Part shown: piece by piece, positions 1 to 64,000 of the stretch | How the letters are laid out: every line of letters begins with the position of its first letter | How positions within the stretch are numbered: position 1 is the stretch's first letter | Origin: Geopseudomonas sagittaria | GTDB lineage: Bacteria > Pseudomonadota > Gammaproteobacteria > Pseudomonadales > Pseudomonadaceae | DNA: 64,000 nt | Assembly: GCF_900115715.1 (NCBI RefSeq) | Contig: NZ_FOXM01000002.1 | Span: forward strand, 310,001 to 374,000 | Direction: 5' to 3' | Position numbers and translations under genes: made by a program | Notes under the pieces: model-generated | What the model saw: the letters and a program-made list of their open reading frames with translations, nothing else | Databases searched by the model: none | Told to the model about the DNA's origin: nothing

Positions 1-288
1 GCCAAGCGCAGCGACAAGTTGGGCGGCTTCGTCGCCGCCCTGCCGTTGATCACCATCCTCACCCTGGTCTGGCTGTATGTGGAGCGGCAGTCGGCGGAGA
101 AGATCGCCAACCATGCCTGGTACACCTTCTGGTACGTGCTGCCGACGCTGCCCATGTTCCTGGCCTTTCCGGCCTTGCTGCCGCGCCTGGGCTTCTGGCT
201 GACGTTGCTGGCCTGCGCGATCCTCACCGTGCTCTGCTTCGGCCTGCTGGCCGTGATTGTCCGCCGCTTTGGCATCCTGCTGCTCTGA
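1..288 (+). CDS. DUF3147-like small membrane protein, 5' truncated by window edge
   Basis: The reading frame is already open at base 1 and ends at a TGA at 286-288, leaving 95 visible residues, so the true start lies outside the window. The visible part is strongly hydrophobic, with about three membrane-spanning stretches separated by short basic or polar turns, including a SDKLGGFVAALP segment near the edge. That pattern resembles the DUF3147 family of small inner-membrane proteins of unknown function, usually about 110-120 residues. I recognise the family from memory of its pattern only. It ends 74 bases before the AraC-family gene and gives no functional hint about it. Confidence 0.6.
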   Translation, partial: AKRSDKLGGFVAALPLITILTLVWLYVERQSAEKIANHAWYTFWYVLPTLPMFLAFPALLPRLGFWLTLLACAILTVLCFGLLAVIVRRFGILLL

Positions 289-362
289 CGCTTGAAGGGT
301 GACCGCGTTTTCTGGGAGGCTGCGCGCGGTTGCGGGAAACCCGCTCGACGGAAAGTGGCACA

Positions 363-1418
363 GTGATTCAGCGCGCAGCACCGATACACAAGGACACCAT
401 CTCCATCCGCCTGGTCGAGGAGGCCCTGCAGGCCTTCGCCCGGCGCGGCGAGCCGCTGGAAGCGCTGCTGCGCGAGGTGGGCCTGGAGCCGACCCTGCTC
501 GCCGATCCCGCGGCGCGGGTGGAGGTGGGGGTGTACAGTCGCCTGTGGCTGCATCTGGCCCGGCGCTTCGACGACGAGTTCTTCGGCATGGACCCGCGGC
601 GCATGCGTTCGGGCAGCTTCGCCTTCCTCTGCCGCACCTGCCGCAGCCAAGCCACCCTCGAGGAGGCGCTGCACACCGCCCTGGACTTCTTCGCCCTGAC
701 CTTCGAGAACTTCCACGCCACCCTCGGCCGCAGCCAGAGTCTGGCCGAGGTGGTGCTGCACGAGCGCAGTGCCGAGCCCGGCCGCCCCTTCAGCTATTTC
801 ACCTTCTGGCTGCTGCTGCACGGGCTGGCCTGCTGGCTGGTCGGCCGGCGCTTCCCCCTGCTGGCGGCCGAGCTGCGCTGCGCTGCGCCGGAGTACACCG
901 ACGACTACCGGGTGATGTTCTCCGAGAACCTGCGCTTCGACCGGCCTGCGACGCGCTTCATCTTCGCCGCCGAGGTGCTGGACCTGCCGGTGCGGCGCAG
1001 CGAAGCGGAGCTTGCGGCCTTCCTTGCCCGGGCGCCGTCGAACATCCTGGTCAAGTACCGCGACACCGGCAGCCTGGCCCACCGCATCAAGGTGCACCTG
1101 CGTACCCTGCCGGCCGATCAGTGGCCGACCAGCGAGGCGCTGGCCCAGGCGCTGTGCATGTCGCCCTCGACCCTGCGCCGCCGCCTGGCCGAAGTTGGCC
1201 AGTCCTACCAGGCGATCAAGGATGCGCTGCGTCGAGAGATGGCCACGGCCTGGCTGGCCGATGCCGAGGTGAGCTACGCCCAGATCGCCGAGCGCCTCGG
1301 CTTCGCCGACGTCAGCGCCTTCTACAAGGCGTTTCGCAAGTGGACGGGGACCAATCCCGGCCATTACCGCACGCTGATCCTCGCCCCGGCGATTGGCCAA
1401 AACGGTCACGCAGATTGA
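363..1418 (+). CDS. AraC-family transcriptional regulator (arabinose-binding-like N-terminal domain)
   Basis: Predicted DNA-binding activator of about 351 residues. The N-terminal two thirds resemble the effector/dimerisation domain of OruR/ArgR-type AraC proteins. The last 100 residues hold the double helix-turn-helix, with SEALAQALCMSPSTLRRRL as the first recognition unit and the typical AQIAERLGFADVSAFYKAF signature as the second. I chose the GTG at 363, which has GGAAAG about ten bases upstream and gives the family's usual length; a TTG at 330 is also in frame. It lies upstream of and co-directional with the acyl-CoA operon, so it is the obvious candidate regulator of that operon (inference). 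The inducer is unknown, though fatty-acid-related signals are plausible. Confidence 0.85.
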   Translation: MIQRAAPIHKDTISIRLVEEALQAFARRGEPLEALLREVGLEPTLLADPAARVEVGVYSRLWLHLARRFDDEFFGMDPRRMRSGSFAFLCRTCRSQATLEEALHTALDFFALTFENFHATLGRSQSLAEVVLHERSAEPGRPFSYFTFWLLLHGLACWLVGRRFPLLAAELRCAAPEYTDDYRVMFSENLRFDRPATRFIFAAEVLDLPVRRSEAELAAFLARAPSNILVKYRDTGSLAHRIKVHLRTLPADQWPTSEALAQALCMSPSTLRRRLAEVGQSYQAIKDALRREMATAWLADAEVSYAQIAERLGFADVSAFYKAFRKWTGTNPGHYRTLILAPAIGQNGHAD

Positions 1419-1659
1419 GAAGAACGGCCATTGTCGGGCGGGCGGTGGCTGACCAATATGAAGTCAACACGCTTGCCGTGCTTGCCAATTAGAACAAGAA
1501 AGGAAACCGCCATGCCGCCCTCATTCCCCCTCGTGCATCCCCCCGCGGGCTAGCCCGACCAGTCGCCCGACGCCCCCTCAAAAACCAGATCGAGACGTTG
1601 CGCCGTCCGTGCGCCGGCGCCCGGCTGCCCGCGCGCTGCCAGAACAAGAGAGATTCGCC
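1419..1659 (+). promoter_or_regulatory. Leader/promoter region of the acyl-CoA operon
   Basis: This 241-base stretch between the regulator and the first catabolic gene must contain the operon promoter, since no other gap upstream is large enough. It holds a short direct repeat CTTGCC (1471-1476 and 1480-1485), A-rich AGAACAAGAA runs at 1491-1500 and 1641-1648 that match or nearly match Hfq/Crc AANAANAA motifs, and a 13-codon reading frame at 1512-1553. I cannot place -10 and -35 boxes with confidence. Confidence 0.45.
1512..1553 (+). CDS. Possible proline-rich leader peptide (13 residues)
   Basis: ATG at 1512 follows a good ribosome-binding sequence (AAGGAAA at about 8 bases) and opens a frame [13 protein letters not shown] ending at TAG 1551-1553. 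Five of the thirteen residues are proline, including two PP pairs. An A-rich AACAAGAA sequence sits just ahead of the ribosome-binding site. It could be a translated leader that senses translation or simply a chance frame in GC-rich DNA. Nothing else supports it. Confidence 0.25.
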
Positions 1660-2424
1660 ATGCACATCCCCAACAAGGTTTTTCTGGTCACCGGCGCCGC
1701 CTCCGGGCTCGGCGCGGCCACCGCCAAGGGCCTGATCGAGGCCGGCGCCAAGGTGCTGCTGGTCGACATCGCCGCCGCCGTCGAGGCCCGCGCCGCAGAG
1801 CTGGGCGCCAATGCCCGCGGCGTGGTGGCCGACATCACCGATGAGCATGCCGCCCGCAATGCGATAGCGGCGGCGCGCGAGACCTTCGGCGCGCTGCACG
1901 GGCTGGTCAACTGCGCCGGCGTGGTCGGCGGCGAGAAGGTGCTCGGCCGCAACGGCCCGCACGCGCTGGAGAGCTTCAGCCGCATCGTCGCCATCAACCT
2001 GATCGGCACCTTCAACATGCTGCGCCTGGCCGCCGAGGCGATGGCCGAGGGCGCGCCGGACGAAGGCGGCGAGCGCGGGGTGATCATCAACACCGCCTCC
2101 ATCGCCGCCTACGACGGGCAGATCGGCCAGGCCGCCTACGCTGCCTCCAAGGGCGGGGTGGCCGCCCTGACCCTGCCGGCGGCCCGCGAACTGGCGCGCC
2201 ACGGCATCCGCGTGATGACCATCGCTCCGGGCATCTTCGAGACGCCGATGATGGCCGGCATGAGCGACGAGGTGCGCGCTTCGCTGGCCGCCGGCGTGCC
2301 GTTCCCGCCGCGTCTCGGCCGCCCCGAGGAATACGCCGCGCTGGTGCGCCACATCGTCGAGAACAGCATGCTCAACGGCGAGGTGATCCGTCTCGACGGC
2401 GCCCTGCGCATGGCCGCCAAATGA
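1660..2424 (+). CDS. 3-hydroxyacyl-CoA dehydrogenase, SDR family (HSD10-like)
   Basis: Short-chain dehydrogenase of 254 residues, likely NAD-dependent and acting on 3-hydroxyacyl-CoA or 3-hydroxy-2-methylacyl-CoA in beta-oxidation. Visible motifs are TGAASGLG (nucleotide binding, near residue 10), VNCAG (about residue 85) and the catalytic Ser with YAASK (about residues 150-165). The spacing and the C-terminal stretch [13 protein letters not shown] closely match the mammalian HSD10/type-2 hydroxyacyl-CoA dehydrogenase subfamily. The start is the ATG preceded by AAGAGAG; an upstream extension lacks a ribosome-binding site. It is the first gene of a six-gene operon and is followed after 14 bases by a thiolase. 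Confidence 0.88.
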
Positions 2425-2438
2425 GAGGGGAGAACCAC

Positions 2439-3626
2439 ATGAAAGAAGATCCGATCGTCATCGTCAGCAGCGCCCGCACCCCGATGGGCGGCTTCCAGGG
2501 CGACCTCAGGGGTCTCAAGGCCACCGAACTGGGTGCCGCCGCCATCCGCGCGGCGGTGGAGCGCAGTGGTCTGCCGTTTGATGCGGTGCAGGAGGTGCTG
2601 ATGGGCTGCGTGCTGCCCGCCGGCCTCGGCCAGGCACCAGCACGTCAGGCGGCCCTCGGCGCCGGGCTGGCCCGTTCCACCCTGTGCAACACCCTGAACA
2701 AGATGTGCGGCTCGGGCATGCAGACGGTCATCCTCGCCCACGACCTGCTGCGCGCCGGCAGCGCCGAGATCGTCGTCGCCGGCGGCATGGAAAGCATGTC
2801 CAACGCCCCCTACCTGCTCGACAAGGCCCGCGCCGGCTACCGCATGGGCCACGGCCAGGTGCTCGACCACATGTTCCTCGACGGCCTGGAGGACGCCTAC
2901 GATAAGGGCCGCCTGATGGGCACCTTCGCCGAGGATTGCGCCCAGGAGTACGGCTTCAACCGCGAGGCGCAGGACGCCTACGCGCTGACCTCGCTGCAGC
3001 GCGCCCGCGACGCCATGGCGAGCGGCCGCTTCGCCGAGGAGATCGTGCCGCTGACGGTGCCCCAGGGCCGCGAACAGCGCCTGGTTGCCCACGACGAGCA
3101 GCCGCCCAAGGCCAGCCCGGAGAAGATCCCGACCCTGCGCCCGGCGTTCCGCGACGGCGGCACGGTGACTGCGGCCAACTCCAGCTCGATTTCCGACGGC
3201 GCCGCCGCCCTGCTGCTGATGCGCCGCTCCGAGGCCGAGCGGCGCGGCCTGCGCCCGCAGGCGGTGATCCGCGGCCATGCGGGCTTTGCCGATGCGCCGA
3301 ACCTGTTTCCCACCGCGCCGATCGGCGCGATCCGCAACCTGATGGAGCGCACCGGCTGGAGCCTGGACCAGGTCGACCTGTTCGAGATCAACGAGGCCTT
3401 CGCGGTGGTCAGCATGGTCGCCATGCGCGAGCTGGGCCTGGACCACGCCAAGGTCAATGTCCACGGTGGCGCCTGCGCCCTCGGCCACCCGATCGGCGCC
3501 TCCGGCGCACGCATCCTGGTGACCCTGCTGGCGGCGCTGCGCAATCACGGCCTGCGCCGCGGCGTGGCGGCCATCTGCATCGGCGGCGGCGAGGCCACCG
3601 CCATTGCCGTCGAACGCCTGGACTGA
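2439..3626 (+). CDS. Acetyl-CoA acyltransferase (thiolase)
   Basis: Thiolase of 395 residues, the usual family length, performing the last beta-oxidation step (CoA-dependent cleavage of 3-ketoacyl-CoA). The nucleophilic cysteine is in NKMCGSGMQ (Cys90), and the C-terminal active-site histidine and cysteine are in [13 protein letters not shown] and CIGGGEATA. The ATG at 2439 has AGGGGAG upstream. It is sandwiched between the HSD10-like dehydrogenase and an acyl-CoA dehydrogenase. Biosynthetic (acetoacetyl-CoA) and degradative thiolases share these motifs, so chain length and branching specificity cannot be read. The context favours degradation. Confidence 0.9.
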
Positions 3627-3637
3627 GGAGAGTTGCC

Positions 3638-4771
3638 ATGCTGCTGACCGACGATCAACTCAGCATCGCCGAGATGGCGCGCCAGTTCGCCCAGGAACGC
3701 CTGCGCCCGTTCGCCGAACAGTGGGACCGCGAGCACCGCTATCCGACCGAGGCGATCCGCGAGATGGGCGAGCTCGGCTTCTTCGGCATGCTGGTGCCGG
3801 AGGAGCTGGGCGGCAGCGATACCGGCTACCTGGCCTACGCCCTGGCGCTGGAAGAGGTCGCCGCCGGTGACGGTGCCTGCTCGACCATCATGAGCGTGCA
3901 CAACTCGGTGGGCTGCGTGCCGATCCTGCGCTTCGGCAACGACGAGCAGAAGCGCCGCTTCCTCGTCCCGCTGGCGCGCGGCGAGCAGATCGGCGCCTTC
4001 GCCCTCACCGAACCCCAGGCAGGCTCGGACGCCAGCAACCTGCGCACCCGTGCCCGGCGCGACGGCGACAGCTACGTGCTAAACGGTTCCAAGCAGTTCA
4101 TCACCTCCGGGCAGCACGCCGGCACGGTGATCGTCTTCGCCGTCACCGATCCGGCGGCCGGCAAGCGCGGCATCAGCGCCTTCATCGTGCCCACCGACAG
4201 CCCCGGCTATCAGGTGGTGCGCGTCGAGGACAAGCTCGGCCAGCACGCCTCGGACACCTGCCAGATTGCCTTCGAGGACCTGCGCGTGCCGGCCGCCCAG
4301 CGCCTGGGCGAGGAGGGCGACGGCTACCGCATCGCCCTGGCCAACCTAGAGGGCGGACGCATCGGCATCGCCGCGCAGGCGGTGGGCATGGCCCGCGCCG
4401 CCTTCGAGGTGGCGCGCGATTACGCCCGCGAGCGCGAGGCGTTCGGCAAGCCGCTGCTGGAGCACCAGGCGGTGGCCTTCCGCTTGGCCGACATGGCCAC
4501 CCAGATTGCCGTGGCGCGGCAGATGGTGCTGCACGCCGCCGCCCTGCGCGATGCCGGCCGGCCGGCGCTGGTGGAGGCGTCGATGGCCAAGCTGTTCGCC
4601 TCGGAAATGGCCGAGAAGGTCTGCTCCGCGGCGATCCAGACCCTTGGTGGCTACGGCTACCTCAAGGATTTCCCGGTGGAGCGCATCTATCGCGACGTGC
4701 GCGTCTGCCAGATCTACGAAGGCACCAGCGACATCCAGCGCCTGGTGATCGCGCGCAACCTCGGAGAATGA
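3638..4771 (+). CDS. Acyl-CoA dehydrogenase
   Basis: FAD-dependent acyl-CoA dehydrogenase of 377 residues that introduces the alpha-beta double bond and passes electrons to ETF. Family signatures seen are [15 protein letters not shown], the mid-domain FITSGQHA segment and the C-terminal [16 protein letters not shown], whose glutamate is the usual catalytic base position of short- and branched-chain members. The ATG at 3638 follows GAGGAG. The stop overlaps the next gene region (TGA at 4769-4771). With the HSD10-like enzyme and racemase in the same operon, a 2-methyl-branched or short-chain substrate is plausible but not shown. Confidence 0.9.
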
Positions 4772-4773
4772 AC

Positions 4774-5547
4774 ATGAGCTACGAAACCCTGCTGCTCGAG
4801 ATCCAGGAGCGCGTCGCCCTGGTCACCCTGAACCGCCCCCAGGCGCTCAATGCGCTCAACTCGCAGCTGGTCGGCGAACTCAACCAGGTGCTCGACCGCC
4901 TGGAGGCCGACCCGCAGATCGGCTGCATCGTCCTCACCGGCTCGGCCAAGGCCTTCGCCGCCGGCGCGGACATCAAGGAGCTGGCGGACAAGTGCTTTCC
5001 GCAGATCTACCACGACGACCACTTCGCCCAGGCCGACCGCATCGCCGCGCGGCGCAAGCCGATCATCGCCGCCGTCGCCGGCTACGCCCTGGGCGGCGGC
5101 TGCGAGCTGGCGCTGATGTGCGACTTCATCTACGCCGCCGACAACGCCCGCTTCGGCCTGCCGGAAATCACCCTCGGCGTGCTGCCCGGGATCGGCGGCA
5201 CCCAACGCCTGACCCGCGCCATCGGCCGCGCCAAGGCCATGGAGATGTGCCTGACCGGGCGCATGATGGAGGCCGCCGAGGCCGAGAGCGCCGGCCTGGT
5301 GGCGCGGATCTTCCCGCGCGATCGGTTGCTCGAAGAAACCCTCAAGGCCGCCCACGCCATCGCCGGCAAGTCGCTGACCGCGGCGATGATGATCAAGGAG
5401 TGCATCAACCGCGTCGACGAGACCAGCCTCAGCGAGGGCGTGCGCTTCGAGCGCCGGGTGTTCCATTCGGTGTTCGCCACCGCCGACCAGAAGGAGGGCA
5501 TGGCCGCCTTCATCGACAAGCGCGCGCCGCGCTTCACCCATCGCTGA
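4774..5547 (+). CDS. Enoyl-CoA hydratase (crotonase family)
   Basis: Hydratase of 257 residues that adds water across the 2-enoyl-CoA double bond. Oxyanion-hole and active-site segments are visible: [12 protein letters not shown] (about residues 60-71) and [13 protein letters not shown] (about residues 105-117). Both usual catalytic glutamate positions are present (GGGCEL and PEITLGV). I chose the ATG at 4774 because GGAG at 4763-4766 sits at ideal spacing. An ATG at 4768 overlaps the previous stop as ATGA but lies too close to that site. It completes the four core beta-oxidation activities of the operon. Confidence 0.9.
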
Positions 5548-5595
5548 GATTGCCTTTGCGCTTTACGGCCACTGAGCGGCCGCCGAAATCCGTTG

Positions 5596-5612
5596 AAAAC
5601 AACAACAAGAAG
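5596..5612 (+). promoter_or_regulatory. A-rich Hfq/Crc (catabolite activity) motif before the ligase start
   Basis: The sequence AAAACAACAACAAGAAG, a run of AAN triplets, overlaps the ribosome-binding region of the acyl-CoA ligase, whose ATG is at 5624. In Pseudomonas such AANAANAA motifs at translation starts are bound by Hfq with Crc to block translation under catabolite repression (established knowledge). Function here is inferred from the motif, its position and the catabolic nature of the gene. Confidence 0.6.
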
Positions 5613-5623
5613 AGGGAATCAAC

Positions 5624-7261
5624 ATGCTCGAAGGTCTGATGCAGAAGGCGCCGCTGCTGATCAGCGGCATCCTCACCCATGCCGCCAGCGCCCATGGTGA
5701 CACCGAGATCGTATCGCGGCTGGTCGACGAGCCGCTGTGGCGCTACGACTACCGGGGCCTGGCGACCCGCGCCGCCCAGGCCGCGGCGCTGCTGCAGCGC
5801 CTGGGCATCGGCGCCGGCGATTGCGTGTCCTCGCTGGCCTGGAACACCCATCGCCACTACGAGCTGTTCTTCGCCGTACCGGGCATCGGCGCGGTACTGC
5901 ACACCGCCAACCCGCGGCTGGCCGACGAGCAGATCGCCTACACCCTCAACCACGCCCAAAGCAGCGTGCTGCTGTTCGACCGCAGCTTCGCGCCCATCGT
6001 GGCGCGACTGCTGCCGCAGCTGGCACACATCCGCCACTTCATCGTGCTGTCGGACCGCGACTGCGACGCGCCGGGCGAGGTGCCGGCGCCCAGCTACGAG
6101 ACGCTGATTGCCGCCGAGCAGCCGCTGGCCTGGCCGAGCTTCGACGAGAACGCCGGCGCGGTGCTCTGCTACACCTCGGGCACCACCGGCGATCCCAAGG
6201 GCGTGCTGTACAGCCATCGCTCGGTGGTCCTGCACGCGCTGGCCGCCGGGCTGAGCGGCGCGTTCGGCCTGTCGGCCTTCGACTGCGTGATGCCGTGTTC
6301 CTCGCTGTACCACGGCACCGCCTGGGGCCTGCCGTTCGCCGCGGCGATCAACGGCTGCAAGTTCGTCCTGCCCTGCGACAAGATGGACGGCCGCAGCCTG
6401 CAGGAACTGATCAAGAACGAGGGCGTGACCTTCTCCGGCGGCGTGCCGACCATCTGGACCATGTACCTCGACCATCTGGAGCGCAGCGGCGAGGACGCCG
6501 GCAGCCTGCAGCGCCTGGTGATCGGCGGTTCCGCCGTGCCGCGGGCGATGGCCGAGAAGTTCCAGGGCAAGTACGGGGTGACCATCCGCCAGTTGTGGGG
6601 GATGACCGAGACCAGTCCGCTGGGGGTGATTTCGACGCCGACGCCGAAGCTGGCCGCTCGTGGCCAGCAGGCCACCGACGAGGTGATCTGGACCCGCCAG
6701 GGTCGCCTGCAGTTCGGCATCGAGCTGAAGATCGTCGACGAGGACGGCTTTGAGCTGCCGCGCGACGGCCAGACGCCCGGCCAGCTGCTGGTGCGCGGCC
6801 CGTGGACCATCGAGCGCTATTTCCGCAGCGAGAAGAGCGCCCTCGACGCCGATGGCTGGTTCGACACCGGCGACATCGCCACCCTGGATGGCGACGGCTT
6901 CATGCGCATCACCGACCGCAGCAAGGACGTGATCAAGTCCGGCGGCGAGTGGGTCAGCTCGATCGACATCGAGAACGTCGCCGCCGCCTGCCCGGGAGTG
7001 AAGATCGCCGCGGTGGTCGGCGTGTTCCATCCCAAGTGGGAGGAGCGCCCGCTGCTGGTGATCGAGCCGCACCACGATGTGAGCATCTGCGTGCACAGCG
7101 TGCTGGCCCACCTCGAGCCGCACATCGTCAAGTGGTGGATGCCCGATGCGGTGGTCATCGACCAGGTGCCGCTGACCGCCACCGGCAAGATCAACAAGAA
7201 GCTGCTGCGCGAGCGTTACCGCGACCATCTGGTCAGTGGCGAACAGGCGGAGGGTATCTGA
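5624..7261 (+). CDS. Acyl-CoA ligase (AMP-forming), AlkK-like
   Basis: ANL-superfamily ligase of 545 residues that activates a free carboxylic acid to acyl-CoA via an acyl-AMP. Motifs include the P-loop-like CYTSGTTGDPKGVLYSHRS (about residue 183 on), WGMTETSP, DGWFDTGDIA and the C-terminal TGKINKK with the catalytic lysine. Length and phrase-level similarity (YSHRS, IKSGGEW) resemble the medium-chain AlkK ligase of alkane-degrading Pseudomonas. The ATG is preceded by AGAGGGA. Its TGA shares one base with the ATG of the following racemase-like gene, so the two are translationally coupled. Confidence 0.9.
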   Translation: MLEGLMQKAPLLISGILTHAASAHGDTEIVSRLVDEPLWRYDYRGLATRAAQAAALLQRLGIGAGDCVSSLAWNTHRHYELFFAVPGIGAVLHTANPRLADEQIAYTLNHAQSSVLLFDRSFAPIVARLLPQLAHIRHFIVLSDRDCDAPGEVPAPSYETLIAAEQPLAWPSFDENAGAVLCYTSGTTGDPKGVLYSHRSVVLHALAAGLSGAFGLSAFDCVMPCSSLYHGTAWGLPFAAAINGCKFVLPCDKMDGRSLQELIKNEGVTFSGGVPTIWTMYLDHLERSGEDAGSLQRLVIGGSAVPRAMAEKFQGKYGVTIRQLWGMTETSPLGVISTPTPKLAARGQQATDEVIWTRQGRLQFGIELKIVDEDGFELPRDGQTPGQLLVRGPWTIERYFRSEKSALDADGWFDTGDIATLDGDGFMRITDRSKDVIKSGGEWVSSIDIENVAAACPGVKIAAVVGVFHPKWEERPLLVIEPHHDVSICVHSVLAHLEPHIVKWWMPDAVVIDQVPLTATGKINKKLLRERYRDHLVSGEQAEGI

Positions 7262-8346
7262 TGAAGACCAACCCGGGACCGCTGGCCGGCCTGCGCGTGC
7301 TCGAGTTCGCCAGCATCGGCCCCGGGCCGCACTGCGCCATGCTGCTCGCCGACATGGGCGCCGACGTGGTGCGCATCGAGCGCGAGGGCGGCAACGGCTG
7401 GCCCAATCCGGTGGCCGACCGCGGGCGCTCGGTGCTGGTGCTGGACATCCGCAGCGAGGCGGGGCGCGCGCGCTGCCTCGAGCTGGCCGAGCAGGCCGAC
7501 GTGCTGATCGAGGGCTTCCGGCCCGGGGTGATGGAGCGCCTCGGCCTGGGGCCGGAGGTGCTGCGGGCGCGCAACCCGCGGCTGGTCTACGGGCGCATGA
7601 CCGGTTGGGGGCAGACCGGCCCTCTGGCCAAGACTGCCGGCCACGACATCAACTACATCGCCCTCACCGGCGCGCTGGCCGCCATCGGTGGGCGCGAGGG
7701 CGGGGCGATTCCGCCGCTCAACCTGGTCGGCGACTTCGGCGGCGGCTCGATGTTCCTCGCCTTCGGCATCATGACCGCGCTGTGGGAGCGCGAGCGCTCG
7801 GGGCAGGGCCAGGTGGTGGATGCGGCCATCGTCGACGGGGTGTCTTCGCTGATGAGCTTCTTCGCCGGCAGCAGCCTGGATCTTTCGCGCGAGCGCAACC
7901 TGCTCGGCGGCGCCGCGCCGCATTACCGCTGCTATAGATGCGCCGACGGCCGCGAGATCGCCATCGGCCCGCTGGAGCCGCAGTTCCAGCGCGAGCTGCT
8001 CGACCGCATCGACGCGCCGGAACACCTCTATGTGGGGGTGGAGGACCCGGGCAACTGGGCGGCGCACGCCCAGTGCCTGGCTGAGTTGTTCGCCAGTCGC
8101 ACCCAGGCCGAGTGGTGCGCGCTGCTGGAAGGCAGCGATGCCTGCTTCGCGCCGGTGCTGGCGCTGAATGAGGCGTCGCAGCATGCGCACCTGCAGGCGC
8201 GTGGGGTGTATCAGGAGCTCGAAGGGAGGCTGCAGGTGGCGCCCGCACCGCGCCTGTCGCGCACGCCGGGCCAGGCGCGGCCTTCGCGCCGGTTGGAGGC
8301 GGACGCGCCGGTGTGGGCGCCGGTAACGGAGTGTCAGCCCGGCTGA
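7261..8346 (+). CDS. CaiB/BaiF family protein, alpha-methylacyl-CoA racemase-like
   Basis: Class III CoA-transferase-fold protein of 361 residues. The sequence matches the alpha-methylacyl-CoA racemase (AMACR) branch better than formyl-CoA transferases. The N-terminus is LEFASIGPGPHCAMLLADMG, followed by GHDINY and GDFGGG, which carry the His and Asp acid/base pair of AMACR. Racemases of this type interconvert 2R- and 2S-methylacyl-CoA so that stereospecific acyl-CoA dehydrogenases can act. Placement as the last gene of an operon encoding a ligase, dehydrogenases, hydratase and thiolase suits that role. A CoA-transferase activity cannot be excluded from sequence alone. Confidence 0.82.
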   Translation: MKTNPGPLAGLRVLEFASIGPGPHCAMLLADMGADVVRIEREGGNGWPNPVADRGRSVLVLDIRSEAGRARCLELAEQADVLIEGFRPGVMERLGLGPEVLRARNPRLVYGRMTGWGQTGPLAKTAGHDINYIALTGALAAIGGREGGAIPPLNLVGDFGGGSMFLAFGIMTALWERERSGQGQVVDAAIVDGVSSLMSFFAGSSLDLSRERNLLGGAAPHYRCYRCADGREIAIGPLEPQFQRELLDRIDAPEHLYVGVEDPGNWAAHAQCLAELFASRTQAEWCALLEGSDACFAPVLALNEASQHAHLQARGVYQELEGRLQVAPAPRLSRTPGQARPSRRLEADAPVWAPVTECQPG

Positions 8347-8393
8347 CGGTCAGCGCGGCGTACGGCGGCCTGCCTGGAGTAGCCGCAAGGAAT

Positions 8394-8460
8394 GTAACCC
8401 TACCGCTCGTTTTGTTACCGCGCCGTTGCGCCGTAACGGCGGCTGGGACCCCTGGTAACG
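8394..8460 (+). promoter_or_regulatory. CbrB-type upstream activating site(s)
   Basis: TGTTAC at 8413-8418 and GTAACG at 8433-8438 form an interrupted palindrome with exactly 14 bases between arms. Further half-sites are GTAACC at 8394-8399 and GTAACG at 8455-8460. A TGTTAC-N14-GTAACA arrangement is what I recall for CbrB sites ahead of crcZ/crcY in Pseudomonas. The pair lies about 100 bases upstream of the sigma-54 promoter, a normal distance for an enhancer. Confidence 0.65.
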
Positions 8461-8535
8461 GATCGCCGGTTTTTTTCTGCCCGCTGGCGTTCGCCAAAAT
8501 CAGCAAGTGATTGATTTTAAAGGGTTTTAAAAAGT

Positions 8536-8550
8536 TGGCACGGCATCTGC
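8536..8550 (+). promoter_or_regulatory. Sigma-54 (RpoN) promoter of the Crc-decoy RNA
   Basis: TGGCACG at 8536-8542 followed by four bases and CTGC ending at 8550 matches the -24/-12 consensus TGGCACG-N4-TTGC at all but one position. The invariant GG and GC are at correct spacing. Transcription would begin about 11-12 bases on, near 8561, where the A-rich RNA starts. Confidence 0.8.
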
Positions 8551-8560
8551 TTTAGTATTC

Positions 8561-8945
8561 GCACAACAAAAACAAGAACACTGCTCCAACACAATAAAAA
8601 CAAGACGTAACGGCTCCAACACAACAAGAACAACAGGGTGGAGGCGCAGCAAACCGATTTTTTTGGAGAGGAGTTGCCCGATAGGGTTCTCCCTCGACCG
8701 GACCGAGAACAATAAAACTGCCCCGAGGCAGCGGCCACGACCGGTTGAACCCGCAAGGGTAGCGGCAACATCAGCGTCCAAAAAAATACGTTTGTTCTTT
8801 AGTCCCTCCTTGGGACTTCAACCGGGCCATGGAGTCCGGGCGGGCAACCAACAAGAACAACAAGCCTGTACCAACAAGAAGAACACAGCACGACCGACTT
8901 CAAGGGGGAGCCTAGGCTCCCCCTTGTGCTATCTGCGTTTCGGTT
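8561..8945 (+). ncRNA. CrcZ/CrcY/CrcX-like regulatory RNA (Hfq/Crc decoy)
   Basis: About 385 bases without a convincing protein frame. At least five or six A-rich CA motifs of the AACAAGAACAAC type are visible: at 8563-8580, 8594-8606, 8616-8633, 8707-8715, 8849-8864 and 8870-8884. The 5' end GCACAACAAAAAC resembles CrcZ. The transcript is preceded by a sigma-54 promoter and CbrB-like site and ends near a 24-base perfect palindrome at 8902-8925. In Pseudomonas such RNAs sequester Hfq/Crc and relieve catabolite repression (established). The absence of cbrAB next door argues against naming it crcZ itself; crcY or crcX is possible. The 3' end is estimated. Confidence 0.82.
8902..8945 (+). terminator. 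Terminator-like hairpin of the Crc-decoy RNA
   Basis: Perfect palindrome 8902-8925 with arms AAGGGGGAGCCT and AGGCTCCCCCTT, followed by a T-rich but interrupted tail ending in GGTTTTT near 8946. The stem is very stable. The T run is displaced, so termination may occur a little downstream of the stem. Confidence 0.6.
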
Positions 8946-8988
8946 TTTCTGCCCAGCGCTGCAGTCTGTGACCGGCAGGCAGGGGAAT

Positions 8989-9600
8989 TTACTGAGCCTC
9001 CACGGTCACGGCAAATTCCGAGTCCTGGCGAATCACTACCTCGCGATTGAGGTACTTGGGCTTGATCTTCACATCCGGACGGACCTTGTAGGTACGGCTG
9101 CTGCCATCGGCAAACTGCAGGGTGGCGGTGTGCGCGTTGGTGTCGATCGCCTTGACCACGGCGATGGTCGTATTGGTACCGGCAACCAGCAGGCCCGGCT
9201 TGCTGCCTTCCGGCGGGGTCAGCACCATCGCCGCCCCTTCCAGGGACTCCTCCTCGGCTTCGCCCGGTTCGCGCAGGTAGATGCTGCTTTCCACCTTCTT
9301 CGTCGCCGTCAGCTTGTCGCCAACCGCCAGTTGCGGGTAGTTGCGCATTTCCGGCGGGGCCGTCACGGTACGCCGATTGCCCTGCTCATCCTCAAGAGTA
9401 AAGGTGCGCTTGCTGCGGTCGAGAGCGACCACCGTTGCCTTGACTGTCTCCTCCTCGATGAGGATGCCGCCAGGTACGCCCTCGGCAGCGACGGCGCTCT
9501 GGCTGACCGTCCCGGTCAGTGACTGGTTGTCGGTTTGGCTGGCGCAGGCACCGAGCAGGGCGATGCTGAGCAGCAGGGGAAGGTTGCGAATCAGGGGCAT
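8989..9600 (-). CDS. Predicted outer-membrane or periplasmic lipoprotein
   Basis: Protein of 203 residues beginning with a signal peptide and a clear lipobox LLGACAS, so the mature protein would be lipidated at Cys19. The rest is soluble and beta-rich. It contains two repeat-like segments, VKATVVALDRSKRTFTLED and IAVVKAIDTNAHTATLQF, each resembling the small OB-like domain found in periplasmic proteins of unknown function. A good AAGGAG ribosome-binding site precedes the ATG. It is transcribed toward the Crc-decoy RNA and appears to be a single-gene unit. I do not recognise a specific function. Confidence 0.75.
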   Translation of the reverse strand: MPLIRNLPLLLSIALLGACASQTDNQSLTGTVSQSAVAAEGVPGGILIEEETVKATVVALDRSKRTFTLEDEQGNRRTVTAPPEMRNYPQLAVGDKLTATKKVESSIYLREPGEAEEESLEGAAMVLTPPEGSKPGLLVAGTNTTIAVVKAIDTNAHTATLQFADGSSRTYKVRPDVKIKPKYLNREVVIRQDSEFAVTVEAQ

Positions 9601-9778
9601 CTGGCTCTCCTTGAGATCATTGCGCGCGGTTTCTGGCGCGCTCCCTTTGCAGCGTAGTCGCTGTTTTACAAGGCAACATGAGTCAAGAAGGGCGGCCAGT
9701 GAGCCCGGCCGGGAAGGCGGATGGGTCGAGCAAACTGCTGCTGTTCACATCCCCTCCTGGGCGTATCCGGGCGGTCCC
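9601..9778. other. Intergenic stretch without recognised features
   Basis: 178 bases between the lipoprotein start and the end of the hydrolase gene (both minus strand). It must carry the lipoprotein promoter. I see no convincing hairpin with a T tract and no operator-like palindrome. Confidence 0.4.
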
Positions 9779-10618
9779 CTAGCAACGCAATTCGGAGCCT
9801 TCAGCGTTGCCCACGGCGTGCTGGCTGGCGAGGAAGTGGCTGACCGCATCGAGAATCCTCTCGGGGACTTCGCGGTGGGGAAAGTGACGACACTCCTCCA
9901 GAATCAGGGATTGGCTGTCGGCGCTGCTCAGCCTGGCCAGGCGCTCGGGGTGAAGCAGCGATCCGTACTCGTCTTGTTTGCCGTGAATCACCAGGTGCGG
10001 ACAGGCGAGGGAGGGGGCATGGCTTTCGAGCGTCCAGTCGGCGAACGAGTCGGATAGCCAGGTATCCGTCCAGGCCGAGAGCACCCAGTGCGCCTGATCG
10101 CCATGATATTTCTGCAGCCGCTCGATCTGCCCCGGCTTGCCGAACTCCGCCTTGGCGTAGCGGATCCCGTGCAGCGTGCGCTCCTCCACGAACGCCAGGG
10201 CGGACAGGGTGATCAGGGCCTGGCAGCGTTGTGGATACCGCGCTGCGCAGGTGGCCGCCATGATGCCGCCGACACTGTGCCCGAAGGCCACGAAGTGCTC
10301 GAGCTCCAGGTCCGCCAGCAGCACCGGGAAGACGCGCTCGGCTTCATCGCGAATGAAGTGGTTCGACCAATCGCCGGGATGCGGGTCCGAGCGCCCGAAG
10401 CCGAAGCGGTCGTAGGCGATGACTTCGCGCCCCGTTGCCACGGCAAGCTGCTCCGGAAAATCCCGCCACAGCTCCACGCAGCCCAGAGAGTCGTGAAACA
10501 GCACGATGGGCGCGTGGCTCGCCGCCTGGTGTGCGCCAATCGGTCTCCAGCGGCGGACGAACATCCGCCCGGTGGGCGTCGCGATCCACAGATCCTGTTG
10601 GGTTACGGCAAGCTGCAT
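9779..10618 (-). CDS. Alpha/beta-hydrolase fold protein
   Basis: Hydrolase of 279 residues. The nucleophile elbow is GHSVGG (about residue 114), the acid probably the Asp of HGKQDEYG, and the base probably a His near CRHFPHRE, giving a complete Ser-Asp-His triad. An oxyanion-side HDSLG motif is near residue 43. There is no signal peptide, so it is cytoplasmic. The substrate (ester, lactone or other) cannot be deduced. The ATG at 10618 is preceded by GCGAGGAAT. It appears to be a monocistronic unit with a palindromic operator candidate 78 bases upstream. Confidence 0.82.
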   Translation of the reverse strand: MQLAVTQQDLWIATPTGRMFVRRWRPIGAHQAASHAPIVLFHDSLGCVELWRDFPEQLAVATGREVIAYDRFGFGRSDPHPGDWSNHFIRDEAERVFPVLLADLELEHFVAFGHSVGGIMAATCAARYPQRCQALITLSALAFVEERTLHGIRYAKAEFGKPGQIERLQKYHGDQAHWVLSAWTDTWLSDSFADWTLESHAPSLACPHLVIHGKQDEYGSLLHPERLARLSSADSQSLILEECRHFPHREVPERILDAVSHFLASQHAVGNAEGSELRC

Positions 10619-10695
10619 CGGATTCCTCGCTTTCAGGTGGCCGGTTGGCTGCCGGCAAACAGGGGCAGGGTCACGCCGGTCTGGATGTTATGCAG

Positions 10696-10705
10696 TTTAC
10701 GTAAA
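10696..10705. promoter_or_regulatory. Operator-like palindrome TTTACGTAAA
   Basis: Perfect 10-base palindrome in the gap upstream of the alpha/beta hydrolase, flanked as CAG-TTTACGTAAA-GGT. It lies in a local AT-rich pocket (10685-10720) typical of a promoter. Such sequences occur as operators of MerR- or TetR-type regulators, but no regulator gene is adjacent. Confidence 0.3.
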
Positions 10706-10839
10706 GGTAATTGTGATTGGCTAGTGCGCACGGCTGGAGGCGGCGACAGAGCCGGGCATTCTGCTGGGGCGCGTCCTGCGGCCGGCATCGCGAGCTCTGC
10801 GTGGCCCGGTTTCCCGCCCAGGATGGATCGGGTGGTGTG

Positions 10840-11736
10840 TCAGAACCACGCCTGTTCTGCGGCCGCGCTCTGCTCGCCCCACAGCAGCCGCGGTGGGATA
10901 TCGAACAGCGAATGGGCGCCATGCGGCAACAGCGGCAGCGCCCGCGCGGCGGCCAGCATCATGCGTGCCGCCAGCTCCGCCTCGTTGAAGCGCGCCTCCA
11001 GCAGCAGGGCGGCATGGCCGGCGTCGCCGGCGGCCGCGTGGCGCTCCAGCGATACCCCGCGGTTGGTTTCCTCCAGCGCGGCGAGGTTCTCCACCGGGAA
11101 CACCAGCGTCTCCTCGTCCAGAAACAGTGGATCACCGCGGATGGCGTCCTCCACCGCCGTCGCATCGGTTCCGTCTTCCAGCTCGACGTAAACGTAGCGC
11201 TGGATGGTGCCTTGCGGGGTTTTCAGCTCGGTCGCCAGCGCCTTGCGCACCCCCGCGACGCCTTGCGCGGCCAGCGTGTGGTGCAGGCTGGTGCCGGTAT
11301 GCAGGCTGCTCTGGGTATGCCCGTGGGGGATCAGCAGGGTGAACTGGCTGCGCAGCAGCGAGAGGATGCCCGGATCGCCGCCCGCGCCAACGATGGCGGT
11401 TGCCTTGTAGAGGTGCGCCAGCCGCTGCATCTCCGCGTGGTGGGCGACAAAGGCCTCGCCGTGCAGGCGCGCGCATTCGACGATCGGCGTGCGTCTTTGC
11501 AGAATCTCCTGCGCGGTGCCCCGGATCATGTCCGGGGGCACGCAAAGCAGCGTCGCATCGACTTCCTTGAGTTCGCTGACATGGCTGACGACCGGGATGT
11601 CTTTCAGCCAGTCGACCGGGGCCGGGTTGCGCCGCACCACGCCGGCCAGCGCCAGACTCGAATCGGCCAGCAGCGCCTCGGCGCACTTGCGGCCAAGCTT
11701 GCCCAGGCCGATCACTGCGATCTGTCGTTTTTTCAT
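10840..11736 (-). CDS. Diaminopimelate-dehydrogenase-like oxidoreductase
   Basis: Protein of 298 residues with an N-terminal Rossmann motif (AVIGLGKLG, from residue 6) and a mid-sequence GAGGDPGILSLLRSQF segment. It also has a GHTQSSLHTG segment and a late HAAAGDAGHAALLLE region. The order resembles meso-diaminopimelate dehydrogenase and related amino-acid dehydrogenases of the saccharopine/DAP superfamily, which carry out NADPH-dependent reductive amination or deamination. Similarity appears partial, so another diamino acid may be the substrate. I start at the ATG for MKKRQIAV; an in-frame extension to 11781 has no better site. A REP-like repeat follows upstream of it. Confidence 0.6.
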   Translation of the reverse strand: MKKRQIAVIGLGKLGRKCAEALLADSSLALAGVVRRNPAPVDWLKDIPVVSHVSELKEVDATLLCVPPDMIRGTAQEILQRRTPIVECARLHGEAFVAHHAEMQRLAHLYKATAIVGAGGDPGILSLLRSQFTLLIPHGHTQSSLHTGTSLHHTLAAQGVAGVRKALATELKTPQGTIQRYVYVELEDGTDATAVEDAIRGDPLFLDEETLVFPVENLAALEETNRGVSLERHAAAGDAGHAALLLEARFNEAELAARMMLAAARALPLLPHGAHSLFDIPPRLLWGEQSAAAEQAWF

Positions 11737-11889
11737 GTCATCTTGCCTGCGGGGGAGGGCGGGCTGCTGGCTGGCGCACAAGGCAGCAGTGGCCGGTGTC
11801 CAAGGTTTCCCATTGAGGTTAGATCAGGCCTCGACGACCCTCCCGCCAACGCAGCCAATGACCCGGCAGGGGAACCCTGAAAAAGCCAC

Positions 11890-14196
11890 TCACGTCGCTC
11901 CCGCGAGGGCGGGAGGCCGGGGGCTGCGGGCCTTGCGGATTCCCGCCTTCGCGGGAATGACGGTTTTTTCAGCGGTTCCCTCGCTCGACAGGGACGTCTC
12001 GGCTTCCTGAGGTTGGCGCTCATTGATGGCCTCCTGCGGCTCCGCCGACTCGGTGATCACAGTGAAATCGCTCACCTCGATGGTGCCCCGTCCGTAGCCG
12101 AGCAGGTGAAAGGAGAACGCCTTGCGTGACTCGATGTTATGGAGGGTGAAGTCCATCTGCAGCGGCTTTTCGGGGGTGACCAGCATTCTGGCCGGGATGT
12201 TCAGCGGCACGTCCCGCTCGAACTCCTTGGCCTTGAGCAGGATGTAGGCTTTCTGCTTGGGACCAGTCGAGCGCACGGTCAGGCGCACGTGGGTCAGTGA
12301 GCCCTTGGGCAGTTCCAGGTACTGGGCGCCGATCAGGTTGTCCGTCCAGTCATCCCTGATCTGCGCCTTGAGCCGGATGATGGCCGGGCTGCCGAACTGG
12401 TAGAGCTGGTTGAGCGAGCTGCGCAGCAACGAGTGATCGAGCGCAGTTGCCCGCGCCGCCACCTGGCGTGCGCGCCGGCCGCCATATTGGCCGAGAAGTG
12501 CCGCACGCTCGGCGATGAAGCCTTCACTGGCGTAGTACCGGCAGCGCTGCTGGAAGTCGCACTCGGTGAGGGTGCCCCGGCCATCGTGATGGCGCAGCAT
12601 GCCGTTGGTGTACGACATGATTTCCCGGCCCTGCGGATAGTCGCGGAACAGCGAACGCCCGCTCAGGGCCTCGGGTGCCGGGAAGCCGAAATAGTCGAGT
12701 ACCGATGCGCTCAGATCGACGTGTCCGTAGACGCCGGATTTGATCTTGGGCAACTGCTTCTGCTCGGGGGCCAGCACCAGGTTGAAGCCCCAGGCCGAGG
12801 CGAGGCGCACGCCGTCGATGCCGTGGGACTCGTCCGAGGTGATGATGACCAGAGTGTCCTTCAGCACGCCGCGGCGCTCCAGTTCGGTCAGGAAATGCCC
12901 CAGCGCATCGTCCAGATAGCTCACTGCGGCCTGCTTGGGCGTCGCGTGGCGCTGCAGGTACTCCGCCGGCGCGGAGTAGGGCTGGTGGGTGCCGACTGTC
13001 AGCAGGGTGAGCATCCAGGGCTGCTTCTTGCGGCGCAGCTGGTCGACGTAATCCAGCGCACCCTCGAAGAAGGACCTGTCGTCCTTGCCCCACGGGAAAT
13101 CCACGTAGGCAGGCCTCTTGAACCATTCCACGCCCCGGGTGGCGTCGAAGCCGATGTGCGGCATGATCCGGTCCTTGGCCATGAACCTGAGGCCTGCGCC
13201 CTGCAGGTAGTGCGTGGCGAACCCGCGGCTGCGCAACTGGGCGGGCAGGCAGGCCCGGTTGCGCTGGCTCTGGGTCAGAATCTCGATGCCCTTGGGCGTG
13301 CCGTTGTCGAGCTTGTCGTAGTCGCCGCAGAGCATCGCGTACAGGCCGCGGATGGTCTGGTGGCTGTGCAGCACGTAGTCCGGCGTGTTCATGCCGCGCT
13401 CGGCCCAGGCGCTCAGGTTGGGCATCAGGTTTTCACGGTAGCTGCTGTTCAGGGCTTCACGGTTTACGCCGATGTAGGCGCCCGGAATGCCTTCGAGGGC
13501 GACGATCAGTACGTTGCGCGAGCGCCCCGGGGCTTGCAGCAGCTTTTGTCCGTTCAGGTCGAGCTGGGTAAGCCCCGCCATCTGCACAGGGATATCCACG
13601 CTATCGCCCTCCAGCCACTCCAGGAGGCGCAGCTGTGCATTGCCAACGCCCGCCGCCAGCCATTGGTGCGGGAGGTTGAACAGCTGCCACTGGTCCGCCG
13701 CGCTGGGCCTCAGCTGCTGCATGCCGCCGTGTGCCAGCAGCAGCGATAGCGGTATCAACCAGGTATGGCGATGCAGGCGTGGCGATGGTTGCGAGCGGCC
13801 CGTCCATTGGCTGGCCAGCCAGATGGCCAGTCCGCTGAGCAGGGCGGCGGCAACCCACGGGTGGGCAAGGCTGCCGGCGGTGGAGCTTTCCATGAACTGC
13901 GGATCGCGAAGGTACTGCAGGTCTGCCGTGTCTGGCAGTCGGCCTACAGCGCTGACCAGCTCGACGGCCGCCACCGTCAGCAGGGCCCACGCCACCAGCA
14001 CTGGCAAGGCCAGCCACCAGGGGCGGCGGTACAGCAGCATGATCGCCAGGCTGGCAATGCAGAGATCCGACAGATAGCCGAGAGGGTCGGGCCAGCCCAG
14101 GGCAAGGCGGATGCACAATGGAACGGCGAGCACCAGACCGGTCAGGCTGACGAGGGGGGCGTGCGGATGTTGCAGGCAGCGCGGGATGATGTTCAC
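11890..14196 (-). CDS. LTA-synthase-type sulfatase/phosphoethanolamine-transferase family membrane protein
   Basis: 768 residues: several N-terminal membrane helices (roughly residues 15-185) and a periplasmic alkaline-phosphatase-fold domain. The domain shows ALEGIPGAYIG (first metal site), LHSHQTIRGLYAM (catalytic Thr), GTHQPY and TSDESHG (metal ligands). Proteins of this class transfer phosphoglycerol or related groups to glycans such as periplasmic glucans; exact activity is unknown. The start is GTG, with an in-frame stop just upstream. The last 25 residues, containing VIPAKAGIR, are encoded by a palindromic REP-like element and look like a read-through tail rather than a domain. Confidence 0.8.
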   Translation of the reverse strand: MNIIPRCLQHPHAPLVSLTGLVLAVPLCIRLALGWPDPLGYLSDLCIASLAIMLLYRRPWWLALPVLVAWALLTVAAVELVSAVGRLPDTADLQYLRDPQFMESSTAGSLAHPWVAAALLSGLAIWLASQWTGRSQPSPRLHRHTWLIPLSLLLAHGGMQQLRPSAADQWQLFNLPHQWLAAGVGNAQLRLLEWLEGDSVDIPVQMAGLTQLDLNGQKLLQAPGRSRNVLIVALEGIPGAYIGVNREALNSSYRENLMPNLSAWAERGMNTPDYVLHSHQTIRGLYAMLCGDYDKLDNGTPKGIEILTQSQRNRACLPAQLRSRGFATHYLQGAGLRFMAKDRIMPHIGFDATRGVEWFKRPAYVDFPWGKDDRSFFEGALDYVDQLRRKKQPWMLTLLTVGTHQPYSAPAEYLQRHATPKQAAVSYLDDALGHFLTELERRGVLKDTLVIITSDESHGIDGVRLASAWGFNLVLAPEQKQLPKIKSGVYGHVDLSASVLDYFGFPAPEALSGRSLFRDYPQGREIMSYTNGMLRHHDGRGTLTECDFQQRCRYYASEGFIAERAALLGQYGGRRARQVAARATALDHSLLRSSLNQLYQFGSPAIIRLKAQIRDDWTDNLIGAQYLELPKGSLTHVRLTVRSTGPKQKAYILLKAKEFERDVPLNIPARMLVTPEKPLQMDFTLHNIESRKAFSFHLLGYGRGTIEVSDFTVITESAEPQEAINERQPQEAETSLSSEGTAEKTVIPAKAGIRKARSPRPPALAGAT
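11898..11961. repeat. REP-like palindromic element pair overlapping the sulfatase 3' end
   Basis: Two hairpin-forming units are adjacent: CTCCCGCGAGGGCGGGAG (11898-11915) and GATTCCCGCCTTCGCGGGAATGAC (11938-11961, inverted around CTTC). The second is the widespread proteobacterial repeat that, translated, yields the VIPAKAGI peptide seen at the end of the neighbouring protein. It lies where both minus-strand genes meet and is followed on the plus strand by a T6 run. Confidence 0.7.
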
Positions 14197-14327
14197 GAGG
14201 AAACCGTCACGCCATCAGATGTTCATGAAACCATGCTAGCTGGTATCGCCCATCTTTTTGGGCAACGTCGGCCCCGGAAAGTTCGTGTGCCTAATCCGCG
14301 GACATGGTCGCAGCAGACGGAGTGTCT
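14197..14327. other. Short intergenic region between the sulfatase and topoisomerase III genes
   Basis: 131 bases upstream of the sulfatase gene and downstream of topB. A small GCCCA/TGGGC inverted repeat near 14247-14262 is visible, but it has no T tract and I do not call it a terminator. Confidence 0.35.
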
Positions 14328-16304
14328 CTAGATCCGCTCCGACCCTGAGGGGGTGGTGCGCTTGGCCGTCTTGCCCCCAGCCTTTCGCGGGCCGCTCTTG
14401 CGCGGGGCGTCCTTACGCTTGCCCTTCCAGGCCGGCTTGCCCGTGGTGCCGGCCGGCGCGCCGCTGATGGTCAGGCGCAGGCTGGCGCAGCGCTCGACCA
14501 GCTTGCTCATCCATGCCGACTGCTTGGCGACGAACTCCTCCAGCGGCATCTCGCCGCTCTGCACCATGTCCAGCGCCTGCTCCCATATCGCCGTGGTGCC
14601 GGGGTCGGCGATCGGCCGCGGCACGGCGTCGATCAGGCTGAACGCCGCCGGAGTCGCCGCCAGCGCCTTGCCCTGCTTGGTCAGGTAGCCGCGGTCGAGC
14701 AGGCCCTGGATGATCCCGGCGCGGGTCGCCTCGGTGCCGATGCCGGTGGTGTCCTTGAGCTTCTGTTTGAGGCGCGGGTCGTCGACCAGCTTGGCGACGT
14801 TCTTCATCGCCTTGATCAGGTCGCCCTCGGTGAACGGCTTGGGCGGCTGGGTCCACAGGTCCTTGAGCGTTACCCCATCAACCACGCAGTCCTGGCCCTC
14901 GCGCAGCGCCGGCAACGCCTGCGGCTCGACTGCCTCGCGGCCCCGAGCCGGGGTCAGCGCCTCCGGCAGCGCGCGCCGCCAGCCGGGCTCGACGATGCGC
15001 TTGCCCACCGCGCGCAGGGCGTGGCCGGCGCAGTCGAAGTCGGCCTGGGTGCGGTCGTATTCGTGGTTGGGCAGGAACTGCGCGAGGTAGCGCGCGCGGA
15101 TCAGGGTGTAGACGGCGCGCTGCTTGCCGACCAGGCGGTCGAGTTCCTTGGCGGCGGCGGTGGGGATGATGCCGTGGTGGGCACTGACCTTGGCGTCGTT
15201 CCAGGCCCGCGAGCGACGCTGCGCATCGACGTATTTCAGCAGCTCGGCCAGCGCCGGATCGGCGCGCCCCAGCGCGGCGAGGATCGCCGGCGCCTCGCCG
15301 TGCTGGCTGAGCGGCAGGTAGCCGCAATCGCTGCGCGGGTAAGTGATCACCTTGTGCGTCTCGTACAACGCCTGGGCGATGTCGAGGGTTTCCTGGGCGC
15401 CGAGGCCGAGCTTCTTCGAGCAGACTTCCTGCAGGGTGCCCAGATCGAACGGCAGCGGCGCCGCCTCGCGCATGCGCTCGGTCTGCAATTTGACCAGCCG
15501 GGCGCTGGCGGTGCGGCGCATGGCCTCGGCGGCTTCGCGCGCCAGTTCCGGCTTGAGGCAGCGACCCTGCTCGTCGCAGGCGTCCTCGGGGGCGCGCCAC
15601 TGGGCGGCGAAGGGTACGCCATCAGCGAGCAGCTGCACGTCGATGGCCCAGAACGGCACCGGCACGAAGTCGGCAATGCTGCGGTCGCGGTCCACCACCA
15701 GGCGCAGGGTCGGCGTCTGCACGCGGCCCACCGGCAGCACGCCTTGGTAGCCGGCCTGGCGGCCGAGCAGGGTGAACAGCCGGCTCATGTTCATGCCGAT
15801 CAGCCAGTCGGCGCGCGAGCGGCCCAGCGCGGCGTGGTAGAGATTGAAGGTTTCGGCGCCCGGCTTGAGCGCCGCCAGCGCCTTGCGGATCGACGCATCG
15901 TCCAGCGCCGACAGCCACAGGCGCTGGATCGGCCCGCGATAACGGCAGTGCTCCACCAGCTCGCGGGCGATCATCTCGCCCTCGCGGTCGGCGTCGGTGG
16001 CGATGACCAGCTCTCTGCATTCGCCGAGCAGGCGCTTGACCGCCTTGAACTGGCTGGCGGTCTTCGGCTTGACCAGCATCTTCCAGCGCTCGGGGACGAT
16101 GGGCAGGTCCTTGAGGTCCCAGCGCTTGTAGCGGGCGTCGTAGGCATCCGGTGGCGCGGTTTCCAGCAGGTGGCCGATGCACCATGTCACCGTCACGTCC
16201 GTGCCCAGCCAGCAGCCGTCGCCGCGGCGGCTGGCGGCGAGCACCTTGGCGATGTCCTTGGCCTGGGAGGGTTTTTCGCAGAGGAAGAGCCGCATGGTTG
16301 CCAT
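14328..16304 (-). CDS. topB: DNA topoisomerase III
   Basis: Type IA topoisomerase of 658 residues that decatenates and relaxes negatively supercoiled DNA through a 5'-phosphotyrosine. The toprim domain is clear (LFLCEKPSQAKDIAKVLA at the N-terminus and ATDADREGE near residue 104). The catalytic tyrosine is in VITYPRSDCGYLP (about residue 321). Late motifs include TGIGTEATRAGII. It lacks zinc-finger repeats and ends in a lysine-rich tail, typical of TopB. Two ATG codons (16304, 16295) are possible and neither has a strong ribosome-binding site. A perfect inverted repeat lies about 50 bases upstream. Confidence 0.95.
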   Translation of the reverse strand: MATMRLFLCEKPSQAKDIAKVLAASRRGDGCWLGTDVTVTWCIGHLLETAPPDAYDARYKRWDLKDLPIVPERWKMLVKPKTASQFKAVKRLLGECRELVIATDADREGEMIARELVEHCRYRGPIQRLWLSALDDASIRKALAALKPGAETFNLYHAALGRSRADWLIGMNMSRLFTLLGRQAGYQGVLPVGRVQTPTLRLVVDRDRSIADFVPVPFWAIDVQLLADGVPFAAQWRAPEDACDEQGRCLKPELAREAAEAMRRTASARLVKLQTERMREAAPLPFDLGTLQEVCSKKLGLGAQETLDIAQALYETHKVITYPRSDCGYLPLSQHGEAPAILAALGRADPALAELLKYVDAQRRSRAWNDAKVSAHHGIIPTAAAKELDRLVGKQRAVYTLIRARYLAQFLPNHEYDRTQADFDCAGHALRAVGKRIVEPGWRRALPEALTPARGREAVEPQALPALREGQDCVVDGVTLKDLWTQPPKPFTEGDLIKAMKNVAKLVDDPRLKQKLKDTTGIGTEATRAGIIQGLLDRGYLTKQGKALAATPAAFSLIDAVPRPIADPGTTAIWEQALDMVQSGEMPLEEFVAKQSAWMSKLVERCASLRLTISGAPAGTTGKPAWKGKRKDAPRKSGPRKAGGKTAKRTTPSGSERI

Positions 16305-16352
16305 CAGTCGTTGTCGCGATGGCGCAAAGCATGTGCAGAAATGGGCGTTCAG

Positions 16353-16390
16353 GCAACCGTTATCTGTATGAATGTACAGATAACGGTTGC
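16353..16390. repeat. Perfect 16-base inverted repeat upstream of topB
   Basis: Arms GCAACCGTTATCTGTA (16353-16368) and its exact complement TACAGATAACGGTTGC (16375-16390) are separated by six bases. It sits between the end of the phosphodiesterase gene and the start of topB, both minus strand. No T tract follows in either direction, so it is not a classical terminator. It could be an operator, a hairpin in the topB leader or a small mobile repeat. Confidence 0.7.
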
Positions 16391-16473
16391 CGGTTCAGGC
16401 CGCCCGGCGATGCCTCTTCAAGCGCCTGGGCTGGCTGTAGCGGCGGCGAGGTCTGGGGTTTCCTGAGGCCTCA

Positions 16474-17643
16474 TCACTGGTCGCGCGCCGCCTTGGCGTG
16501 GTCGGCAAACTCGCTGAACACACCGTCCACTCCCAACTGGTAGAACAGCCGGTATTCGGCCAGGGGATCGCCCTGGAAGTCGGACGCCAGGCGTTTGGCT
16601 TCGCTGCGGAAGGTGTAGGGGTGCACGAACAGGCCGGCGGCGTGGGCGTTGCTGACCACGTCGGTGGGCGCCAGCATCTCCCGGTCGCGCTCGTCGAACT
16701 GGCCGTCGCTGTTGAGGTCGTCCGGCTGGCCGTCCCGGTCGTCATCCAGCAGCCGTGAGGGAATCAGGTAGGGCTTCCATGGACCGATGCCGTCGGCGTA
16801 GGTCGCTATTTCCTTGAGTCCCTCCGGGGTCAGCAGGCTGGCGAAGGTGCGCGGATCGCCAACCACGGCAAAGTCGTAGGGCTTGTCGAAGGGCGCGGCC
16901 AGCTGGATGCGGCCATCGGCATCGATGTCGCTGGCGTCGACCAGCTGGACCAGGCGCAGCTGGGTCTTGCCGCGCAGGTACTTGAGGTTGGCCACCTCGA
17001 ACGACTGCAGGATCACCGGCGAATCCCGGCGCGTGTAGCCGTAGCGGGCCAGGGTGTCGAGCAGGCGATCCTCGAGCTTGAGCCCAAGGCCGGTGTGATA
17101 GGTGGGATGCTTGGTCTCCACATATACGCCGATGCTGCGCCCGACGCGTGCCCCCTCGCTTTTGGCCAGGTCAAGCACCTCCTCGAAGGTGGGAATCGGG
17201 AACCGGCCGTTGTAGGACTGATCGCGGTCGGGGAACGGCTGGATGGCGCGCAGGGTCTTGAGTTCGGCGAGGGTGAAGTCGGTGACGAACCAGCCTTCCT
17301 CCGCGACGCCATCGACCGTCCGCCGAGTCTTGCGGCTGGCGAACTCGGGGCGATCTTTCACGTCGGTGGTGGCGGTGATGTTCGGCTCATGGCGCGCGAC
17401 CAGCACACCGTCCCTGGTGGCCACCAGGTCGGGCTCGATGAAGTCGGCGCCCAGCTCGATGGCTTTGCGGTAGCCCTCCAGCGTGTGATCCGGCAGGTAG
17501 CCGGCGGCGCCGCGGTGGCCGATCACCAAGGGCTTGGCGCCATCCAGCGTGGGGTATTTCACCCCCGCGCCACCGGCGCAGGCGCTCAGCAGCAGCGTGG
17601 AGCCCAGGGCCAGCATCAGCGCACTTGCAGCGGGTTGGGGCAT
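16474..17643 (-). CDS. Glycerophosphodiester phosphodiesterase, lipoprotein (GlpQ-like)
   Basis: 389 residues with a lipoprotein signal peptide (lipobox LLSACAG, Cys21), so periplasmic or outer-membrane anchored. The catalytic barrel shows [15 protein letters not shown] (active-site His and Arg), then IEPDLV (metal ligands) and ARHEP (second His) within about residues 42-95, the canonical GDPD order. It hydrolyses glycerophosphodiesters to glycerol-3-phosphate and an alcohol. An insertion rich in Asp ([21 protein letters not shown]) near residue 310 resembles a calcium-binding loop, as in GlpQ. The ATG follows GAGGTGAG. Confidence 0.9.
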
Positions 17644-17720
17644 GACTCACCTCGGCAGTGGTTGCAGCGTCACTCCAAGGCTAGCGCTCTGCCACCAGTC
17701 TGCCGGGATGTTGCGCCGAT

Positions 17721-18599
17721 TCAGTACGCCATCTGCCCGTCGATGCAGGTCACTGCCATGCCGCCGACCCGGATGCGCGCGTCGTCGATGGCGATGCGCA
17801 GCAGCCCGGCTCGACCGATGGCGGCGCCCTGCGCGGCGAGGTACTGGCTGCCGAAGTGCGCGGTCTGCCCGCTGTCGCGGATGAAGGCGGCGACGCAGCC
17901 GTTGCCGCTGCCGCACACCGGGTCCTCGTCGATGCCGCAGGCCGGGGCGAAGGAGCGCACCTCGATGCCTGCCGGCTGGCCGGCGGGGTAGGCGCCGAAG
18001 ATGGTCACACCGGTTTCCTGCGGCTCCTGCTCGATCAGCTTCATGCGCGCCATGTCCGGCTGGCAGGCCAGCACCGCCGCGGCGCTGTCCAGCTGGGCGA
18101 CGATCCAGCGCGCGCCGACGTCGATCAGCCGCGGCCGGGCTTCGCGGGACACGGCGCAGCCGAGGATGGCTTCCAGCTCGTCGACCTCGGCGTCGTCCAG
18201 CGCGGTGATCGCCGGCTGCGGCAGGTCGAAGGTGATCCAGCGTTCGCCGTCGCCATCCCGGCTCACCTCCAGCTGCACCAGCCCTGCCGCGCACTCCTGC
18301 ACCAGCCGGCCGTCGCGCGGGACGATCAGCCCGGCCTCCAGCAGCGCATGAGCGGTGCCGATGGTCGGGTGGCCGGCGAACGGCAGCTCGGAGGCAGGGG
18401 TGAAGATCCGCACCCGGTAGTCGGCCGCGGCGCTGGTCGCCGGCAGCACGAAGGTGGTTTCAGACAGGTTGGTCCAGTGGGCGATCTGCTGCATCTGCGT
18501 GCTGCTCAGGCCCTCGGCCTGCAGCACCACGGCAACCGGATTGCCCTTGAACGGGGTCTTGGTGAACACGTCGACTTGCTTGAAGGGAACGGTGAGCAT
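17721..18599 (-). CDS. PhzF-family isomerase-like protein
   Basis: 292 residues of the PhzF/diaminopimelate-epimerase fold. Motifs are VDVFTKTPFKGNPVAVV at the N-terminus, SETTFV (the glutamate that acts as acid/base in PhzF), FAGHPTIGTAH and DEDPVCGSGNGC. PhzF proper isomerises dihydro-3-hydroxyanthranilate in phenazine synthesis, but no other phenazine gene is nearby, so this is a general family member of unknown substrate. The start is the ATG with AGAGAG upstream; a 31-residue extension lacks family similarity. Divergent from the DUF3775 gene, with direct repeats in the shared upstream region. Confidence 0.85.
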   Translation of the reverse strand: MLTVPFKQVDVFTKTPFKGNPVAVVLQAEGLSSTQMQQIAHWTNLSETTFVLPATSAAADYRVRIFTPASELPFAGHPTIGTAHALLEAGLIVPRDGRLVQECAAGLVQLEVSRDGDGERWITFDLPQPAITALDDAEVDELEAILGCAVSREARPRLIDVGARWIVAQLDSAAAVLACQPDMARMKLIEQEPQETGVTIFGAYPAGQPAGIEVRSFAPACGIDEDPVCGSGNGCVAAFIRDSGQTAHFGSQYLAAQGAAIGRAGLLRIAIDDARIRVGGMAVTCIDGQMAY

Positions 18600-18921
18600 C
18601 GCGATCTCTCTGGCGGATTGGATTCTGGCACTCAGCCTAGGCGGCCGGAATTGATGGGTACAGGTACACGGAATCAATAAATCAATGGGCACAATTTGGG
18701 CTGATCCGTCGCCCGAGCTGCCAGGCGGTGCGGGACCGGCAGATCGCCGAAATTGTGCCGGTCGAAGGCGCCGAACAGCCGGGTGGGCGTGCCTGGTGCT
18801 GCGTCATGGAGCATGGGCTGTGTCCCGGTGGCTGTCGCTCATCTGCTCATCAAGCCCCAGTCAGGCAAGTTGCGCAATCCGGCCCATACTTGAAAGCTGA
18901 CCTGCCAAGAGGAGCACGAGA
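18600..18921. promoter_or_regulatory. Divergent promoter region with ATGGG(T/C)ACA direct repeats
   Basis: The 322-base gap separates phzF-like (minus) and DUF3775 (plus) genes. ATGGGTACA at 18654-18662 and ATGGGCACA at 18685-18693 form a direct repeat with 31-base period, about three helical turns, in an AT-richer pocket 55-95 bases upstream of the PhzF-like start. Such repeats resemble binding sites of PLP-dependent MocR-type regulators, but no such gene is present here. The rest of the gap shows nothing I recognise. Confidence 0.35.
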
Positions 18922-19305
18922 ATGATCAGCGTCAGTTCGGAAACAATTTCCCGGCTCATGGCATTAGCTCGCACCTTCCACGCCAAGGAAGGGGTCGTTA
19001 TCCCCCAGGAGCCCAACAGCCCGAGCGACGACTGGGCGCTGCAGGCGCTGGCCGATCATGAGGATGACGAGTATTACAGCGAGTTCGAGTCGATCATCGA
19101 CGACCTGGAGCCGGACCAGCAGCAGGAGGTGGTCGCGCTGATGTGGCTGGGCCGCGGCGATGGGACGCTGGAGGAGTGGGACGAGTTGCTCAAGCAGGCC
19201 GGCGAGCAGTGGAACACGCGCACCGCCGACTACCTGATCGCTCACCCGTTTCTGGCGGAATATTTGAGGGAAGGGCTGGATTTGCAGGGGTATGAGGGCG
19301 ATTGA
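18922..19305 (+). CDS. DUF3775 domain protein
   Basis: Small acidic cytoplasmic protein of 127 residues with no signal peptide or membrane segment. It matches the pattern of DUF3775 (LxxLAxxFHAKE-like start, the central ALMWLGRGD box, and AHPFLAEYLREGL near the end). Function is unknown for the family. The ATG is preceded by GGAG at eight bases. It stands alone: PhzF-like is divergent and the GGDEF gene is convergent. Confidence 0.75.
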   Translation: MISVSSETISRLMALARTFHAKEGVVIPQEPNSPSDDWALQALADHEDDEYYSEFESIIDDLEPDQQQEVVALMWLGRGDGTLEEWDELLKQAGEQWNTRTADYLIAHPFLAEYLREGLDLQGYEGD

Positions 19306-19418
19306 ACCTTGCACGTCAGCTTGTGCAGTGGCCGGAGTCGTCCAGCCGCAGCTGTGTTGGTGCATGGGGCTTTTGATCTTGCCCAAGCCCTGGGGAAAGC
19401 GGCTGGCTCCTGGTGCCG

Positions 19419-20753
19419 CTAGGCACAGCACACCAGGTTACGGCCCTCCTTCTTTGCCCGGTAGAGGGCCTTGTCCGCGCGGTTGATCAGGCCGGCCAGG
19501 GTTTCGTTGTCCTGTATCTGGGCCACGCCGATGGACAGGGTGATCCGGCCTACTTCCGGCTGCTGTGCCCTCTCCACGCTGCTGCGGATGCATTCTGCCT
19601 GTTTCTGCGCAGCCGACAGCTCGCAGTAGGGCAGCACGATCAGGAATTCCTCGCCGCCCCAGCGTGCCACGCTGTCGGTGGCGCGGACGCTGGAACGCAG
19701 CAGGCCGGAGATATTCTTGAGCACGGCATCGCCCGCCGGGTGCCCCCAGGTATCGTTGATGGCCTTGAAATGGTCGACGTCGGCCAGCAGCACGCAGAAG
19801 GACCGGCAACCCTCATGGCTCGCCAGGTAGGCCTTCTCGAGTTCCAGCTCGCCCGAGCGTCTGTTCAGCAGCCCGGTCAGACCGTCGAGCATGGCCTGCT
19901 TGCGCAGCTCCTGTTCGACCCGGATCCGGGTGGTCAGGTCCTTGACGATGCTGACGAAGTGGGTCACCACGCCATGGCGGTCATGCACGGGGGTGATGGT
20001 CTCTTCGCAGTGGATGAGGTGGCCGTCCTTGTGTCGATTGGCCAGCGTGGCGCGAAAGGTCTGGCCGGAGCGCAGGCTGTGCCACAGGCGCTGGTAGAAG
20101 GGCTGCCCCTGTTCGCCCGACTTGAGGATGGTCGGGGTGCTGCCCAGGGCCTCGGCGCTGCTGTAGCCGGTGACCAGCTCGAAGCCATGGTTGGCGTACT
20201 CGATCACGCCTTCCGGGCTGGTGATGAAGATCGCATCCTGCGCCACGTTGAGTGCGTTGGCGAGCAGTTGCGCCGAGTGTTGGGCGGCGATCAGGTCGCC
20301 GATGTCCTGTTGTGTCGAGACGAAATGGGTGATGGCGCCGGCCTCGTTGCGTACCGGCGAGATGTTCCATTCGACCGTGTAGGGAGAACCATCCTTGCGG
20401 TAGTTGATGGTCGAGCCTTGGAAGTGGCGACCATCGTGCAGACATGCGCTCATCTCCTTGAGCACCTTCGGGCTGGTCAGCGGCCCCTGCAACAGGCGTG
20501 GTGTCCTGCCGATCAACTCCTCGGCGTGGTAGCCCGTCATGCGGCAGAACGCCGGATTGGCATACAGGATCCGTGGCCCGTGTGGGCCGGGCTCGGCATC
20601 GGTCAGCAATACGGCATTGAATGACTGCTCGATCGCCAGCCGAAACAGCGGAGACAGTGCAGCGCTGTCGGGGTTTGTCGTGGCGGTGGAGTGCCTGTCG
20701 TCGAGCGCCTGTGCAGCGGCTTCTACTGGCAGGAGGCTGGCCGGGGTGTTCAT
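19419..20753 (-). CDS. PAS-PAS-GGDEF diguanylate cyclase
   Basis: 444 residues, apparently cytosolic. Two PAS/PAC sensor domains (about residues 35-150 and 165-275) precede a GGDEF domain (about 285-440). The GGDEF signature is GGEEF, and an RxxD inhibitory (I) site (RATD) lies five residues before it, so an active, product-inhibited cyclase making c-di-GMP is expected. The first PAS resembles LOV domains (GRTPRLLQG) but lacks the flavin-binding cysteine. A perfect sigma-28 promoter lies about 125-150 bases upstream, placing it in the flagellar regulon. It probably tunes motility versus attachment; the ligand is unknown. Confidence 0.9.
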   Translation of the reverse strand: MNTPASLLPVEAAAQALDDRHSTATTNPDSAALSPLFRLAIEQSFNAVLLTDAEPGPHGPRILYANPAFCRMTGYHAEELIGRTPRLLQGPLTSPKVLKEMSACLHDGRHFQGSTINYRKDGSPYTVEWNISPVRNEAGAITHFVSTQQDIGDLIAAQHSAQLLANALNVAQDAIFITSPEGVIEYANHGFELVTGYSSAEALGSTPTILKSGEQGQPFYQRLWHSLRSGQTFRATLANRHKDGHLIHCEETITPVHDRHGVVTHFVSIVKDLTTRIRVEQELRKQAMLDGLTGLLNRRSGELELEKAYLASHEGCRSFCVLLADVDHFKAINDTWGHPAGDAVLKNISGLLRSSVRATDSVARWGGEEFLIVLPYCELSAAQKQAECIRSSVERAQQPEVGRITLSIGVAQIQDNETLAGLINRADKALYRAKKEGRNLVCCA

Positions 20754-20876
20754 GCGTGTCGATTACCGTTGGGAGCCAGATGCTGAACTCGATACGGGCG
20801 GTGCGCTCGTTCTCCTGGCGGGGTGAGAACGAGCGGGGTGCGCGCCGGTGTCACTGAGTTCTTGCTGTTGCTCCCC

Positions 20877-20903
20877 TTATCGGCGCTGGGGCGGATAACT
20901 TGA
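20877..20903 (-). promoter_or_regulatory. Sigma-28 (FliA) promoter of the PAS-GGDEF gene
   Basis: Read on the minus strand: TCAAG (20903-20899), 14 bases, then GCCGATAA (20884-20877), the full FliA consensus at ideal spacing. Transcription should start near 20870, leaving a leader of about 115 bases. Confidence 0.85.
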
Positions 20904-20971
20904 AGTGCGAATGCGGCGCGCTGTACCTGTCCCGGCTGGGCGCACGACTGCGCAGGCGGGCCGGCGGAGGC

Positions 20972-22621
20972 TCAGCAGGTCGCCCACAGCGCGGCGCCGG
21001 CTGGCTGGGCGGTGTCGCGGGTGGTGGTGTACTGCTGTTCGAGCGCTGGCCAGGCCTCGTGCGGGGTGGTGTCGGTGGTCTTGAAGGTGGCGACCAGCTC
21101 CTTCATCCGTCCAGCCTGGTTTTCCAGGGCGGCGACGGCGGCGCGGGACTGTTCGACCAGGGTGGCGTTCTGCTGGGTGGTGCTGTCCAGCTGGTTGATC
21201 GCGCTATTGATCTGGCCGATGCCGGCGCTTTGCTCGCGGGTGGCGCTGGCGATCTCCTGCATCAGCGTGGAGAGCTGGCCGATCGAGGCCACGGTTTCGC
21301 GGATGGTCTGGCCGCTGTGTTCGGCCTGGCGCACGCCGTGGTTGATTTTGCTGCCGGTTTCCTCGATGAGGGTGCGTATCTCGTTGGCCGAGGCGGCGCT
21401 GCGGCTGGCCAGCATGCGTACCTCTGCGGCAACCACGGCAAAGCCGCGGCCCTGATCGCCGGCGCGGGCCGCCTCGACCGAGGCGTTGAGGGCGAGGATG
21501 TTGGTCTGGAAGGCGATCGAGTCGATGACGGTGATGATGTCGTTGATCTTCTGCGAGCTGGCGGCAATTTCCTGCATCAGCTGGATGCTCTGCTCGACGT
21601 CCCGGCCGCCGCTCTCGGCGGTGCGCGCCGCGGCGGCGGCCAGGCGATTGGCCTGCTCGGTGGACTCGCTGTTCTGCTGCACCAGGGCGGTGATCTGCTC
21701 CATGCTGGAGGCCGTCTGCTGCAGGGCGGCAACCTGCTCGTCGGTGCGCGCGGACAGCTCCTGGCTGCCGAGGAAGACCTCGTGGGCGCCGGTGAATACC
21801 TGCTCGCTGCTGTCGTGCAGCGAACTCACCAGGGCAGACAGTTTCTGGTTGGTTTCGCTCATGGCCTCGAGCAGCAGGCCCGTTTCGTCGTGGGGATTGC
21901 CGAAGATGGCCTGGGTCAGATCGCCATCGGCGACGCGGCGGGTCGCTACCAGTGCGCTGTGCAGCGGAACCGCAATGCTGCGGGTGATGCGCACCGCCAT
22001 GATTGCGGCAATCAGCAGGGCCAGGGCGGAGAATGCCAGCAGGCCGATCAGGGCGTTGCGGTGTTGTCGGGCGATCTGTTCGCCCGCGTTGGCCATCCGC
22101 TGGAGGGATGCCTGGTCGATGCTTGCCGCCAGTTGGTCCAGCTGTTGGATCTCGTCATTGAATTGGCCGAAAACCATGTCGGCAATCGACGGGTCGCTGA
22201 TCTCGCCGGCGTCGATGCGCACGAATACCGTGCTGAAGCCGTTCTTGTAGGCGTCGAGCAAGGTGGCAGATTGCAGGTACAGCCCGCGCAGTTCGGCATC
22301 GGGTGCCAGCGCGGCGCCCGCGTCGAGCGTGTCTTGCAGCGCCTGTTGGCTGACATCCCAGTGCTGCTTGTGGGTCCGTACGGCTTGCGGATTGTTGACG
22401 TTGAGGAAGATGTTCTTCTCGGCACGGCGTCCCTCGAGGGACAGGCGGCGCACTTCGGCGGCATTGTGCGAGAGGTTGACGTCAACCTGGAGGATTTGGT
22501 CGGCGGTCCGTTTCTGTACGGCGAGACCCTGCAGTCCAACGCCCGTGGCGGCAGCGAGCAGCAGTGCAATGGAGCCAAAGGCAACGCCCAGGCGGGCACC
22601 AATTTTCAGGCGGGATAGCAT
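20972..22621 (-). CDS. Methyl-accepting chemotaxis protein (4HB-type ligand domain)
   Basis: Chemoreceptor of 549 residues. A first membrane helix (about 10-31) is followed by a helical periplasmic domain of some 160 residues of the four-helix-bundle type, and a second helix at about 190-211. A HAMP domain and the signalling domain follow, with the invariant hairpin tip [20 protein letters not shown]. There is no C-terminal CheR-docking pentapeptide. I use the ATG at 22621 because [12 protein letters not shown] is the usual receptor beginning; a GTG at 22633 is possible. It follows flgN on the same strand after 116 bases and has no FliA promoter of its own, so it may be read from the flgM promoter. 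Confidence 0.9.
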
Positions 22622-22737
22622 TCGGAGGTCCACAAGCGATCAAGTGATGGCGTCTTGATATCATGTGGTTGTTGCGGTTTGGTGACGGCGCCGGGCCGGC
22701 AGAGGCTCTGCAATGGGCTACTAGCGGATTTCTGCGC

Positions 22738-23190
22738 TCAGGCCCGCGAGTCGATACTGGCCAGGCTGCCCCGGCGGGCCTGGCCGTCACTGCCGTAGAG
22801 ACCTTGTCCGGCCGCTTCGTGGAGAAAGTTCAGCATGCGCTGGTTGTGTTCCAGGCGGGTGCGAACACTCTCGCCGTTCAAGCGGTTGAGCATCTGGGCG
22901 CGGCTGGCCTGTTCGAGCAGTTGCTGCCAGGTTGCCAGGCAGCCGGCCTCGGCGGCTGCGCGTTCGGCCCCCATGCGGTCATCGCCGTAGCCGAGCCGGC
23001 TCTGCGCGTACTGGCGCTGGCTTTCCATCTGCGCGATGTCGCCCAGCAGGGCCTGCTTGCGCGCCGCCAGCTCGCTCAGCTGCGAGCCGTCGACCTTGCC
23101 TGCGGCGAGCAGCCGGGCTTCGTCTTCGAGCAGCAGAATGAACTGCGCCACGCAGGTGGATTGGCGGGCAAGGTGTTTGGCCAGGCTCAT
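22738..23190 (-). CDS. flgN: Flagellar export chaperone FlgN
   Basis: 150-residue, mostly alpha-helical protein. FlgN binds the hook-filament junction proteins FlgK and FlgL before export. The sequence has the family's heptad-rich N-terminal half and an ending of the kind FLHEAAGQGLYGSDGQ, common in FlgN. It lies 21 bases downstream of flgM in the standard flgA-flgM-flgN order and would be co-transcribed from the FliA promoter ahead of flgM. Confidence 0.88.
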   Translation of the reverse strand: MSLAKHLARQSTCVAQFILLLEDEARLLAAGKVDGSQLSELAARKQALLGDIAQMESQRQYAQSRLGYGDDRMGAERAAAEAGCLATWQQLLEQASRAQMLNRLNGESVRTRLEHNQRMLNFLHEAAGQGLYGSDGQARRGSLASIDSRA

Positions 23191-23211
23191 GCGGGCTCCG
23201 AGGCGGATGGA

Positions 23212-23493
23212 TCAGTCTTGACCGAGTTGTTCGCGCACGCTGGCGATCAGGCCGTCGGCGATACGCTCGGCGTTGATCTGCAGGCGCCCCTCGAGGATCG
23301 CCTGGCGAATTTCGGCCACACGCGTCGAGTCCACGTCCTGGCTCGCATTCCTGCTGGCGGCGGCGTTCAGGTGACTGACCGTCGATGACGATTCGGTCTG
23401 GGGTTTGGCCTGGCTGCGCTGGGGTCTGGCGCTGGCCTCTTTGCCTTCCGCCGCTGCCGGACGGGCGGGCGGATGAGAGCTGTCGATTTTCAC
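23212..23493 (-). CDS. flgM: Anti-sigma-28 factor FlgM
   Basis: 93-residue protein that holds FliA inactive until the hook is complete, when it is exported through the flagellar channel. The N-terminal half is disordered and rich in Ser, Pro, Ala and Gln. The C-terminal half is the FliA-binding region, with VDSTRVAEIRQAILEGRLQINAERIADGLI. I chose the GTG at 23493 with AGGGAG seven bases upstream; an upstream frame extension to 23526 overlaps the promoter -10 and is unlikely. It carries its own perfect FliA promoter, giving the feedback typical of FlgM. Confidence 0.92.
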   Translation of the reverse strand: MKIDSSHPPARPAAAEGKEASARPQRSQAKPQTESSSTVSHLNAAASRNASQDVDSTRVAEIRQAILEGRLQINAERIADGLIASVREQLGQD

Positions 23494-23525
23494 GGGATAT
23501 CTCCCTTGCGTGGGTTCTGACTTCA

Positions 23526-23552
23526 CTATCGGCCGCTGGCGGGCTGACTTGA
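23526..23552 (-). promoter_or_regulatory. Sigma-28 (FliA) promoter of flgMN
   Basis: Minus-strand TCAAG (23552-23548), 14 bases, GCCGATAG (23533-23526). The predicted start of transcription is near 23519, 26 bases before the flgM start codon. Confidence 0.85.
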
Positions 23553-23611
23553 GTCAATCGAGAAGCAGAAACGTGCGTCCGTTCGCAGATTATGCACGCC
23601 ACTGCCGGCGA

Positions 23612-24316
23612 CTAGAAATCGACGCTCAACAGGTTCCGACCGCTGACCCGGGCGCGGAGGATCTCGCCGCCCTCGCTGCGGATGCGAATCTCCTCGCCGA
23701 GTCCGCCATTGTCGAGGGCGGTGCCATCGCGGCTGGCGACGAAGCTGCCGGCGCGGGCCTCGACCCTGACCCGTGCCCCACGCGCGACCAGTGGCACGCT
23801 GCGCAGGGCGTTGCCGGGCAGCGGGCTGCCCATCGGCAGGGCCCGGCTGAGTTCGCTGCCGATCGCCTGCTCGGTAGCGAGAACGGCATTACGCGGCAGG
23901 CGACCGAGGTCGCCGTGGCGCAGCTCCAGCATCTCGGCGCTCAGCACCTCGCCGGCGGCCAGGGCGCGGCGGGTCACCGGATAGTCGGCGCTGATCGTCA
24001 CCGTGGCCTGCAGGTAGCGGCTCCCGGCGCCCTCGCAGCGCACGCCTACCGCCACCCGTCCGGGTACGCGCAGTTTCGGGTGCGGCAGGAAGGGCTGCGG
24101 ATCCGCGCAGGGCGGTAGCTGGGCGCTAGCTGGGTGGACCGCCACGTCGACCTGGCGGCCGGGGCCGGCGGCTTCACGGCTCAGCAGTTCGCGCACGCGG
24201 GCTTCCACAAGCTCCGCCTCGGCGGCCTGAGCGACAGGGGGGAGCGCCAGCAGGGCGATCAGGCTTGTCAGCAGGCAGCGCGGGGGGCGAAGCACTGCGC
24301 GGCGGTGACACGGCAT
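23612..24316 (-). CDS. flgA: Flagellar P-ring assembly chaperone FlgA
   Basis: 234 residues with a Sec signal peptide (cleavage near AQAAEA), so periplasmic. FlgA assists FlgI polymerisation around the rod. The SAF domain is visible in the middle (VTRRALAAGEVLSAEMLELRHGDL), followed by the conserved GSPLPGNALRSVPLVARGARVRV and a terminal beta-region ending RNLLSVDF. Divergent from flgB across 165 bases and upstream of flgM, as in enteric and betaproteobacterial clusters. Confidence 0.92.
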   Translation of the reverse strand: MPCHRRAVLRPPRCLLTSLIALLALPPVAQAAEAELVEARVRELLSREAAGPGRQVDVAVHPASAQLPPCADPQPFLPHPKLRVPGRVAVGVRCEGAGSRYLQATVTISADYPVTRRALAAGEVLSAEMLELRHGDLGRLPRNAVLATEQAIGSELSRALPMGSPLPGNALRSVPLVARGARVRVEARAGSFVASRDGTALDNGGLGEEIRIRSEGGEILRARVSGRNLLSVDF

Positions 24317-24481
24317 GGCGATGGCTCGGGGGATGTGCAGAGCAGAAATTCTAGGCCGGCCGGCTCACCGGCAAGGCTGAAATTGGCCGGTAAATACCGG
24401 CCTGTTCAGGCCTTTGCGTTGGCGGGGTGCCCCCTATTCTGTGCGCTGAATCACTTTCCCTTGTGCGCGGAGGTCGCCCGC
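24317..24481. promoter_or_regulatory. Divergent flgA / flgB control region with palindrome
   Basis: Contains the perfect inverted repeat GGCCGGTAAATACCGGCC (24385-24402, two-base centre) near the middle of the divergent gap. Its AAATACCG core resembles the AAATAGCG half of FlhDC boxes. No FliA-type -10 box and no sigma-54 -24/-12 pair is seen, so a direct FlhDC-activated class II promoter pair is the most natural reading (inference). Confidence 0.4.
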
Positions 24482-24898
24482 ATGATCGACAAGCTTGACG
24501 GTGCGTTGCGTATCCACCAGCTGGCGCTGGGGCTGCGTGCCGAGCGCCAGCAGGTGCTGGCCAACAACATTGCCAATGCCGACACGCCAAACTTCAAGGC
24601 GCGCGATTTCGATTTTGCCGCCGAACTGAGCAAGGCTGCCCAGGGTGGGCAACTGGCCGCCGGCAGTCACGGGCTGCGGACCACCGATGCGCGGCACCTT
24701 AATGCGCGGTTGGACAGCCTGGGCGCCGAGCGCGAGATGCTCTACCGCATCCCCGGTCAGCTGAGCATGGACGGCAATACGGTGGACATGGATCGCGAGC
24801 GCGGCGAATTCGCCGACAACGCGGTGCGCTACCAGACCAGCCTGACGCTGATGAACAGTCGTATCCAGGGGCTCAAGTCGGCCCTGCAGCCCGAGTAA
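24482..24898 (+). CDS. flgB: Flagellar proximal rod protein FlgB
   Basis: 138-residue rod subunit exported by the flagellar type III apparatus. It shows the rod/hook-family N-terminal signature QQVLANNIANADTPNFKARDFDF and a helical C-terminus beginning NAVRYQTSLTLMNSRI. The ATG follows CGGAGG. First gene of flgBCDEFGHIJ, divergent from flgA, six bases before flgC. Confidence 0.95.
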   Translation: MIDKLDGALRIHQLALGLRAERQQVLANNIANADTPNFKARDFDFAAELSKAAQGGQLAAGSHGLRTTDARHLNARLDSLGAEREMLYRIPGQLSMDGNTVDMDRERGEFADNAVRYQTSLTLMNSRIQGLKSALQPE

Positions 24899-24904
24899 TC
24901 CGTC

Positions 24905-25312
24905 ATGTCGATGTTCAACATCTTCAATATTTCCAGCTCCGCGCTGAGCGCGCAGTCGCAGCGCATGAACGTCACCGCCAGCAACCTGGCCAACGCCGAC
25001 AGCGTGACCGGGCCGGATGGCCAGGCCTACCGCGCCAAGCAGGTCATCTTCGAGGCCCAGGGCGGCGACAGCCAGGGTGTTGGCGGCGTGCGCGTGGCAC
25101 GGGTGATCGAGGACCCGGCGCCGATGCGTCTGGAGTACCGCCCCGGTCATCCGCTGGCGGACGAGCGCGGCTATGTGAGCATGCCCAACGTCGAGCCGGT
25201 CAACGAGATGGTCAACATGATCTCGGCCTCGCGCTCCTACCAGGCCAACGTCGAGGTGATGAGCACCAGCAAGCAGCTGATGCTCAAGACCCTGACCCTG
25301 GGCGACGGCTGA
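24905..25312 (+). CDS. flgC: Flagellar proximal rod protein FlgC
   Basis: 135-residue rod subunit, normal for the family. The N-terminal [22 protein letters not shown] and the C-terminal [22 protein letters not shown] motifs identify FlgC. It assembles distal to FlgB in the rod. Followed after 11 bases by the hook-cap gene. Confidence 0.95.
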
Positions 25313-25323
25313 GGAGCACTGCC

Positions 25324-25998
25324 ATGAGTAGCACTATCGACAGTTCGGTCATCAGCTCGATCAACGGCGGCGCCTCGGCGGCCGCCAGCGAGAAGCAGAA
25401 GGCCGAAGACCTGCGTTCCAACTTCATGACCCTGCTGGTCACCCAGTTGCAGAACCAGGATCCGCTCAAGCCGATGGAAAACGCCGAGATGACCTCGCAG
25501 CTGGCGCAGGTCAACACCCTCAGCGGCATCGAGGAGCTGAACCAGACGCTGCGCGGCATCACCGGGCAGATCGATGCCGGCCAGGCTTTGCAGGCGGCAT
25601 CGCTGATCGGTCGTGGCGTGCTGGTGCCCGGCGACCGGGTGCTGGTCGGCAGTGGCGAAACCACCTCGTTCGGCATCGAGCTGGCAGCGCCGGCCGACGA
25701 GGTCCAGGTCACCATCATGGACGGCAGCGGTCAGGCCGTGCGCCAGTTCAACCTCGGTGCGCTGGCGGCGGGGGTCGAGTCGTTCGTCTGGGATGGCACC
25801 CTCAATGACGGCAGCGCTGCACCGGACGGCGCCTACCGCGTGAGCGTGCAGGCGACCACGGAGGGGCGCGCGCAATCACACACCCTGCTCACCTATGCCC
25901 AGGTCGGTGGCGTCAGCAGTGGCAGCGGCGGGCCGCTGCTGGATCTGGGCGCCACCCTGGGTCGGGTCGGCCTGCAGGACGTTCGGCAGATCCTTTAA
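25324..25998 (+). CDS. flgD: Flagellar hook cap protein FlgD
   Basis: 224 residues. The conserved N-terminal segment (FMTLLVTQLQNQDPLKPMENAEMTSQLAQ, here in two halves around the DPLKP core) and the later Tudor-like/Ig-like portion with SFVWDGTLNDGSAAPDGAY identify FlgD. The cap sits on the growing hook and is removed on completion. The start is the ATG behind GAGGAG. Confidence 0.95.
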   Translation: MSSTIDSSVISSINGGASAAASEKQKAEDLRSNFMTLLVTQLQNQDPLKPMENAEMTSQLAQVNTLSGIEELNQTLRGITGQIDAGQALQAASLIGRGVLVPGDRVLVGSGETTSFGIELAAPADEVQVTIMDGSGQAVRQFNLGALAAGVESFVWDGTLNDGSAAPDGAYRVSVQATTEGRAQSHTLLTYAQVGGVSSGSGGPLLDLGATLGRVGLQDVRQIL

Positions 25999-26063
25999 CC
26001 AGTTTTTTCATGCGGATTCGCGTGGCAGGCTCAAGGCCGCTGCGCCAGGGGAGTGAAGTCAAT

Positions 26064-27251
26064 ATGGGCTTTTCGCAGGCACTCAGCGGTCTCAACGCGG
26101 CCTCCAAGAACCTCGATGTGATGGGCAACAACATCGCCAATGCGCAGACCGTGGGCTACAAGAGCGCGAGCATGCAGTTCGCCGATGTGTATGCCGGCGC
26201 CAAGGTCGGTCTGGGCGTCAGCGTGGCTGCGATCCAGCAGAACTTCAAGGATGGCAACCTGGAGGCGACCGGGCGCAATCTGGACCTGGCCATCAGCGGG
26301 GGAGGGTTCCTGCGCTTTGACCAAGGTGAACAGATCATCTACGCGCGTAATGGCCAGCTGACCATGACTCCGGATGGCTTTCTGGAAAACGCCCAGGGTG
26401 GTCGGCTGACCGGCTATCCGGGAGCGGCCGGCAGCGGCGGCCAGCTGCAGCAGCTGAATGTTTCGGCGGCCGGCCTGCCGGCCAAGGCCACCGGCGAGGT
26501 CAAGGCCACCATGAACCTCAATGCCGGCATGGCGACTCTGGACCCGGCGGCGTTCGATCCGCTCAAGCCGGCCACCTACTCCTACGCCAACGGCGCCACC
26601 GTGTTCGACTCCCAGGGTACGGCGCAGACGCTGACCCTGTATTTCATCAAGACGGGCGTCAATACGTGGGAGGTCAAGGCGGGGCGCTCCACGCCTGAAG
26701 GGCAGCAGTTTTCCGAGACGGATATTCCGCTGGCTTTCGACAGTAACGGCCTGCTGGTCGCTGGCTACGAGCCTGGGAATGTCACCTTTGCGCTGGACAA
26801 TGGTGCCAACAACCTCGACTTCAAGCTGAACCTCACCGGCAGCACCCAGTTCGCCAACGAGTTCGAGCTGGGCAGCCTGACTCAGGATGGCTACACCTCC
26901 GGCAGTCTGACGGGGATTTCCGTCGACAAGAAGGGCCAAGTCATCGGCAACTACTCCAACGAGCGGACCCTGGTGCTGGGCACCATCGCCATGGCCAACT
27001 TCCGCAACCCCGAGGGCCTGACCCCGGTGGGGGGCGGCTGGGTCGAAACTGCCGACTCCGGGCAGGTGCTGATCGGCGAGGCGGGCACCGGTCTGTTTGG
27101 CAGCGTCGAAGCGGGCGTGATCGAGACCTCCAACGTCGATCTGACCAAGGAGCTGGTCAACCTGATCATCGCCCAGCGCAACTTCCAGGCCAACGCGCAG
27201 ACCATCAAGCTGCAGGACGAAGTGCTGCAGCAGGCCGTGAACCTGCGCTGA
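26064..27251 (+). CDS. flgE: Flagellar hook protein FlgE
   Basis: 395-residue hook subunit. Start set at MGFSQALSGLNAASKNLD, preceded by GGGGAG; an in-frame extension of 18 codons carries no family similarity. N-terminal MGNNIANAQTVGYKS and C-terminal ETSNVDLTKELVNLI segments are the axial-protein hallmarks, with a medium-sized variable domain between. The length is close to that of enteric FlgE. Twelve bases separate it from flgF. Confidence 0.96.
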   Translation: MGFSQALSGLNAASKNLDVMGNNIANAQTVGYKSASMQFADVYAGAKVGLGVSVAAIQQNFKDGNLEATGRNLDLAISGGGFLRFDQGEQIIYARNGQLTMTPDGFLENAQGGRLTGYPGAAGSGGQLQQLNVSAAGLPAKATGEVKATMNLNAGMATLDPAAFDPLKPATYSYANGATVFDSQGTAQTLTLYFIKTGVNTWEVKAGRSTPEGQQFSETDIPLAFDSNGLLVAGYEPGNVTFALDNGANNLDFKLNLTGSTQFANEFELGSLTQDGYTSGSLTGISVDKKGQVIGNYSNERTLVLGTIAMANFRNPEGLTPVGGGWVETADSGQVLIGEAGTGLFGSVEAGVIETSNVDLTKELVNLIIAQRNFQANAQTIKLQDEVLQQAVNLR

Positions 27252-27263
27252 GGAGTCTGACCG

Positions 27264-28019
27264 ATGGATCGCATCCTCTACACGGCCATGAGCGGCGCGC
27301 GCTCCAGCCTCGAGCAGCAGTCGGTGGTCAGCCACAACCTGGCCAACGCCTCGACGCCGGGCTTCCGTGCCCAGTTGGCGGTCATGCGTGCCGAGCCGGT
27401 CGGCGGCGACGGGCTGGCGACCCGCACCCTGGCGGTGGCCAGTGCGCCGACCGCCGACTTCAGCGCGGGACCGGTCAGCAGCACCGGGCGCGAGCTGGAT
27501 GTGGCCATTCAGGACGGCGGCTGGCTGGCCGTGCAGGCTGCCGATGGCAGTGAGGCCTACACCCGCCGCGGCGACCTGCAGGTGGATGCCAACGGCATGC
27601 TCAGCGTGCTGGGGCGCCCGGTGATCGGCGACGGCGGGCCGCTGACCGTGCCGCTGGGCAGTTCCGTGAGCATCGGCAGCGACGGCACCCTGAGCGCGAT
27701 CGGCGAGGGCGAGGCGCCGGACAGCATCGCCGAGGCGGGCCGTCTGAAACTGGTGTCGGCGGCGCCCGGCAGTCTGGTGCGTGGCGAGGACGGTCTGTTC
27801 CGCAGCCAGCCGGATGCCAATGGCGTCGGCGTGGCGCTGCCCGCCGACGAGAACCTGCGCCTGGCCTCCGCTGCGCTGGAAGGCAGCAACGTCAGCCCGA
27901 CCGCGGCCATGGTGGCGATGATCGACAACGCCCGGCGTTACGACATGCAGATGAAGGTCATCGGCAGCGCCGACGAAAACGCCCAGCGCGCCAACAGCCT
28001 GCTGTCGCTGCAGGGCTGA
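27264..28019 (+). CDS. flgF: Flagellar proximal rod protein FlgF
   Basis: 251 residues. Starts [19 protein letters not shown] with the [13 protein letters not shown] axial signature, and ends with [22 protein letters not shown]. The rod subunit FlgF normally precedes FlgG, as here. An RBS of GAGGAG precedes the ATG. Confidence 0.95.
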
Positions 28020-28048
28020 GCCCTGGCGAACCTATTCGGAGAAACGAG

Positions 28049-28831
28049 ATGATCAGATCGCTGTGGACGGCGAAAACCGGCCTGGAATCCCAGCAGGTGC
28101 AGATGGACGTGATTGCCAACAACCTGGCCAACGTCAGCACCAGCGGCTTCAAGCGCTCGCGCGCGGTGTTCGAGGACCTGCTGTACCAGAACCTGCGTCA
28201 GCCCGGTGCGCAGAGCACGACGCAGACCAGTCTGCCCTCGGGGCTGCAGATCGGCACCGGCGTGCGTCCGGTGGCCACCGAGCGCCTGCATAGCCAGGGC
28301 AACCTGCAGAACACCGAGAATTCGCGGGATCTGGCGATCAACGGCAACGGTTTCTTCCAGGTGCTGCTGACCGACGGCAGCACCGCCTATACCCGCGATG
28401 GCAGCTTCCAGATCGACCAGAATGGCCAGATGGTCACCGCCAGCGGCTACCCGCTGGAGCCGGCGATCACCATTCCGGAGAATGCCCTGTCGGTGACCAT
28501 CGCCCAGGACGGTGTGGTTTCAGTGACCGAGCCGGGTAGCACGCAGAGTCGCGAGGTCGGCCAGATCACCCTGGCTACCTTCATCAACCCCACCGGCCTG
28601 CAGAGCACCGGCGAGAATCTCTATCTGGAAACCGACAGCTCGGGGCCGCGCAACGAAAGCACGCCGGGCCTCAACGGCGTGGGTGTGCTCTATCAGGGCT
28701 ACGTGGAAACCTCCAACGTCAACGTGGTGGAGGAGATGGTCAGCATGATCCAGACCCAGCGCGCCTATGAAATCAACAGCAAGGCCGTGCAGACCTCCGA
28801 CGAGATGCTCGCTCGGCTGACCCAGCTGTAA
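28049..28831 (+). CDS. flgG: Flagellar distal rod protein FlgG
   Basis: 260 residues, identical to the usual family length. N-terminal [16 protein letters not shown] and the [21 protein letters not shown] segment are highly conserved in FlgG, as is the terminal [19 protein letters not shown]. It forms the distal rod that crosses the peptidoglycan and outer membrane. Followed immediately by the L-ring gene. Confidence 0.97.
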
Positions 28832-28845
28832 TGAGGGGGGCGAGC

Positions 28846-29526
28846 ATGCGGTCATTCCTCGCTCGTCGGGCGCTGCTGGTCGCGCTGCTGCCAGCCCTGC
28901 TGCTGAGTGGTTGTGCGCAGCTGCCGCGCGCCTCGGTCGTCGGCGAGCAGGAGCAGGTGCGCATTCCCGAGCGACCGCTGGGGCAGGGCAATGGCTCGAT
29001 TTACCAGGCGCGGCACGGCTTCCAGCCGTTGTTCGAGGATCGCCGTCCGCGCATGGTCGGCGATATTCTGACCATCGTCCTCAACGAGCAGGTCAGCGCC
29101 AGCAAGAACGCGGCGTCCAACGCGACCCGCAGCGGCTCTGCCAGTCTTACGCCGATCACTGTGCCGGACAAGCTCCGCAAGTTGTCCGAGTGGGAAGCCG
29201 AGCTGGAGGGCGACAACGCCTTCAGTGGCAGCGGTGGCTCGCGGGCCAACAACGCCTTCAGCGGCACCATCACCGTGTCGGTGCTGGAGGTGATGGCCAA
29301 CGGCAACCTGCGGGTGCGTGGCGAGAAACAGATCGCCATCAACCAGGGCACCGAATTCATCCGCTTCTCCGGGGTGGTCAACCCGCGCACCATCACCGGG
29401 CAGAACACCGTGCCGTCGACCCAGGTGGCCGATGCGCGCATCGAATACGTCGGCGATGGCTACATCAACGAAGCCCAGCACATGGGCTGGTTGCAGCGCA
29501 TCTTCCTCAATATCTCGCCATTCTGA
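28846..29526 (+). CDS. flgH: Flagellar L-ring lipoprotein FlgH
   Basis: 226-residue outer-membrane ring subunit with a lipoprotein signal (lipobox LLSGCAQ). Conserved core motifs are [28 protein letters not shown] and the C-terminal [26 protein letters not shown] start at the ATG at 28846, which has AGGGGGG directly upstream; an earlier ATG overlaps the flgG stop by one base. Confidence 0.95.
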
Positions 29527-29548
29527 TGGGCGAGCGCCGGAAATCGTC

Positions 29549-30679
29549 ATGAAACTGTCCATCCTGGATCTTCTTCGCCCCTCCCTGGTGCTGCTCGGCC
29601 TGCTGCTTGGCCTTAGCGGCGCCGGTGCCGTACAGGCCGAGCGCCTGCGCGATCTGGCCGAATTTGCCGGCGTGCGCAGCAATGCCCTGGTCGGCTACGG
29701 CCTGGTGGTGGGGCTGGATGGCTCCGGCGACCAGACCATGCAGGCGCCGTTCACCGGCCAGAGCCTGACCAACATGCTGTCGCAGCTGGGCATCACCGTA
29801 CCGCCAGGCACCAACATGCAGCTGCGCAACATCGCCGCGGTGATGGTCACCGCGCAGCTGCCGGCGTTCGTCCGTCCGGGGCAGGGGCTGGATGTGGTGG
29901 TGTCCTCGGTGGGTAACGCCCGCAGCCTGCGGGGCGGCACCCTGCTGATGACCCCGCTCAAGGGCGCCGATGGCGAAACCTATGCACTGGCCCAGGGCAA
30001 CCTGCTGGTCGGCGGCGCCGGGGCCGAGGCCGGCGGCAGCAGCGTACAGATCAACCAGCAGGCCGGCGGACGGATCAGCCGCGGTGCCACCGTCGAGCGC
30101 GAGGTGCCGTTGCAGCTCGGCAATGAGCGCGGCCTGCTCGAGTTGCAGCTCAAGCAGCCGGACTTCGGCATGGCGCAGCGCATGGTCACGGCGATCAACT
30201 ACGCCTTCGGCCGTACCGTGGCCAGCGCCCAGGATGGCGGGCTGATCCTGCTGGACGCGCCGCGCGACCCCAATGGCCGGGTCAACTTCATGGCGCGCCT
30301 GGAGAGTCTGGATATCGGCTCTGGCGAGGTGTCGCCCAAGGTGATCATCAACTCGCGCAGCGGCGCCGTGGTGCTCAATGGCACGGTGACCCTGCAGAGC
30401 GCCGCGGTAGCGCATGGCAACCTGTCGGTAGTCATCGACAATCAGCCCAAGGTCAGCCAGCCGGCGCCGTTCAGCGAAGGCCAGACCGTGGTGGTTCCCG
30501 ATGCGCAGATCACCGTCGAGCAGCAGGGTACCGGTCTGCGCATGGTGGCGCCGAGTACCAACCTGCTCGACGTGGTCAAGGCGCTGAACGCGCTGGGCGC
30601 CACGCCGCAGGACCTGATGTCGATTCTCGAAGCGCTCAAGGCGTCCGGCGCATTGCGTGCCGAACTGGAGATCATCTGA
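29549..30679 (+). CDS. flgI: Flagellar P-ring protein FlgI
   Basis: 376 residues with a Sec signal peptide cleaved around AVQAER, so periplasmic. Typical phrases include [35 protein letters not shown] and the end [19 protein letters not shown]. It forms the ring around the rod in the peptidoglycan layer with help from FlgA. Its TGA shares one base with the flgJ ATG. Confidence 0.96.
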
Positions 30680-31698
30680 TGAGTGTTGGCGATCTGGGCA
30701 GTCAGTTTGCCCTCGATATGCAGGGCGTCCAGCGTCTCAAGCAGACCGCTCGCCAGGATCCGGACAAAGGCCTGCGCGAAGCCAGCAAGCAGTTCGAGGC
30801 ACTGTTCCTGCAGATGATGCTGAAGAGCATGCGCGAGGCCAGCCCGCAGTCGGGCCTGCTCGACAGCGAGCAGAGCCGCTTCTACACCGAGATGCTCGAT
30901 CAGCAGCGCGCGCAGCAGCTGGCCGGCAACGGGCTGGGGCTTGCCGAGCAACTGGTCCAGCAGCTCAGGAGCCAGCCGGGGATGGCTGACGAGTCGGCCA
31001 CTGGCGCGGTGCGCGATGGCCTGATCGCCGGTATCCCACGCGGTACGCCGCGCCCGCTGTACGGGGCATTGCAGCTGGATCCGGCGGCAGCCAGCGCTCC
31101 GCCGGCCCAGCCGGTCGTCAGCCGCTTCGAGCCGATCAGCCGCCCGGCTACGCTGCCACGCGCCGAGAGCGTCGCCGTGGATGGTGTCGGTCGCGACACC
31201 GGCAGCGGGCGCGCGAGCCATGTCGAGTCCTTCGTCGACCGCCTGCAGGCACCGGCTCGCGCCGCCAGCCGCGCCAGCGGCGTACCGGCCGAGCTGATCC
31301 TCGCCCAGGCCGCACTGGAAACAGGTTGGGGGCGCCACGAGATCGCCACCGCCAATGGCGGCAACAGCCACAACCTGTTCGGCATCAAGGCCGGGGCCAA
31401 TTGGCAGGGGCCGACCACCGAGGTGCGTACCACCGAGTACATCGACGGCCAGGCGCAGAGTCGGGTCGAGCGCTTCCGCGTCTACGAGTCCTTCGAGGCG
31501 GCCTTCACCGACTACGCCCAGCTGATCGGCAACAACCCGCGCTATGCCGGCGTGGTCAGCGCGCCGGATGCCCAGCAGGCGGCGCGCGCCCTGCAGCGTG
31601 GCGGCTACGCCACCGATCCGGCGTATGCCGACAAGCTGATCGCGGTGATGGCGACCCTCGCTCCCTTCGATCCGGCGCGCCAGGTGGCGCAGCTCTGA
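30679..31698 (+). CDS. flgJ: Flagellar rod cap / muramidase FlgJ (dual domain)
   Basis: 339 residues combining the rod-scaffold domain (about 1-105; FEALFLQMMLKSMREA) with a C-terminal beta-N-acetylglucosaminidase domain (about 185-335). The enzymatic domain has the catalytic glutamate in LAQAALETGWGRHE and a conserved NNPRYAGV. The domains are joined by a Pro/Ala-rich linker of roughly 80 residues. It lets the growing rod pass through the peptidoglycan. Overlap with flgI implies coupled translation. The next gene is separated by 105 bases containing a FliA promoter. Confidence 0.95.
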   Translation: MSVGDLGSQFALDMQGVQRLKQTARQDPDKGLREASKQFEALFLQMMLKSMREASPQSGLLDSEQSRFYTEMLDQQRAQQLAGNGLGLAEQLVQQLRSQPGMADESATGAVRDGLIAGIPRGTPRPLYGALQLDPAAASAPPAQPVVSRFEPISRPATLPRAESVAVDGVGRDTGSGRASHVESFVDRLQAPARAASRASGVPAELILAQAALETGWGRHEIATANGGNSHNLFGIKAGANWQGPTTEVRTTEYIDGQAQSRVERFRVYESFEAAFTDYAQLIGNNPRYAGVVSAPDAQQAARALQRGGYATDPAYADKLIAVMATLAPFDPARQVAQL

Positions 31699-31746
31699 CC
31701 CGCCGCTGCGGAGCCTGCAATGTGCGGCCCGTCACCCCTGCGGCTC

Positions 31747-31773
31747 TCAAGATCGTGGCGACACTGCCGATAA
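31747..31773 (+). promoter_or_regulatory. Sigma-28 (FliA) promoter of flgKL
   Basis: TCAAG (31747-31751), 14 bases, GCCGATAA (31766-31773): a full match to the FliA consensus, 31 bases upstream of the flgK ATG. Confidence 0.88.
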
Positions 31774-31803
31774 ACTGAGCAAGGTTGAACAGGAACGGCT
31801 TCA

Positions 31804-33432
31804 ATGAGCATCTTTTCCATCGGCGTCAGTGGTCTCAACAGCGCGCAGACCGTGCTGGCGACCACCAGCACCAACATCAGCAATGTCTACACCCCGGGCT
31901 ACAACCGCCAGCTGCCTCAGCTGAGCGAGAGCATTGCCGGGGGCGGCGTGCAGGTGGCCAATATCGAGCGCCAGTTCAACCAGTTCGTCAGCAACCAGTT
32001 GAACCGCAGCAACAGCGTCGCCGGCGGGTTGAGCAGCTATCACACGCAGGTCAGCCAGATCGACAACCTGATGGCCGACCGCGAGGCCGGTCTGGCGCCG
32101 CTGATGCGCAACTTCTTCTCCGCGCTGGAGGATGTGGTGGCGTCGCCCGCCGACCCGGCGGCCCGGCAGGGTGTGCTGGGGGCGGCAGAAACCCTGAGCG
32201 GCCAGTTTCGCGCCTTCGACGGCTACCTCAGCGACATGCAGCGCAGCCTGGGTGGCCAGATCAAGGATCAGGTCACCCAGATCAACAACAGCACCGAGCA
32301 GATCGCCAAGCTCAACCGCGAGATCAGCCTGGCCAAGGCCAAGACCGGAGAGGCGCCCAACGGCCTGCTCAACCAGCGCGACCAGTTGGTCGCCGAGCTG
32401 AGCCAGCGCGTCGATGCGCGCCTGACCATTCAGGACGGCGACACCTACAACCTGAGCCTGAGCAACGGGTTGAGCCTGGTCAGCGGCAGCAACAGCTTCA
32501 AGCTCGAGGCGATGCGCTCCTCCGAGGAAGCCAGCCGCATCGTGGTCGGCTACCGCGATGGCTCCGGCAACCTGCTCGAATTTGCCGACACCACCTTTCG
32601 CGAAGGTGAACTGGGCGGCCTGATGACTTTCCGCCGCGAGACCCTCGACCGCACGCAGAACCAGCTGGGGCAGCTGGCGGTATCGCTGGCGGTGGCGTTC
32701 AACCAGCAGCATGCCGAGGGCGTGGATCTCTATGGCGAGACGGGCGGCGACTTCTTCGCCATCGGCCAGCCGGTCAGCTTCAGCAACGGACAGAACCGCG
32801 GCGATGCTTCGCTGAGCGCCAGCTACGACCCGGCTGCGCTGGACAGCCTGACCGCCAGCGACTACGACGTGTCCTGGACTGCAGCCGCTGGTTACAGTGT
32901 GATACGCCGTGATATCGGCACGTCGGTGGATGCCAACTACGATGAGGGCAATGGCACCCTGAGCTTCGCAGGCATGAGCGTGCAGGTCAGCGGTACCCCG
33001 GCTGACGGCGACCGCTTCGTGGTGCAGCCCACTCGGCGTGCTGCCGGCCAGATGGCCAGCAGTCTCACGGATCCCGCGCGCATCGCCGCCGGTCAGCCGG
33101 TGGATGGCAGTGGCTCGGGCGACAACCGCAATGCCCTGAAGCTGCAGGCACTGCAGACCCGGAGCGTGGTCGGTGGCCAGGCCACCCTGAACCAGAGCTA
33201 TGCGGCCATGGTCAGCGACGTGGGCAACCGCACCAACATTGCCGCGGCCAACCTCGCGGTGCAGCAGGGTCTCAATGAGCAGCTGCGTGGCATCCAGCAG
33301 GCCGAATCGGGAGTCAATCTCGACGAGGAAGCCGCCAACCTGATCCGCTACCAGCAGTTCTATCAGGCCAACGCCAAGGTCATCGAGATCGGCGCGGCGG
33401 TCCTCGACACCCTGCTCGGCATTCGTGCCTGA
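31804..33432 (+). CDS. flgK: Flagellar hook-filament junction protein FlgK (HAP1)
   Basis: 542 residues. Start MSIFSIGVSGLNSAQ and the C-terminal ESGVNLDEEAANLIRYQQFYQANAKVI region are FlgK hallmarks (the latter broken here by nothing but length). It joins hook to filament and is exported with FlgN. It follows its own FliA promoter and lies 19 bases before flgL. Confidence 0.95.
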   Translation: MSIFSIGVSGLNSAQTVLATTSTNISNVYTPGYNRQLPQLSESIAGGGVQVANIERQFNQFVSNQLNRSNSVAGGLSSYHTQVSQIDNLMADREAGLAPLMRNFFSALEDVVASPADPAARQGVLGAAETLSGQFRAFDGYLSDMQRSLGGQIKDQVTQINNSTEQIAKLNREISLAKAKTGEAPNGLLNQRDQLVAELSQRVDARLTIQDGDTYNLSLSNGLSLVSGSNSFKLEAMRSSEEASRIVVGYRDGSGNLLEFADTTFREGELGGLMTFRRETLDRTQNQLGQLAVSLAVAFNQQHAEGVDLYGETGGDFFAIGQPVSFSNGQNRGDASLSASYDPAALDSLTASDYDVSWTAAAGYSVIRRDIGTSVDANYDEGNGTLSFAGMSVQVSGTPADGDRFVVQPTRRAAGQMASSLTDPARIAAGQPVDGSGSGDNRNALKLQALQTRSVVGGQATLNQSYAAMVSDVGNRTNIAAANLAVQQGLNEQLRGIQQAESGVNLDEEAANLIRYQQFYQANAKVIEIGAAVLDTLLGIRA

Positions 33433-33451
33433 TCGATAGGAGACAAGCGCG

Positions 33452-34372
33452 ATGCGCATCAGCACCATCACCATGTACGAGCAGAGCCTCAACTCGCTGA
33501 ATCGCCAGCAGGGCGAGTTCCTCAAGATCGGCCAGCAGATTTCCAGTGGCCGCCGGGTGGTCAACCCCTCCGACGATCCGCAGGCCGCCTCGCTGGCGGT
33601 CGGCGTCGACCAGGCCAAGGCGGTCGACCAGCAATACGCCAATGCCCGGGTCAGCGCGCGCAACAGCCTGTCCCAGCAGGAGAGCGTGCTCAACAGCAGT
33701 TCGGACTTCATCGTGCGCGCCCGCACCCTGCTGGTGCAGGCCGGCAACGGCACCCTCAGCGATGCCGATCGCGACGCCATCGGCCAGGAGCTCAACGGCA
33801 TCTATCAGGGCCTGGTCGGCCAGGCCAACAGCATGGACGGCAACGGCCGCTACCTGTTCGGCGGCTATCGGGACGGCACCCCGCCGTTCGTGCAAGATGC
33901 CGACGGCCGGGTCAGCTATGTCGGCGACACGGGCGTCAAGGCCCAGCAGGTCGACTCGGCGCGGCTGATGCCCAGCGTCGACCACGGCCAGGCGATCTTC
34001 CGCAGCAGCGAGGATGCCGACCTGTTCGCCGCCCTGAAGGACGCCATCGACGTGCTCGCCACCCCGGTGGACGGCGAGGCCGGACGCGACAACCTGCGCA
34101 GCGTGCTGGCGTCCTCCAGCAAGGCGCTGGACAACAGCTTCGACAATGTCCTCTCGGTGCGTGCCTCGGTGGGTGCACGCCTCAACGAGCTGGACGTGCT
34201 CGACGTGGTCGGTGACAACCGCATGCTCAACTACGAGCAGATCCTCTCCGAGCGCCTCGATCTCGATTACAACAAGGCGATTTCCGACTACACGCTGCGC
34301 CAGGTCGGCCTGCAGGCGGCGCAGAAGGCCTTCGTCGACGTGCAGAAGCTGTCGCTATTCAACCTGATGTAA
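33452..34372 (+). CDS. flgL: Flagellar hook-filament junction protein FlgL (HAP3)
   Basis: 306 residues of the flagellin/FlgL fold. N-terminal MRISTITMYEQSLNSLN with ISSGRRVVNPSDDPQAAS, and a C-terminal YTLRQVGLQAAQKAF helix. It is the distal junction subunit to which flagellin is added. Its TAA at 34370-34372 directly abuts the stop of the opposing fliR gene. Confidence 0.95.
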   Translation: MRISTITMYEQSLNSLNRQQGEFLKIGQQISSGRRVVNPSDDPQAASLAVGVDQAKAVDQQYANARVSARNSLSQQESVLNSSSDFIVRARTLLVQAGNGTLSDADRDAIGQELNGIYQGLVGQANSMDGNGRYLFGGYRDGTPPFVQDADGRVSYVGDTGVKAQQVDSARLMPSVDHGQAIFRSSEDADLFAALKDAIDVLATPVDGEAGRDNLRSVLASSSKALDNSFDNVLSVRASVGARLNELDVLDVVGDNRMLNYEQILSERLDLDYNKAISDYTLRQVGLQAAQKAFVDVQKLSLFNLM

Positions 34373-35161
34373 TCAGCTGCCCAGCGCCAGGCTGTCGATG
34401 AACTGGCGCAGGAACTGCAGGCCGCCGCCGAACAGGCCCTCGAGGAAGCGGCCAAGGTCGTTCATCAGCACCATCATCAGCACCAGGCCGACGAGCAGGG
34501 TCAGCGGGAAGCCGACTGCGAACACCGTCAGCTGCGGCGAGGCGCGGTTGAGGATGCCCATCGCCAGGTTGATGGTCAGCAGCGCCGCCACCAGCGGCAG
34601 CGCCAGCAGCAGGCCCGAGGCGAGGATGCTGCCGGCGTAGCGCACCAGGCTGATGCCGGCCGCCGGGTCCAGCGCCTGGCCGATCGGCAGGCTGGTGAAG
34701 CTGGCGGCGAGGATCTCCAGCACCAGCAGGTGGCCGTCGAGGGCGAGGAAGATCAACAGGCTGATCATGTACAGCAGCCGCGACAGGATCATGGTGTTGG
34801 TGCCGGTGTCCGGGGCGAAGAAGGTGGCGAAGCCCAGACCCATCTGCAGGCCGATGATCTCGCCGGCAGCCTGCACCACGGCCAGGATCACCCGCATGGT
34901 CAGGCCGATGGCCACGCCGATCACCGTCTGCTCGAGGACGATGCCCAGGCTGGTCCACGACACCAGCGGCACCGCCGGCAGCGGCGGCAGGTTCGGTCCC
35001 AGCACCACCGCCAGCAGCACGGCCAGGCCGATCTTGGCCTGGGTCGGCACGCTGTCGTGCCCCCACAGCGGCGAGGCGGCAAGAAAGGCGCTGAGGCGCA
35101 CGAACGGCCAGAAGAAGGTGGTCAGCCACAGCTGCAGCTGGGCGAAGTCGACCTCGACCAT
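34373..35161 (-). CDS. fliR: Flagellar export gate protein FliR
   Basis: 262-residue polytopic inner-membrane protein forming the export gate with FliP and FliQ. About six hydrophobic helices are visible, along with conserved GEIIGLQMGLGFATFFAP and MISLLIFLALDGHLLVL. It is the last gene of the long minus-strand fli operon. Its stop codon touches that of flgL, leaving no room for a terminator between the convergent operons. Confidence 0.95.
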   Translation of the reverse strand: MVEVDFAQLQLWLTTFFWPFVRLSAFLAASPLWGHDSVPTQAKIGLAVLLAVVLGPNLPPLPAVPLVSWTSLGIVLEQTVIGVAIGLTMRVILAVVQAAGEIIGLQMGLGFATFFAPDTGTNTMILSRLLYMISLLIFLALDGHLLVLEILAASFTSLPIGQALDPAAGISLVRYAGSILASGLLLALPLVAALLTINLAMGILNRASPQLTVFAVGFPLTLLVGLVLMMVLMNDLGRFLEGLFGGGLQFLRQFIDSLALGS

Positions 35162-35168
35162 CGCCCGC

Positions 35169-35438
35169 TCAGCCGATCATCAGTGGGATATTGGTGAACA
35201 GCTCGCGGGTGAAGTCGACGATCAGCTTGATCATCCACGGTCCGGCCAGCACCAGCACGGTGAACACCGCGAGGATCTTCGGAATGAACGACAGGGTCAT
35301 CTCGTTGATCTGCGTGGCGGCCTGGAACAGGCTGATCAAGAGACCCACCAGCAGTGCGGTGAGCAGCAGCGGGCCGGCCATGAACAGGGTGATGCGCATG
35401 CCCTGGTAGGCGAGGTCCATGACCGATTCGGGCGTCAT
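35169..35438 (-). CDS. fliQ: Flagellar export gate protein FliQ
   Basis: 89 residues with two membrane helices, the exact usual length. Sequence MTPESVMDLAYQGMRITL followed by a LLVGLLISLFQAATQINEMTL core is typical. Partner of FliP and FliR in the export gate. The ATG lies 22 bases after the fliP stop. Confidence 0.95.
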   Translation of the reverse strand: MTPESVMDLAYQGMRITLFMAGPLLLTALLVGLLISLFQAATQINEMTLSFIPKILAVFTVLVLAGPWMIKLIVDFTRELFTNIPLMIG

Positions 35439-35460
35439 TGCAGGCCTCCGTGGGGCTGGC

Positions 35461-36219
35461 TCAAGTGTAGAAGCTCTGCGCCAGCGAACCGATCAGCAGC
35501 TGCCAGCCGTCGACCAGCACGAACAGCATCAGCTTGAACGGCAGCGAGATGGTCGCCGGCGGCACCATCATCATGCCCAGCGCCATCAGCACGCTGGCCA
35601 CCACCAGATCGATGATCAGGAACGGGATGAACAGGGTGAAGCCGATCTGGAAGGCGGTCTTCAGCTCGCTGGTGACGAAGGCCGGCAGCAGCACGCGCAT
35701 CGGCACCTGCTCGGGCCCCTCAATGTCGCCGACCTGGGCCAGGCGGGCGAACAGCGCCAGGTCCGCTTCGCGGGTCTGGCCGAGCATGAACTCGCGGAAC
35801 GGCTGGCTGCCGGTCGCGATGAACTGCTCGAAGTTGATCTCGTCGCGGGAGAACGGCTGCCAGGCCTGCTCGTGTACCTTGGTCAGCACCGGCGACATGA
35901 CGAAGAAGGTGAGGAACAGCGCCAGGCCGATCAGCACCTGGTTGGGCGGCGTCGACGGCGTGCCGAGGGCGGTGCGCAGCAGGCCGAGGACGATGATGAT
36001 GCGGGTGAAGCCGGTCATCATCAGCAGTATGGCCGGCAGGAAGGCCATCGAGCTGAGCAGCAGCAGGGTCTGCAGGCTCAGCGACCACTGCTGGCTGCCG
36101 TCGGCCAGCGGCTTGCTGACGATGCCGGGCAGGCCGGTCTCGGCCAGCGCCAGGCCCGGCAGCAGGAGCAGCGCCAGCACGGCGAGCAGCCGGGCACAGG
36201 GGCAGGGCAGGCGCTTCAT
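35461..36219 (-). CDS. fliP: Flagellar export gate protein FliP
   Basis: 252 residues with an N-terminal signal sequence ending near LALAET and four later membrane helices. Conserved [22 protein letters not shown] and [20 protein letters not shown] are present (each cited in part). It is the core of the FliPQR gate. Overlaps fliO by four bases (ATGA-type junction). Confidence 0.95.
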
Positions 36220-36629
36220 GGCTGGCGCGACACTGTGCGGCGCAGGTTGTGCCTGAGCGCCTGGCTCAGGCGCTCGGCGAAGCTGCCGTCCAGCGCAGTG
36301 GCGGGTGGCGTGGCCTCGTCAGGCGGTGCCGGCAGTTCGTGCAGCTTGCTGACCTGGCCGGGGGCGACGCCGAGTACCAGCCAGGTGCCGGCCACCTCGA
36401 CGATCACCACCCGCTCGCGCGGCCCGAGCATCGTGCTGCCGCGCACCTTGAGCGGCTGGCCGGCCAGGCGTTGACCAGCGGAGAGACGGCGCAGCAGCCA
36501 GCTGCACAGCAGGATCAGGGCGATCACCAGCAGCAGGGCCAGCCCGGTCTTGCCGAGGGCGGCCATGCCCAGCAGGGCCTCGCTCTCGGCACCGCTGACG
36601 GCCTGAGTGGCGGCGGGCAGGGTGCTCAT
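36216..36629 (-). CDS. fliO: Flagellar export-gate assembly protein FliO
   Basis: 137 residues: one membrane helix at about residues 27-47 followed by a small cytoplasmic domain with [27 protein letters not shown] (shown in part), the FliO signature. It helps FliP assemble. Overlaps both fliP and fliN by a few bases, so translation is coupled through the operon. Confidence 0.9.
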
Positions 36630-37102
36630 CGGTTGAGCTTCTGCACGCGTTCGGAGGGGGTGATGATCTCGGTGATGCGGATGCCGTACTTGTCGTCGAC
36701 CACCACCACCTCGCCCTGGGCGATCAGGTAGCCGTTGATCAGGATGTCCATCGGCTCGCCGGCCAGACCTTCCAGCTCGACCACCGAGCCCTGGGCCAGC
36801 TCGAGCAGCTGCTTGATGGTGATGCGCGTGCGGCCCAGCTCCACGGTGAGCTTCACCGGGATGTCCATGATCATCTCGAGATCGCGCATGCCGGTGCTGC
36901 CGGTGCCCTTGTCGAGCGGCTTGAACACGCTCTCGCCGGCGCTCTTCACCGGCGCGGCGGGCGGCGTGGCCGCTTCCTGCTCGGCAAAGGCAGCGGCCCA
37001 GGGGTCTTCCTCGGCGGGCGCAGCGCTGTCGGCCTGCTCGGCCATGGCGCTGGCCCAGTCGGCGTCGAGGTCGGATGGCTCGGGGGCGTTGGGATCAGTC
37101 AT
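36626..37102 (-). CDS. fliN: Flagellar motor switch protein FliN
   Basis: 158 residues: an acidic, Ala-rich N-terminal extension of about 80 residues followed by the SpoA domain, with MDIPVKLTVELGRTRITIKQLL and GEVVVVDDKYGIRITEI. It forms the lower C-ring with FliM and FliG and also binds FliH for export. Overlaps fliM by eight bases and fliO by four. Confidence 0.95.
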   Translation of the reverse strand: MTDPNAPEPSDLDADWASAMAEQADSAAPAEEDPWAAAFAEQEAATPPAAPVKSAGESVFKPLDKGTGSTGMRDLEMIMDIPVKLTVELGRTRITIKQLLELAQGSVVELEGLAGEPMDILINGYLIAQGEVVVVDDKYGIRITEIITPSERVQKLNR

Positions 37103-38147
37103 TCTTGGAGTCCTTGGCGTCGGGCAGGGCGCCCTTGGCGAACAGATCGGCGGAAGCCTTGGTGCCGGTCGGCGTATGGTCGATCAGCCGGGTGACCCGC
37201 AGGGCGCGCAGGCCGCTCTGGCTGCCGTACTCGCACTGCATCACCGGCACGCCGTCGATCCGCGCGGTGACGATATCGGGCAGCTCGATGGGCAGCACGT
37301 CACCGACCTTGAGCGCCATGATTCGCGCGATGCTGGTGGGGATGTCGACAAAATCGGCGATCAGCTCGACCTGCGAGTGGCGGATCTCGCCGGCCATGCG
37401 CTGGTTCCACAGGCGATCCTCGGCGGGATTGCTGTCGGTCAGCGGGCCATTGAGCAGCTCGCGCAGTGGCTCGATCATCGAGTAGGGAATGCAGATGTTG
37501 AAATCGCTGGCCAGGTTGCCGACTTCCAGGTGGAAGGTGGTGTTGACCACGATCTCGTTGGGCGAGCTGGTAATGTTGGCGAACTTGACCTGCATCTCCG
37601 AGCGCAGGAAGTCGATCTCCAGCGGATAGACCGCGCGCCACGAGTCGGTGTAGGCATCCAGGGCCAGACCGAGCAGGCGGCGGATGATGCGCTGCTCGGT
37701 GTTGGTGAACTCGCGGCCTTCGTTCTTGGTGACGAAGCGGCCGTCGCCGCCGAACAGGTTGTCGACCACCATGAACACCAGGCTCGGCGGGAACACCACC
37801 AGGGCGGTGCCGCGCAGCGGCTTCATTGCGATCAGGTTGAGGTTGGTCGGCACCGGCACGTTGCGGGCGAATTCGCTGTAGCTCTGGTAGCGCACGCTGT
37901 CCACGGTGATGTCGGCGCTGCGCCGGATCAGGTTGAACAGGCTGGTGCGGAAACGCCGGGCGAAGCGCTCGTTGATGATCTCCAGGGCCGGCAGGCGGCC
38001 GCGGATCACCCGGTGCTGGGTGGCCGGGTCGTAGGGGCGCACGCGCGGGCCGCCGGGCGCATCGCCGGGCTGGGCTTCGTCTTCGCCGTTGACGCCCTTG
38101 AGCAGGGCGTCGATCTCTTCCTGCGAGAGCAGGTCGCTCTGGGACAT
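37095..38147 (-). CDS. fliM: Flagellar motor switch protein FliM
   Basis: 350 residues. The N-terminal CheY-P-binding peptide LLSQEEIDALL is intact, the middle domain binds FliG (LVVFPPSLVFMVVDNLFGGDG), and a SpoA domain closes the protein. It passes the chemotaxis signal to the rotor. The next upstream gene, fliL, ends four bases away. Confidence 0.96.
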   Translation of the reverse strand: MSQSDLLSQEEIDALLKGVNGEDEAQPGDAPGGPRVRPYDPATQHRVIRGRLPALEIINERFARRFRTSLFNLIRRSADITVDSVRYQSYSEFARNVPVPTNLNLIAMKPLRGTALVVFPPSLVFMVVDNLFGGDGRFVTKNEGREFTNTEQRIIRRLLGLALDAYTDSWRAVYPLEIDFLRSEMQVKFANITSSPNEIVVNTTFHLEVGNLASDFNICIPYSMIEPLRELLNGPLTDSNPAEDRLWNQRMAGEIRHSQVELIADFVDIPTSIARIMALKVGDVLPIELPDIVTARIDGVPVMQCEYGSQSGLRALRVTRLIDHTPTGTKASADLFAKGALPDAKDSKND

Positions 38148-38151
38148 GGGG

Positions 38152-38640
38152 CTACTGCACGATGAAGTCGGAGAACAGCACGCCGTCGATCGCCAGCGGC
38201 GGCTGCGGCGTGGCCAGCGGCGTGTCGAACAGGGCGAGGATTTGTGCGCTCAGCGCCTCCTTGCCGGCCGGGGTGATCAGCTCGGCAGCCTTCTGGCTGG
38301 CCATCAGCATCAGCAGGCGACTGCGCACCTCGGGCATGTGCTCCTTGAGCAGCGCCTCGGTAGAGGAGTCGCCGACCTTCAGCGCCAGGCCGATGTACAG
38401 CAGGTTCTGCTGGCCGGGACTGCCCTGCAGATTGACGGTGAACGGCGCGATCGGTACGAACAGCGGCGTCGGCGACTTGACCGGCGCGGGCGGTGCCTCG
38501 CTGCCGGCGGCGAGGGCGGCCAGTTTGTCGCTGCCGACCAGGAAGTAGACGGCTGCCGCGCTGCCGGCCGAGCACAGCAGGAGCAGCAGGACGATCACCA
38601 GCCAGGGGGTGCGCTTGGCGGTGGGTTCGGAGTTGGCCAT
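38152..38640 (-). CDS. fliL: Flagellar basal-body-associated protein FliL
   Basis: 162 residues with one membrane helix at about residues 13-35, a Pro-rich linker and a periplasmic domain containing VNLQGSPGQQNLLYIGLALKV. FliL surrounds the stator and supports torque under load. First of fliLMNOPQR after a 121-base gap from fliK, which may hold an internal promoter, although none is clear. Confidence 0.93.
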   Translation of the reverse strand: MANSEPTAKRTPWLVIVLLLLLCSAGSAAAVYFLVGSDKLAALAAGSEAPPAPVKSPTPLFVPIAPFTVNLQGSPGQQNLLYIGLALKVGDSSTEALLKEHMPEVRSRLLMLMASQKAAELITPAGKEALSAQILALFDTPLATPQPPLAIDGVLFSDFIVQ

Positions 38641-38761
38641 GGTCGGTGTCGTGCTCGAGGGTCGGAGAACAGGGTTGCCAGTATGGCGGCAGACTTCATG
38701 GCCCGATGGCCGGAAAAAGCCGGGCTATCGAGCCTATCTTCACGCTTTGCCGCGGGCCGGA

Positions 38762-40015
38762 TCAGGCGTAGAGGTCGACCTGGCCCAGTGGCAGGCTGCG
38801 CGGCGGCGCGATGGCCGCGGCCAGTTCGGCGGCTTCGTCACCGTTCGCAGCGGCGGTCGTGGGCAGGCCGCCCGCGCCGTTGCCGGCCTGGCCGTCACGC
38901 TGCGGCTGCGACTGGCCACCCACCGAGGTCTCGCCGAGGCTGATGCCCTGGGCGGCCAGCGCCTCGCGCAACTGCGGCAGGGCCTGCTCGACGGCGGCGC
39001 GCACCTGCGGGTGGCTGGAGAGGAACTGTGCCTGGGCGCCCAGTTCGGTGAGCTTGAGACTGACCGACAGCGGACCCAGCTCGGCGGGGTGCAGGTGCAG
39101 CTCGATGTGCTGCTCGCCGCGCTGGTGCAGGCCGATCAGCTGCTGGCCGAGGCCGGCCTGCCAATCGCGGCTGGCCAGCGGAGCGCTAAGGCTGGCCACC
39201 GCCGGATTGCCGGCCTGAGCGTTGCTGCTGGCGGCCAGGCCACTGCCCATGTCCAGCCGCATGCTGGCGAGGGTTTCGCTGCGCGCGAGACCCTCGCCGC
39301 TCTGCGGCGTCGGCATTTCGCTGCTGGCGCTGGTGCGCGCAGGGTCGCCGCTGCCCGCCTCTGCGAGCGCAATGGCGGGAGCGCTGGCATTGTTGGCGGC
39401 ATTGGTGGCGCCGTGCTGCGCGGTTGCGTGGTCGGTCGGCGTCTGGCTGTTGCCGGCCAGGCGTCCGGCCACGTCGAGGCTGTGTTCCAGGCCTGGGCCT
39501 GCCGTCGCCGTCGGGCTGGCCGCCCCTGGAGTCGTCGGCTTGGTCGGGCTCGCCGGATTGGTCGGCACGAGCATGGGCGCGACGCCGCCTGCTACGGCCG
39601 CCGTGTCCGGCAGCTGGCCTGCCTGCTCGATCAGCGCCATGCGGCGGCGAATCTCCTCCAAGGGCGACTCGCTGACGCCAGTCGGCAACTCCGCGGCGGC
39701 GCCGCTCGGCAAGGGCGCGGGGGTGGCGTTTGCAGTCAGCAGCTCGGCGCCGAGCTGGACAGCGGAGGCGGCGGCGAGTGGCGCTGTTGTTGCCAATGCT
39801 GGCAGCATCCCTTCGACCGAAGCAGGCGATGCTGCGCCAGGGCTGTCTGGCGTGGTCGGTGTGGTGGCGGTGGGCTGCGGGTTCGCTGCAGCCGCGCCGG
39901 GTTGGCCGGTCGCCTGCTCCAGGAGCCGGGCGAAACTGCCCGCGTCGCTGCCGGCAGGCTGGCTGCTGCTCGGCAGGCTGCTGCTCGGCGCGCCGGTGAG
40001 AATAGTGATGTTCAT
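38762..40015 (-). CDS. fliK: Flagellar hook-length control protein FliK
   Basis: 417 residues. A long Ala/Pro/Thr-rich, probably disordered N-terminal ruler region is followed by the conserved C-terminal substrate-specificity-switch domain, with IELHLHPAELGPLSVSLKL. It measures hook length and flips FlhB specificity. ATG at 40015 assumed; a GTG at 40027 overlaps the fliJ stop as GTGA and is an alternative. A second FliK-like protein is encoded at 48329-49480. Confidence 0.93.
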   Translation of the reverse strand: MNITILTGAPSSSLPSSSQPAGSDAGSFARLLEQATGQPGAAAANPQPTATTPTTPDSPGAASPASVEGMLPALATTAPLAAASAVQLGAELLTANATPAPLPSGAAAELPTGVSESPLEEIRRRMALIEQAGQLPDTAAVAGGVAPMLVPTNPASPTKPTTPGAASPTATAGPGLEHSLDVAGRLAGNSQTPTDHATAQHGATNAANNASAPAIALAEAGSGDPARTSASSEMPTPQSGEGLARSETLASMRLDMGSGLAASSNAQAGNPAVASLSAPLASRDWQAGLGQQLIGLHQRGEQHIELHLHPAELGPLSVSLKLTELGAQAQFLSSHPQVRAAVEQALPQLREALAAQGISLGETSVGGQSQPQRDGQAGNGAGGLPTTAAANGDEAAELAAAIAPPRSLPLGQVDLYA

Positions 40016-40023
40016 GGGGCTGC

Positions 40024-40494
40024 TCACAGGCTGTTGCCGGAAGAGGCGGTGAAGGCGTTGCCGCGCAGGCGCAGCTGGGCGCTCAGCTCGTCGGTGAGGC
40101 GCTGAGCGCTGCGGCTGTCGCGCAGCTGCTCGGCCTGCATGCGGCGGTTGACCAGGGTGTCGTAGGAGTTGAGCTTGCGCTGCTGCTCCAGCCAGTGCTG
40201 CTGGTGCTGGCCGACCTGGCGGGCCTGCTCGCCGAGGCTCTGGCGGGCGCGGTCGATGGCGTCATCCAGGCTGCGCAGGAAGGCCTGGTAGTTGAGCAGG
40301 CTGGCCGGTTCCATGCCCTCCTGCATCGCCTGCTGCAGGCGCAGGCTGTACTCCTGGCGGTAGTGCTGCAGGGTGTCCAGCTGGGCCTGGGCCTGCTGCT
40401 GGTTGCGCCGCGCGCCGGCCAACTGGCGCCCGGCGTTGTCGACCGCCTCGCGGGTCAACTCGATCAGGGTGTCGAGGGCGGATGTGCGTGACAT
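40024..40494 (-). CDS. fliJ: Flagellar export chaperone-escort FliJ
   Basis: 156 residues, almost entirely helical with long Gln/Arg-rich heptads, the expected antiparallel coiled coil of FliJ. It fits inside the FliI ATPase ring. I use the ATG at 40494, which has AGGTGA six bases upstream; a TTG at 40500 is also in frame. Lies between fliI and fliK, the standard position. Confidence 0.92.
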   Translation of the reverse strand: MSRTSALDTLIELTREAVDNAGRQLAGARRNQQQAQAQLDTLQHYRQEYSLRLQQAMQEGMEPASLLNYQAFLRSLDDAIDRARQSLGEQARQVGQHQQHWLEQQRKLNSYDTLVNRRMQAEQLRDSRSAQRLTDELSAQLRLRGNAFTASSGNSL

Positions 40495-40517
40495 GGCCAA
40501 TCACCTATGCATGTGCG

Positions 40518-41906
40518 TCACGCCCCGGGCACCAGGGCGGACAGTTGCTGCAGGGTTTCCTCGATGCCGGCGCGTTCGTCGATGCGCTGCTGGAGGAAGC
40601 GTTCCAGGCGCGGATACAGCGCCACGGCATGGTCGAGCTGTTGGTCGTGGCCGGCGACGTAGGCGCCGACGCTGATCAGGTCGCGGTTGCGCTGGTAGCG
40701 CGACAGCGCCTGCTTGAACTGCTGGGCGCGGCGGCGCTGGCGGTCGTCGACGATGGCGGTCATCGCCCGGCTGATCGACGCCTCGATGTCGATGGCCGGG
40801 TAGTGGCCGCTCTCGGCCAGCTGGCGCGACAGCACCACGTGGCCGTCGAGGATCGCCCGCGCCGAGTCGGCGATCGGGTCCTGCTGGTCGTCGCCCTCGC
40901 TGAGGACGGTATAGAAGGCGGTGATCGAACCGCCGCCGCGCGGGCCGTTGCCGGTCTTCTCCACCAGCTTGGGCAGCTTGGCGAATACCGAGGGCGGGTA
41001 GCCCTTGGTCGCCGGCGGCTCGCCGATGGCCAGGGCGATCTCGCGCTGGGCCATGGCGTAGCGGGTCAGCGAATCCATGATCAGCAGCACGTCGCGGCCC
41101 TGGTCGCGGAAGTCCTCGGCCAGACGGGTGGCGTAGGCCGCGCCCTGCAGGCGCTTGAGCGGCGAGGTGTCGGCCGGCGCGGCGACCACCACGGCGCGCC
41201 GGCGGCCTTCCGCGCCGAGAATGTTGTCGATGAAGTCCTGCACCTCGCGGCCGCGCTCGCCGATCAGGCCGACCACGATCACGTCGGCGCGGGTGAAGCG
41301 CGCCATCATGCCGAGCAGCACCGACTTGCCGACGCCGGAACCGGCGAACAGGCCCATGCGCTGGCCGCGGCCGACGCTGAGCAGGCCGTTGATGGCGCGG
41401 ATGCCGACGTCGATCTGCGCCTCGATCGGCGCGCGGTTGAGCGGGTTGATCGGCTCGGTGGCCAGCGGCGCAAAGTGGCAGCCTTCCGGCAGCGGCAAAC
41501 CGTCCAGCGGCTGGCCGCCGCCGTCGAGCACCCGGCCGAGCAGCGCAGCGCCGAGCGGGAAGCGCCGCGCGCTGGCGCGCTCGTCGCTGCTCTCGCCGAG
41601 CGGAAAGACCCGGGCGCCGGGGCGCAGTCCGCTGATCTCCTCCAGCGGCATGAGGAACAGCTTTTCGCCGGCAAAGCCGACCACCTCGGCTTCGGCCAGG
41701 CTGGCCGGCTGGTGCGCCGCGCCGCGCGGCGACAGCTCGATGCGGCACACGCCACCCAGCGGCACGTGCAGGCCGGTGGCCTCCAGTACCATGCCGGTGG
41801 CGCGTACGATCCGCCCGCTGGCGCTGTAGCGTGGTAGCGCGGCGATGCGTGCGGCGACGCTGCCGAGGGTCTGCTGCCAGTGCTGCTGGTGAGGATTTGG
41901 CTGCAT
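40518..41906 (-). CDS. fliI: Flagellar export ATPase FliI
   Basis: 462 residues, F1-beta-like. Walker [12 protein letters not shown] (about residue 175), Walker [21 protein letters not shown], and the family box [16 protein letters not shown] are intact. Energises substrate unfolding and delivery at the export gate with FliH and FliJ. The start is the ATG for [10 protein letters not shown]; an upstream extension overlaps fliH and lacks similarity. Confidence 0.96.
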
Positions 41907-41910
41907 GGCC

Positions 41911-42654
41911 TCAGGCTCCCATGTCCGCCACTGCCAGCTGGCCGTCGGCCTGCTGGCGGTGGCGGACCTGGGCGGCCAGCGCTTCCCAGCGCCGCTCGCG
42001 GGTCGCATCCAGCTCGCCGCTGCTGGCGGCAACCCGGCAGCCGCCGCGGGTCATCTCGCCGTCCGGCTGCAGGCGCCAGCCGGCCGCTTCCAACTCGTCG
42101 CCGAGATGGGCCTTGACCAGCAGCAGGTCGGCCGGGTGCAGCCACAGGCGCGGCTGGCCGCTGAGCGCCGGCTCGCTGTGCAGCAGCTCGCGGACGATCT
42201 CGAGGATCTGTTCGGGGTGCAGCTCGAGGGCCTCGCCGGCCAGCTGACGGCCCGTGACCAGGGCCAGGTCGACCAGCTGGGCGGCGATCTGCTCGTCGAG
42301 CTGGGCGAGGGCGGCGCGAAACTGCGCGGCGAGGCCCTGCAGCGGCTGCAGGGTCTGTTGCAGTTGCTGCTGCAGTTCCGCCTCGCCGCTGCGCCGGCCC
42401 TCCTCGAGGCCGGCGGCGTAACCGGCGTTGCGCCCTTCGGCGAAGCCTGCCTGGTAGCCCTGCTCGCGAGCCTGCTGCTGGGCCTGCTCGCGCAGCGCCT
42501 GCAGTTCGGCGTTGCGCTTGAACGCCGCCTGGCGCAGGGCTTCCTGGCGCTGCGCCTCGCGCTGCTGGCGCGCTGGCTCCTGCTGGCTGCCCAGCTCGTC
42601 CATCTGCCAGGGCTGCCACTGCCCGCCGACGTGCGGCGGCCGGCGCTCAGACAT
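41911..42654 (-). CDS. fliH: Flagellar export ATPase regulator FliH
   Basis: 247 residues. N-terminal region rich in Gln, Glu and Ala with several GxxxG-like repeats ([21 protein letters not shown], cited in part), typical of FliH, then a stator-like C-terminal domain. It tethers FliI to FliN. Overlaps fliG by eight bases and ends four bases before fliI. Confidence 0.93.
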
Positions 42655-43642
42655 AGGAGTCGTCCCCGCCGCCGAGGACGATCTCGCCGCTGTCGGCCAG
42701 GCGGCGGACGATCAGCAAGATGGCCTTCTGCTCGGTCTCGACCTGCGACACGCGGATCGGCCCGCGCGCCTCGAGGTCCTCGCGGAACAGCTGCGCGGCG
42801 CGCTGCGACATGTTGCGCAGGAACTTGTCGAGCAGCGCCGGCTCGGCGCCCTTGAGGGCGACCACCAGCGAGTTGGTGTCGACTTCCTTGAGGATCATCT
42901 GGATGCCGCGGTCGTCGATGTCGAGCAGGTTCTCGAACAGGAACATCTCGTCGAGGATCTTCTGCGCCAGCTCCTCGTTGTGCGCGCGCAGGGTCTCGAT
43001 GGCCGACTCTTCCTGATTGGTGTTGAGCAGGTTGAGGATCTCCGCGGCGGTACGCACGCCGCCCATCTTGCTGCGCTTGAGGTTCTGGCCGTCGAGCATG
43101 CCGCCGAGCACCTCGGTGAGTTCCTGCAGAGCTGCCGGCTGCACGCCGCTGAAGGTGGCGATGCGCAGGACGATGTCGTTGCGCTGGCGGTCCTCGAACA
43201 GTTGCAGGATGTCGGCAGCCTGGCCGCGCTCCAGATGGACGAGGATGGTGGCGATGATCTGCGGATGCTCGTCGCGGATCAGCTCGGCGACCATCGCCGG
43301 CTCCATCAGGTTGAGCTTGTCGATGCCCGAACTGGTGCCGCTGGCGTCGAGGATGTCCTCGATCAGGGTCTCGGCGCGCTCGCTTCCCAGCGCCTTGGTC
43401 AGCACCGAGCGGATATGGTCGCTGGACAGCAGATTGATGGCGGCGTACTGCTCGGTCTCGTCGAAGAAGTCGTCGAGCACCTGGCGCATTTCCTCGTGGG
43501 AAACCTGCTGCAGGCGGGCCATCTCCAGGCTGACGGTCTCGACATCCTGGGTGGACAGGTACTTGAACACTTCGGCCGCACTGTCCTCATCCAGGCTGAG
43601 CAGGAGGATTGCACTGCGCCGGGCGCCGCTCATCTCAATCAT
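42647..43642 (-). CDS. fliG: Flagellar motor switch protein FliG
   Basis: 331 residues, the usual length. Torque-generating C-terminal domain has the charged helix region LFREDLEARGPIRVSQVE and ILLIVRRLADSGEI. N-terminal AILLLSLDEDSAAEVFKYL binds FliF. Overlaps fliF and fliH by eight bases each. Confidence 0.96.
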   Translation of the reverse strand: MIEMSGARRSAILLLSLDEDSAAEVFKYLSTQDVETVSLEMARLQQVSHEEMRQVLDDFFDETEQYAAINLLSSDHIRSVLTKALGSERAETLIEDILDASGTSSGIDKLNLMEPAMVAELIRDEHPQIIATILVHLERGQAADILQLFEDRQRNDIVLRIATFSGVQPAALQELTEVLGGMLDGQNLKRSKMGGVRTAAEILNLLNTNQEESAIETLRAHNEELAQKILDEMFLFENLLDIDDRGIQMILKEVDTNSLVVALKGAEPALLDKFLRNMSQRAAQLFREDLEARGPIRVSQVETEQKAILLIVRRLADSGEIVLGGGDDSYV

Positions 43643-45386
43643 TTTTCTTCATCCAGCCGCTGACGATCATGGCAATCAGGCGTGGGTCTTCCTGGGCCAT
43701 TTCGCGCAGGTGCGCCAGGTTGTGTTCATAGACGGCCGAGCGACGGCGCAGGCGGCGTTGCAGCTCGCCACTGGCGGCGATGCTGGCCTCTTCGGTCGCG
43801 TTGGCTGCGGCTTCGCCGGCGGTTGCGGCAACGTCGGCAGACTCGACGGCTTCGCTGGCGGCAGCAGCGACGACCGGTGGCGAGTGGCGACGCAGCAGCG
43901 GACGCAACAGCAGCAGCCAGAGCAGCAGGGCGGCCAGGGCCACCAGCAGGTAGCGGGCGATGGAGGTGGCCATCACGAAGAATTCCGGCGTCTGCCACCA
44001 GACGTTTTCCACCACGACGTCCTGGGCCTCGGTGAACGGGCTGTTGACCACCTCCAGCGCATCGCCACGCTCGGCGGAGAAGCCCATGGCCTGGCGTACC
44101 AAGCGGTTGATCTGCGCCAGCTCCTCTTCAGTGAGGGCCTCGCGGGTCGGCTTGCCGTCGGCGTCGACGCCGTTGCGGAAGTTGACCACCACGGCGGCGG
44201 TCAGGCGCTTGATGTTGCCGCGGCGCTGCTGGACATGCTCGACGCTGCGGTCCACCTCGTAGTTGACCACGTTGTCGCGGCGCAGCGAGTTGCGCGGATC
44301 CTGCGCCGTGGCTTGCTGGGTTTCAGGCGTCTGGGCGGCAGCCGGCTGCGCCTGGCCTGGCGGGGTGGTGGCCGGCGGTGCTGGTGGGGCAGGCGGCGAG
44401 GGCGGGGTGTTGGACAGCGCGCCGGGCACGCCGCGAGCCAGCTCGTCGCCGCCGCTGTAGTTCTCGCTCAGCTGTTGGCTGCGGATTGCCGCGTCGCCGG
44501 CTGTCTGGTTGGGCGCGTAGCGCTCGGCGGTCTGCTCGCGGGTGGCGAAGTCGATTTCCGCCGCCACCTGGGCGCGCACGTTCTCGGCGCCGAGGATCGG
44601 CGTGAGGATGCGCTCGATGCGCCGCTGGTAGGCGTTTTCCACCTCGTCGACATAGCTCAGCTGGGTGCCGTCGAGATCGCGCCCGCTGCTGCCGGGCATG
44701 GACAGCAGGCGGCCGCTCTGGTCGACCACGGTGACCGCCTCGGCAGCCAGTTCCGGCACGCTGGAGCCGACCATGTGCACGATGGCATCGACCTGGCCTT
44801 CGCCGAGACTGCGGCCAGGGTGCAGGGTCAGGACCACCGAGGCGCTGGCGGGCTGGCGGTCGCGGACGAAGATCGACTGCTTGGCCATGGCCAGGTGCAC
44901 GCGCGCCTTGGCCACCGGGCCGAGCGATTCGATCGAGCGCGCCAGCTCGCCTTCCAGGCCGCGCTGGAAGTTGAGGTGTTCGGCGAACTGGCTGACCCCG
45001 AAGGCCTGCTTGTCCATCAGTTCGAAGCCGACATTGCCGGCCTGTGGCAGGCCCTGCTCAGCCAGTTGCAGGCGCAGACTGTGCATCTGCGCCGTCGGCA
45101 CCAGCAGGGCGTTGCCACCTTCGCTGAGCCGATAGGGCACGCCGCGCTTGTCCAGCTCGGCGATGATGCGCCCGCCGTCGGCCTCGCTGAAGTTGGAATA
45201 CAGCACCCGGTAGTCGGGGGCCTGCGCCCACAGCAGCAGGGCGGCGATCACGGCGATCGTCGCCGCGCCGGCGATTAGCAGCAGCACCAGCGGGTTGCTG
45301 CGCAGCTGCGCCAGCAGGCGCTCTGGCGCGCTGCCGCCTGGGTTGTCGGTCGTGCCATTGGCAGTGCCCGGCATGGCCTTGCTCAT
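43635..45386 (-). CDS. fliF: Flagellar MS-ring protein FliF
   Basis: 583 residues. A membrane helix at about 32-52, two ring-building motifs in the periplasmic part (including RVHLAMAKQSIFVRDRQPASASVVL, in part), a Pro-rich stretch near residue 340, a second membrane helix near 470-492 and a FliG-binding cytoplasmic tail. First gene of the long minus-strand fli operon and divergent from fliE. Confidence 0.96.
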   Translation of the reverse strand: MSKAMPGTANGTTDNPGGSAPERLLAQLRSNPLVLLLIAGAATIAVIAALLLWAQAPDYRVLYSNFSEADGGRIIAELDKRGVPYRLSEGGNALLVPTAQMHSLRLQLAEQGLPQAGNVGFELMDKQAFGVSQFAEHLNFQRGLEGELARSIESLGPVAKARVHLAMAKQSIFVRDRQPASASVVLTLHPGRSLGEGQVDAIVHMVGSSVPELAAEAVTVVDQSGRLLSMPGSSGRDLDGTQLSYVDEVENAYQRRIERILTPILGAENVRAQVAAEIDFATREQTAERYAPNQTAGDAAIRSQQLSENYSGGDELARGVPGALSNTPPSPPAPPAPPATTPPGQAQPAAAQTPETQQATAQDPRNSLRRDNVVNYEVDRSVEHVQQRRGNIKRLTAAVVVNFRNGVDADGKPTREALTEEELAQINRLVRQAMGFSAERGDALEVVNSPFTEAQDVVVENVWWQTPEFFVMATSIARYLLVALAALLLWLLLLRPLLRRHSPPVVAAAASEAVESADVAATAGEAAANATEEASIAASGELQRRLRRRSAVYEHNLAHLREMAQEDPRLIAMIVSGWMKKND

Positions 45387-45659
45387 GCGCTGCTCCGCTG
45401 GCCGGTCAGGGTCGGTACAAAGGGCATTGCGGTATCCGCTTGCAGAATCGGTCGCTAGGGATCGCCGGAGCCGGCCAGGGGTGCGTTAAGGCGCTGTGGC
45501 GGGACTGGGCGGATCTATGATGGGTGCATTATGCGGACGGCGTGCAACGCTAAAGTCCTGAAAAGCCGGCGCTTTTGCCGTCAATTGGGCGCTTGCCCGG
45601 CAAGCGCGGATTGCTAGGCTTGCCAGCATCTCCATTCAGTGCCCAACCGGAAGTCGTTG
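45387..45659. promoter_or_regulatory. Divergent fliF / fliE control region
   Basis: 273 bases between the two start codons. It holds a short stem AAAAGC-CGGC-GCTTTT near 45561-45576 and a second stem around GCTTGCCCGGCAAGC near 45591-45605. I found neither a FliA box nor a sigma-54 box, which fits class II promoters dependent on FlhDC. I cannot define the FlhDC site confidently. Confidence 0.4.
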
Positions 45660-45989
45660 ATGAGTGTTCCTGCCGTCCAGTCCGCCCTGCAACAGCTGCA
45701 CACCCTGGCCACCCAGGCCGCCGGCCAGCCTGGCAATGCGCTACAGACTTCGCTGGTTGCCGGGCAGGGTGGTTTCGCTGCCGAGCTGCGCGCTTCGGTC
45801 CAGCGCATCAACGAGCTGCAGCAGACCGCCAGCAACAAGGCCATCGCCCTGCAGTCCGGCGCGCCGGGCGTGGAACTGGCCGATGTGATGGTCGACATGC
45901 AGAAGGCAAGCGTCGCCTTCCAGATGGGCGTGCAGGTGCGCAACCGCCTGCTGACCGCCTACAAGGATGTGATGAACATGCAGGTGTGA
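45660..45989 (+). CDS. fliE: Flagellar hook-basal body protein FliE
   Basis: 109 residues; first rod component, joining the MS ring to the rod. Characteristic C-terminal half: VELADVMVDMQKASVAFQMG with RNRLLTAYKDVMNMQV. The ATG at 45660 follows CGGAAG at six bases; upstream in-frame codons lack a ribosome-binding site. Divergent from fliF. Confidence 0.94.
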   Translation: MSVPAVQSALQQLHTLATQAAGQPGNALQTSLVAGQGGFAAELRASVQRINELQQTASNKAIALQSGAPGVELADVMVDMQKASVAFQMGVQVRNRLLTAYKDVMNMQV

Positions 45990-46003
45990 TGGATCGGCAC
46001 CCT

Positions 46004-46030
46004 AAAGTCGGCGCGCCGTTGGTCGATATC
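46004..46030 (+). promoter_or_regulatory. Sigma-28 (FliA) promoter of fliDST
   Basis: TAAAG (46004-46008), 14 bases, GTCGATAT (46023-46030). The -35 and spacing are ideal; the -10 differs from GCCGATAA at two positions, so it may be weaker. It lies 105 bases before the fliD ATG. Confidence 0.65.
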
Positions 46031-46134
46031 CTGGATATCAGCGCCGGGTAGTCCGACTCTCCGGCATCGCTTGAACATGGCGCATCCGCGGCTGCCAACT
46101 GCCGCGGGGCGCCCGAGCTGCAAGAGGGAATCCC

Positions 46135-47541
46135 ATGGCTGCTATTTCATCGCTGGGCGTCGGCTCCGGCCTCGACCTCAGCGGTCTGCTCGACCAGCTG
46201 GAAAAGGCCGAGCGCATGAAGCTGGATCCGATCACCACGCAGAAGAAGACCCAGCAGACCAAGCTGTCATCCTACGGGCGCCTGAAAAGTTCCCTGACCA
46301 GCCTGCAGGCGGCGGTGAAGACTCTCAACGACAGCAAGACCTTCCAGGGCGTCACCAGCAACATCAGCGGCAGCGGTGCAACCGCTGCGGCCAAGAGCGA
46401 TGCGGTTGTCGGCCGCTACGCCATCGAGGTCGGCACCCTGGCCAAGGCGCAGAGCCTGGCGACCACCGGGGTGGCTGATCGCACCGTCGACCTGGGTGAG
46501 GGGCGGCTGACCATCAGCGTCGGCAGCGGCCCGGCGGCGAAGACCACGAACATCGACCTGGCGGCCAATGCCAGCTCGCTAGAAGATGTCCGCGACGCGA
46601 TCAACAAGGCGAACGGCGGGGTCAGCGCAAGCATCGTCAACGATGGCGGCGCTACGCCGCATCGTCTGGTGCTGACTTCCACGGCTACCGGCAAGGCGTC
46701 CGAAATGACTGTCAGTTTCACGCCGGCCGTGGGTGCCGAGGGTGGTCAGCTGGCTGGCCTGCTGGGCTACGATGCCGCGCTCCCTGCCGAAGACAATTCG
46801 ATGACCCAGACCGTGGCCGCCGCCAATGCCACCCTCAAGGTCAACGGCATCGACATCACCAGCCAGTCCAATGTGGTCGAGGGTGCGGTGCAGGGCGTGA
46901 CCCTGTCGCTCAGCGAGCCGAACAGCAGCCAGGTGCTGACCGTAGAGCGCGACAATGCGGCGATCAAGTCAGCAGTCACCGGCTTCGTCACGGCCTACAA
47001 CTCGCTCCAGAGCACCATCTCCAGCCTGACCTCCTACAACGCCGACACCCAGGTGGCCGGCGACCTGCTCGGCGACGCCACCCTGCGCAGCGCGCAAAGC
47101 CAGCTGCGCAACGTACTGACCGGCACGCTGGGTGAGGGCGCGCTGACCCGTCTGGCCGACATCGGCATCGAGTTGGAACTCAAGGGCACCCTCAAGCTCG
47201 ACAGCACCAAGCTGGATAGTCTGGTCAGCGGCAACCTGTCGGCGCTGAGTGGCTTCTTCGGCGGCAGCAGCGCAGAGGGCGGCATGGCCGGCCAGCTGGG
47301 CACGGTGCTGAACAGCATCCTCAAGGATGGCGGCGCCCTGTCCAACGTCACCAAGGGGGTCGAAAGCCGGGTCAAGTCGCTCGGCGAACGCTACACGCGG
47401 GTGGAGGAAAGCATCTCCGCCACCGTCGAGCGCTACCGCAAGCAGTTCACCCAGCTGGACATGATGCTCTCGGAAATGAACGCGACGACCAGCTACCTCA
47501 CCCAGCAGTTCGACGCATTGAACGCCCAGCTCAAGGGCTGA
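46135..47541 (+). CDS. fliD: Flagellar filament cap protein FliD (HAP2)
   Basis: 468 residues. N-terminal SSLGVGSGLDLSGLLDQLE and the terminal helical segment ending FTQLDMMLSEMNATTSYLTQQF (in part) identify FliD. It caps the filament and helps insert flagellin. RBS AGGG AATCCC ahead of the ATG. First gene of fliD-fliS-fliT-fliK2-fhlB. Confidence 0.95.
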   Translation: MAAISSLGVGSGLDLSGLLDQLEKAERMKLDPITTQKKTQQTKLSSYGRLKSSLTSLQAAVKTLNDSKTFQGVTSNISGSGATAAAKSDAVVGRYAIEVGTLAKAQSLATTGVADRTVDLGEGRLTISVGSGPAAKTTNIDLAANASSLEDVRDAINKANGGVSASIVNDGGATPHRLVLTSTATGKASEMTVSFTPAVGAEGGQLAGLLGYDAALPAEDNSMTQTVAAANATLKVNGIDITSQSNVVEGAVQGVTLSLSEPNSSQVLTVERDNAAIKSAVTGFVTAYNSLQSTISSLTSYNADTQVAGDLLGDATLRSAQSQLRNVLTGTLGEGALTRLADIGIELELKGTLKLDSTKLDSLVSGNLSALSGFFGGSSAEGGMAGQLGTVLNSILKDGGALSNVTKGVESRVKSLGERYTRVEESISATVERYRKQFTQLDMMLSEMNATTSYLTQQFDALNAQLKG

Positions 47542-47571
47542 TAACCACCCAATCGCAGAGAGGGGAAGATA

Positions 47572-47976
47572 ATGGTCACCAGTAGCATGCGTGGGGCAGC
47601 AGCCTATGCTCGCGTCGGTGTGGAGAGCAGCGTCATGTCGGCCACCCCGCATCGGCTGATCGGCATGCTGTTCGATGGTGCGCAGGCCTCGATTCGTGCC
47701 GCGCGGCTGCACATGCACAATGGCGACGTGGCGGAGAAGGGCAAGGCCATTTCCCGCGCCATCGACATCGTCAATCAGGGGCTGCTGGCGGCGCTCGACC
47801 ACGAGCGCGGCGGCGAGCTGGCGCAGCGTCTCGAACAGATCTATGACTATGTGGTGCGCCTGCTGCTGCAGGCCAACCTGCACAACGACGAGCAGCGTCT
47901 CGACGAGGCGGCCCGCCTGCTCGAGGACATCGGCTCGGCCTGGCGCGAGATCGGCCAGCAAGTGGACGGGTATTGA
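47572..47976 (+). CDS. fliS: Flagellin export chaperone FliS
   Basis: 134 residues, helical. Contains the typical ATPHRLIGMLFDGAQASIR and AISRAIDIVNQGLLAALD segments. Binds the C-terminus of flagellin and prevents premature polymerisation. RBS AGAGAGGGGA. The stop shares a base with the fliT start. Confidence 0.94.
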   Translation: MVTSSMRGAAAYARVGVESSVMSATPHRLIGMLFDGAQASIRAARLHMHNGDVAEKGKAISRAIDIVNQGLLAALDHERGGELAQRLEQIYDYVVRLLLQANLHNDEQRLDEAARLLEDIGSAWREIGQQVDGY

Positions 47977-48332
47977 TGATGGCCTGCCAAGCGAGCGTCA
48001 TCGAGTGTTACCAGCAGCTGCTCAGGCAGTCGCAGCGGATGCTCGAGTTTGCCCGTCAGGGTGACTGGACCAATCTCGTGCTGGAAAAGTCGCTGTACCT
48101 GGTCGAGCTGGAAAGCGTGACCCAGTGCGAGCGCCGGCTGGGGGTCGAGGGTGGCGACAAGCTGCGCCGTGCCTGCCTGCTCGAGCAGATCCTCGAGCTG
48201 GAGGCGGAGATTCGCGGCTGCCTGCTCGCCCGTCGTGATGAGCTGGGCCGGCTGATCGATGTATCGCGCCGCCAGATCGATCTGGGGCGGGCCTACCGTC
48301 CCGATGGGCCTTTCGATGGAGGCTTCATGTGA
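47976..48332 (+). CDS. fliT: Flagellar export chaperone FliT
   Basis: 118 residues, small helical protein with the FliT-like EKSLYLVELE and LARRDELGRLI segments. In enteric bacteria FliT chaperones FliD and also restrains FlhDC, and both partners are present here. ATG candidates at 47976 and 47979; I use the first, which overlaps the fliS stop (TGATG). Confidence 0.82.
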   Translation: MMACQASVIECYQQLLRQSQRMLEFARQGDWTNLVLEKSLYLVELESVTQCERRLGVEGGDKLRRACLLEQILELEAEIRGCLLARRDELGRLIDVSRRQIDLGRAYRPDGPFDGGFM

Positions 48333-49480
48333 GTGGCATCACGCCTTTACTGGACACCTTGCTGCATCAGGTGCTGGGCAGGCGTGTGGATATTCCCCTG
48401 GCCAAGGACCTGAACCAGCCGGCCGGGCCTGTCGTGCCGGTGCAGGGCATGCAGCCGCTGCGCAGCGACTCGCGGCTGGATCCCCGCGGCTTACCGCAGG
48501 CGCAAGAAGCCGGGCGCGCCCAGCAGGCGTCGGCGGCGCAAGCCTCGCAGCCGCGCAGCGGGCTGGCGGGTACGCCAGCCATGGCGGCGCCGGTCGACGC
48601 CGCATCGAGCTCGACCATTACTTCGTTCAGTAGCGCCGCGCGGGCGATTGCCGATCTGCTGCAGCGCTTTCCGGCGCCGGCCTCGGCGATTGGGCCGGCG
48701 ACGCCACTGCTGGCTGGAGCGCCGGGCGAGGCGCCGGCCGCGGCGCTGATCGCCGCGCGCCTGCAGCAGAGCATCCAGCACAGTGGCTTGTTCTACGAGT
48801 CCCATGTCGCGCGCTGGTTTCGTGGCGAGTTGCCGCTGGAGGCGCTGCGCCACGAACCGCAGATGCGCGTGCCGCTGCAGGCTGCACCGCGCGGCAGCGA
48901 ACCGCCTGTTCCGGCTCCTTTGCCTGCCGGTTCGCCAACGTCTCCGGTTGGCCAGCAGAGCGCCAGTGCTCCGGCACTGCCGCCGGGTGAGGCGGCGAGG
49001 GCGGCTGTGCCCGCCGGCAATGGCGACGAGATGCCGGGTGCCGAGGCGCTCGAGGGGGGGCAGGAATCCGTGGCCAGCGTGCTGCGTCAGCAGCTGGAAC
49101 TGCTGGCGGTCCCGCAGTTGCGCTGGGAAGGCAATGTCTGGGCTGGCGTGTTCATGGGGCTGGTCATCGAGGCGCCCGCGCTGGCGGAGCCCGAGCTGGA
49201 CGAGGAGGGTGAGACTGCCGAACGCGAGGCGGCGACCGGCGGCGAGTGGAAGGTGCGTCTGGGGCTGCAGCTGGCGGGGCATGGCGCCTTGGAGGCGGCC
49301 ATCAGCCTGCAGGGCGAGCGTCTGGCGCTGACCCTGCAGACCGACTCCGCCAGTCTGCGCGGCTATTTCGAGGGCAGCCATGGCGAGCTGGAGGCAAGCC
49401 TGCTGGCGTGTGGCTTCAGCAGTGTGCGCCTGCAATTGCTCGATGCTGTCGTGAAGGAGGCGGAAGATGGCCGAGGATAG
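48329..49480 (+). CDS. Second FliK-like hook-length/switch protein
   Basis: 383 residues. The first 220 residues are low-complexity, rich in Ala, Gln and Pro. The last 120 form a FliK-type C-terminal domain (WKVRLGLQLAGHGALEAAISL, then SLRGYFEGSHGELEASLLACGFSS). The start is GTG overlapping the fliT stop as GTGA, with GGAGG ahead. Overlaps the following FlhB-like gene by 14 bases. As FliK acts on the FlhB C-terminal domain, adjacency to an FlhB-C paralogue is suggestive. It may be a regulator of specificity switching rather than a duplicate of fliK at 38762. Confidence 0.75.
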   Translation: MSGITPLLDTLLHQVLGRRVDIPLAKDLNQPAGPVVPVQGMQPLRSDSRLDPRGLPQAQEAGRAQQASAAQASQPRSGLAGTPAMAAPVDAASSSTITSFSSAARAIADLLQRFPAPASAIGPATPLLAGAPGEAPAAALIAARLQQSIQHSGLFYESHVARWFRGELPLEALRHEPQMRVPLQAAPRGSEPPVPAPLPAGSPTSPVGQQSASAPALPPGEAARAAVPAGNGDEMPGAEALEGGQESVASVLRQQLELLAVPQLRWEGNVWAGVFMGLVIEAPALAEPELDEEGETAEREAATGGEWKVRLGLQLAGHGALEAAISLQGERLALTLQTDSASLRGYFEGSHGELEASLLACGFSSVRLQLLDAVVKEAEDGRG

Positions 49481-49739
49481 GCGCAATCGCCGTCAGGCTC
49501 TGGCGCTGGCCTACGGCGAGGGCGATGGCGCGCCGCGACTGGTGGCCAAGGGCTATGGCGAGGTGGCCGAGCGGATCATCGCCGAGGCGCAGCGCCACGG
49601 TGTGCATATCCATGACTCGCCGGAGCTGGTCGGTTTGCTGATGCAGCTCGACCTCGATGCGCAGATACCGCCGCAGCTGTATCAGGTGGTGGCCGAGCTG
49701 CTGGCCTGGGCGGTGCGCCTGGAATCAGTCAAAGAGTGA
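49467..49739 (+). CDS. FlhB C-terminal-domain paralogue (FhlB-like)
   Basis: 90 residues matching only the cytoplasmic autocleaving domain of FlhB/YscU: AALxYGEGDGAPRLVAKG, AERIIAEAQRHGVHIHDSPELVGLL and the terminal QLYQVVAELLAWA. The NPTH cleavage motif found in true FlhB is absent; the corresponding site is not present in this short form. Stand-alone domains like this are known in many Proteobacteria next to fliK. It has no membrane part and so cannot be the export gate component itself. Confidence 0.85.
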   Translation: MAEDRRNRRQALALAYGEGDGAPRLVAKGYGEVAERIIAEAQRHGVHIHDSPELVGLLMQLDLDAQIPPQLYQVVAELLAWAVRLESVKE

Positions 49740-49749
49740 CGTCATTTTT

Positions 49750-49763
49750 TTGATATACATCAA
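49750..49763 (+). promoter_or_regulatory. FNR/ANR/CydR-type box
   Basis: TTGATATACATCAA is a perfect TTGAT-N4-ATCAA palindrome, the consensus of oxygen-sensing FNR-family regulators (ANR in Pseudomonas, CydR in Azotobacter). It lies 11 bases after the stop of the FhlB-like gene and 343 bases upstream of the flhD ATG. CydR repression of flhDC has been reported in Azotobacter, from memory. Confidence 0.75.
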
Positions 49764-50017
49764 GGCTTTGGTCAGTTGCGTAAATCCATATGTTTTGTAC
49801 AGGTTTTTTGGCATGAGGTTTTGACGCCAAAGAGTCATTTTTTCATGGAAGATCAGCGGTTTTTTGCGAGAGAGTCTTGATTGCGCCTTTCTTGAAGCGT
49901 TTTTTGTGCTACCTAGTTCACAATATTGGATGGTAATCTTCTCTCGGCGGCGAAACTTTAGCGTCACGAGGTTGTCGCCATGCCCGCAAGAGACACACCA
50001 AGAATAAGCATCGCAAT

Positions 50018-50034
50018 CAGCGCTGAAAGCGCTG
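50018..50034. repeat. Perfect inverted repeat in the flhDC leader
   Basis: CAGCGCT (50018-50024), GAA, AGCGCTG (50028-50034): seven-base perfect arms, about 70 bases before the flhD start. It could be a hairpin in the transcript or a protein-binding site. Confidence 0.6.
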
Positions 50035-50105
50035 TGACAGATGTGTACAACCAAGTCGCTAGGCGGCGTGCAGCCTAGATCTCGCTTGATCTGCAAGGAA
50101 CATCC

Positions 50106-50429
50106 ATGAGTGTCGATAGTCTGCTGGACGATATCCAGGAGCTGAATCTCTCCTACCTGCTGCTCGCACAGAAGCTGCTGAGGGAGGATCCGGTGACGGC
50201 AATGTTTCGCCTGAAGCTCAGCCCGCAAACGGCTGATCTGGTTGCTGAGTTGTCGCCCAAGCAGCTCGTGCAGCTGTCGCGTACCCGTCAGTTGTTGTGT
50301 CGCATGGTGCTGGATGACGCCGAGCAGTTGGCGCGTCTGACCCAAGGGCAGCGCGAGCAGGGGTTGGGGCAGATCCATGCCGCTCTGCTGATGTCTGCGG
50401 TGGCTCCTGTTGGTGTTTCGGCGGGTTGA
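50106..50429 (+). CDS. flhD: Flagellar master activator subunit FlhD
   Basis: 107 residues. Contains the FlhD signature IQELNLSYLLLAQKLLREDP and VAELSPKQLVQLSRTRQLLCR. FlhD with FlhC forms the FlhD4C2 activator of class II flagellar genes. ATG follows AAGGAA. Presence of flhDC, rather than fleQ/fleSR, sets this cluster apart from the typical Pseudomonas system. Confidence 0.95.
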   Translation: MSVDSLLDDIQELNLSYLLLAQKLLREDPVTAMFRLKLSPQTADLVAELSPKQLVQLSRTRQLLCRMVLDDAEQLARLTQGQREQGLGQIHAALLMSAVAPVGVSAG

Positions 50430-50440
50430 GCGGGCTTGTG

Positions 50441-51040
50441 ATGACAGAGAAGAGTCTGCTCAACGAAATGCTGCAAGTGCAGCTGGCGATCGATCTGATC
50501 GAGCTGGGCGCGCGGTTGCAGGTTCTCGAAACGGAAACCGATCTCAGTCGCGGTCGGCTCATCCGCCTGTACAAGGAAGTGCGCGGCGTATCGCCGCCGA
50601 AGGGAATGCTGCCGTTTTCCACCGACTGGTTCATTACCTGGTTGCCGAACATCCACTCCTCGCTGTTCTACAACATCTACGAGAACCTGGTGGTGAGCCA
50701 TGGCTGCGAGCGCATGGAGGCCTTCGTCAAGGCCTATCGCCTGTATCTCGAGCAAATTGGCCTGAGCGACGAGGACGAGCTGGTGCTGGGGCTGACGCGC
50801 GCCTGGACCCTGGTGCGCTTCTTCGAGAGCGAGATGCTCGAGCTGGTGCGCTGCACCTGCTGCAGCGGTCGCTTCGTTGCCCACGCCCATGCCCCCAAGC
50901 GGGGCTATGTCTGTGGCATCTGTCAGCCGCCCTCGCGCGCCGGCAAGACCCGCAAGCAGCGCGAGGCCAGCCTGGAGGTTGGCCCGAGCGTGGCCGATGC
51001 CTCCTTCGAGGCGGGCCCCATGGCGGTCGGGCAGCGCTGA
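50441..51040 (+). CDS. flhC: Flagellar master activator subunit FlhC
   Basis: 199 residues. Conserved SRGRLIRLYKEVRGVSPPKGMLPFSTDWF (in part) and a zinc-binding site of four cysteines in RCTCCSGRFV and YVCGICQPP. FlhC makes the main DNA contacts in FlhD4C2. ATG at 50441 used; GTG at 50438 and TTG at 50426 are in frame. The last 35 residues are a basic-to-acidic tail. Confidence 0.95.
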   Translation: MTEKSLLNEMLQVQLAIDLIELGARLQVLETETDLSRGRLIRLYKEVRGVSPPKGMLPFSTDWFITWLPNIHSSLFYNIYENLVVSHGCERMEAFVKAYRLYLEQIGLSDEDELVLGLTRAWTLVRFFESEMLELVRCTCCSGRFVAHAHAPKRGYVCGICQPPSRAGKTRKQREASLEVGPSVADASFEAGPMAVGQR

Positions 51041-51051
51041 TCGCCTTTCCG

Positions 51052-51070
51052 GGGCACCCTTGTGGTGCCC
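51052..51070 (+). terminator. Weak terminator-like hairpin after flhC
   Basis: GGGCACC (51052-51058), CTTGT, GGTGCCC (51064-51070) form a seven-pair stem 11 bases after the flhC stop. The following tail, TGGAGCCTTTCC, is only partly T-rich, so termination may be incomplete. Confidence 0.4.
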
Positions 51071-51155
51071 TGGAGCCTTTCCTGCAGCGCACCGGCGCAA
51101 TCCTCCCAGCCGCACTGATCACCACGGCTTTCTGTCTGCCACAACACGAAAAGCC

Positions 51156-51182
51156 TCAAGTTCCACCAGGGCTTGCCGATAG
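51156..51182 (+). promoter_or_regulatory. Sigma-28 (FliA) promoter of motAB-cheAW
   Basis: TCAAG (51156-51160), 14 bases, GCCGATAG (51175-51182), 42 bases upstream of the motA start. Confidence 0.85.
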
Positions 51183-51223
51183 CACTCAGGTCATCTCCTG
51201 ATTTGACCCAAGGAAGTGTTGTT

Positions 51224-52111
51224 GTGCTGATCGTGATCGGATTCGCCGTGGTGCTCCTCTCCGTGTTCGGCGGCTACATGCTGTCCGGCGGCAGCCTTGG
51301 CCCCCTGTACCAGCCCACCGAGGTGTTGATCATCTGCGGCGCGGCGCTGGGCGCCTTCCTCGCCGCCAACCACGGCAAGGCGATCAGGGGCACCTTCAAG
51401 ACCGCCTCCACCCTCAAGCGCAGCCTCAAGTACGACAAGGCGATGTACATGGAGGTGCTGGCCCTGCAGTACAAGCTGCTGGCCAAGGCGCGCCGCGACG
51501 GCATGCTGGCCATCGAGCGGGATATCGACAGTCCGGGCGAAAGCGCGGTGTTCGGCGAGCACCCGCAGCTGCTCGACGATCCGATGATCATGAATTTTCT
51601 CACCGACTACCTGCGCCTGATGATCAGCGGCAACATGAGCGCCCACGAACTCGACGAGCTGATGCTGCACGAGATCGAGTCGTTCGAGCATGAGGCGCAC
51701 ATGCCGGCCGATGCCCTGACCAAGGTCAGCGATGGCCTGCCGGCCTTCGGCATCGTCGCCGCAGTGATGGGCGTGGTGAAGACCTTGAGCATGGCCGCCG
51801 ACGCGCCGCCCGATCAGATGGGCATGATGATCGCCCATGCGCTGGTTGGCACCTTCCTTGGCATCCTGCTGGCCTACGGCTTCGTCGCGCCGCTGGCCAG
51901 TCGCATCGGTCGTCAGGTGGCCGAGGCGGTGAAGATGCTGCAGTGCCTGCGCGTGACCCTGCTGGCCAGCGTCAACGGTTATGCGCCGCAGATCGCCGTG
52001 GAGTTCGGCCGCAAGGCGCTGGATACCGTCGAGCGCCCCACGGCTGTCGAGCTTGAAGAGCACGTGCGCAACCAGAAGCCGGCGGCGGCCACCAATACGG
52101 AGGCCGCATGA
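51224..52111 (+). CDS. motA: Flagellar stator protein MotA
   Basis: 295 residues, the length of the enteric protein. Four membrane helices, a long cytoplasmic loop with charged KARRDGMLAIERD (rotor contact region), and the conserved proline in LPAFGIVAAVMGVVKTL. The start is GTG at 51224 with AGGAAG seven bases upstream; earlier in-frame codons lie too near the FliA -10. Proton-type stator by similarity. Four-base ATGA overlap with motB. Confidence 0.94.
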   Translation: MLIVIGFAVVLLSVFGGYMLSGGSLGPLYQPTEVLIICGAALGAFLAANHGKAIRGTFKTASTLKRSLKYDKAMYMEVLALQYKLLAKARRDGMLAIERDIDSPGESAVFGEHPQLLDDPMIMNFLTDYLRLMISGNMSAHELDELMLHEIESFEHEAHMPADALTKVSDGLPAFGIVAAVMGVVKTLSMAADAPPDQMGMMIAHALVGTFLGILLAYGFVAPLASRIGRQVAEAVKMLQCLRVTLLASVNGYAPQIAVEFGRKALDTVERPTAVELEEHVRNQKPAAATNTEAA

Positions 52112-53067
52112 GCGGCGACCGTCCGATCATCATCATTCGCCGCAAGAAAGCGGCGCATGGCCACCATGGTGGCGCCTGGAAGATCGCCTTTGCCGACTTC
52201 ATGACCGCGATGATGGCGTTCTTCCTGGTCATGTGGATTCTCGCCTCGTCGAGCAAGGAAACCCGCGTGGCGATCGGCGAGTACTTCAGCACGCCGCTGC
52301 TGGTGGCGATGGCCGGCGGCGACAAGTCGAGTGCCAGCGACAGCGCGATCCCCGGCGGCGGCGATGATCCCAGCCATGTCGAGGGGGCGCGGGCGCGCAT
52401 CGACGTGCGCGAAAGAACCCGTCCCAGTGACGAGCAGGCGCGCCTGCAGAACCTGCAGAAGCGCATCGAGGCGGCCATCGAGGCCGATCCGGTGCTGCGC
52501 GAGCTGCGCGCGCAGATCCGCATGGACCTGACTCCCGAGGGGCTGCGCATCCAGCTGGTGGATACCGAGCAGCGGCCGATGTTCGAGGTCGGCAGCGCGC
52601 GGGTCGCCCCCTACATGCGCAGCCTGCTGCAGACCATCGCGCCGCTGCTCAACGAACTGCCCAACAGCATCCAGATCGTCGGCCACACCGACAGCCGTCC
52701 CTATCCCGGCGGCGAGGCCGGCTACGGCAACTGGGAGTTGTCCAGCGAGCGCGCCAACGCCTCGCGCCGCGAGCTGGTCACCGCCGGCCTGGCGCTGGAC
52801 AAGCTGCTGCGCGTGGCCGGCATGGCCGATCGCATCCCGTTCGACGACAGCGATCCGCACGATCCGATGAACCGGCGCATCGCCGTCATCGTCCTCGACC
52901 AGCGCACGGCCGCGGCGATCATGCAGCAGAGCTCCTTTGCCCTCGACCCCGAAGGCGCCGCCGAAGCCGAACCTGTGGTGGCCGAGCCTGCTACAGCCGT
53001 CCCAGCCGGCAGTGCCGTGCCCGTGTCGCCCCAACCCGCTATCGAAACCACCCTGAACCCTGAGTGA
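52108..53067 (+). CDS. motB: Flagellar stator protein MotB
   Basis: 319 residues. Single membrane helix (about 25-48) with the essential aspartate in FADFMTAMMAFFLVMW (Asp30), a plug/linker rich in Gly and Ser, then an OmpA-like peptidoglycan-binding domain with IVGHTDSRPY and NWELSSERANASRREL. Forms the ion channel with MotA. The ending is an Ala/Pro-rich tail. Confidence 0.95.
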   Translation: MSGDRPIIIIRRKKAAHGHHGGAWKIAFADFMTAMMAFFLVMWILASSSKETRVAIGEYFSTPLLVAMAGGDKSSASDSAIPGGGDDPSHVEGARARIDVRERTRPSDEQARLQNLQKRIEAAIEADPVLRELRAQIRMDLTPEGLRIQLVDTEQRPMFEVGSARVAPYMRSLLQTIAPLLNELPNSIQIVGHTDSRPYPGGEAGYGNWELSSERANASRRELVTAGLALDKLLRVAGMADRIPFDDSDPHDPMNRRIAVIVLDQRTAAAIMQQSSFALDPEGAAEAEPVVAEPATAVPAGSAVPVSPQPAIETTLNPE

Positions 53068-53075
53068 GTGCCCGC

Positions 53076-55277
53076 ATGGATATCACGGATTTCTACGAAA
53101 CATTCTTCGAGGAGGCCGCAGAGCTGCTGGGCGACATGGAACGGCACCTGCTGGAGCTGGATATCGACAATCCGGACAGCGAACAGCTCAACGCCATCTT
53201 CCGCGCGGCGCACTCGATCAAGGGCGGCGCGGGCACCTTCGGTTTCGAGGTGCTGCAGAAGACCACGCACATCTTCGAGAACCTGCTCGACCATCTGCGC
53301 CGCGGCGAACTGAAGCTGCGCCGCGATATCGTCGACACCTTCCTGGAAACCAAGGACATGCTGCAAGACCAGCTGGACGCCTACCGCAACAGCGCCGAGC
53401 CGGATGCGGAAGCCTTTGCGCGCATCTGTCAGACCCTGCAACAGCTGGCCCTGGAGGAGATCGGTCACGCGCCTGCCGCCGCTCCTGCGCCGAGCGCTCC
53501 GCCAGTGCCGGTGCCGGTTGCGCCGGCGGTGATCGCTGCCGCGCCTGAACCGGCAGTGAGTGCCGCGGCGGCTGACGGCGAGGTGCGCCTGAGCGTGACC
53601 CTGCTCGGTGTCAGTGAGAGGGACCGCCTGCTGCTGGTCGACGAACTCCAGCAGTTCGGCACCATTCGCAGTCAGGGCGGCGATGTGCCGCGCTACGAGG
53701 TCGAGCTGCTGACCGGCGAGGACGCCGACGACATCGCCGCGGTGCTCTGCTTCATCGTCGAGCCCGAGCAGCTGGAAATCTGCGTGCTGGGGATCAGCGA
53801 CAGCACGCCGGCGCCGGCCGCGGCAGCGCCGCTGGAGCCGATCGCGCAACTGGTGGCCGCCTTCGCTGCGCCGGCGGCCAGTGCTGCCCCGGTGGCGCCC
53901 GCTGCCCCTGCCCCTGCCGCGGCAGCGGCTCCGCTCGCCGTTGCCCCGGCGGCCAGTGTTCCCGCCGCCGTGCCCGCGCCGGCCGTTGTCGCAGCACCGG
54001 CGCCCGCCAAGGCCGCGGCGAGCAGCCCGGCCGCGGCCCGGCCCGCTGCCGCCAGCGCCGAGTCCAGCAGCCTGCGGGTGCCGGTGGACAAGGTCGATCA
54101 GATCATCAACCTGGTCGGCGAGCTGGTCATCACCCAGTCGATGCTCGAGCAGACCGCCAGCCAGCTGGACAGCGCCCTGCATAGCGAGCTGATCAACAGC
54201 ATGAGCCTGCTCAAGCGCAACGCGCGCGACCTGCAGGAAGCGGTGATGTCGATCCGCATGGTGCAGATGGACTACGTGTTCAGCCGCTTCCCGCGCCAGG
54301 TGCGCGATCTGGCGGCCAAGCTGGACAAGCAGGTCGAGCTGGTCACCGAGGGCAAGTCCACCGAGCTGGACAAGAGCCTGGTCGAGCGGATCATCGATCC
54401 GCTCACCCACCTGGTGCGCAACAGCCTAGACCACGGCATCGAGTCGCCGGCGCAGCGCGAGGCGGCTGGCAAATCGCCGGTCGGCCGGCTGACCCTGTCC
54501 GCCCAGCATCAGGGCGGCAACATCCTCATCGAGGTGCGCGACGACGGCGCCGGCCTCAATCGCGACAAGCTGCTGGCCAAGGCGCGCAGCCAGGGCCTGG
54601 CGGTGGCCGACAACATGCCCGACGACGAGGTCTGGCAGCTGATCTTCGCCCCCGGCTTCTCCACTGCCGAGCAGGTCAGCGACGTGTCCGGTCGCGGCGT
54701 GGGCATGGATGTGGTGCGCCGCAACATCCAGTCCATGGGCGGCCATGTGCAGATCCTCTCGCGCTTGGGGCAGGGCACCACCATCCGCATCGTGCTGCCG
54801 CTGACCCTGGCGATTCTCGACGGCATGTCGGTGCGGGTCGGCAAGGAGATCTTCATCCTGCCGCTCAGCGCGGTGATCGAGTCCCTGCAGCCGCGCAGTG
54901 AAGACCTCTACTCCATGGCCGGCACCGACCTGCTGCTCAAGGTGCGCGACGAGTACCTGCCGGTGGTGGCGCTGCACCAGACGATGGATGTGTCCGGCGC
55001 GCGCACTGCGCCGACCGAGTCGATCACCGTGATCGTCCAGGGCGAGGGGCGCCGCTATGCGCTGCAGGTCGACGACCTGATCGGCCAGCAGCAGGTGGTG
55101 GTGAAGAACCTGGAAACCAACTATCGCCGCGTACCGGGGATCTCCGCCGCCACCATTCTGGGTGACGGCAGCGTCGCGCTGATTCTCGATGTCGGCGACC
55201 TGCAGCGCCTAAACCGCAGTCAATCCGCCGCGCGCGACCCGCGCAGCGCCGTTGCTCCCCTTCAGGAGGTTATCTAA
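53076..55277 (+). CDS. cheA: Chemotaxis histidine kinase CheA
   Basis: 733 residues. HPt domain with phospho-histidine in FRAAHSIKGGAGTFGF (His46), a P2 region near residues 170-240, two long Ala/Pro linkers (about 130-165 and 250-330), the P3 dimerisation helices, an ATPase domain (VRNSLDHGIE, EVRDDGAGL, GRGVGMDVV) and a CheW-like P5 domain. Start ATG at 53076; a GTG at 53064 overlaps the motB stop. It phosphorylates CheY and CheB. Confidence 0.96.
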   Translation: MDITDFYETFFEEAAELLGDMERHLLELDIDNPDSEQLNAIFRAAHSIKGGAGTFGFEVLQKTTHIFENLLDHLRRGELKLRRDIVDTFLETKDMLQDQLDAYRNSAEPDAEAFARICQTLQQLALEEIGHAPAAAPAPSAPPVPVPVAPAVIAAAPEPAVSAAAADGEVRLSVTLLGVSERDRLLLVDELQQFGTIRSQGGDVPRYEVELLTGEDADDIAAVLCFIVEPEQLEICVLGISDSTPAPAAAAPLEPIAQLVAAFAAPAASAAPVAPAAPAPAAAAAPLAVAPAASVPAAVPAPAVVAAPAPAKAAASSPAAARPAAASAESSSLRVPVDKVDQIINLVGELVITQSMLEQTASQLDSALHSELINSMSLLKRNARDLQEAVMSIRMVQMDYVFSRFPRQVRDLAAKLDKQVELVTEGKSTELDKSLVERIIDPLTHLVRNSLDHGIESPAQREAAGKSPVGRLTLSAQHQGGNILIEVRDDGAGLNRDKLLAKARSQGLAVADNMPDDEVWQLIFAPGFSTAEQVSDVSGRGVGMDVVRRNIQSMGGHVQILSRLGQGTTIRIVLPLTLAILDGMSVRVGKEIFILPLSAVIESLQPRSEDLYSMAGTDLLLKVRDEYLPVVALHQTMDVSGARTAPTESITVIVQGEGRRYALQVDDLIGQQQVVVKNLETNYRRVPGISAATILGDGSVALILDVGDLQRLNRSQSAARDPRSAVAPLQEVI

Positions 55278-55772
55278 ATGTCCTTCAGCCATTCGTCCGA
55301 CCCCGCCGCCCTCGAGGCCCAGACCCGCGAATTCCTGGTGTTCTCGCTGGGTGACGAGGAATACGCCATCGACATCCTCAAGGCCCAGGAGATCCGCGGC
55401 TACGAGAACGTCACCCGAATCGCCAGCGCGCCGCCGTTCATCAAGGGCGTCACCAACCTGCGCGGGGTGATCGTGCCGATCGTCGATCTGCGTATCAAGT
55501 TCAACCTCGACCGCGTCGAGTACGACGGCCAGACCGTGGTCATCGTCGTCAACGTGGCCGGCCGGGTGGTTGGCGTGGTGGTCGATGGCGTGTCCGACGT
55601 GCTCAGCCTGACCCCCGAGCAGATCAAGCCGGCACCGGAGTTCGGCCTGTCGCTGTCCTCCGACTACCTCAGCGGCTTGGCCAGTCTGGAGGACCGCATG
55701 CTGGTGCTGGTCGACATCGACCGCATGCTCACCAGCGAGGAAATGGCGCTGGTGGAAAAGACCGCGGCCTGA
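55278..55772 (+). CDS. cheW: Chemotaxis coupling protein CheW
   Basis: 164 residues, a single CheW domain ([25 protein letters not shown], in part, then [13 protein letters not shown]). It links receptors to CheA. The ATG begins the base after the cheA stop, with AGGAGGT inside the cheA end as ribosome-binding site. Confidence 0.95.
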
Positions 55773-55828
55773 CTTCGGCAGCCGGAGCGACGACCCAGGG
55801 CGGGGTGCCATGTCACGCCGCTGGGCCA

Positions 55829-55856
55829 TCAAGATTCGCCCCGGGTTTGCCGATAG
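55829..55856 (+). promoter_or_regulatory. Sigma-28 (FliA) promoter of the chemoreceptor group
   Basis: TCAAG (55829-55833) and GCCGATAG (55849-55856) with a 15-base spacer, one longer than the other FliA promoters here. The start of the first receptor is 82 bases downstream of the -10. Confidence 0.7.
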
Positions 55857-55937
55857 ATGAATAACCCGGTCGGGGCTGCGCCTGCCTGGTTGCTCGCTGG
55901 GCCACAAGCAAAAAAAAGACACTACGGGGTTTATGGG

Positions 55938-57584
55938 ATGCGCAATCTGACGACGAGCCAAAAACTGTGGGGCACCCTGATTGCCGCCTGGCTGGCCATG
56001 CTGGTGCTGATGTTCTGGAGCGCCTGGGTGACCCGCAGCGTGATGGTCGAGGAGCGCAAGACCAAGGTCGAAAGCCAGGTCGAGATTGCCCGCTCGGTGA
56101 TCCGGGATGTCGCCGCGCAGGTCCAGCGCGGCGGTATGAGTCTGGAGGCAGGCCAGCTGTACGCCGGCGAACTGATCAAGAGCATGCGCTACGACGAGGG
56201 GCGCGGCTATTTCTTCATCTTCGACGACAGTGTGGTGGTTGCCCATCCGACCATTCCGGCCAGCACCTCGGTCGAGGACTTCAAGGATGCCGACGGTCGC
56301 CATCTGTTCGTCGAGATGGCCCAGGCGGTCAAGGCGGCTGGCGAGGCGGCCTACATCGACTACCGCTGGAAGCATGCCAATGGCTCCGAGCTGGAAAACA
56401 AGCGCTCCTACGTGCGTGCCTTCGAGCCCTGGGGATGGTACATCGGCACCGGCACCTACATCGCCGACATCAACCAGATGTTCATCCGCAAGCTGATCGA
56501 GTCGGCCATTGGTCTGCTGCTGGTCGGTCTGCCGCTGTCGCTGCTGATGGGGTGGGTGATCCGCGACCTGCTCGGCCGTCTGGGCGGCGATCCGCGCTAT
56601 GCCGTGGCGGTGGCCCGGCAGATTGCCGAAGGCGACCTGAGCAAGGCGCCGCTGCTGCGTGCCGGTGATACGCAAAGCCTGCTGGCCGACATGAACCGCA
56701 TGCGCGAATCGCTCGGCCAGACCATCGGCGACATCAGCCGCAGCGCCCATGAAGTGCAGGTCGAGTCCGAGGAGATCAGCCTCGGCAATGCCGAGTTGGC
56801 GGCGCGCACCGAGCAACAGGCCGCGGCCCTGGCGGAAACTGCCTCGACCATGGAGCAGCTGACCGCCACCGTGCGGCAGAACGCCGAGAGCGCCGACCAG
56901 GCTCGCCGCCTGGCCTCCAACTGTGCCGACAACGCGCGCAAGGGCGGCACGGCGATGGAGCAGGTGGTCGAGGCCATGCTGGCGATCCAGTCCAGCGCCA
57001 GCCAGATGTCGAGCATCGTCGACACTATCGACGCGATCGCCTTCCAGACCAACATCCTCGCCCTCAATGCCTCTGTGGAGGCGGCGCGGGCCGGCGAGCA
57101 GGGCCGCGGCTTTGCCGTAGTGGCCGGCGAAGTACGCAAGCTGGCCAGCCGCAGCGCCGAGGCGGCGCACGAGATCAAGGGCTTGATCGACGGTTCCGGC
57201 GGTCAGGTGCGTACCGGCAACGAGCGGGTGCGCCAGACCGGCGAGCTCATCCGCGGCATGGTCAGCGACATGGGGCGCCTGAATACCCTGATCGGCGAGA
57301 TCTCCTCCGCCTCGGCCGAGCAGAGCCATGGCATCGAGCAGGTCAGCGTGGCGGTGGCGCAGATGGACCAGATGACCCAGCGCAACGCCGGCATGGTGCA
57401 GGACAGCGCGCATGCTGCGCAGCGCCTGAGCCAGCAGAGCGTGCGCCTCAACCAGCATGTGGTGCGCTTCGTCATCGATGGCAACAGTGCTGAGCGGCGA
57501 TCCCGCGCGTCCAGCGACGAACGCGATGTCGCACGTTTCGACCGCGCCGCGCATCTCGAGCAGACCGAGAGCGCCTGGACCTGA
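55938..57584 (+). CDS. Methyl-accepting chemotaxis protein with single-Cache (sCache_2) sensor
   Basis: 548 residues. First membrane helix about 12-34, periplasmic Cache domain (about 40-185) with [18 protein letters not shown] and the Cache-typical [16 protein letters not shown], second helix (about 195-215), HAMP and signalling domain with [20 protein letters not shown]. The C-terminus SAWT has no CheR-docking peptide. Small organic acids are frequent sCache_2 ligands, but the ligand is unknown. The ATG at 55938 follows a weak GGGG; a longer frame to 55857 would overlap the promoter. Confidence 0.92.
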
Positions 57585-57639
57585 ACGCTTGTGCGCGAGC
57601 CCGTCGAACGGCGGCAGGCTCGCGATAGAGGAGAGCAAG

Positions 57640-58968
57640 GTGAATAGACTACTGAACAACATGACCGTGCGGCTGAGCTGGAATCTGGTGTTGGGGCTGT
57701 TCGCCGTGCTGGTGTGCAGCCTGAGTGCACTGGGCTTGTACAGCCTTGGCTTCGCCGAGCAGACCATCGCGTCGCTGCAGCAGGCCGGCCAGCTGGAGTC
57801 CTTCGGCGTGTTCGCCAGCGTGATGCGCTGGATCATCGTCATGATCCTGCTGGTGTCGGCGGGCAGCATCGTCGCCGTGGTCTGGGGAGTGAACCTCAAC
57901 GTGATCCGTCCGCTGCATCGGGTCGTGGCGCATTGCGAGCAGATCGCCGCGGGCAACCTTGCCGAGCACATCGAGCACGGCAACGCCAACGAGATCGGTC
58001 AGCTATTCACCTCCCTGGGCAACATCCAGCAGCGCCTGGCGGCCACGGTGGGCACCGTGCGCCAGAGCAGTCAGCTGATCCACGATGGCGCCCAGGAGAT
58101 TGCCGAAGGCAACCGCAACCTGTCCTCGCGGACCATCGAGCAGGCCGCCTCGCTGGAGGACACCGCTTCGAGCATGGAGCAGCTGACCTCCACTGTTGGC
58201 CAGAATGCCGACAACGCCCGCCAGGCCAGCCAGCTAGCGGCCACCGCGGCGCAGGCCGCGCAACGCGGCGGCGAGGTGGTCAACGAAGTGGTCAGCACCA
58301 TGGGCGAGATCAGCAGCAGTTCGCACAAGGTCGCCGAGATCATCAAGCTGATCGACTCGATCGCCTTCCAGACCAACATCCTCGCCCTCAATGCCTCGGT
58401 CGAGGCGGCGCGTGCCGGCGAGCAGGGCCGCGGCTTCGCCGTGGTCGCTGGCGAGGTGCGCAGCCTGGCCAGTCGCAGCGCCGATGCCGCCAAGGACATT
58501 CGCACCCTGATCGGCGAGTCGGTGGCGCGGGTCGAGACCGGCAGCAGCCTGGTCGGCCAGGCCGGCAACGCCATGCAGGAAATTGTCCAGGCGGTGCAGA
58601 AGGTCGCCGACATCATGGACGAGATCGCTGCCGCCTCGCAGGAACAGAGCAACGGCATCGGCCTGGTCAACCAGGCGGTGACCCAGATGGATCAGGTCAC
58701 CCAGCAGAACGCCGGCCTGGTACAGGACTCCGCCCGCGCCGCCAGTGATCTGGTCGGCGAGGCCCAGCGCCTGCGCGAGGCGGTCGAGGTGTTCCGCATT
58801 GCCCAGCAGCAGCTGCAGCGCCCGCTGTCACGACAGCCGGCGGTCGACTCCTGGGCGCGCCAGCAGTACGAGAGTGCCGAGCGCAAGGTGGCCACGGAGG
58901 CGCAGCCTCCGGCCAGCCGCACGCCGTCGAAGCCTGTCGATGCCGATGACGACTGGCAAACCTTCTGA
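57640..58968 (+). CDS. Compact chemoreceptor with minimal periplasmic loop
   Basis: 442 residues. Two membrane helices (about 14-37 and 61-84) are separated by only about 23 residues, so there is no periplasmic ligand domain. HAMP and a complete signalling domain follow, with [20 protein letters not shown]. The terminal DWQTF matches the xWxxF CheR-docking pentapeptide. Start GTG with GAGGAG six bases upstream. It may sense through the membrane, through HAMP, or via another protein. Confidence 0.88.
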   Translation: MNRLLNNMTVRLSWNLVLGLFAVLVCSLSALGLYSLGFAEQTIASLQQAGQLESFGVFASVMRWIIVMILLVSAGSIVAVVWGVNLNVIRPLHRVVAHCEQIAAGNLAEHIEHGNANEIGQLFTSLGNIQQRLAATVGTVRQSSQLIHDGAQEIAEGNRNLSSRTIEQAASLEDTASSMEQLTSTVGQNADNARQASQLAATAAQAAQRGGEVVNEVVSTMGEISSSSHKVAEIIKLIDSIAFQTNILALNASVEAARAGEQGRGFAVVAGEVRSLASRSADAAKDIRTLIGESVARVETGSSLVGQAGNAMQEIVQAVQKVADIMDEIAAASQEQSNGIGLVNQAVTQMDQVTQQNAGLVQDSARAASDLVGEAQRLREAVEVFRIAQQQLQRPLSRQPAVDSWARQQYESAERKVATEAQPPASRTPSKPVDADDDWQTF

Positions 58969-59031
58969 TCCGCAAACAGCCCTGACAGCCCCTCAACAAT
59001 AAAAACAGCCTGTCATACATGGAGAGTCCGC

Positions 59032-60756
59032 ATGCGCAACAACCAGCCGGTCACCCAGCGCGAGTACGAGTTGGCCGATGACACCTTCCTGATTTCGCGA
59101 ACCGATCTGCAGGGGCGGATCACCTACGCCAACCCGACCTTCATCAAGGTCAGTGGCTATTCGTGGGAGGAGCTGCACGGGGCCAATCACAATCTGGTGC
59201 GCCATCCGGACATGCCGCCGGTAGCCTTCGCCAACCTGTGGGAGACCATCAAGGACGGTCACTCGTGGAACGGCCTGGTGATGAACCGGCGCAAGAACGG
59301 CGACCACTACTGGGTGCGTGGCAATGTCACGCCGACCGTCGAGGATGGCCAGGTGGTCGGCTACACCTCGATCCGCCGCAAGGCCACCCGCAGTGAGGTC
59401 GAGGCTGCCAGCGAGGCCTACCGACTGATTCGCGAGGGGCGTGGCAACCACCTGGGGCTCGATCGCGGCAACCTGGTGCGCCGCGGCCCGGCCGGTTGGT
59501 GGGCGCGCCTGCAGACCTCCTCGATGCGCTTTCGCTTCGCCCTGATCCGCCTGATCGCCCTGCTGATGGTGGCCGGCAACAGTGTGTCCGGGGTGACCAA
59601 GTATCTAGAGGGCGGCGCCGGCCTGGAGATGCTGGCCGAAGCGGTGATGGCAGCGCTCGGCGTGCTGCTGCTGGTCATGACCCATCGCGCGGGACGGGTG
59701 TTGCTGCGCGGCCTCGAAGCCTCGGCCGACTACATGGCGCAACTGGCCGCGGGCAATCTCGATGTGCGCCTGAGTAATAGTCGGATCAGCGAGATCGCCC
59801 TGCTGATGCGTTTCCAGGATGCCCTGCGCAAGAGCATGCGCGGCATCTCGATCGACGTGAGCAACAGCGTCGACTCGCTGGCGGTGGCGGTGGACGACAT
59901 CGCCAAAGGCAACGTGGAGCTGTCCTCGCGCACCGAACAGCAGGCCGCTTCCCTGCAGCAGACCGCCGCGAGCATGGAGGAGCTGACCGCCACCGTGCAG
60001 CAGAACGCAAGCAACGCCCGCCACGCCAGTCAGCTGGCCAGCGATGCCTCCAGCAGCGTGCGCGAGAGCGGCGAGGTGATGGGCCGGGTGGTTGGCACCA
60101 TGAGTCAGATCACCACCACCTCGCGCAAGATGACCGACATCATCAACGTGATCGATTCGATCGCCTTCCAGACCAACATCCTCGCGCTGAACGCCTCGGT
60201 CGAGGCGGCGCGCGCCGGCGAGCAGGGTCGCGGCTTTGCCGTGGTGGCCAGCGAGGTGCGCAACCTGGCCAGCCGTTCGGCGGATGCCTCCAAGGAGATC
60301 CGCGGCCTGATCGTCAGCTCCTCGCAGCAGATCGACGAGGGCGCCGAGTTGGTGCAGCGCGCCGAGCAGAGCATCGAGGATGTGGTGGCGGCGGTGACCA
60401 AGGTCAACGACATCATGGGCGAGATCGCCGCCGCTTCCGCCGAGCAGAGCAGCGGCATTGCCCAGGTCAACCAGGCCGTGGCGCAGATGGACGACGTGAC
60501 CCAGCGCAACGCCGGACTGGTGCAACGGGCTGCCAAGGCCTCGGCCGAGCTGCACGGTCACCTGGAGAATGCCCTGCGCACCATGGGCGTGTTCCAGCTG
60601 GAGGGGCAGCAAAACAAACAGCTCCCATCGCCAGCGCCGCGCGCGGCGGCCGATGCTGGCCGGCAGGTGTCCGCGCGCATGGCGGTCCCGGCGCAGAACA
60701 ATACCGCGGCCCGGCGCAGCAGCGCCGAGCCGGTCGAGGAGTGGAGCGAGTTCTGA
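59032..60756 (+). CDS. Aer-like PAS chemoreceptor (first of tandem pair)
   Basis: 574 residues. Cytoplasmic N-terminal PAS domain (about 20-115) with the Aer-type segment [18 protein letters not shown], a single hydrophobic hairpin region (about 170-215), HAMP-like linker and signalling domain. The C-terminus EEWSEF contains an xWxxF CheR-docking motif. Aer PAS domains bind FAD and mediate energy/oxygen taxis. Large parts are nearly identical to the next gene. Confidence 0.9.
59929..60008 (+). repeat. 80-bp identical segment, copy 1
   Basis: Identical base for base to 61799-61878 (constant offset 1870). Encodes the start of the methylation/signalling helix in both Aer-like genes. Confidence 0.9.
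60157..60434 (+). repeat. 278-bp identical segment, copy 1
   Basis: Identical without any mismatch to 62027-62304, same 1870-base offset. It covers the hairpin-tip part of the signalling domain. The flanking DNA differs at scattered positions. Confidence 0.92.
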
Positions 60757-60901
60757 AGGGTTCGATAAACACGGAGGTTTCGCATGGAGTGTCTTTGGAC
60801 GCGATTCAACGCCGAGCGCTGCGGGTTCTCCCCGCCGCGCTGGACTGAACACTAAATTCGTCGGCACTCAGCCGGCCGCAATATCCGTGGAGCAAGTCAG
60901 T

Positions 60902-62611
60902 ATGCGTAACAACCAGCCGGTCACCCAGCGCGAGTACGAACTGCAGGAGAGTGATTTCCTGATTTCGCGTACCGATCTCAAGGGCCGGATCACCTACGCC
61001 AATCCGGCCTTCATCGAGGTCAGTGGCTATGCGTGGGAAGAGCTCCACGGTGCCAACCACAACCTGGTGCGCCATCCGGACATGCCGCCGGTGGCCTTCG
61101 CCAACCTGTGGGAAACCATCCAGCAGGGCAAACCCTGGAACGGCCTGGTGATGAACCGGCGCAAGAACGGCGACCATTACTGGGTGCGCGCCAACGTCAC
61201 GCCGACCGTCGAGGACGGCCGGGTGGTCGGCTACACCTCGGTGCGTTCGAAGCCGACCCGCGGCGAGGTTGCCGAGGCCAGCGTAGCCTACCGGGAGATC
61301 CGCGAAGGCCGCGGCAAGCATCACGGGCTCGATCGCGGTCGCCTGGTGCGTCGTGGGCCGCTCGGCTGGCTGGCGCGCGCTCAGCCGTCGTCCCTGCGTT
61401 TTCGGCTATGGCTGATGATGGTCATTGCGCTGGTGATCGTTGTCGGTTGCAGCCTCACCAGCTGGATGGACTTCATTGCCGAAGGCTCCAGTCTGGAAGC
61501 GATTGCCCAGATGGGGCTGGCTCTGCTCGGTGCGATATTGGTGGTCCTGGCAGTGCAGACCAGCCGCTCGGTGCTGCAGGCTGTTGATGCCTCGGTCAAC
61601 TACATGGCGCAACTGGCTGCCGGCAATCTGGAGGCCCGGCTGGCTGACTGCCCCATCACCGAAATGGCCGCACTGATTCGCTTCCAGGGTGCCATTCGCA
61701 ATAGTGTCGCCAGCATCGCCCGCGACGTTAACCACAGCGTCAACTCGCTGTCGGTGGCGGTGGAAGAGATCGCCCGTGGCAACGAGGAGCTGTCCACCCG
61801 CACCGAACAGCAGGCCGCTTCCCTGCAGCAGACCGCCGCGAGCATGGAGGAGCTGACCGCCACCGTGCAGCAGAACGCCGGCAATGCCCGTCACGCCAGC
61901 CAACTGGCCAGCGATGCCTCCAGCACCGTACGCGAGAGCGGCGAGGTGATGGGTCATGTGGTTGGCACCATGAGCCAGATCACCACCACCTCGCGCAAGA
62001 TGACCGAAATCATCAACGTGATCGACTCGATCGCCTTCCAGACCAACATCCTCGCGCTGAACGCCTCGGTCGAGGCGGCGCGCGCCGGCGAGCAGGGTCG
62101 CGGCTTTGCCGTGGTGGCCAGCGAGGTGCGCAACCTGGCCAGCCGTTCGGCGGATGCCTCCAAGGAGATCCGCGGCCTGATCGTCAGCTCCTCGCAGCAG
62201 ATCGACGAGGGCGCCGAGTTGGTGCAGCGCGCCGAGCAGAGCATCGAGGATGTGGTGGCGGCGGTGACCAAGGTCAACGACATCATGGGCGAGATCGCCG
62301 CCGCATCCGACGAGCAGAGCAGCGGCATTGCCCAGGTCAACCAGGCCGTGGCACAGATGGACGACGTGACCCAGCGCAACGCCGGTCTGGTACAGAGCGC
62401 GGCGAAAGCGTCGGCCGACCTTGAAGGCCACTTGACCGATGCCCTGCGCACCATGGGAGTGTTCAAGCTGCGCAACCAGCCGGAGCGTGCCGCGGCCAGG
62501 GCGCCGCGCCGTGAGATTGCACGCGAGCGCCGCGTCGAGCCGCGTGCCCCAGCCACTCCACCGACCGCTCGCCGCGAAATCCCGGCGGTCGAGGAGTGGA
62601 GCGAATTTTGA
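60902..62611 (+). CDS. Aer-like PAS chemoreceptor (second of tandem pair)
   Basis: 569 residues with the same layout as its neighbour: PAS (about 20-115, [18 protein letters not shown]), membrane hairpin (about 168-215), HAMP-like linker and signalling domain, ending EEWSEF (CheR-docking xWxxF). The membrane and proximal linker differ clearly from copy one, while the signalling part is nearly identical, so the pair looks partly homogenised by gene conversion. ATG at 60902 with GGAG about 11 bases upstream. Confidence 0.9.
61799..61878 (+). repeat. 80-bp identical segment, copy 2
   Basis: Second copy of 59929-60008, inside the second Aer-like gene. Confidence 0.9.
62027..62304 (+). repeat. 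278-bp identical segment, copy 2
   Basis: Second copy of 60157-60434, inside the second Aer-like gene. Confidence 0.92.
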
Positions 62612-62631
62612 CAACTCACAGGGAGTAGGTG

Positions 62632-63507
62632 TTGAGCAATCCGATGACCGCTGAAGCCACCTCCAGCACGGCCTTTGGTCGCGATCTGATCCTGACCGAT
62701 GCGGATTTCCGACGTATCTGTCAGTTGATCTACGACCGTGCCGGCATCGTGCTGGCCGACAACAAGCGCGAGATGGTCTACAGCCGTCTCGCCAAGCGCC
62801 TGCGCCTGCACGGCATGAGCCATTTCGGCGAATATCTCGACCGTCTTGCGCGCCAGCCCGGCGCGCGGGAGTGGGAGGCGTTCACCAATGCGCTGACCAC
62901 CAACCTCACGGCGTTCTTCCGCGAGGCGCACCACTTCCCGCTGCTGGCCGCCCATGTGGCCGGCCGGCGCGAGCCGGTGCGGGTGTGGTGTGCGGCGGCA
63001 TCGACCGGCGAGGAGCCCTATTCGATCGCCATGACCCTGAGCGAGGCGCTTGGCCCGCAACTGGCCAGCCAATCGCGGATCGTCGCCACCGACATCGACA
63101 GCGATGCCCTGGGCAAGGCCAGGACCGGCGTTTATCCGCTCAAGCAGGTGCTGGAAATGGGCGAGGAGCGCGCGAGGCAGTTCTTCCTGCGCGGCAGCGG
63201 CGAGCGCATCGGTCTGGCGCGGGTGCGTCAGGAGTTGATGAGCATGGTTGAGTTCCGCCAGCTCAACCTGCACGACGCGCAGTGGCCTATCAGCGGTCCC
63301 TTCGACGTGATCTTCTGCCGAAACATCATGATCTACTTCGATAAACCGAGTCAGGCGAAGATCCTCAAGCACTTCGTCTCCTACCTGAAGCCCGATGGCC
63401 TGCTGATCACCGGCCACTCGGAGAACTTCACCTACATCAGCGACGACTTCGTGCTGCGTGGGCAGACCGTGTACACCCTGCGCGGCGCGGCCCAGCCTAA
63501 AGGCTGA
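62632..63507 (+). CDS. cheR: Chemotaxis protein methyltransferase CheR
   Basis: 291 residues. N-terminal helical domain, then the SAM-binding region VRVWCAAASTGEEPYSIAM and ATDIDSDAL, and the CRNIMIYFD box. Methylates receptor glutamates. Start uncertain: TTG at 62632 has GGGAG at six bases, GTG at 62629 has it at three, ATG at 62644 at eighteen. It follows the Aer-like gene after 20 bases. Confidence 0.94.
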   Translation: MSNPMTAEATSSTAFGRDLILTDADFRRICQLIYDRAGIVLADNKREMVYSRLAKRLRLHGMSHFGEYLDRLARQPGAREWEAFTNALTTNLTAFFREAHHFPLLAAHVAGRREPVRVWCAAASTGEEPYSIAMTLSEALGPQLASQSRIVATDIDSDALGKARTGVYPLKQVLEMGEERARQFFLRGSGERIGLARVRQELMSMVEFRQLNLHDAQWPISGPFDVIFCRNIMIYFDKPSQAKILKHFVSYLKPDGLLITGHSENFTYISDDFVLRGQTVYTLRGAAQPKG

Positions 63508-63527
63508 ACTCCTGAAGACCGAGCTTC

Positions 63528-63554
63528 TAAAGACTGAGCCGGCGCGGCCGATAA
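63528..63554 (+). promoter_or_regulatory. Sigma-28 (FliA) promoter of cheB
   Basis: TAAAG (63528-63532), 14 bases, GCCGATAA (63547-63554): full consensus, 91 bases upstream of the cheB start. It also could drive cheY and cheZ if they follow. Confidence 0.85.
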
Positions 63555-63644
63555 GTGCTGATAGACAGGTGTGAACTGCATCACAGCGGCCGGTGAGGGG
63601 AAAAGCCCCCGGCTGGCAATGAGCTGAACGCGAAGGAGAGCAGC

Positions 63645-64000
63645 TTGAGTGTCCCCAAGATCAAGGTTCTGTGTGTCGATGATTCGGCGCTGATACGTGA
63701 CCTGCTGCGCGAGATCATCAACTCGCAGCCGGACATGGAAGTGGTGGCGGTGGCCGCCGACCCACTGGTGGCGCGCGACCTGATCAAGCAGCACAACCCC
63801 GACGTGCTGACCCTCGACGTGGAAATGCCGCGCATGGACGGCCTCGACTTTCTCGACCGGCTGATGCGCCTGCGGCCGATGCCGGTATTGATGGTGTCGT
63901 CGCTGACCCAGGCCGGCTCGGAAGTCACCTTGCGCGCGCTGGAATTGGGCGCGCTGGATTTCATCGCCAAGCCGCAGATGGGCATCCGCCACGGCATGCT
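63645..64000 (+). CDS. cheB: Chemotaxis methylesterase CheB, 3' truncated by window edge
   Basis: 118 codons visible, starting TTG with AAGGAG seven bases upstream. The receiver domain is present ([14 protein letters not shown] and the phospho-acceptor in [16 protein letters not shown]), followed by [22 protein letters not shown] typical of CheB. The methylesterase domain would lie beyond the window. CheB removes the methyl groups added by CheR. Confidence 0.9.

Follow-up and report, generated by a model that had tools for sequence, protein, structure and literature searches.

A CrcZ-family RNA gene beside a probable fatty-acid operon

The window, a stretch of DNA of 64,000 bases, contains an intergenic region at positions 8347–8988 that is bounded by the end of a CoA-transferase reading frame at 8346 and by the stop codon of a convergent, minus-strand, lipoprotein-like reading frame at 8989. 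The original prediction had described a gap without a convincing gene at this position, holding a small RNA of the CrcZ/CrcY/CrcX type, and the flanking reading frames bear out the limits of that gap; some ORFs in the ORF list lie within the RNA interval. Upstream, on the plus strand, lie an acyl-CoA ligase gene (5624–7261), which matches the Pfam family AMP-binding and the NCBIfam model NF004837, long-chain-fatty-acid--CoA ligase (513 bits, cut-off 476), and the last gene before the RNA, which encodes a family III CoA-transferase of the CaiB/AMACR type (7252–8346; Pfam CoA_transf_3, 269.8 bits) and matches no NCBIfam model above its cut-off. The ligase and CoA-transferase genes probably constitute a fatty-acid operon. 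The lipoprotein-like ORF (8989–9600, minus strand, from the ORF list) has no Pfam or NCBIfam match at an E value of 0.001.

In pseudomonads, carbon catabolite repression is known to be relieved by CrcZ-type RNAs. The original prediction proposed a search with the Rfam CrcZ covariance model, and an Rfam scan places a full-length match to CrcZ (RF01675) at 8563–8956 on the plus strand, which scores 287.4 bits against a gathering cut-off of 95 and covers positions 1–398 of the 398-position model. This match is the sole one above cut-off in all 64,000 bases of the window, and the interval first pointed to, 8536–8945, comprises the promoter and almost the entire RNA. The anticipated CrcZ-like 5′ end, GCACAACAA, is found at 8561–8569. 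Six separate stretches of the form AANAANAA, predicted to be A-rich Hfq motifs, lie on the plus strand within 8563–8956, at 8565–8578, 8593–8603, 8623–8633, 8708–8715, 8850–8863, and 8873–8883. Dinucleotide shuffles (n = 2000) hold 0.59 such motifs on average and four at most, none reaching six, and the claim of several A-rich motifs is thereby sustained. Both strands of the window together contain 14 stretches of this form, including the six same-strand motifs of the RNA and one before the ligase gene. Near the 3′ end, the expected 24-base palindrome, AAGGGGGAGCCTAGGCTCCCCCTT at 8902–8925, is the inner part of a 26-base palindrome (8901–8926, plus strand, found by self-match) that constitutes the terminal hairpin. 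CrcZ of P. aeruginosa is given as 407 nucleotides with six A-rich stretches in the available part of its description (PMC4063720).

The upstream elements of the promoter, all on the plus strand, were compared across 27 CrcZ loci from eight genomes of the host genus, with positions given relative to the start of the model match. A sigma-54 promoter of the form TGGCAC-N6-TGCT, TGGCACGGCATCTGCT, occupies 8536–8551 and differs by one base, in its −12 part, from the sigma-54 consensus, TGGCAC-N5-TTGCW, in keeping with its first description as near-perfect; TGGCA[CT]-N6-TGC is present at −27 in 27/27 loci. Three predicted CbrB subsites lie further upstream, each at its usual place in all 27 loci: F1, TGTTAC (8413–8418; at −149 to −151), R1, GTAAC (8433–8437; at −128 to −131, with GTTAC in locus L007), and R2, GTAAC (8455–8459; at −107 to −109). 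In CbrB targets of P. putida, as far as the accessible text goes, the F1, R1, and R2 subsites are spaced 20–25 bases apart (PMC6296734), and the subsites of the window, which start at 8413, 8433, and 8455, follow the same order and spacing. The combination that marks members of the family, a sigma-54 promoter with CbrB subsites, is therefore present (8413, 8433, 8455, and 8536), and control by CbrB is predicted from it. In addition, an IHF-like box, YAANNNNTTGATW (8504–8516), presumed from the IHF consensus, is found at −59 in 22 of the 27 loci and in 0.24% of mononucleotide-shuffled upstream regions. The CbrB enhancer (8413–8459) and the IHF-like box, as well as an A-rich motif before the ligase gene that is discussed below, extend the original prediction. 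A promoter scan returned a single weak sigma-70 match, on the opposite strand. Sequence, structure model, and promoter anatomy together uphold the assignment to the CrcZ/CrcY/CrcX type: the RNA of the window is a genuine CrcZ-family RNA, ordinary in kind, and with high confidence we read the region as a complete, probably active decoy RNA gene of this type.

The RNA resembles CrcZ, which is found behind cbrB in Pseudomonas and Azotobacter, in its length, its six A-rich motifs, its sigma-54 and CbrB boxes, and its terminal hairpin. The main difference is location. CrcZ sits between cbrB and pcnB, whereas the window copy lies behind acyl-CoA genes in a host that has a standard crcZ as well. Because it follows a CoA-transferase gene and not cbrB, the window copy is a CrcY/CrcX-like paralogue and not crcZ proper. 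CrcY (P. putida, A. vinelandii, and P. stutzeri) and CrcX (P. syringae) are likewise second or third copies located away from cbrB. According to the parts of the literature available, P. syringae carries CrcZ, CrcY, and CrcX, P. putida and A. vinelandii carry two such RNAs, and P. stutzeri A1501 carries CrcZ and CrcY; the order cbrA-cbrB-crcZ is termed highly conserved in the accessible portion of a review (PMC8871633). Linkage of crcY is described with PP3539, a LiuR homologue, in P. putida and with convergent hypothetical genes in A. vinelandii (both from the available part of PMC6292655), and the acyl-CoA neighbours of the window copy differ from the neighbours so described.

The host genome (4.6 Mb, 44 contigs) contains three full CrcZ copies: the window copy, one in a gap between LysR-type and EVE-domain genes, and the standard crcZ, which occupies the gap between cbrB and pcnB. 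Similarity among the three spans from F1 (locus positions 1347–1351) to the terminal hairpin (1867–1879) and stops there, which defines a shared cassette of 517–529 bases with 81–84% identity. The cassette is composed of enhancer, promoter, RNA, and hairpin jointly, an extent that points to duplication as a unit. Given two other copies in the genome, the window copy might be a silent duplicate, a paralogue that is decaying without function. This explanation is very improbable, as the window copy scores highest of the 27 CrcZ copies of the genus, its promoter is intact in every part, and seven of the eight genus genomes retain the locus.

The protein partners of a decoy RNA of this type, CbrB, Hfq, and Crc, are encoded by the host, CbrB and Crc being putative assignments based on gene order. 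Hfq is identified by the NCBIfam model NF001602 (144.4 bits, cut-off 95). A weak second Hfq-domain match is observed at L156 (G000:C41:52869-53060; 33.3 bits, cut-off 27). A sigma-54 activator gene directly precedes crcZ and pcnB, and we take its product to be CbrB from this order. A Crc-like protein is encoded beside pyrE- and rph-like genes and is presumably Crc in view of these neighbours, which are themselves putative assignments. No NCBIfam model for CbrB or Crc matched; the Crc-like protein appears in that search as exodeoxyribonuclease III.

The R2 subsite of the window falls within a weak terminator-like stem (8452–8469) that is followed by seven T. Such a site is at chance level, with two found in 8200–9100 and 1.4 expected. 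In all six crcZ loci of the genus, R2 lies inside a strong hairpin that is then followed by T, and a run of at least five T remains in 5 of the 21 non-crcZ loci, the window included. A scan of 20 of the 27 loci, a number limited by size, found the Rfam family P36 (RF01679; cut-off 36 bits) in all six crcZ loci with scores of 28.5–47.5 bits, four of them above cut-off; among the 14 other genus loci, a single one gave a match (26 bits), and this was not the locus of the window; in a smaller search, the window gave 13.6 bits with an E value of 9.4. These observations are suggestive only of a cbrB terminator that persists as a fossil in the dispersed copies. P36, which is listed as an sRNA, maps onto the cbrB terminator and the CbrB boxes before crcZ (L154 3924–3984; six genus crcZ loci), and may be a cbrB-crcZ regulatory element rather than a separate RNA.

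Within the host genus, a CrcZ copy lies behind the CoA-transferase gene in seven of eight genomes; G001 has no transferase match at an E value of 1e-100. The lipoprotein gene is found in six of the eight, with relatives in Pseudomonas linyingensis (87% identical) and Pseudomonas sp. A-1 (76%) that are both directly adjoined by CrcZ. Among 18 lipoprotein-bearing genomes outside the genus, no CrcZ was detected within about 1.5 kb of the lipoprotein by BLAST with the window copy, and three of these loci were also scanned with Rfam. Confinement of the locus to the genus was considered and then overturned by a search with the CoA-transferase, which revealed linked copies in a second genus, g15 (17 of 41 genomes), probably Stutzerimonas, the stutzeri group. 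These 41 genomes are a sample drawn from more, scanned using Infernal with stricter filters. Two CrcZ copies are present in 19 of them, and in 17 of the 19 the second copy is located 176–1983 bases behind the transferase gene on the same strand; the remaining two have no transferase match at an E value of 1e-100. Sixteen of the 33 transferase-bearing g15 genomes have a single CrcZ and no linked copy. In the five linked g15 loci that were checked, F1, R2, and the sigma-54 promoter are at their usual places in all five and an exact R1 in four. One g15 genome has a membrane-protein-like ORF of 72 residues (L171 2886–3104) between the CoA-transferase gene and CrcZ. Of 20 CrcZ regions from six other genera, eight hold cbrB and pcnB, and the other twelve contain no ligase, transferase, or lipoprotein at an E value of 1e-20 within the 7.5–9 kb fetched. 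The suggestion of a new locus for this RNA family is thus correct in part: the site differs from the cbrB locus and, as far as the available sources describe them, from the crcY loci of P. putida and A. vinelandii. It recurs, however, in seven of eight genus genomes and 17 of 41 g15 genomes, and it may be the "crcY" of the stutzeri group.

The close placement of the RNA and the operon allows for another origin of the transcript. In the window, the RNA is on the same strand as the transferase gene, 216 bases behind its stop codon, and only the chance-level terminator stands between them. The decoy could then be, in whole or in addition, the processed 3′ end of the operon mRNA generated by read-through, such that a target mRNA would carry its own decoy. 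Precedents for both steps, read-through into crcZ from the upstream gene and a processed form of P. putida crcY, are described in the accessible parts of PMC6292655 and PMC8871633. Against this origin, which we consider unlikely, the gap between transferase and CrcZ measures at least 859 bases in 15 of the 17 linked g15 genomes, with a small ORF inside the gap in the one that was read, and a complete CbrB/sigma-54 promoter leaves no need for read-through. Transcription of the decoy from its own promoter remains the preferred reading.

The operon itself carries a candidate Hfq/Crc target site. The A-rich motif AACAACAACAAGAA (5598–5611, plus strand) lies at −26 to −13 from the ATG of the ligase gene. 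A AANAANAA motif before the ligase start is present in 5/5 genus genomes checked, the host of the window included, out of seven with the transferase (the motif of P. linyingensis was read by eye), and in 17/17 g15 genomes checked out of 33, nine of them with and eight without a linked decoy. The available part of PMC4063720 describes repression by Hfq through such A-rich stretches at ribosome binding sites. With the motif at the ligase start in 22/22 genomes across both genera, the operon is a probable Hfq/Crc target, and by its sequence it would probably be one with or without a linked decoy. A trans-acting titrant RNA need not be close to its target.

Phylogenetic trees bear on how operon and decoy came to be linked in two genera. 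In the CbrB tree, from which L218 is omitted for want of a CbrB hit, 29 g15 rows are united in a clade of their own (99/97), separate from the genus. In a transferase tree of 48 rows, 17 linked g15 rows and seven genus rows form a group (95/89) that excludes 17 unlinked g15 rows; the linked rows represent 15 of the 17 gap-scan genomes and two from another search, and the tree omits G197 and G238 (linked, locus not fetched) and three of six distant transferase loci. The linked transferases of both genera thus group together, whereas the CbrB proteins are apart, which suggests transfer of a block. The 48-row run came with warnings that there were long branches and that the bootstrap had not settled. 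With a subset of 28 rows, support for the grouping is only 76/55, but the placement of all g15 rows in one clade is rejected (p-AU 0.001). A ligase tree (22 rows, without an outgroup) parts the same three groups and does not indicate the root.

The RNA tree agrees only in part with block transfer. Five linked g15 copies group with 25 genus copies (100/98), away from five g15 crcZ copies, and a single clade of both g15 loci is rejected (p-AU 9e-9); L009 and L019, from G001, are omitted from the RNA trees for their long branches. A clade of same-locus copies across both genera is also rejected (p-AU 0.0002), as is one restricted to the seven such copies of the genus (p-AU 0.003), and an arrangement with all genus copies together and the linked g15 copies outside is not rejected (p-AU 0.19). 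As the RNAs from this locus do not come out as a clade, exchange or replacement of copies within the genus is probable. Mean identity is 82.5% for 35 same-genome pairs and 84.9% for 51 pairs that share a locus but come from different genomes; a reading of these similar means as an absence of exchange between copies was dropped upon the rejection of the same-locus clade.

That ligase, CoA-transferase, and decoy passed as a transferable module between the genus lineage and part of g15 is a tentative proposal to which we assign somewhat less than an even chance. It is favoured by the linkage in 17 of the 19 two-copy g15 genomes, by the branch that unites linked transferases of both genera together with the rejection of one g15 clade, by the joining of linked g15 RNAs with genus RNAs to the exclusion of g15 crcZ, and by a CbrB tree that keeps g15 whole. 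It is weakened by the reduced support in 28 rows and the warnings in 48, and by the rejected same-locus RNA clades and the genus-together arrangement that survives; moreover, such trees could stem from ancient paralogy with differential loss, or from exchange between copies. Transfer of operon plus decoy is therefore a first guess of the history, to which old paralogy with losses is the alternative.

Copy number sets the host genus apart. Its eight genomes hold two to five full-model CrcZ matches each (27 loci), with five in G003 and four each in G004 and G007. Across the family, CrcZ is matched in 391 of 398 genomes, with copy counts based on at most three candidates scored per genome. Thirty-eight genomes were rescored, including 25 outside the genus with at least three hits; 24 of these 25 have three, and the other, G338, has five hits, three of which are short pieces. 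Four or more full copies are thus found in three of the eight genus genomes and in none of the other genomes sampled, those with fewer than three hits being counted mostly from the first scan. In G004, two CrcZ copies (L146 4802–5194 and 11175–11568) share a strand and are separated by about 6 kb that includes the lipoprotein gene, and a sulfatase-like gene, recognized by eye, lies outside the lower copy. CrcZ copies in G003 (L141 3013–3405) and G004 (L147 3000–3399) are near a sigma-54 activator with an ACT-type N terminus, which appears TyrR/PhhR-like by eye and shares 48–53% identity with CbrB in part of its sequence. In genus g6, a second CrcZ match (G012:C11:735107-735354; 65 bits, below cut-off) may be a strongly diverged copy.

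Two genomes of the host genus, from two species, G005 (Pseudomonas sp. A-1) and G006, have no crcZ behind cbrB, and about 140 bases remain up to pcnB (L259 and L258, respectively). Pattern matching in this gap turned up neither a CbrB box nor a sigma-54 promoter nor an A-rich motif, and a search for CrcZ gave no hit at an E value of 1; the same search recovered crcZ at 276 bits in the control locus of the host of the window, and G006 is a single contig. Both genomes retain three other copies, one of them at the locus of the window, a situation that is hard to explain if dispersed copies are idle. Redundant copies may be weakly expressed. A bolder proposal, that an Hfq/Crc-repressed fatty-acid operon and a CbrB-driven decoy form a self-contained transferable module, which would have spread between genera as a block and become part of a decoy set replacing standard crcZ in some species, is a speculation that we regard as rather doubtful.

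Taken as a decoy RNA gene with its own promoter, the locus would function as follows. When good carbon sources are exhausted, CbrA/CbrB and sigma-54, probably with IHF, would transcribe from 8536–8551. The resulting RNA of about 395 bases would present its six A-rich sites to the distal face of Hfq and titrate the Hfq/Crc repressor off catabolic mRNAs. The mRNA of the upstream operon, with the A-rich site before the ligase start, would probably be one of the relieved targets.

The CrcZ family is well known; what makes the present copy of interest is where it sits and how the family behaves in the genus. A literature search with partial coverage yielded, in the texts available, no account of the acyl-CoA-linked locus, no genome with more than three copies, and no case of crcZ missing behind cbrB, a silence that is weak evidence of newness. 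In a genus with two to five copies, in which the standard crcZ is sometimes missing, the reason for having several decoys becomes testable. Candidate reasons are dosage, different promoters, and service to a neighbouring operon, and one concrete candidate comes from the association with a predicted target operon, which is seen in two genera.
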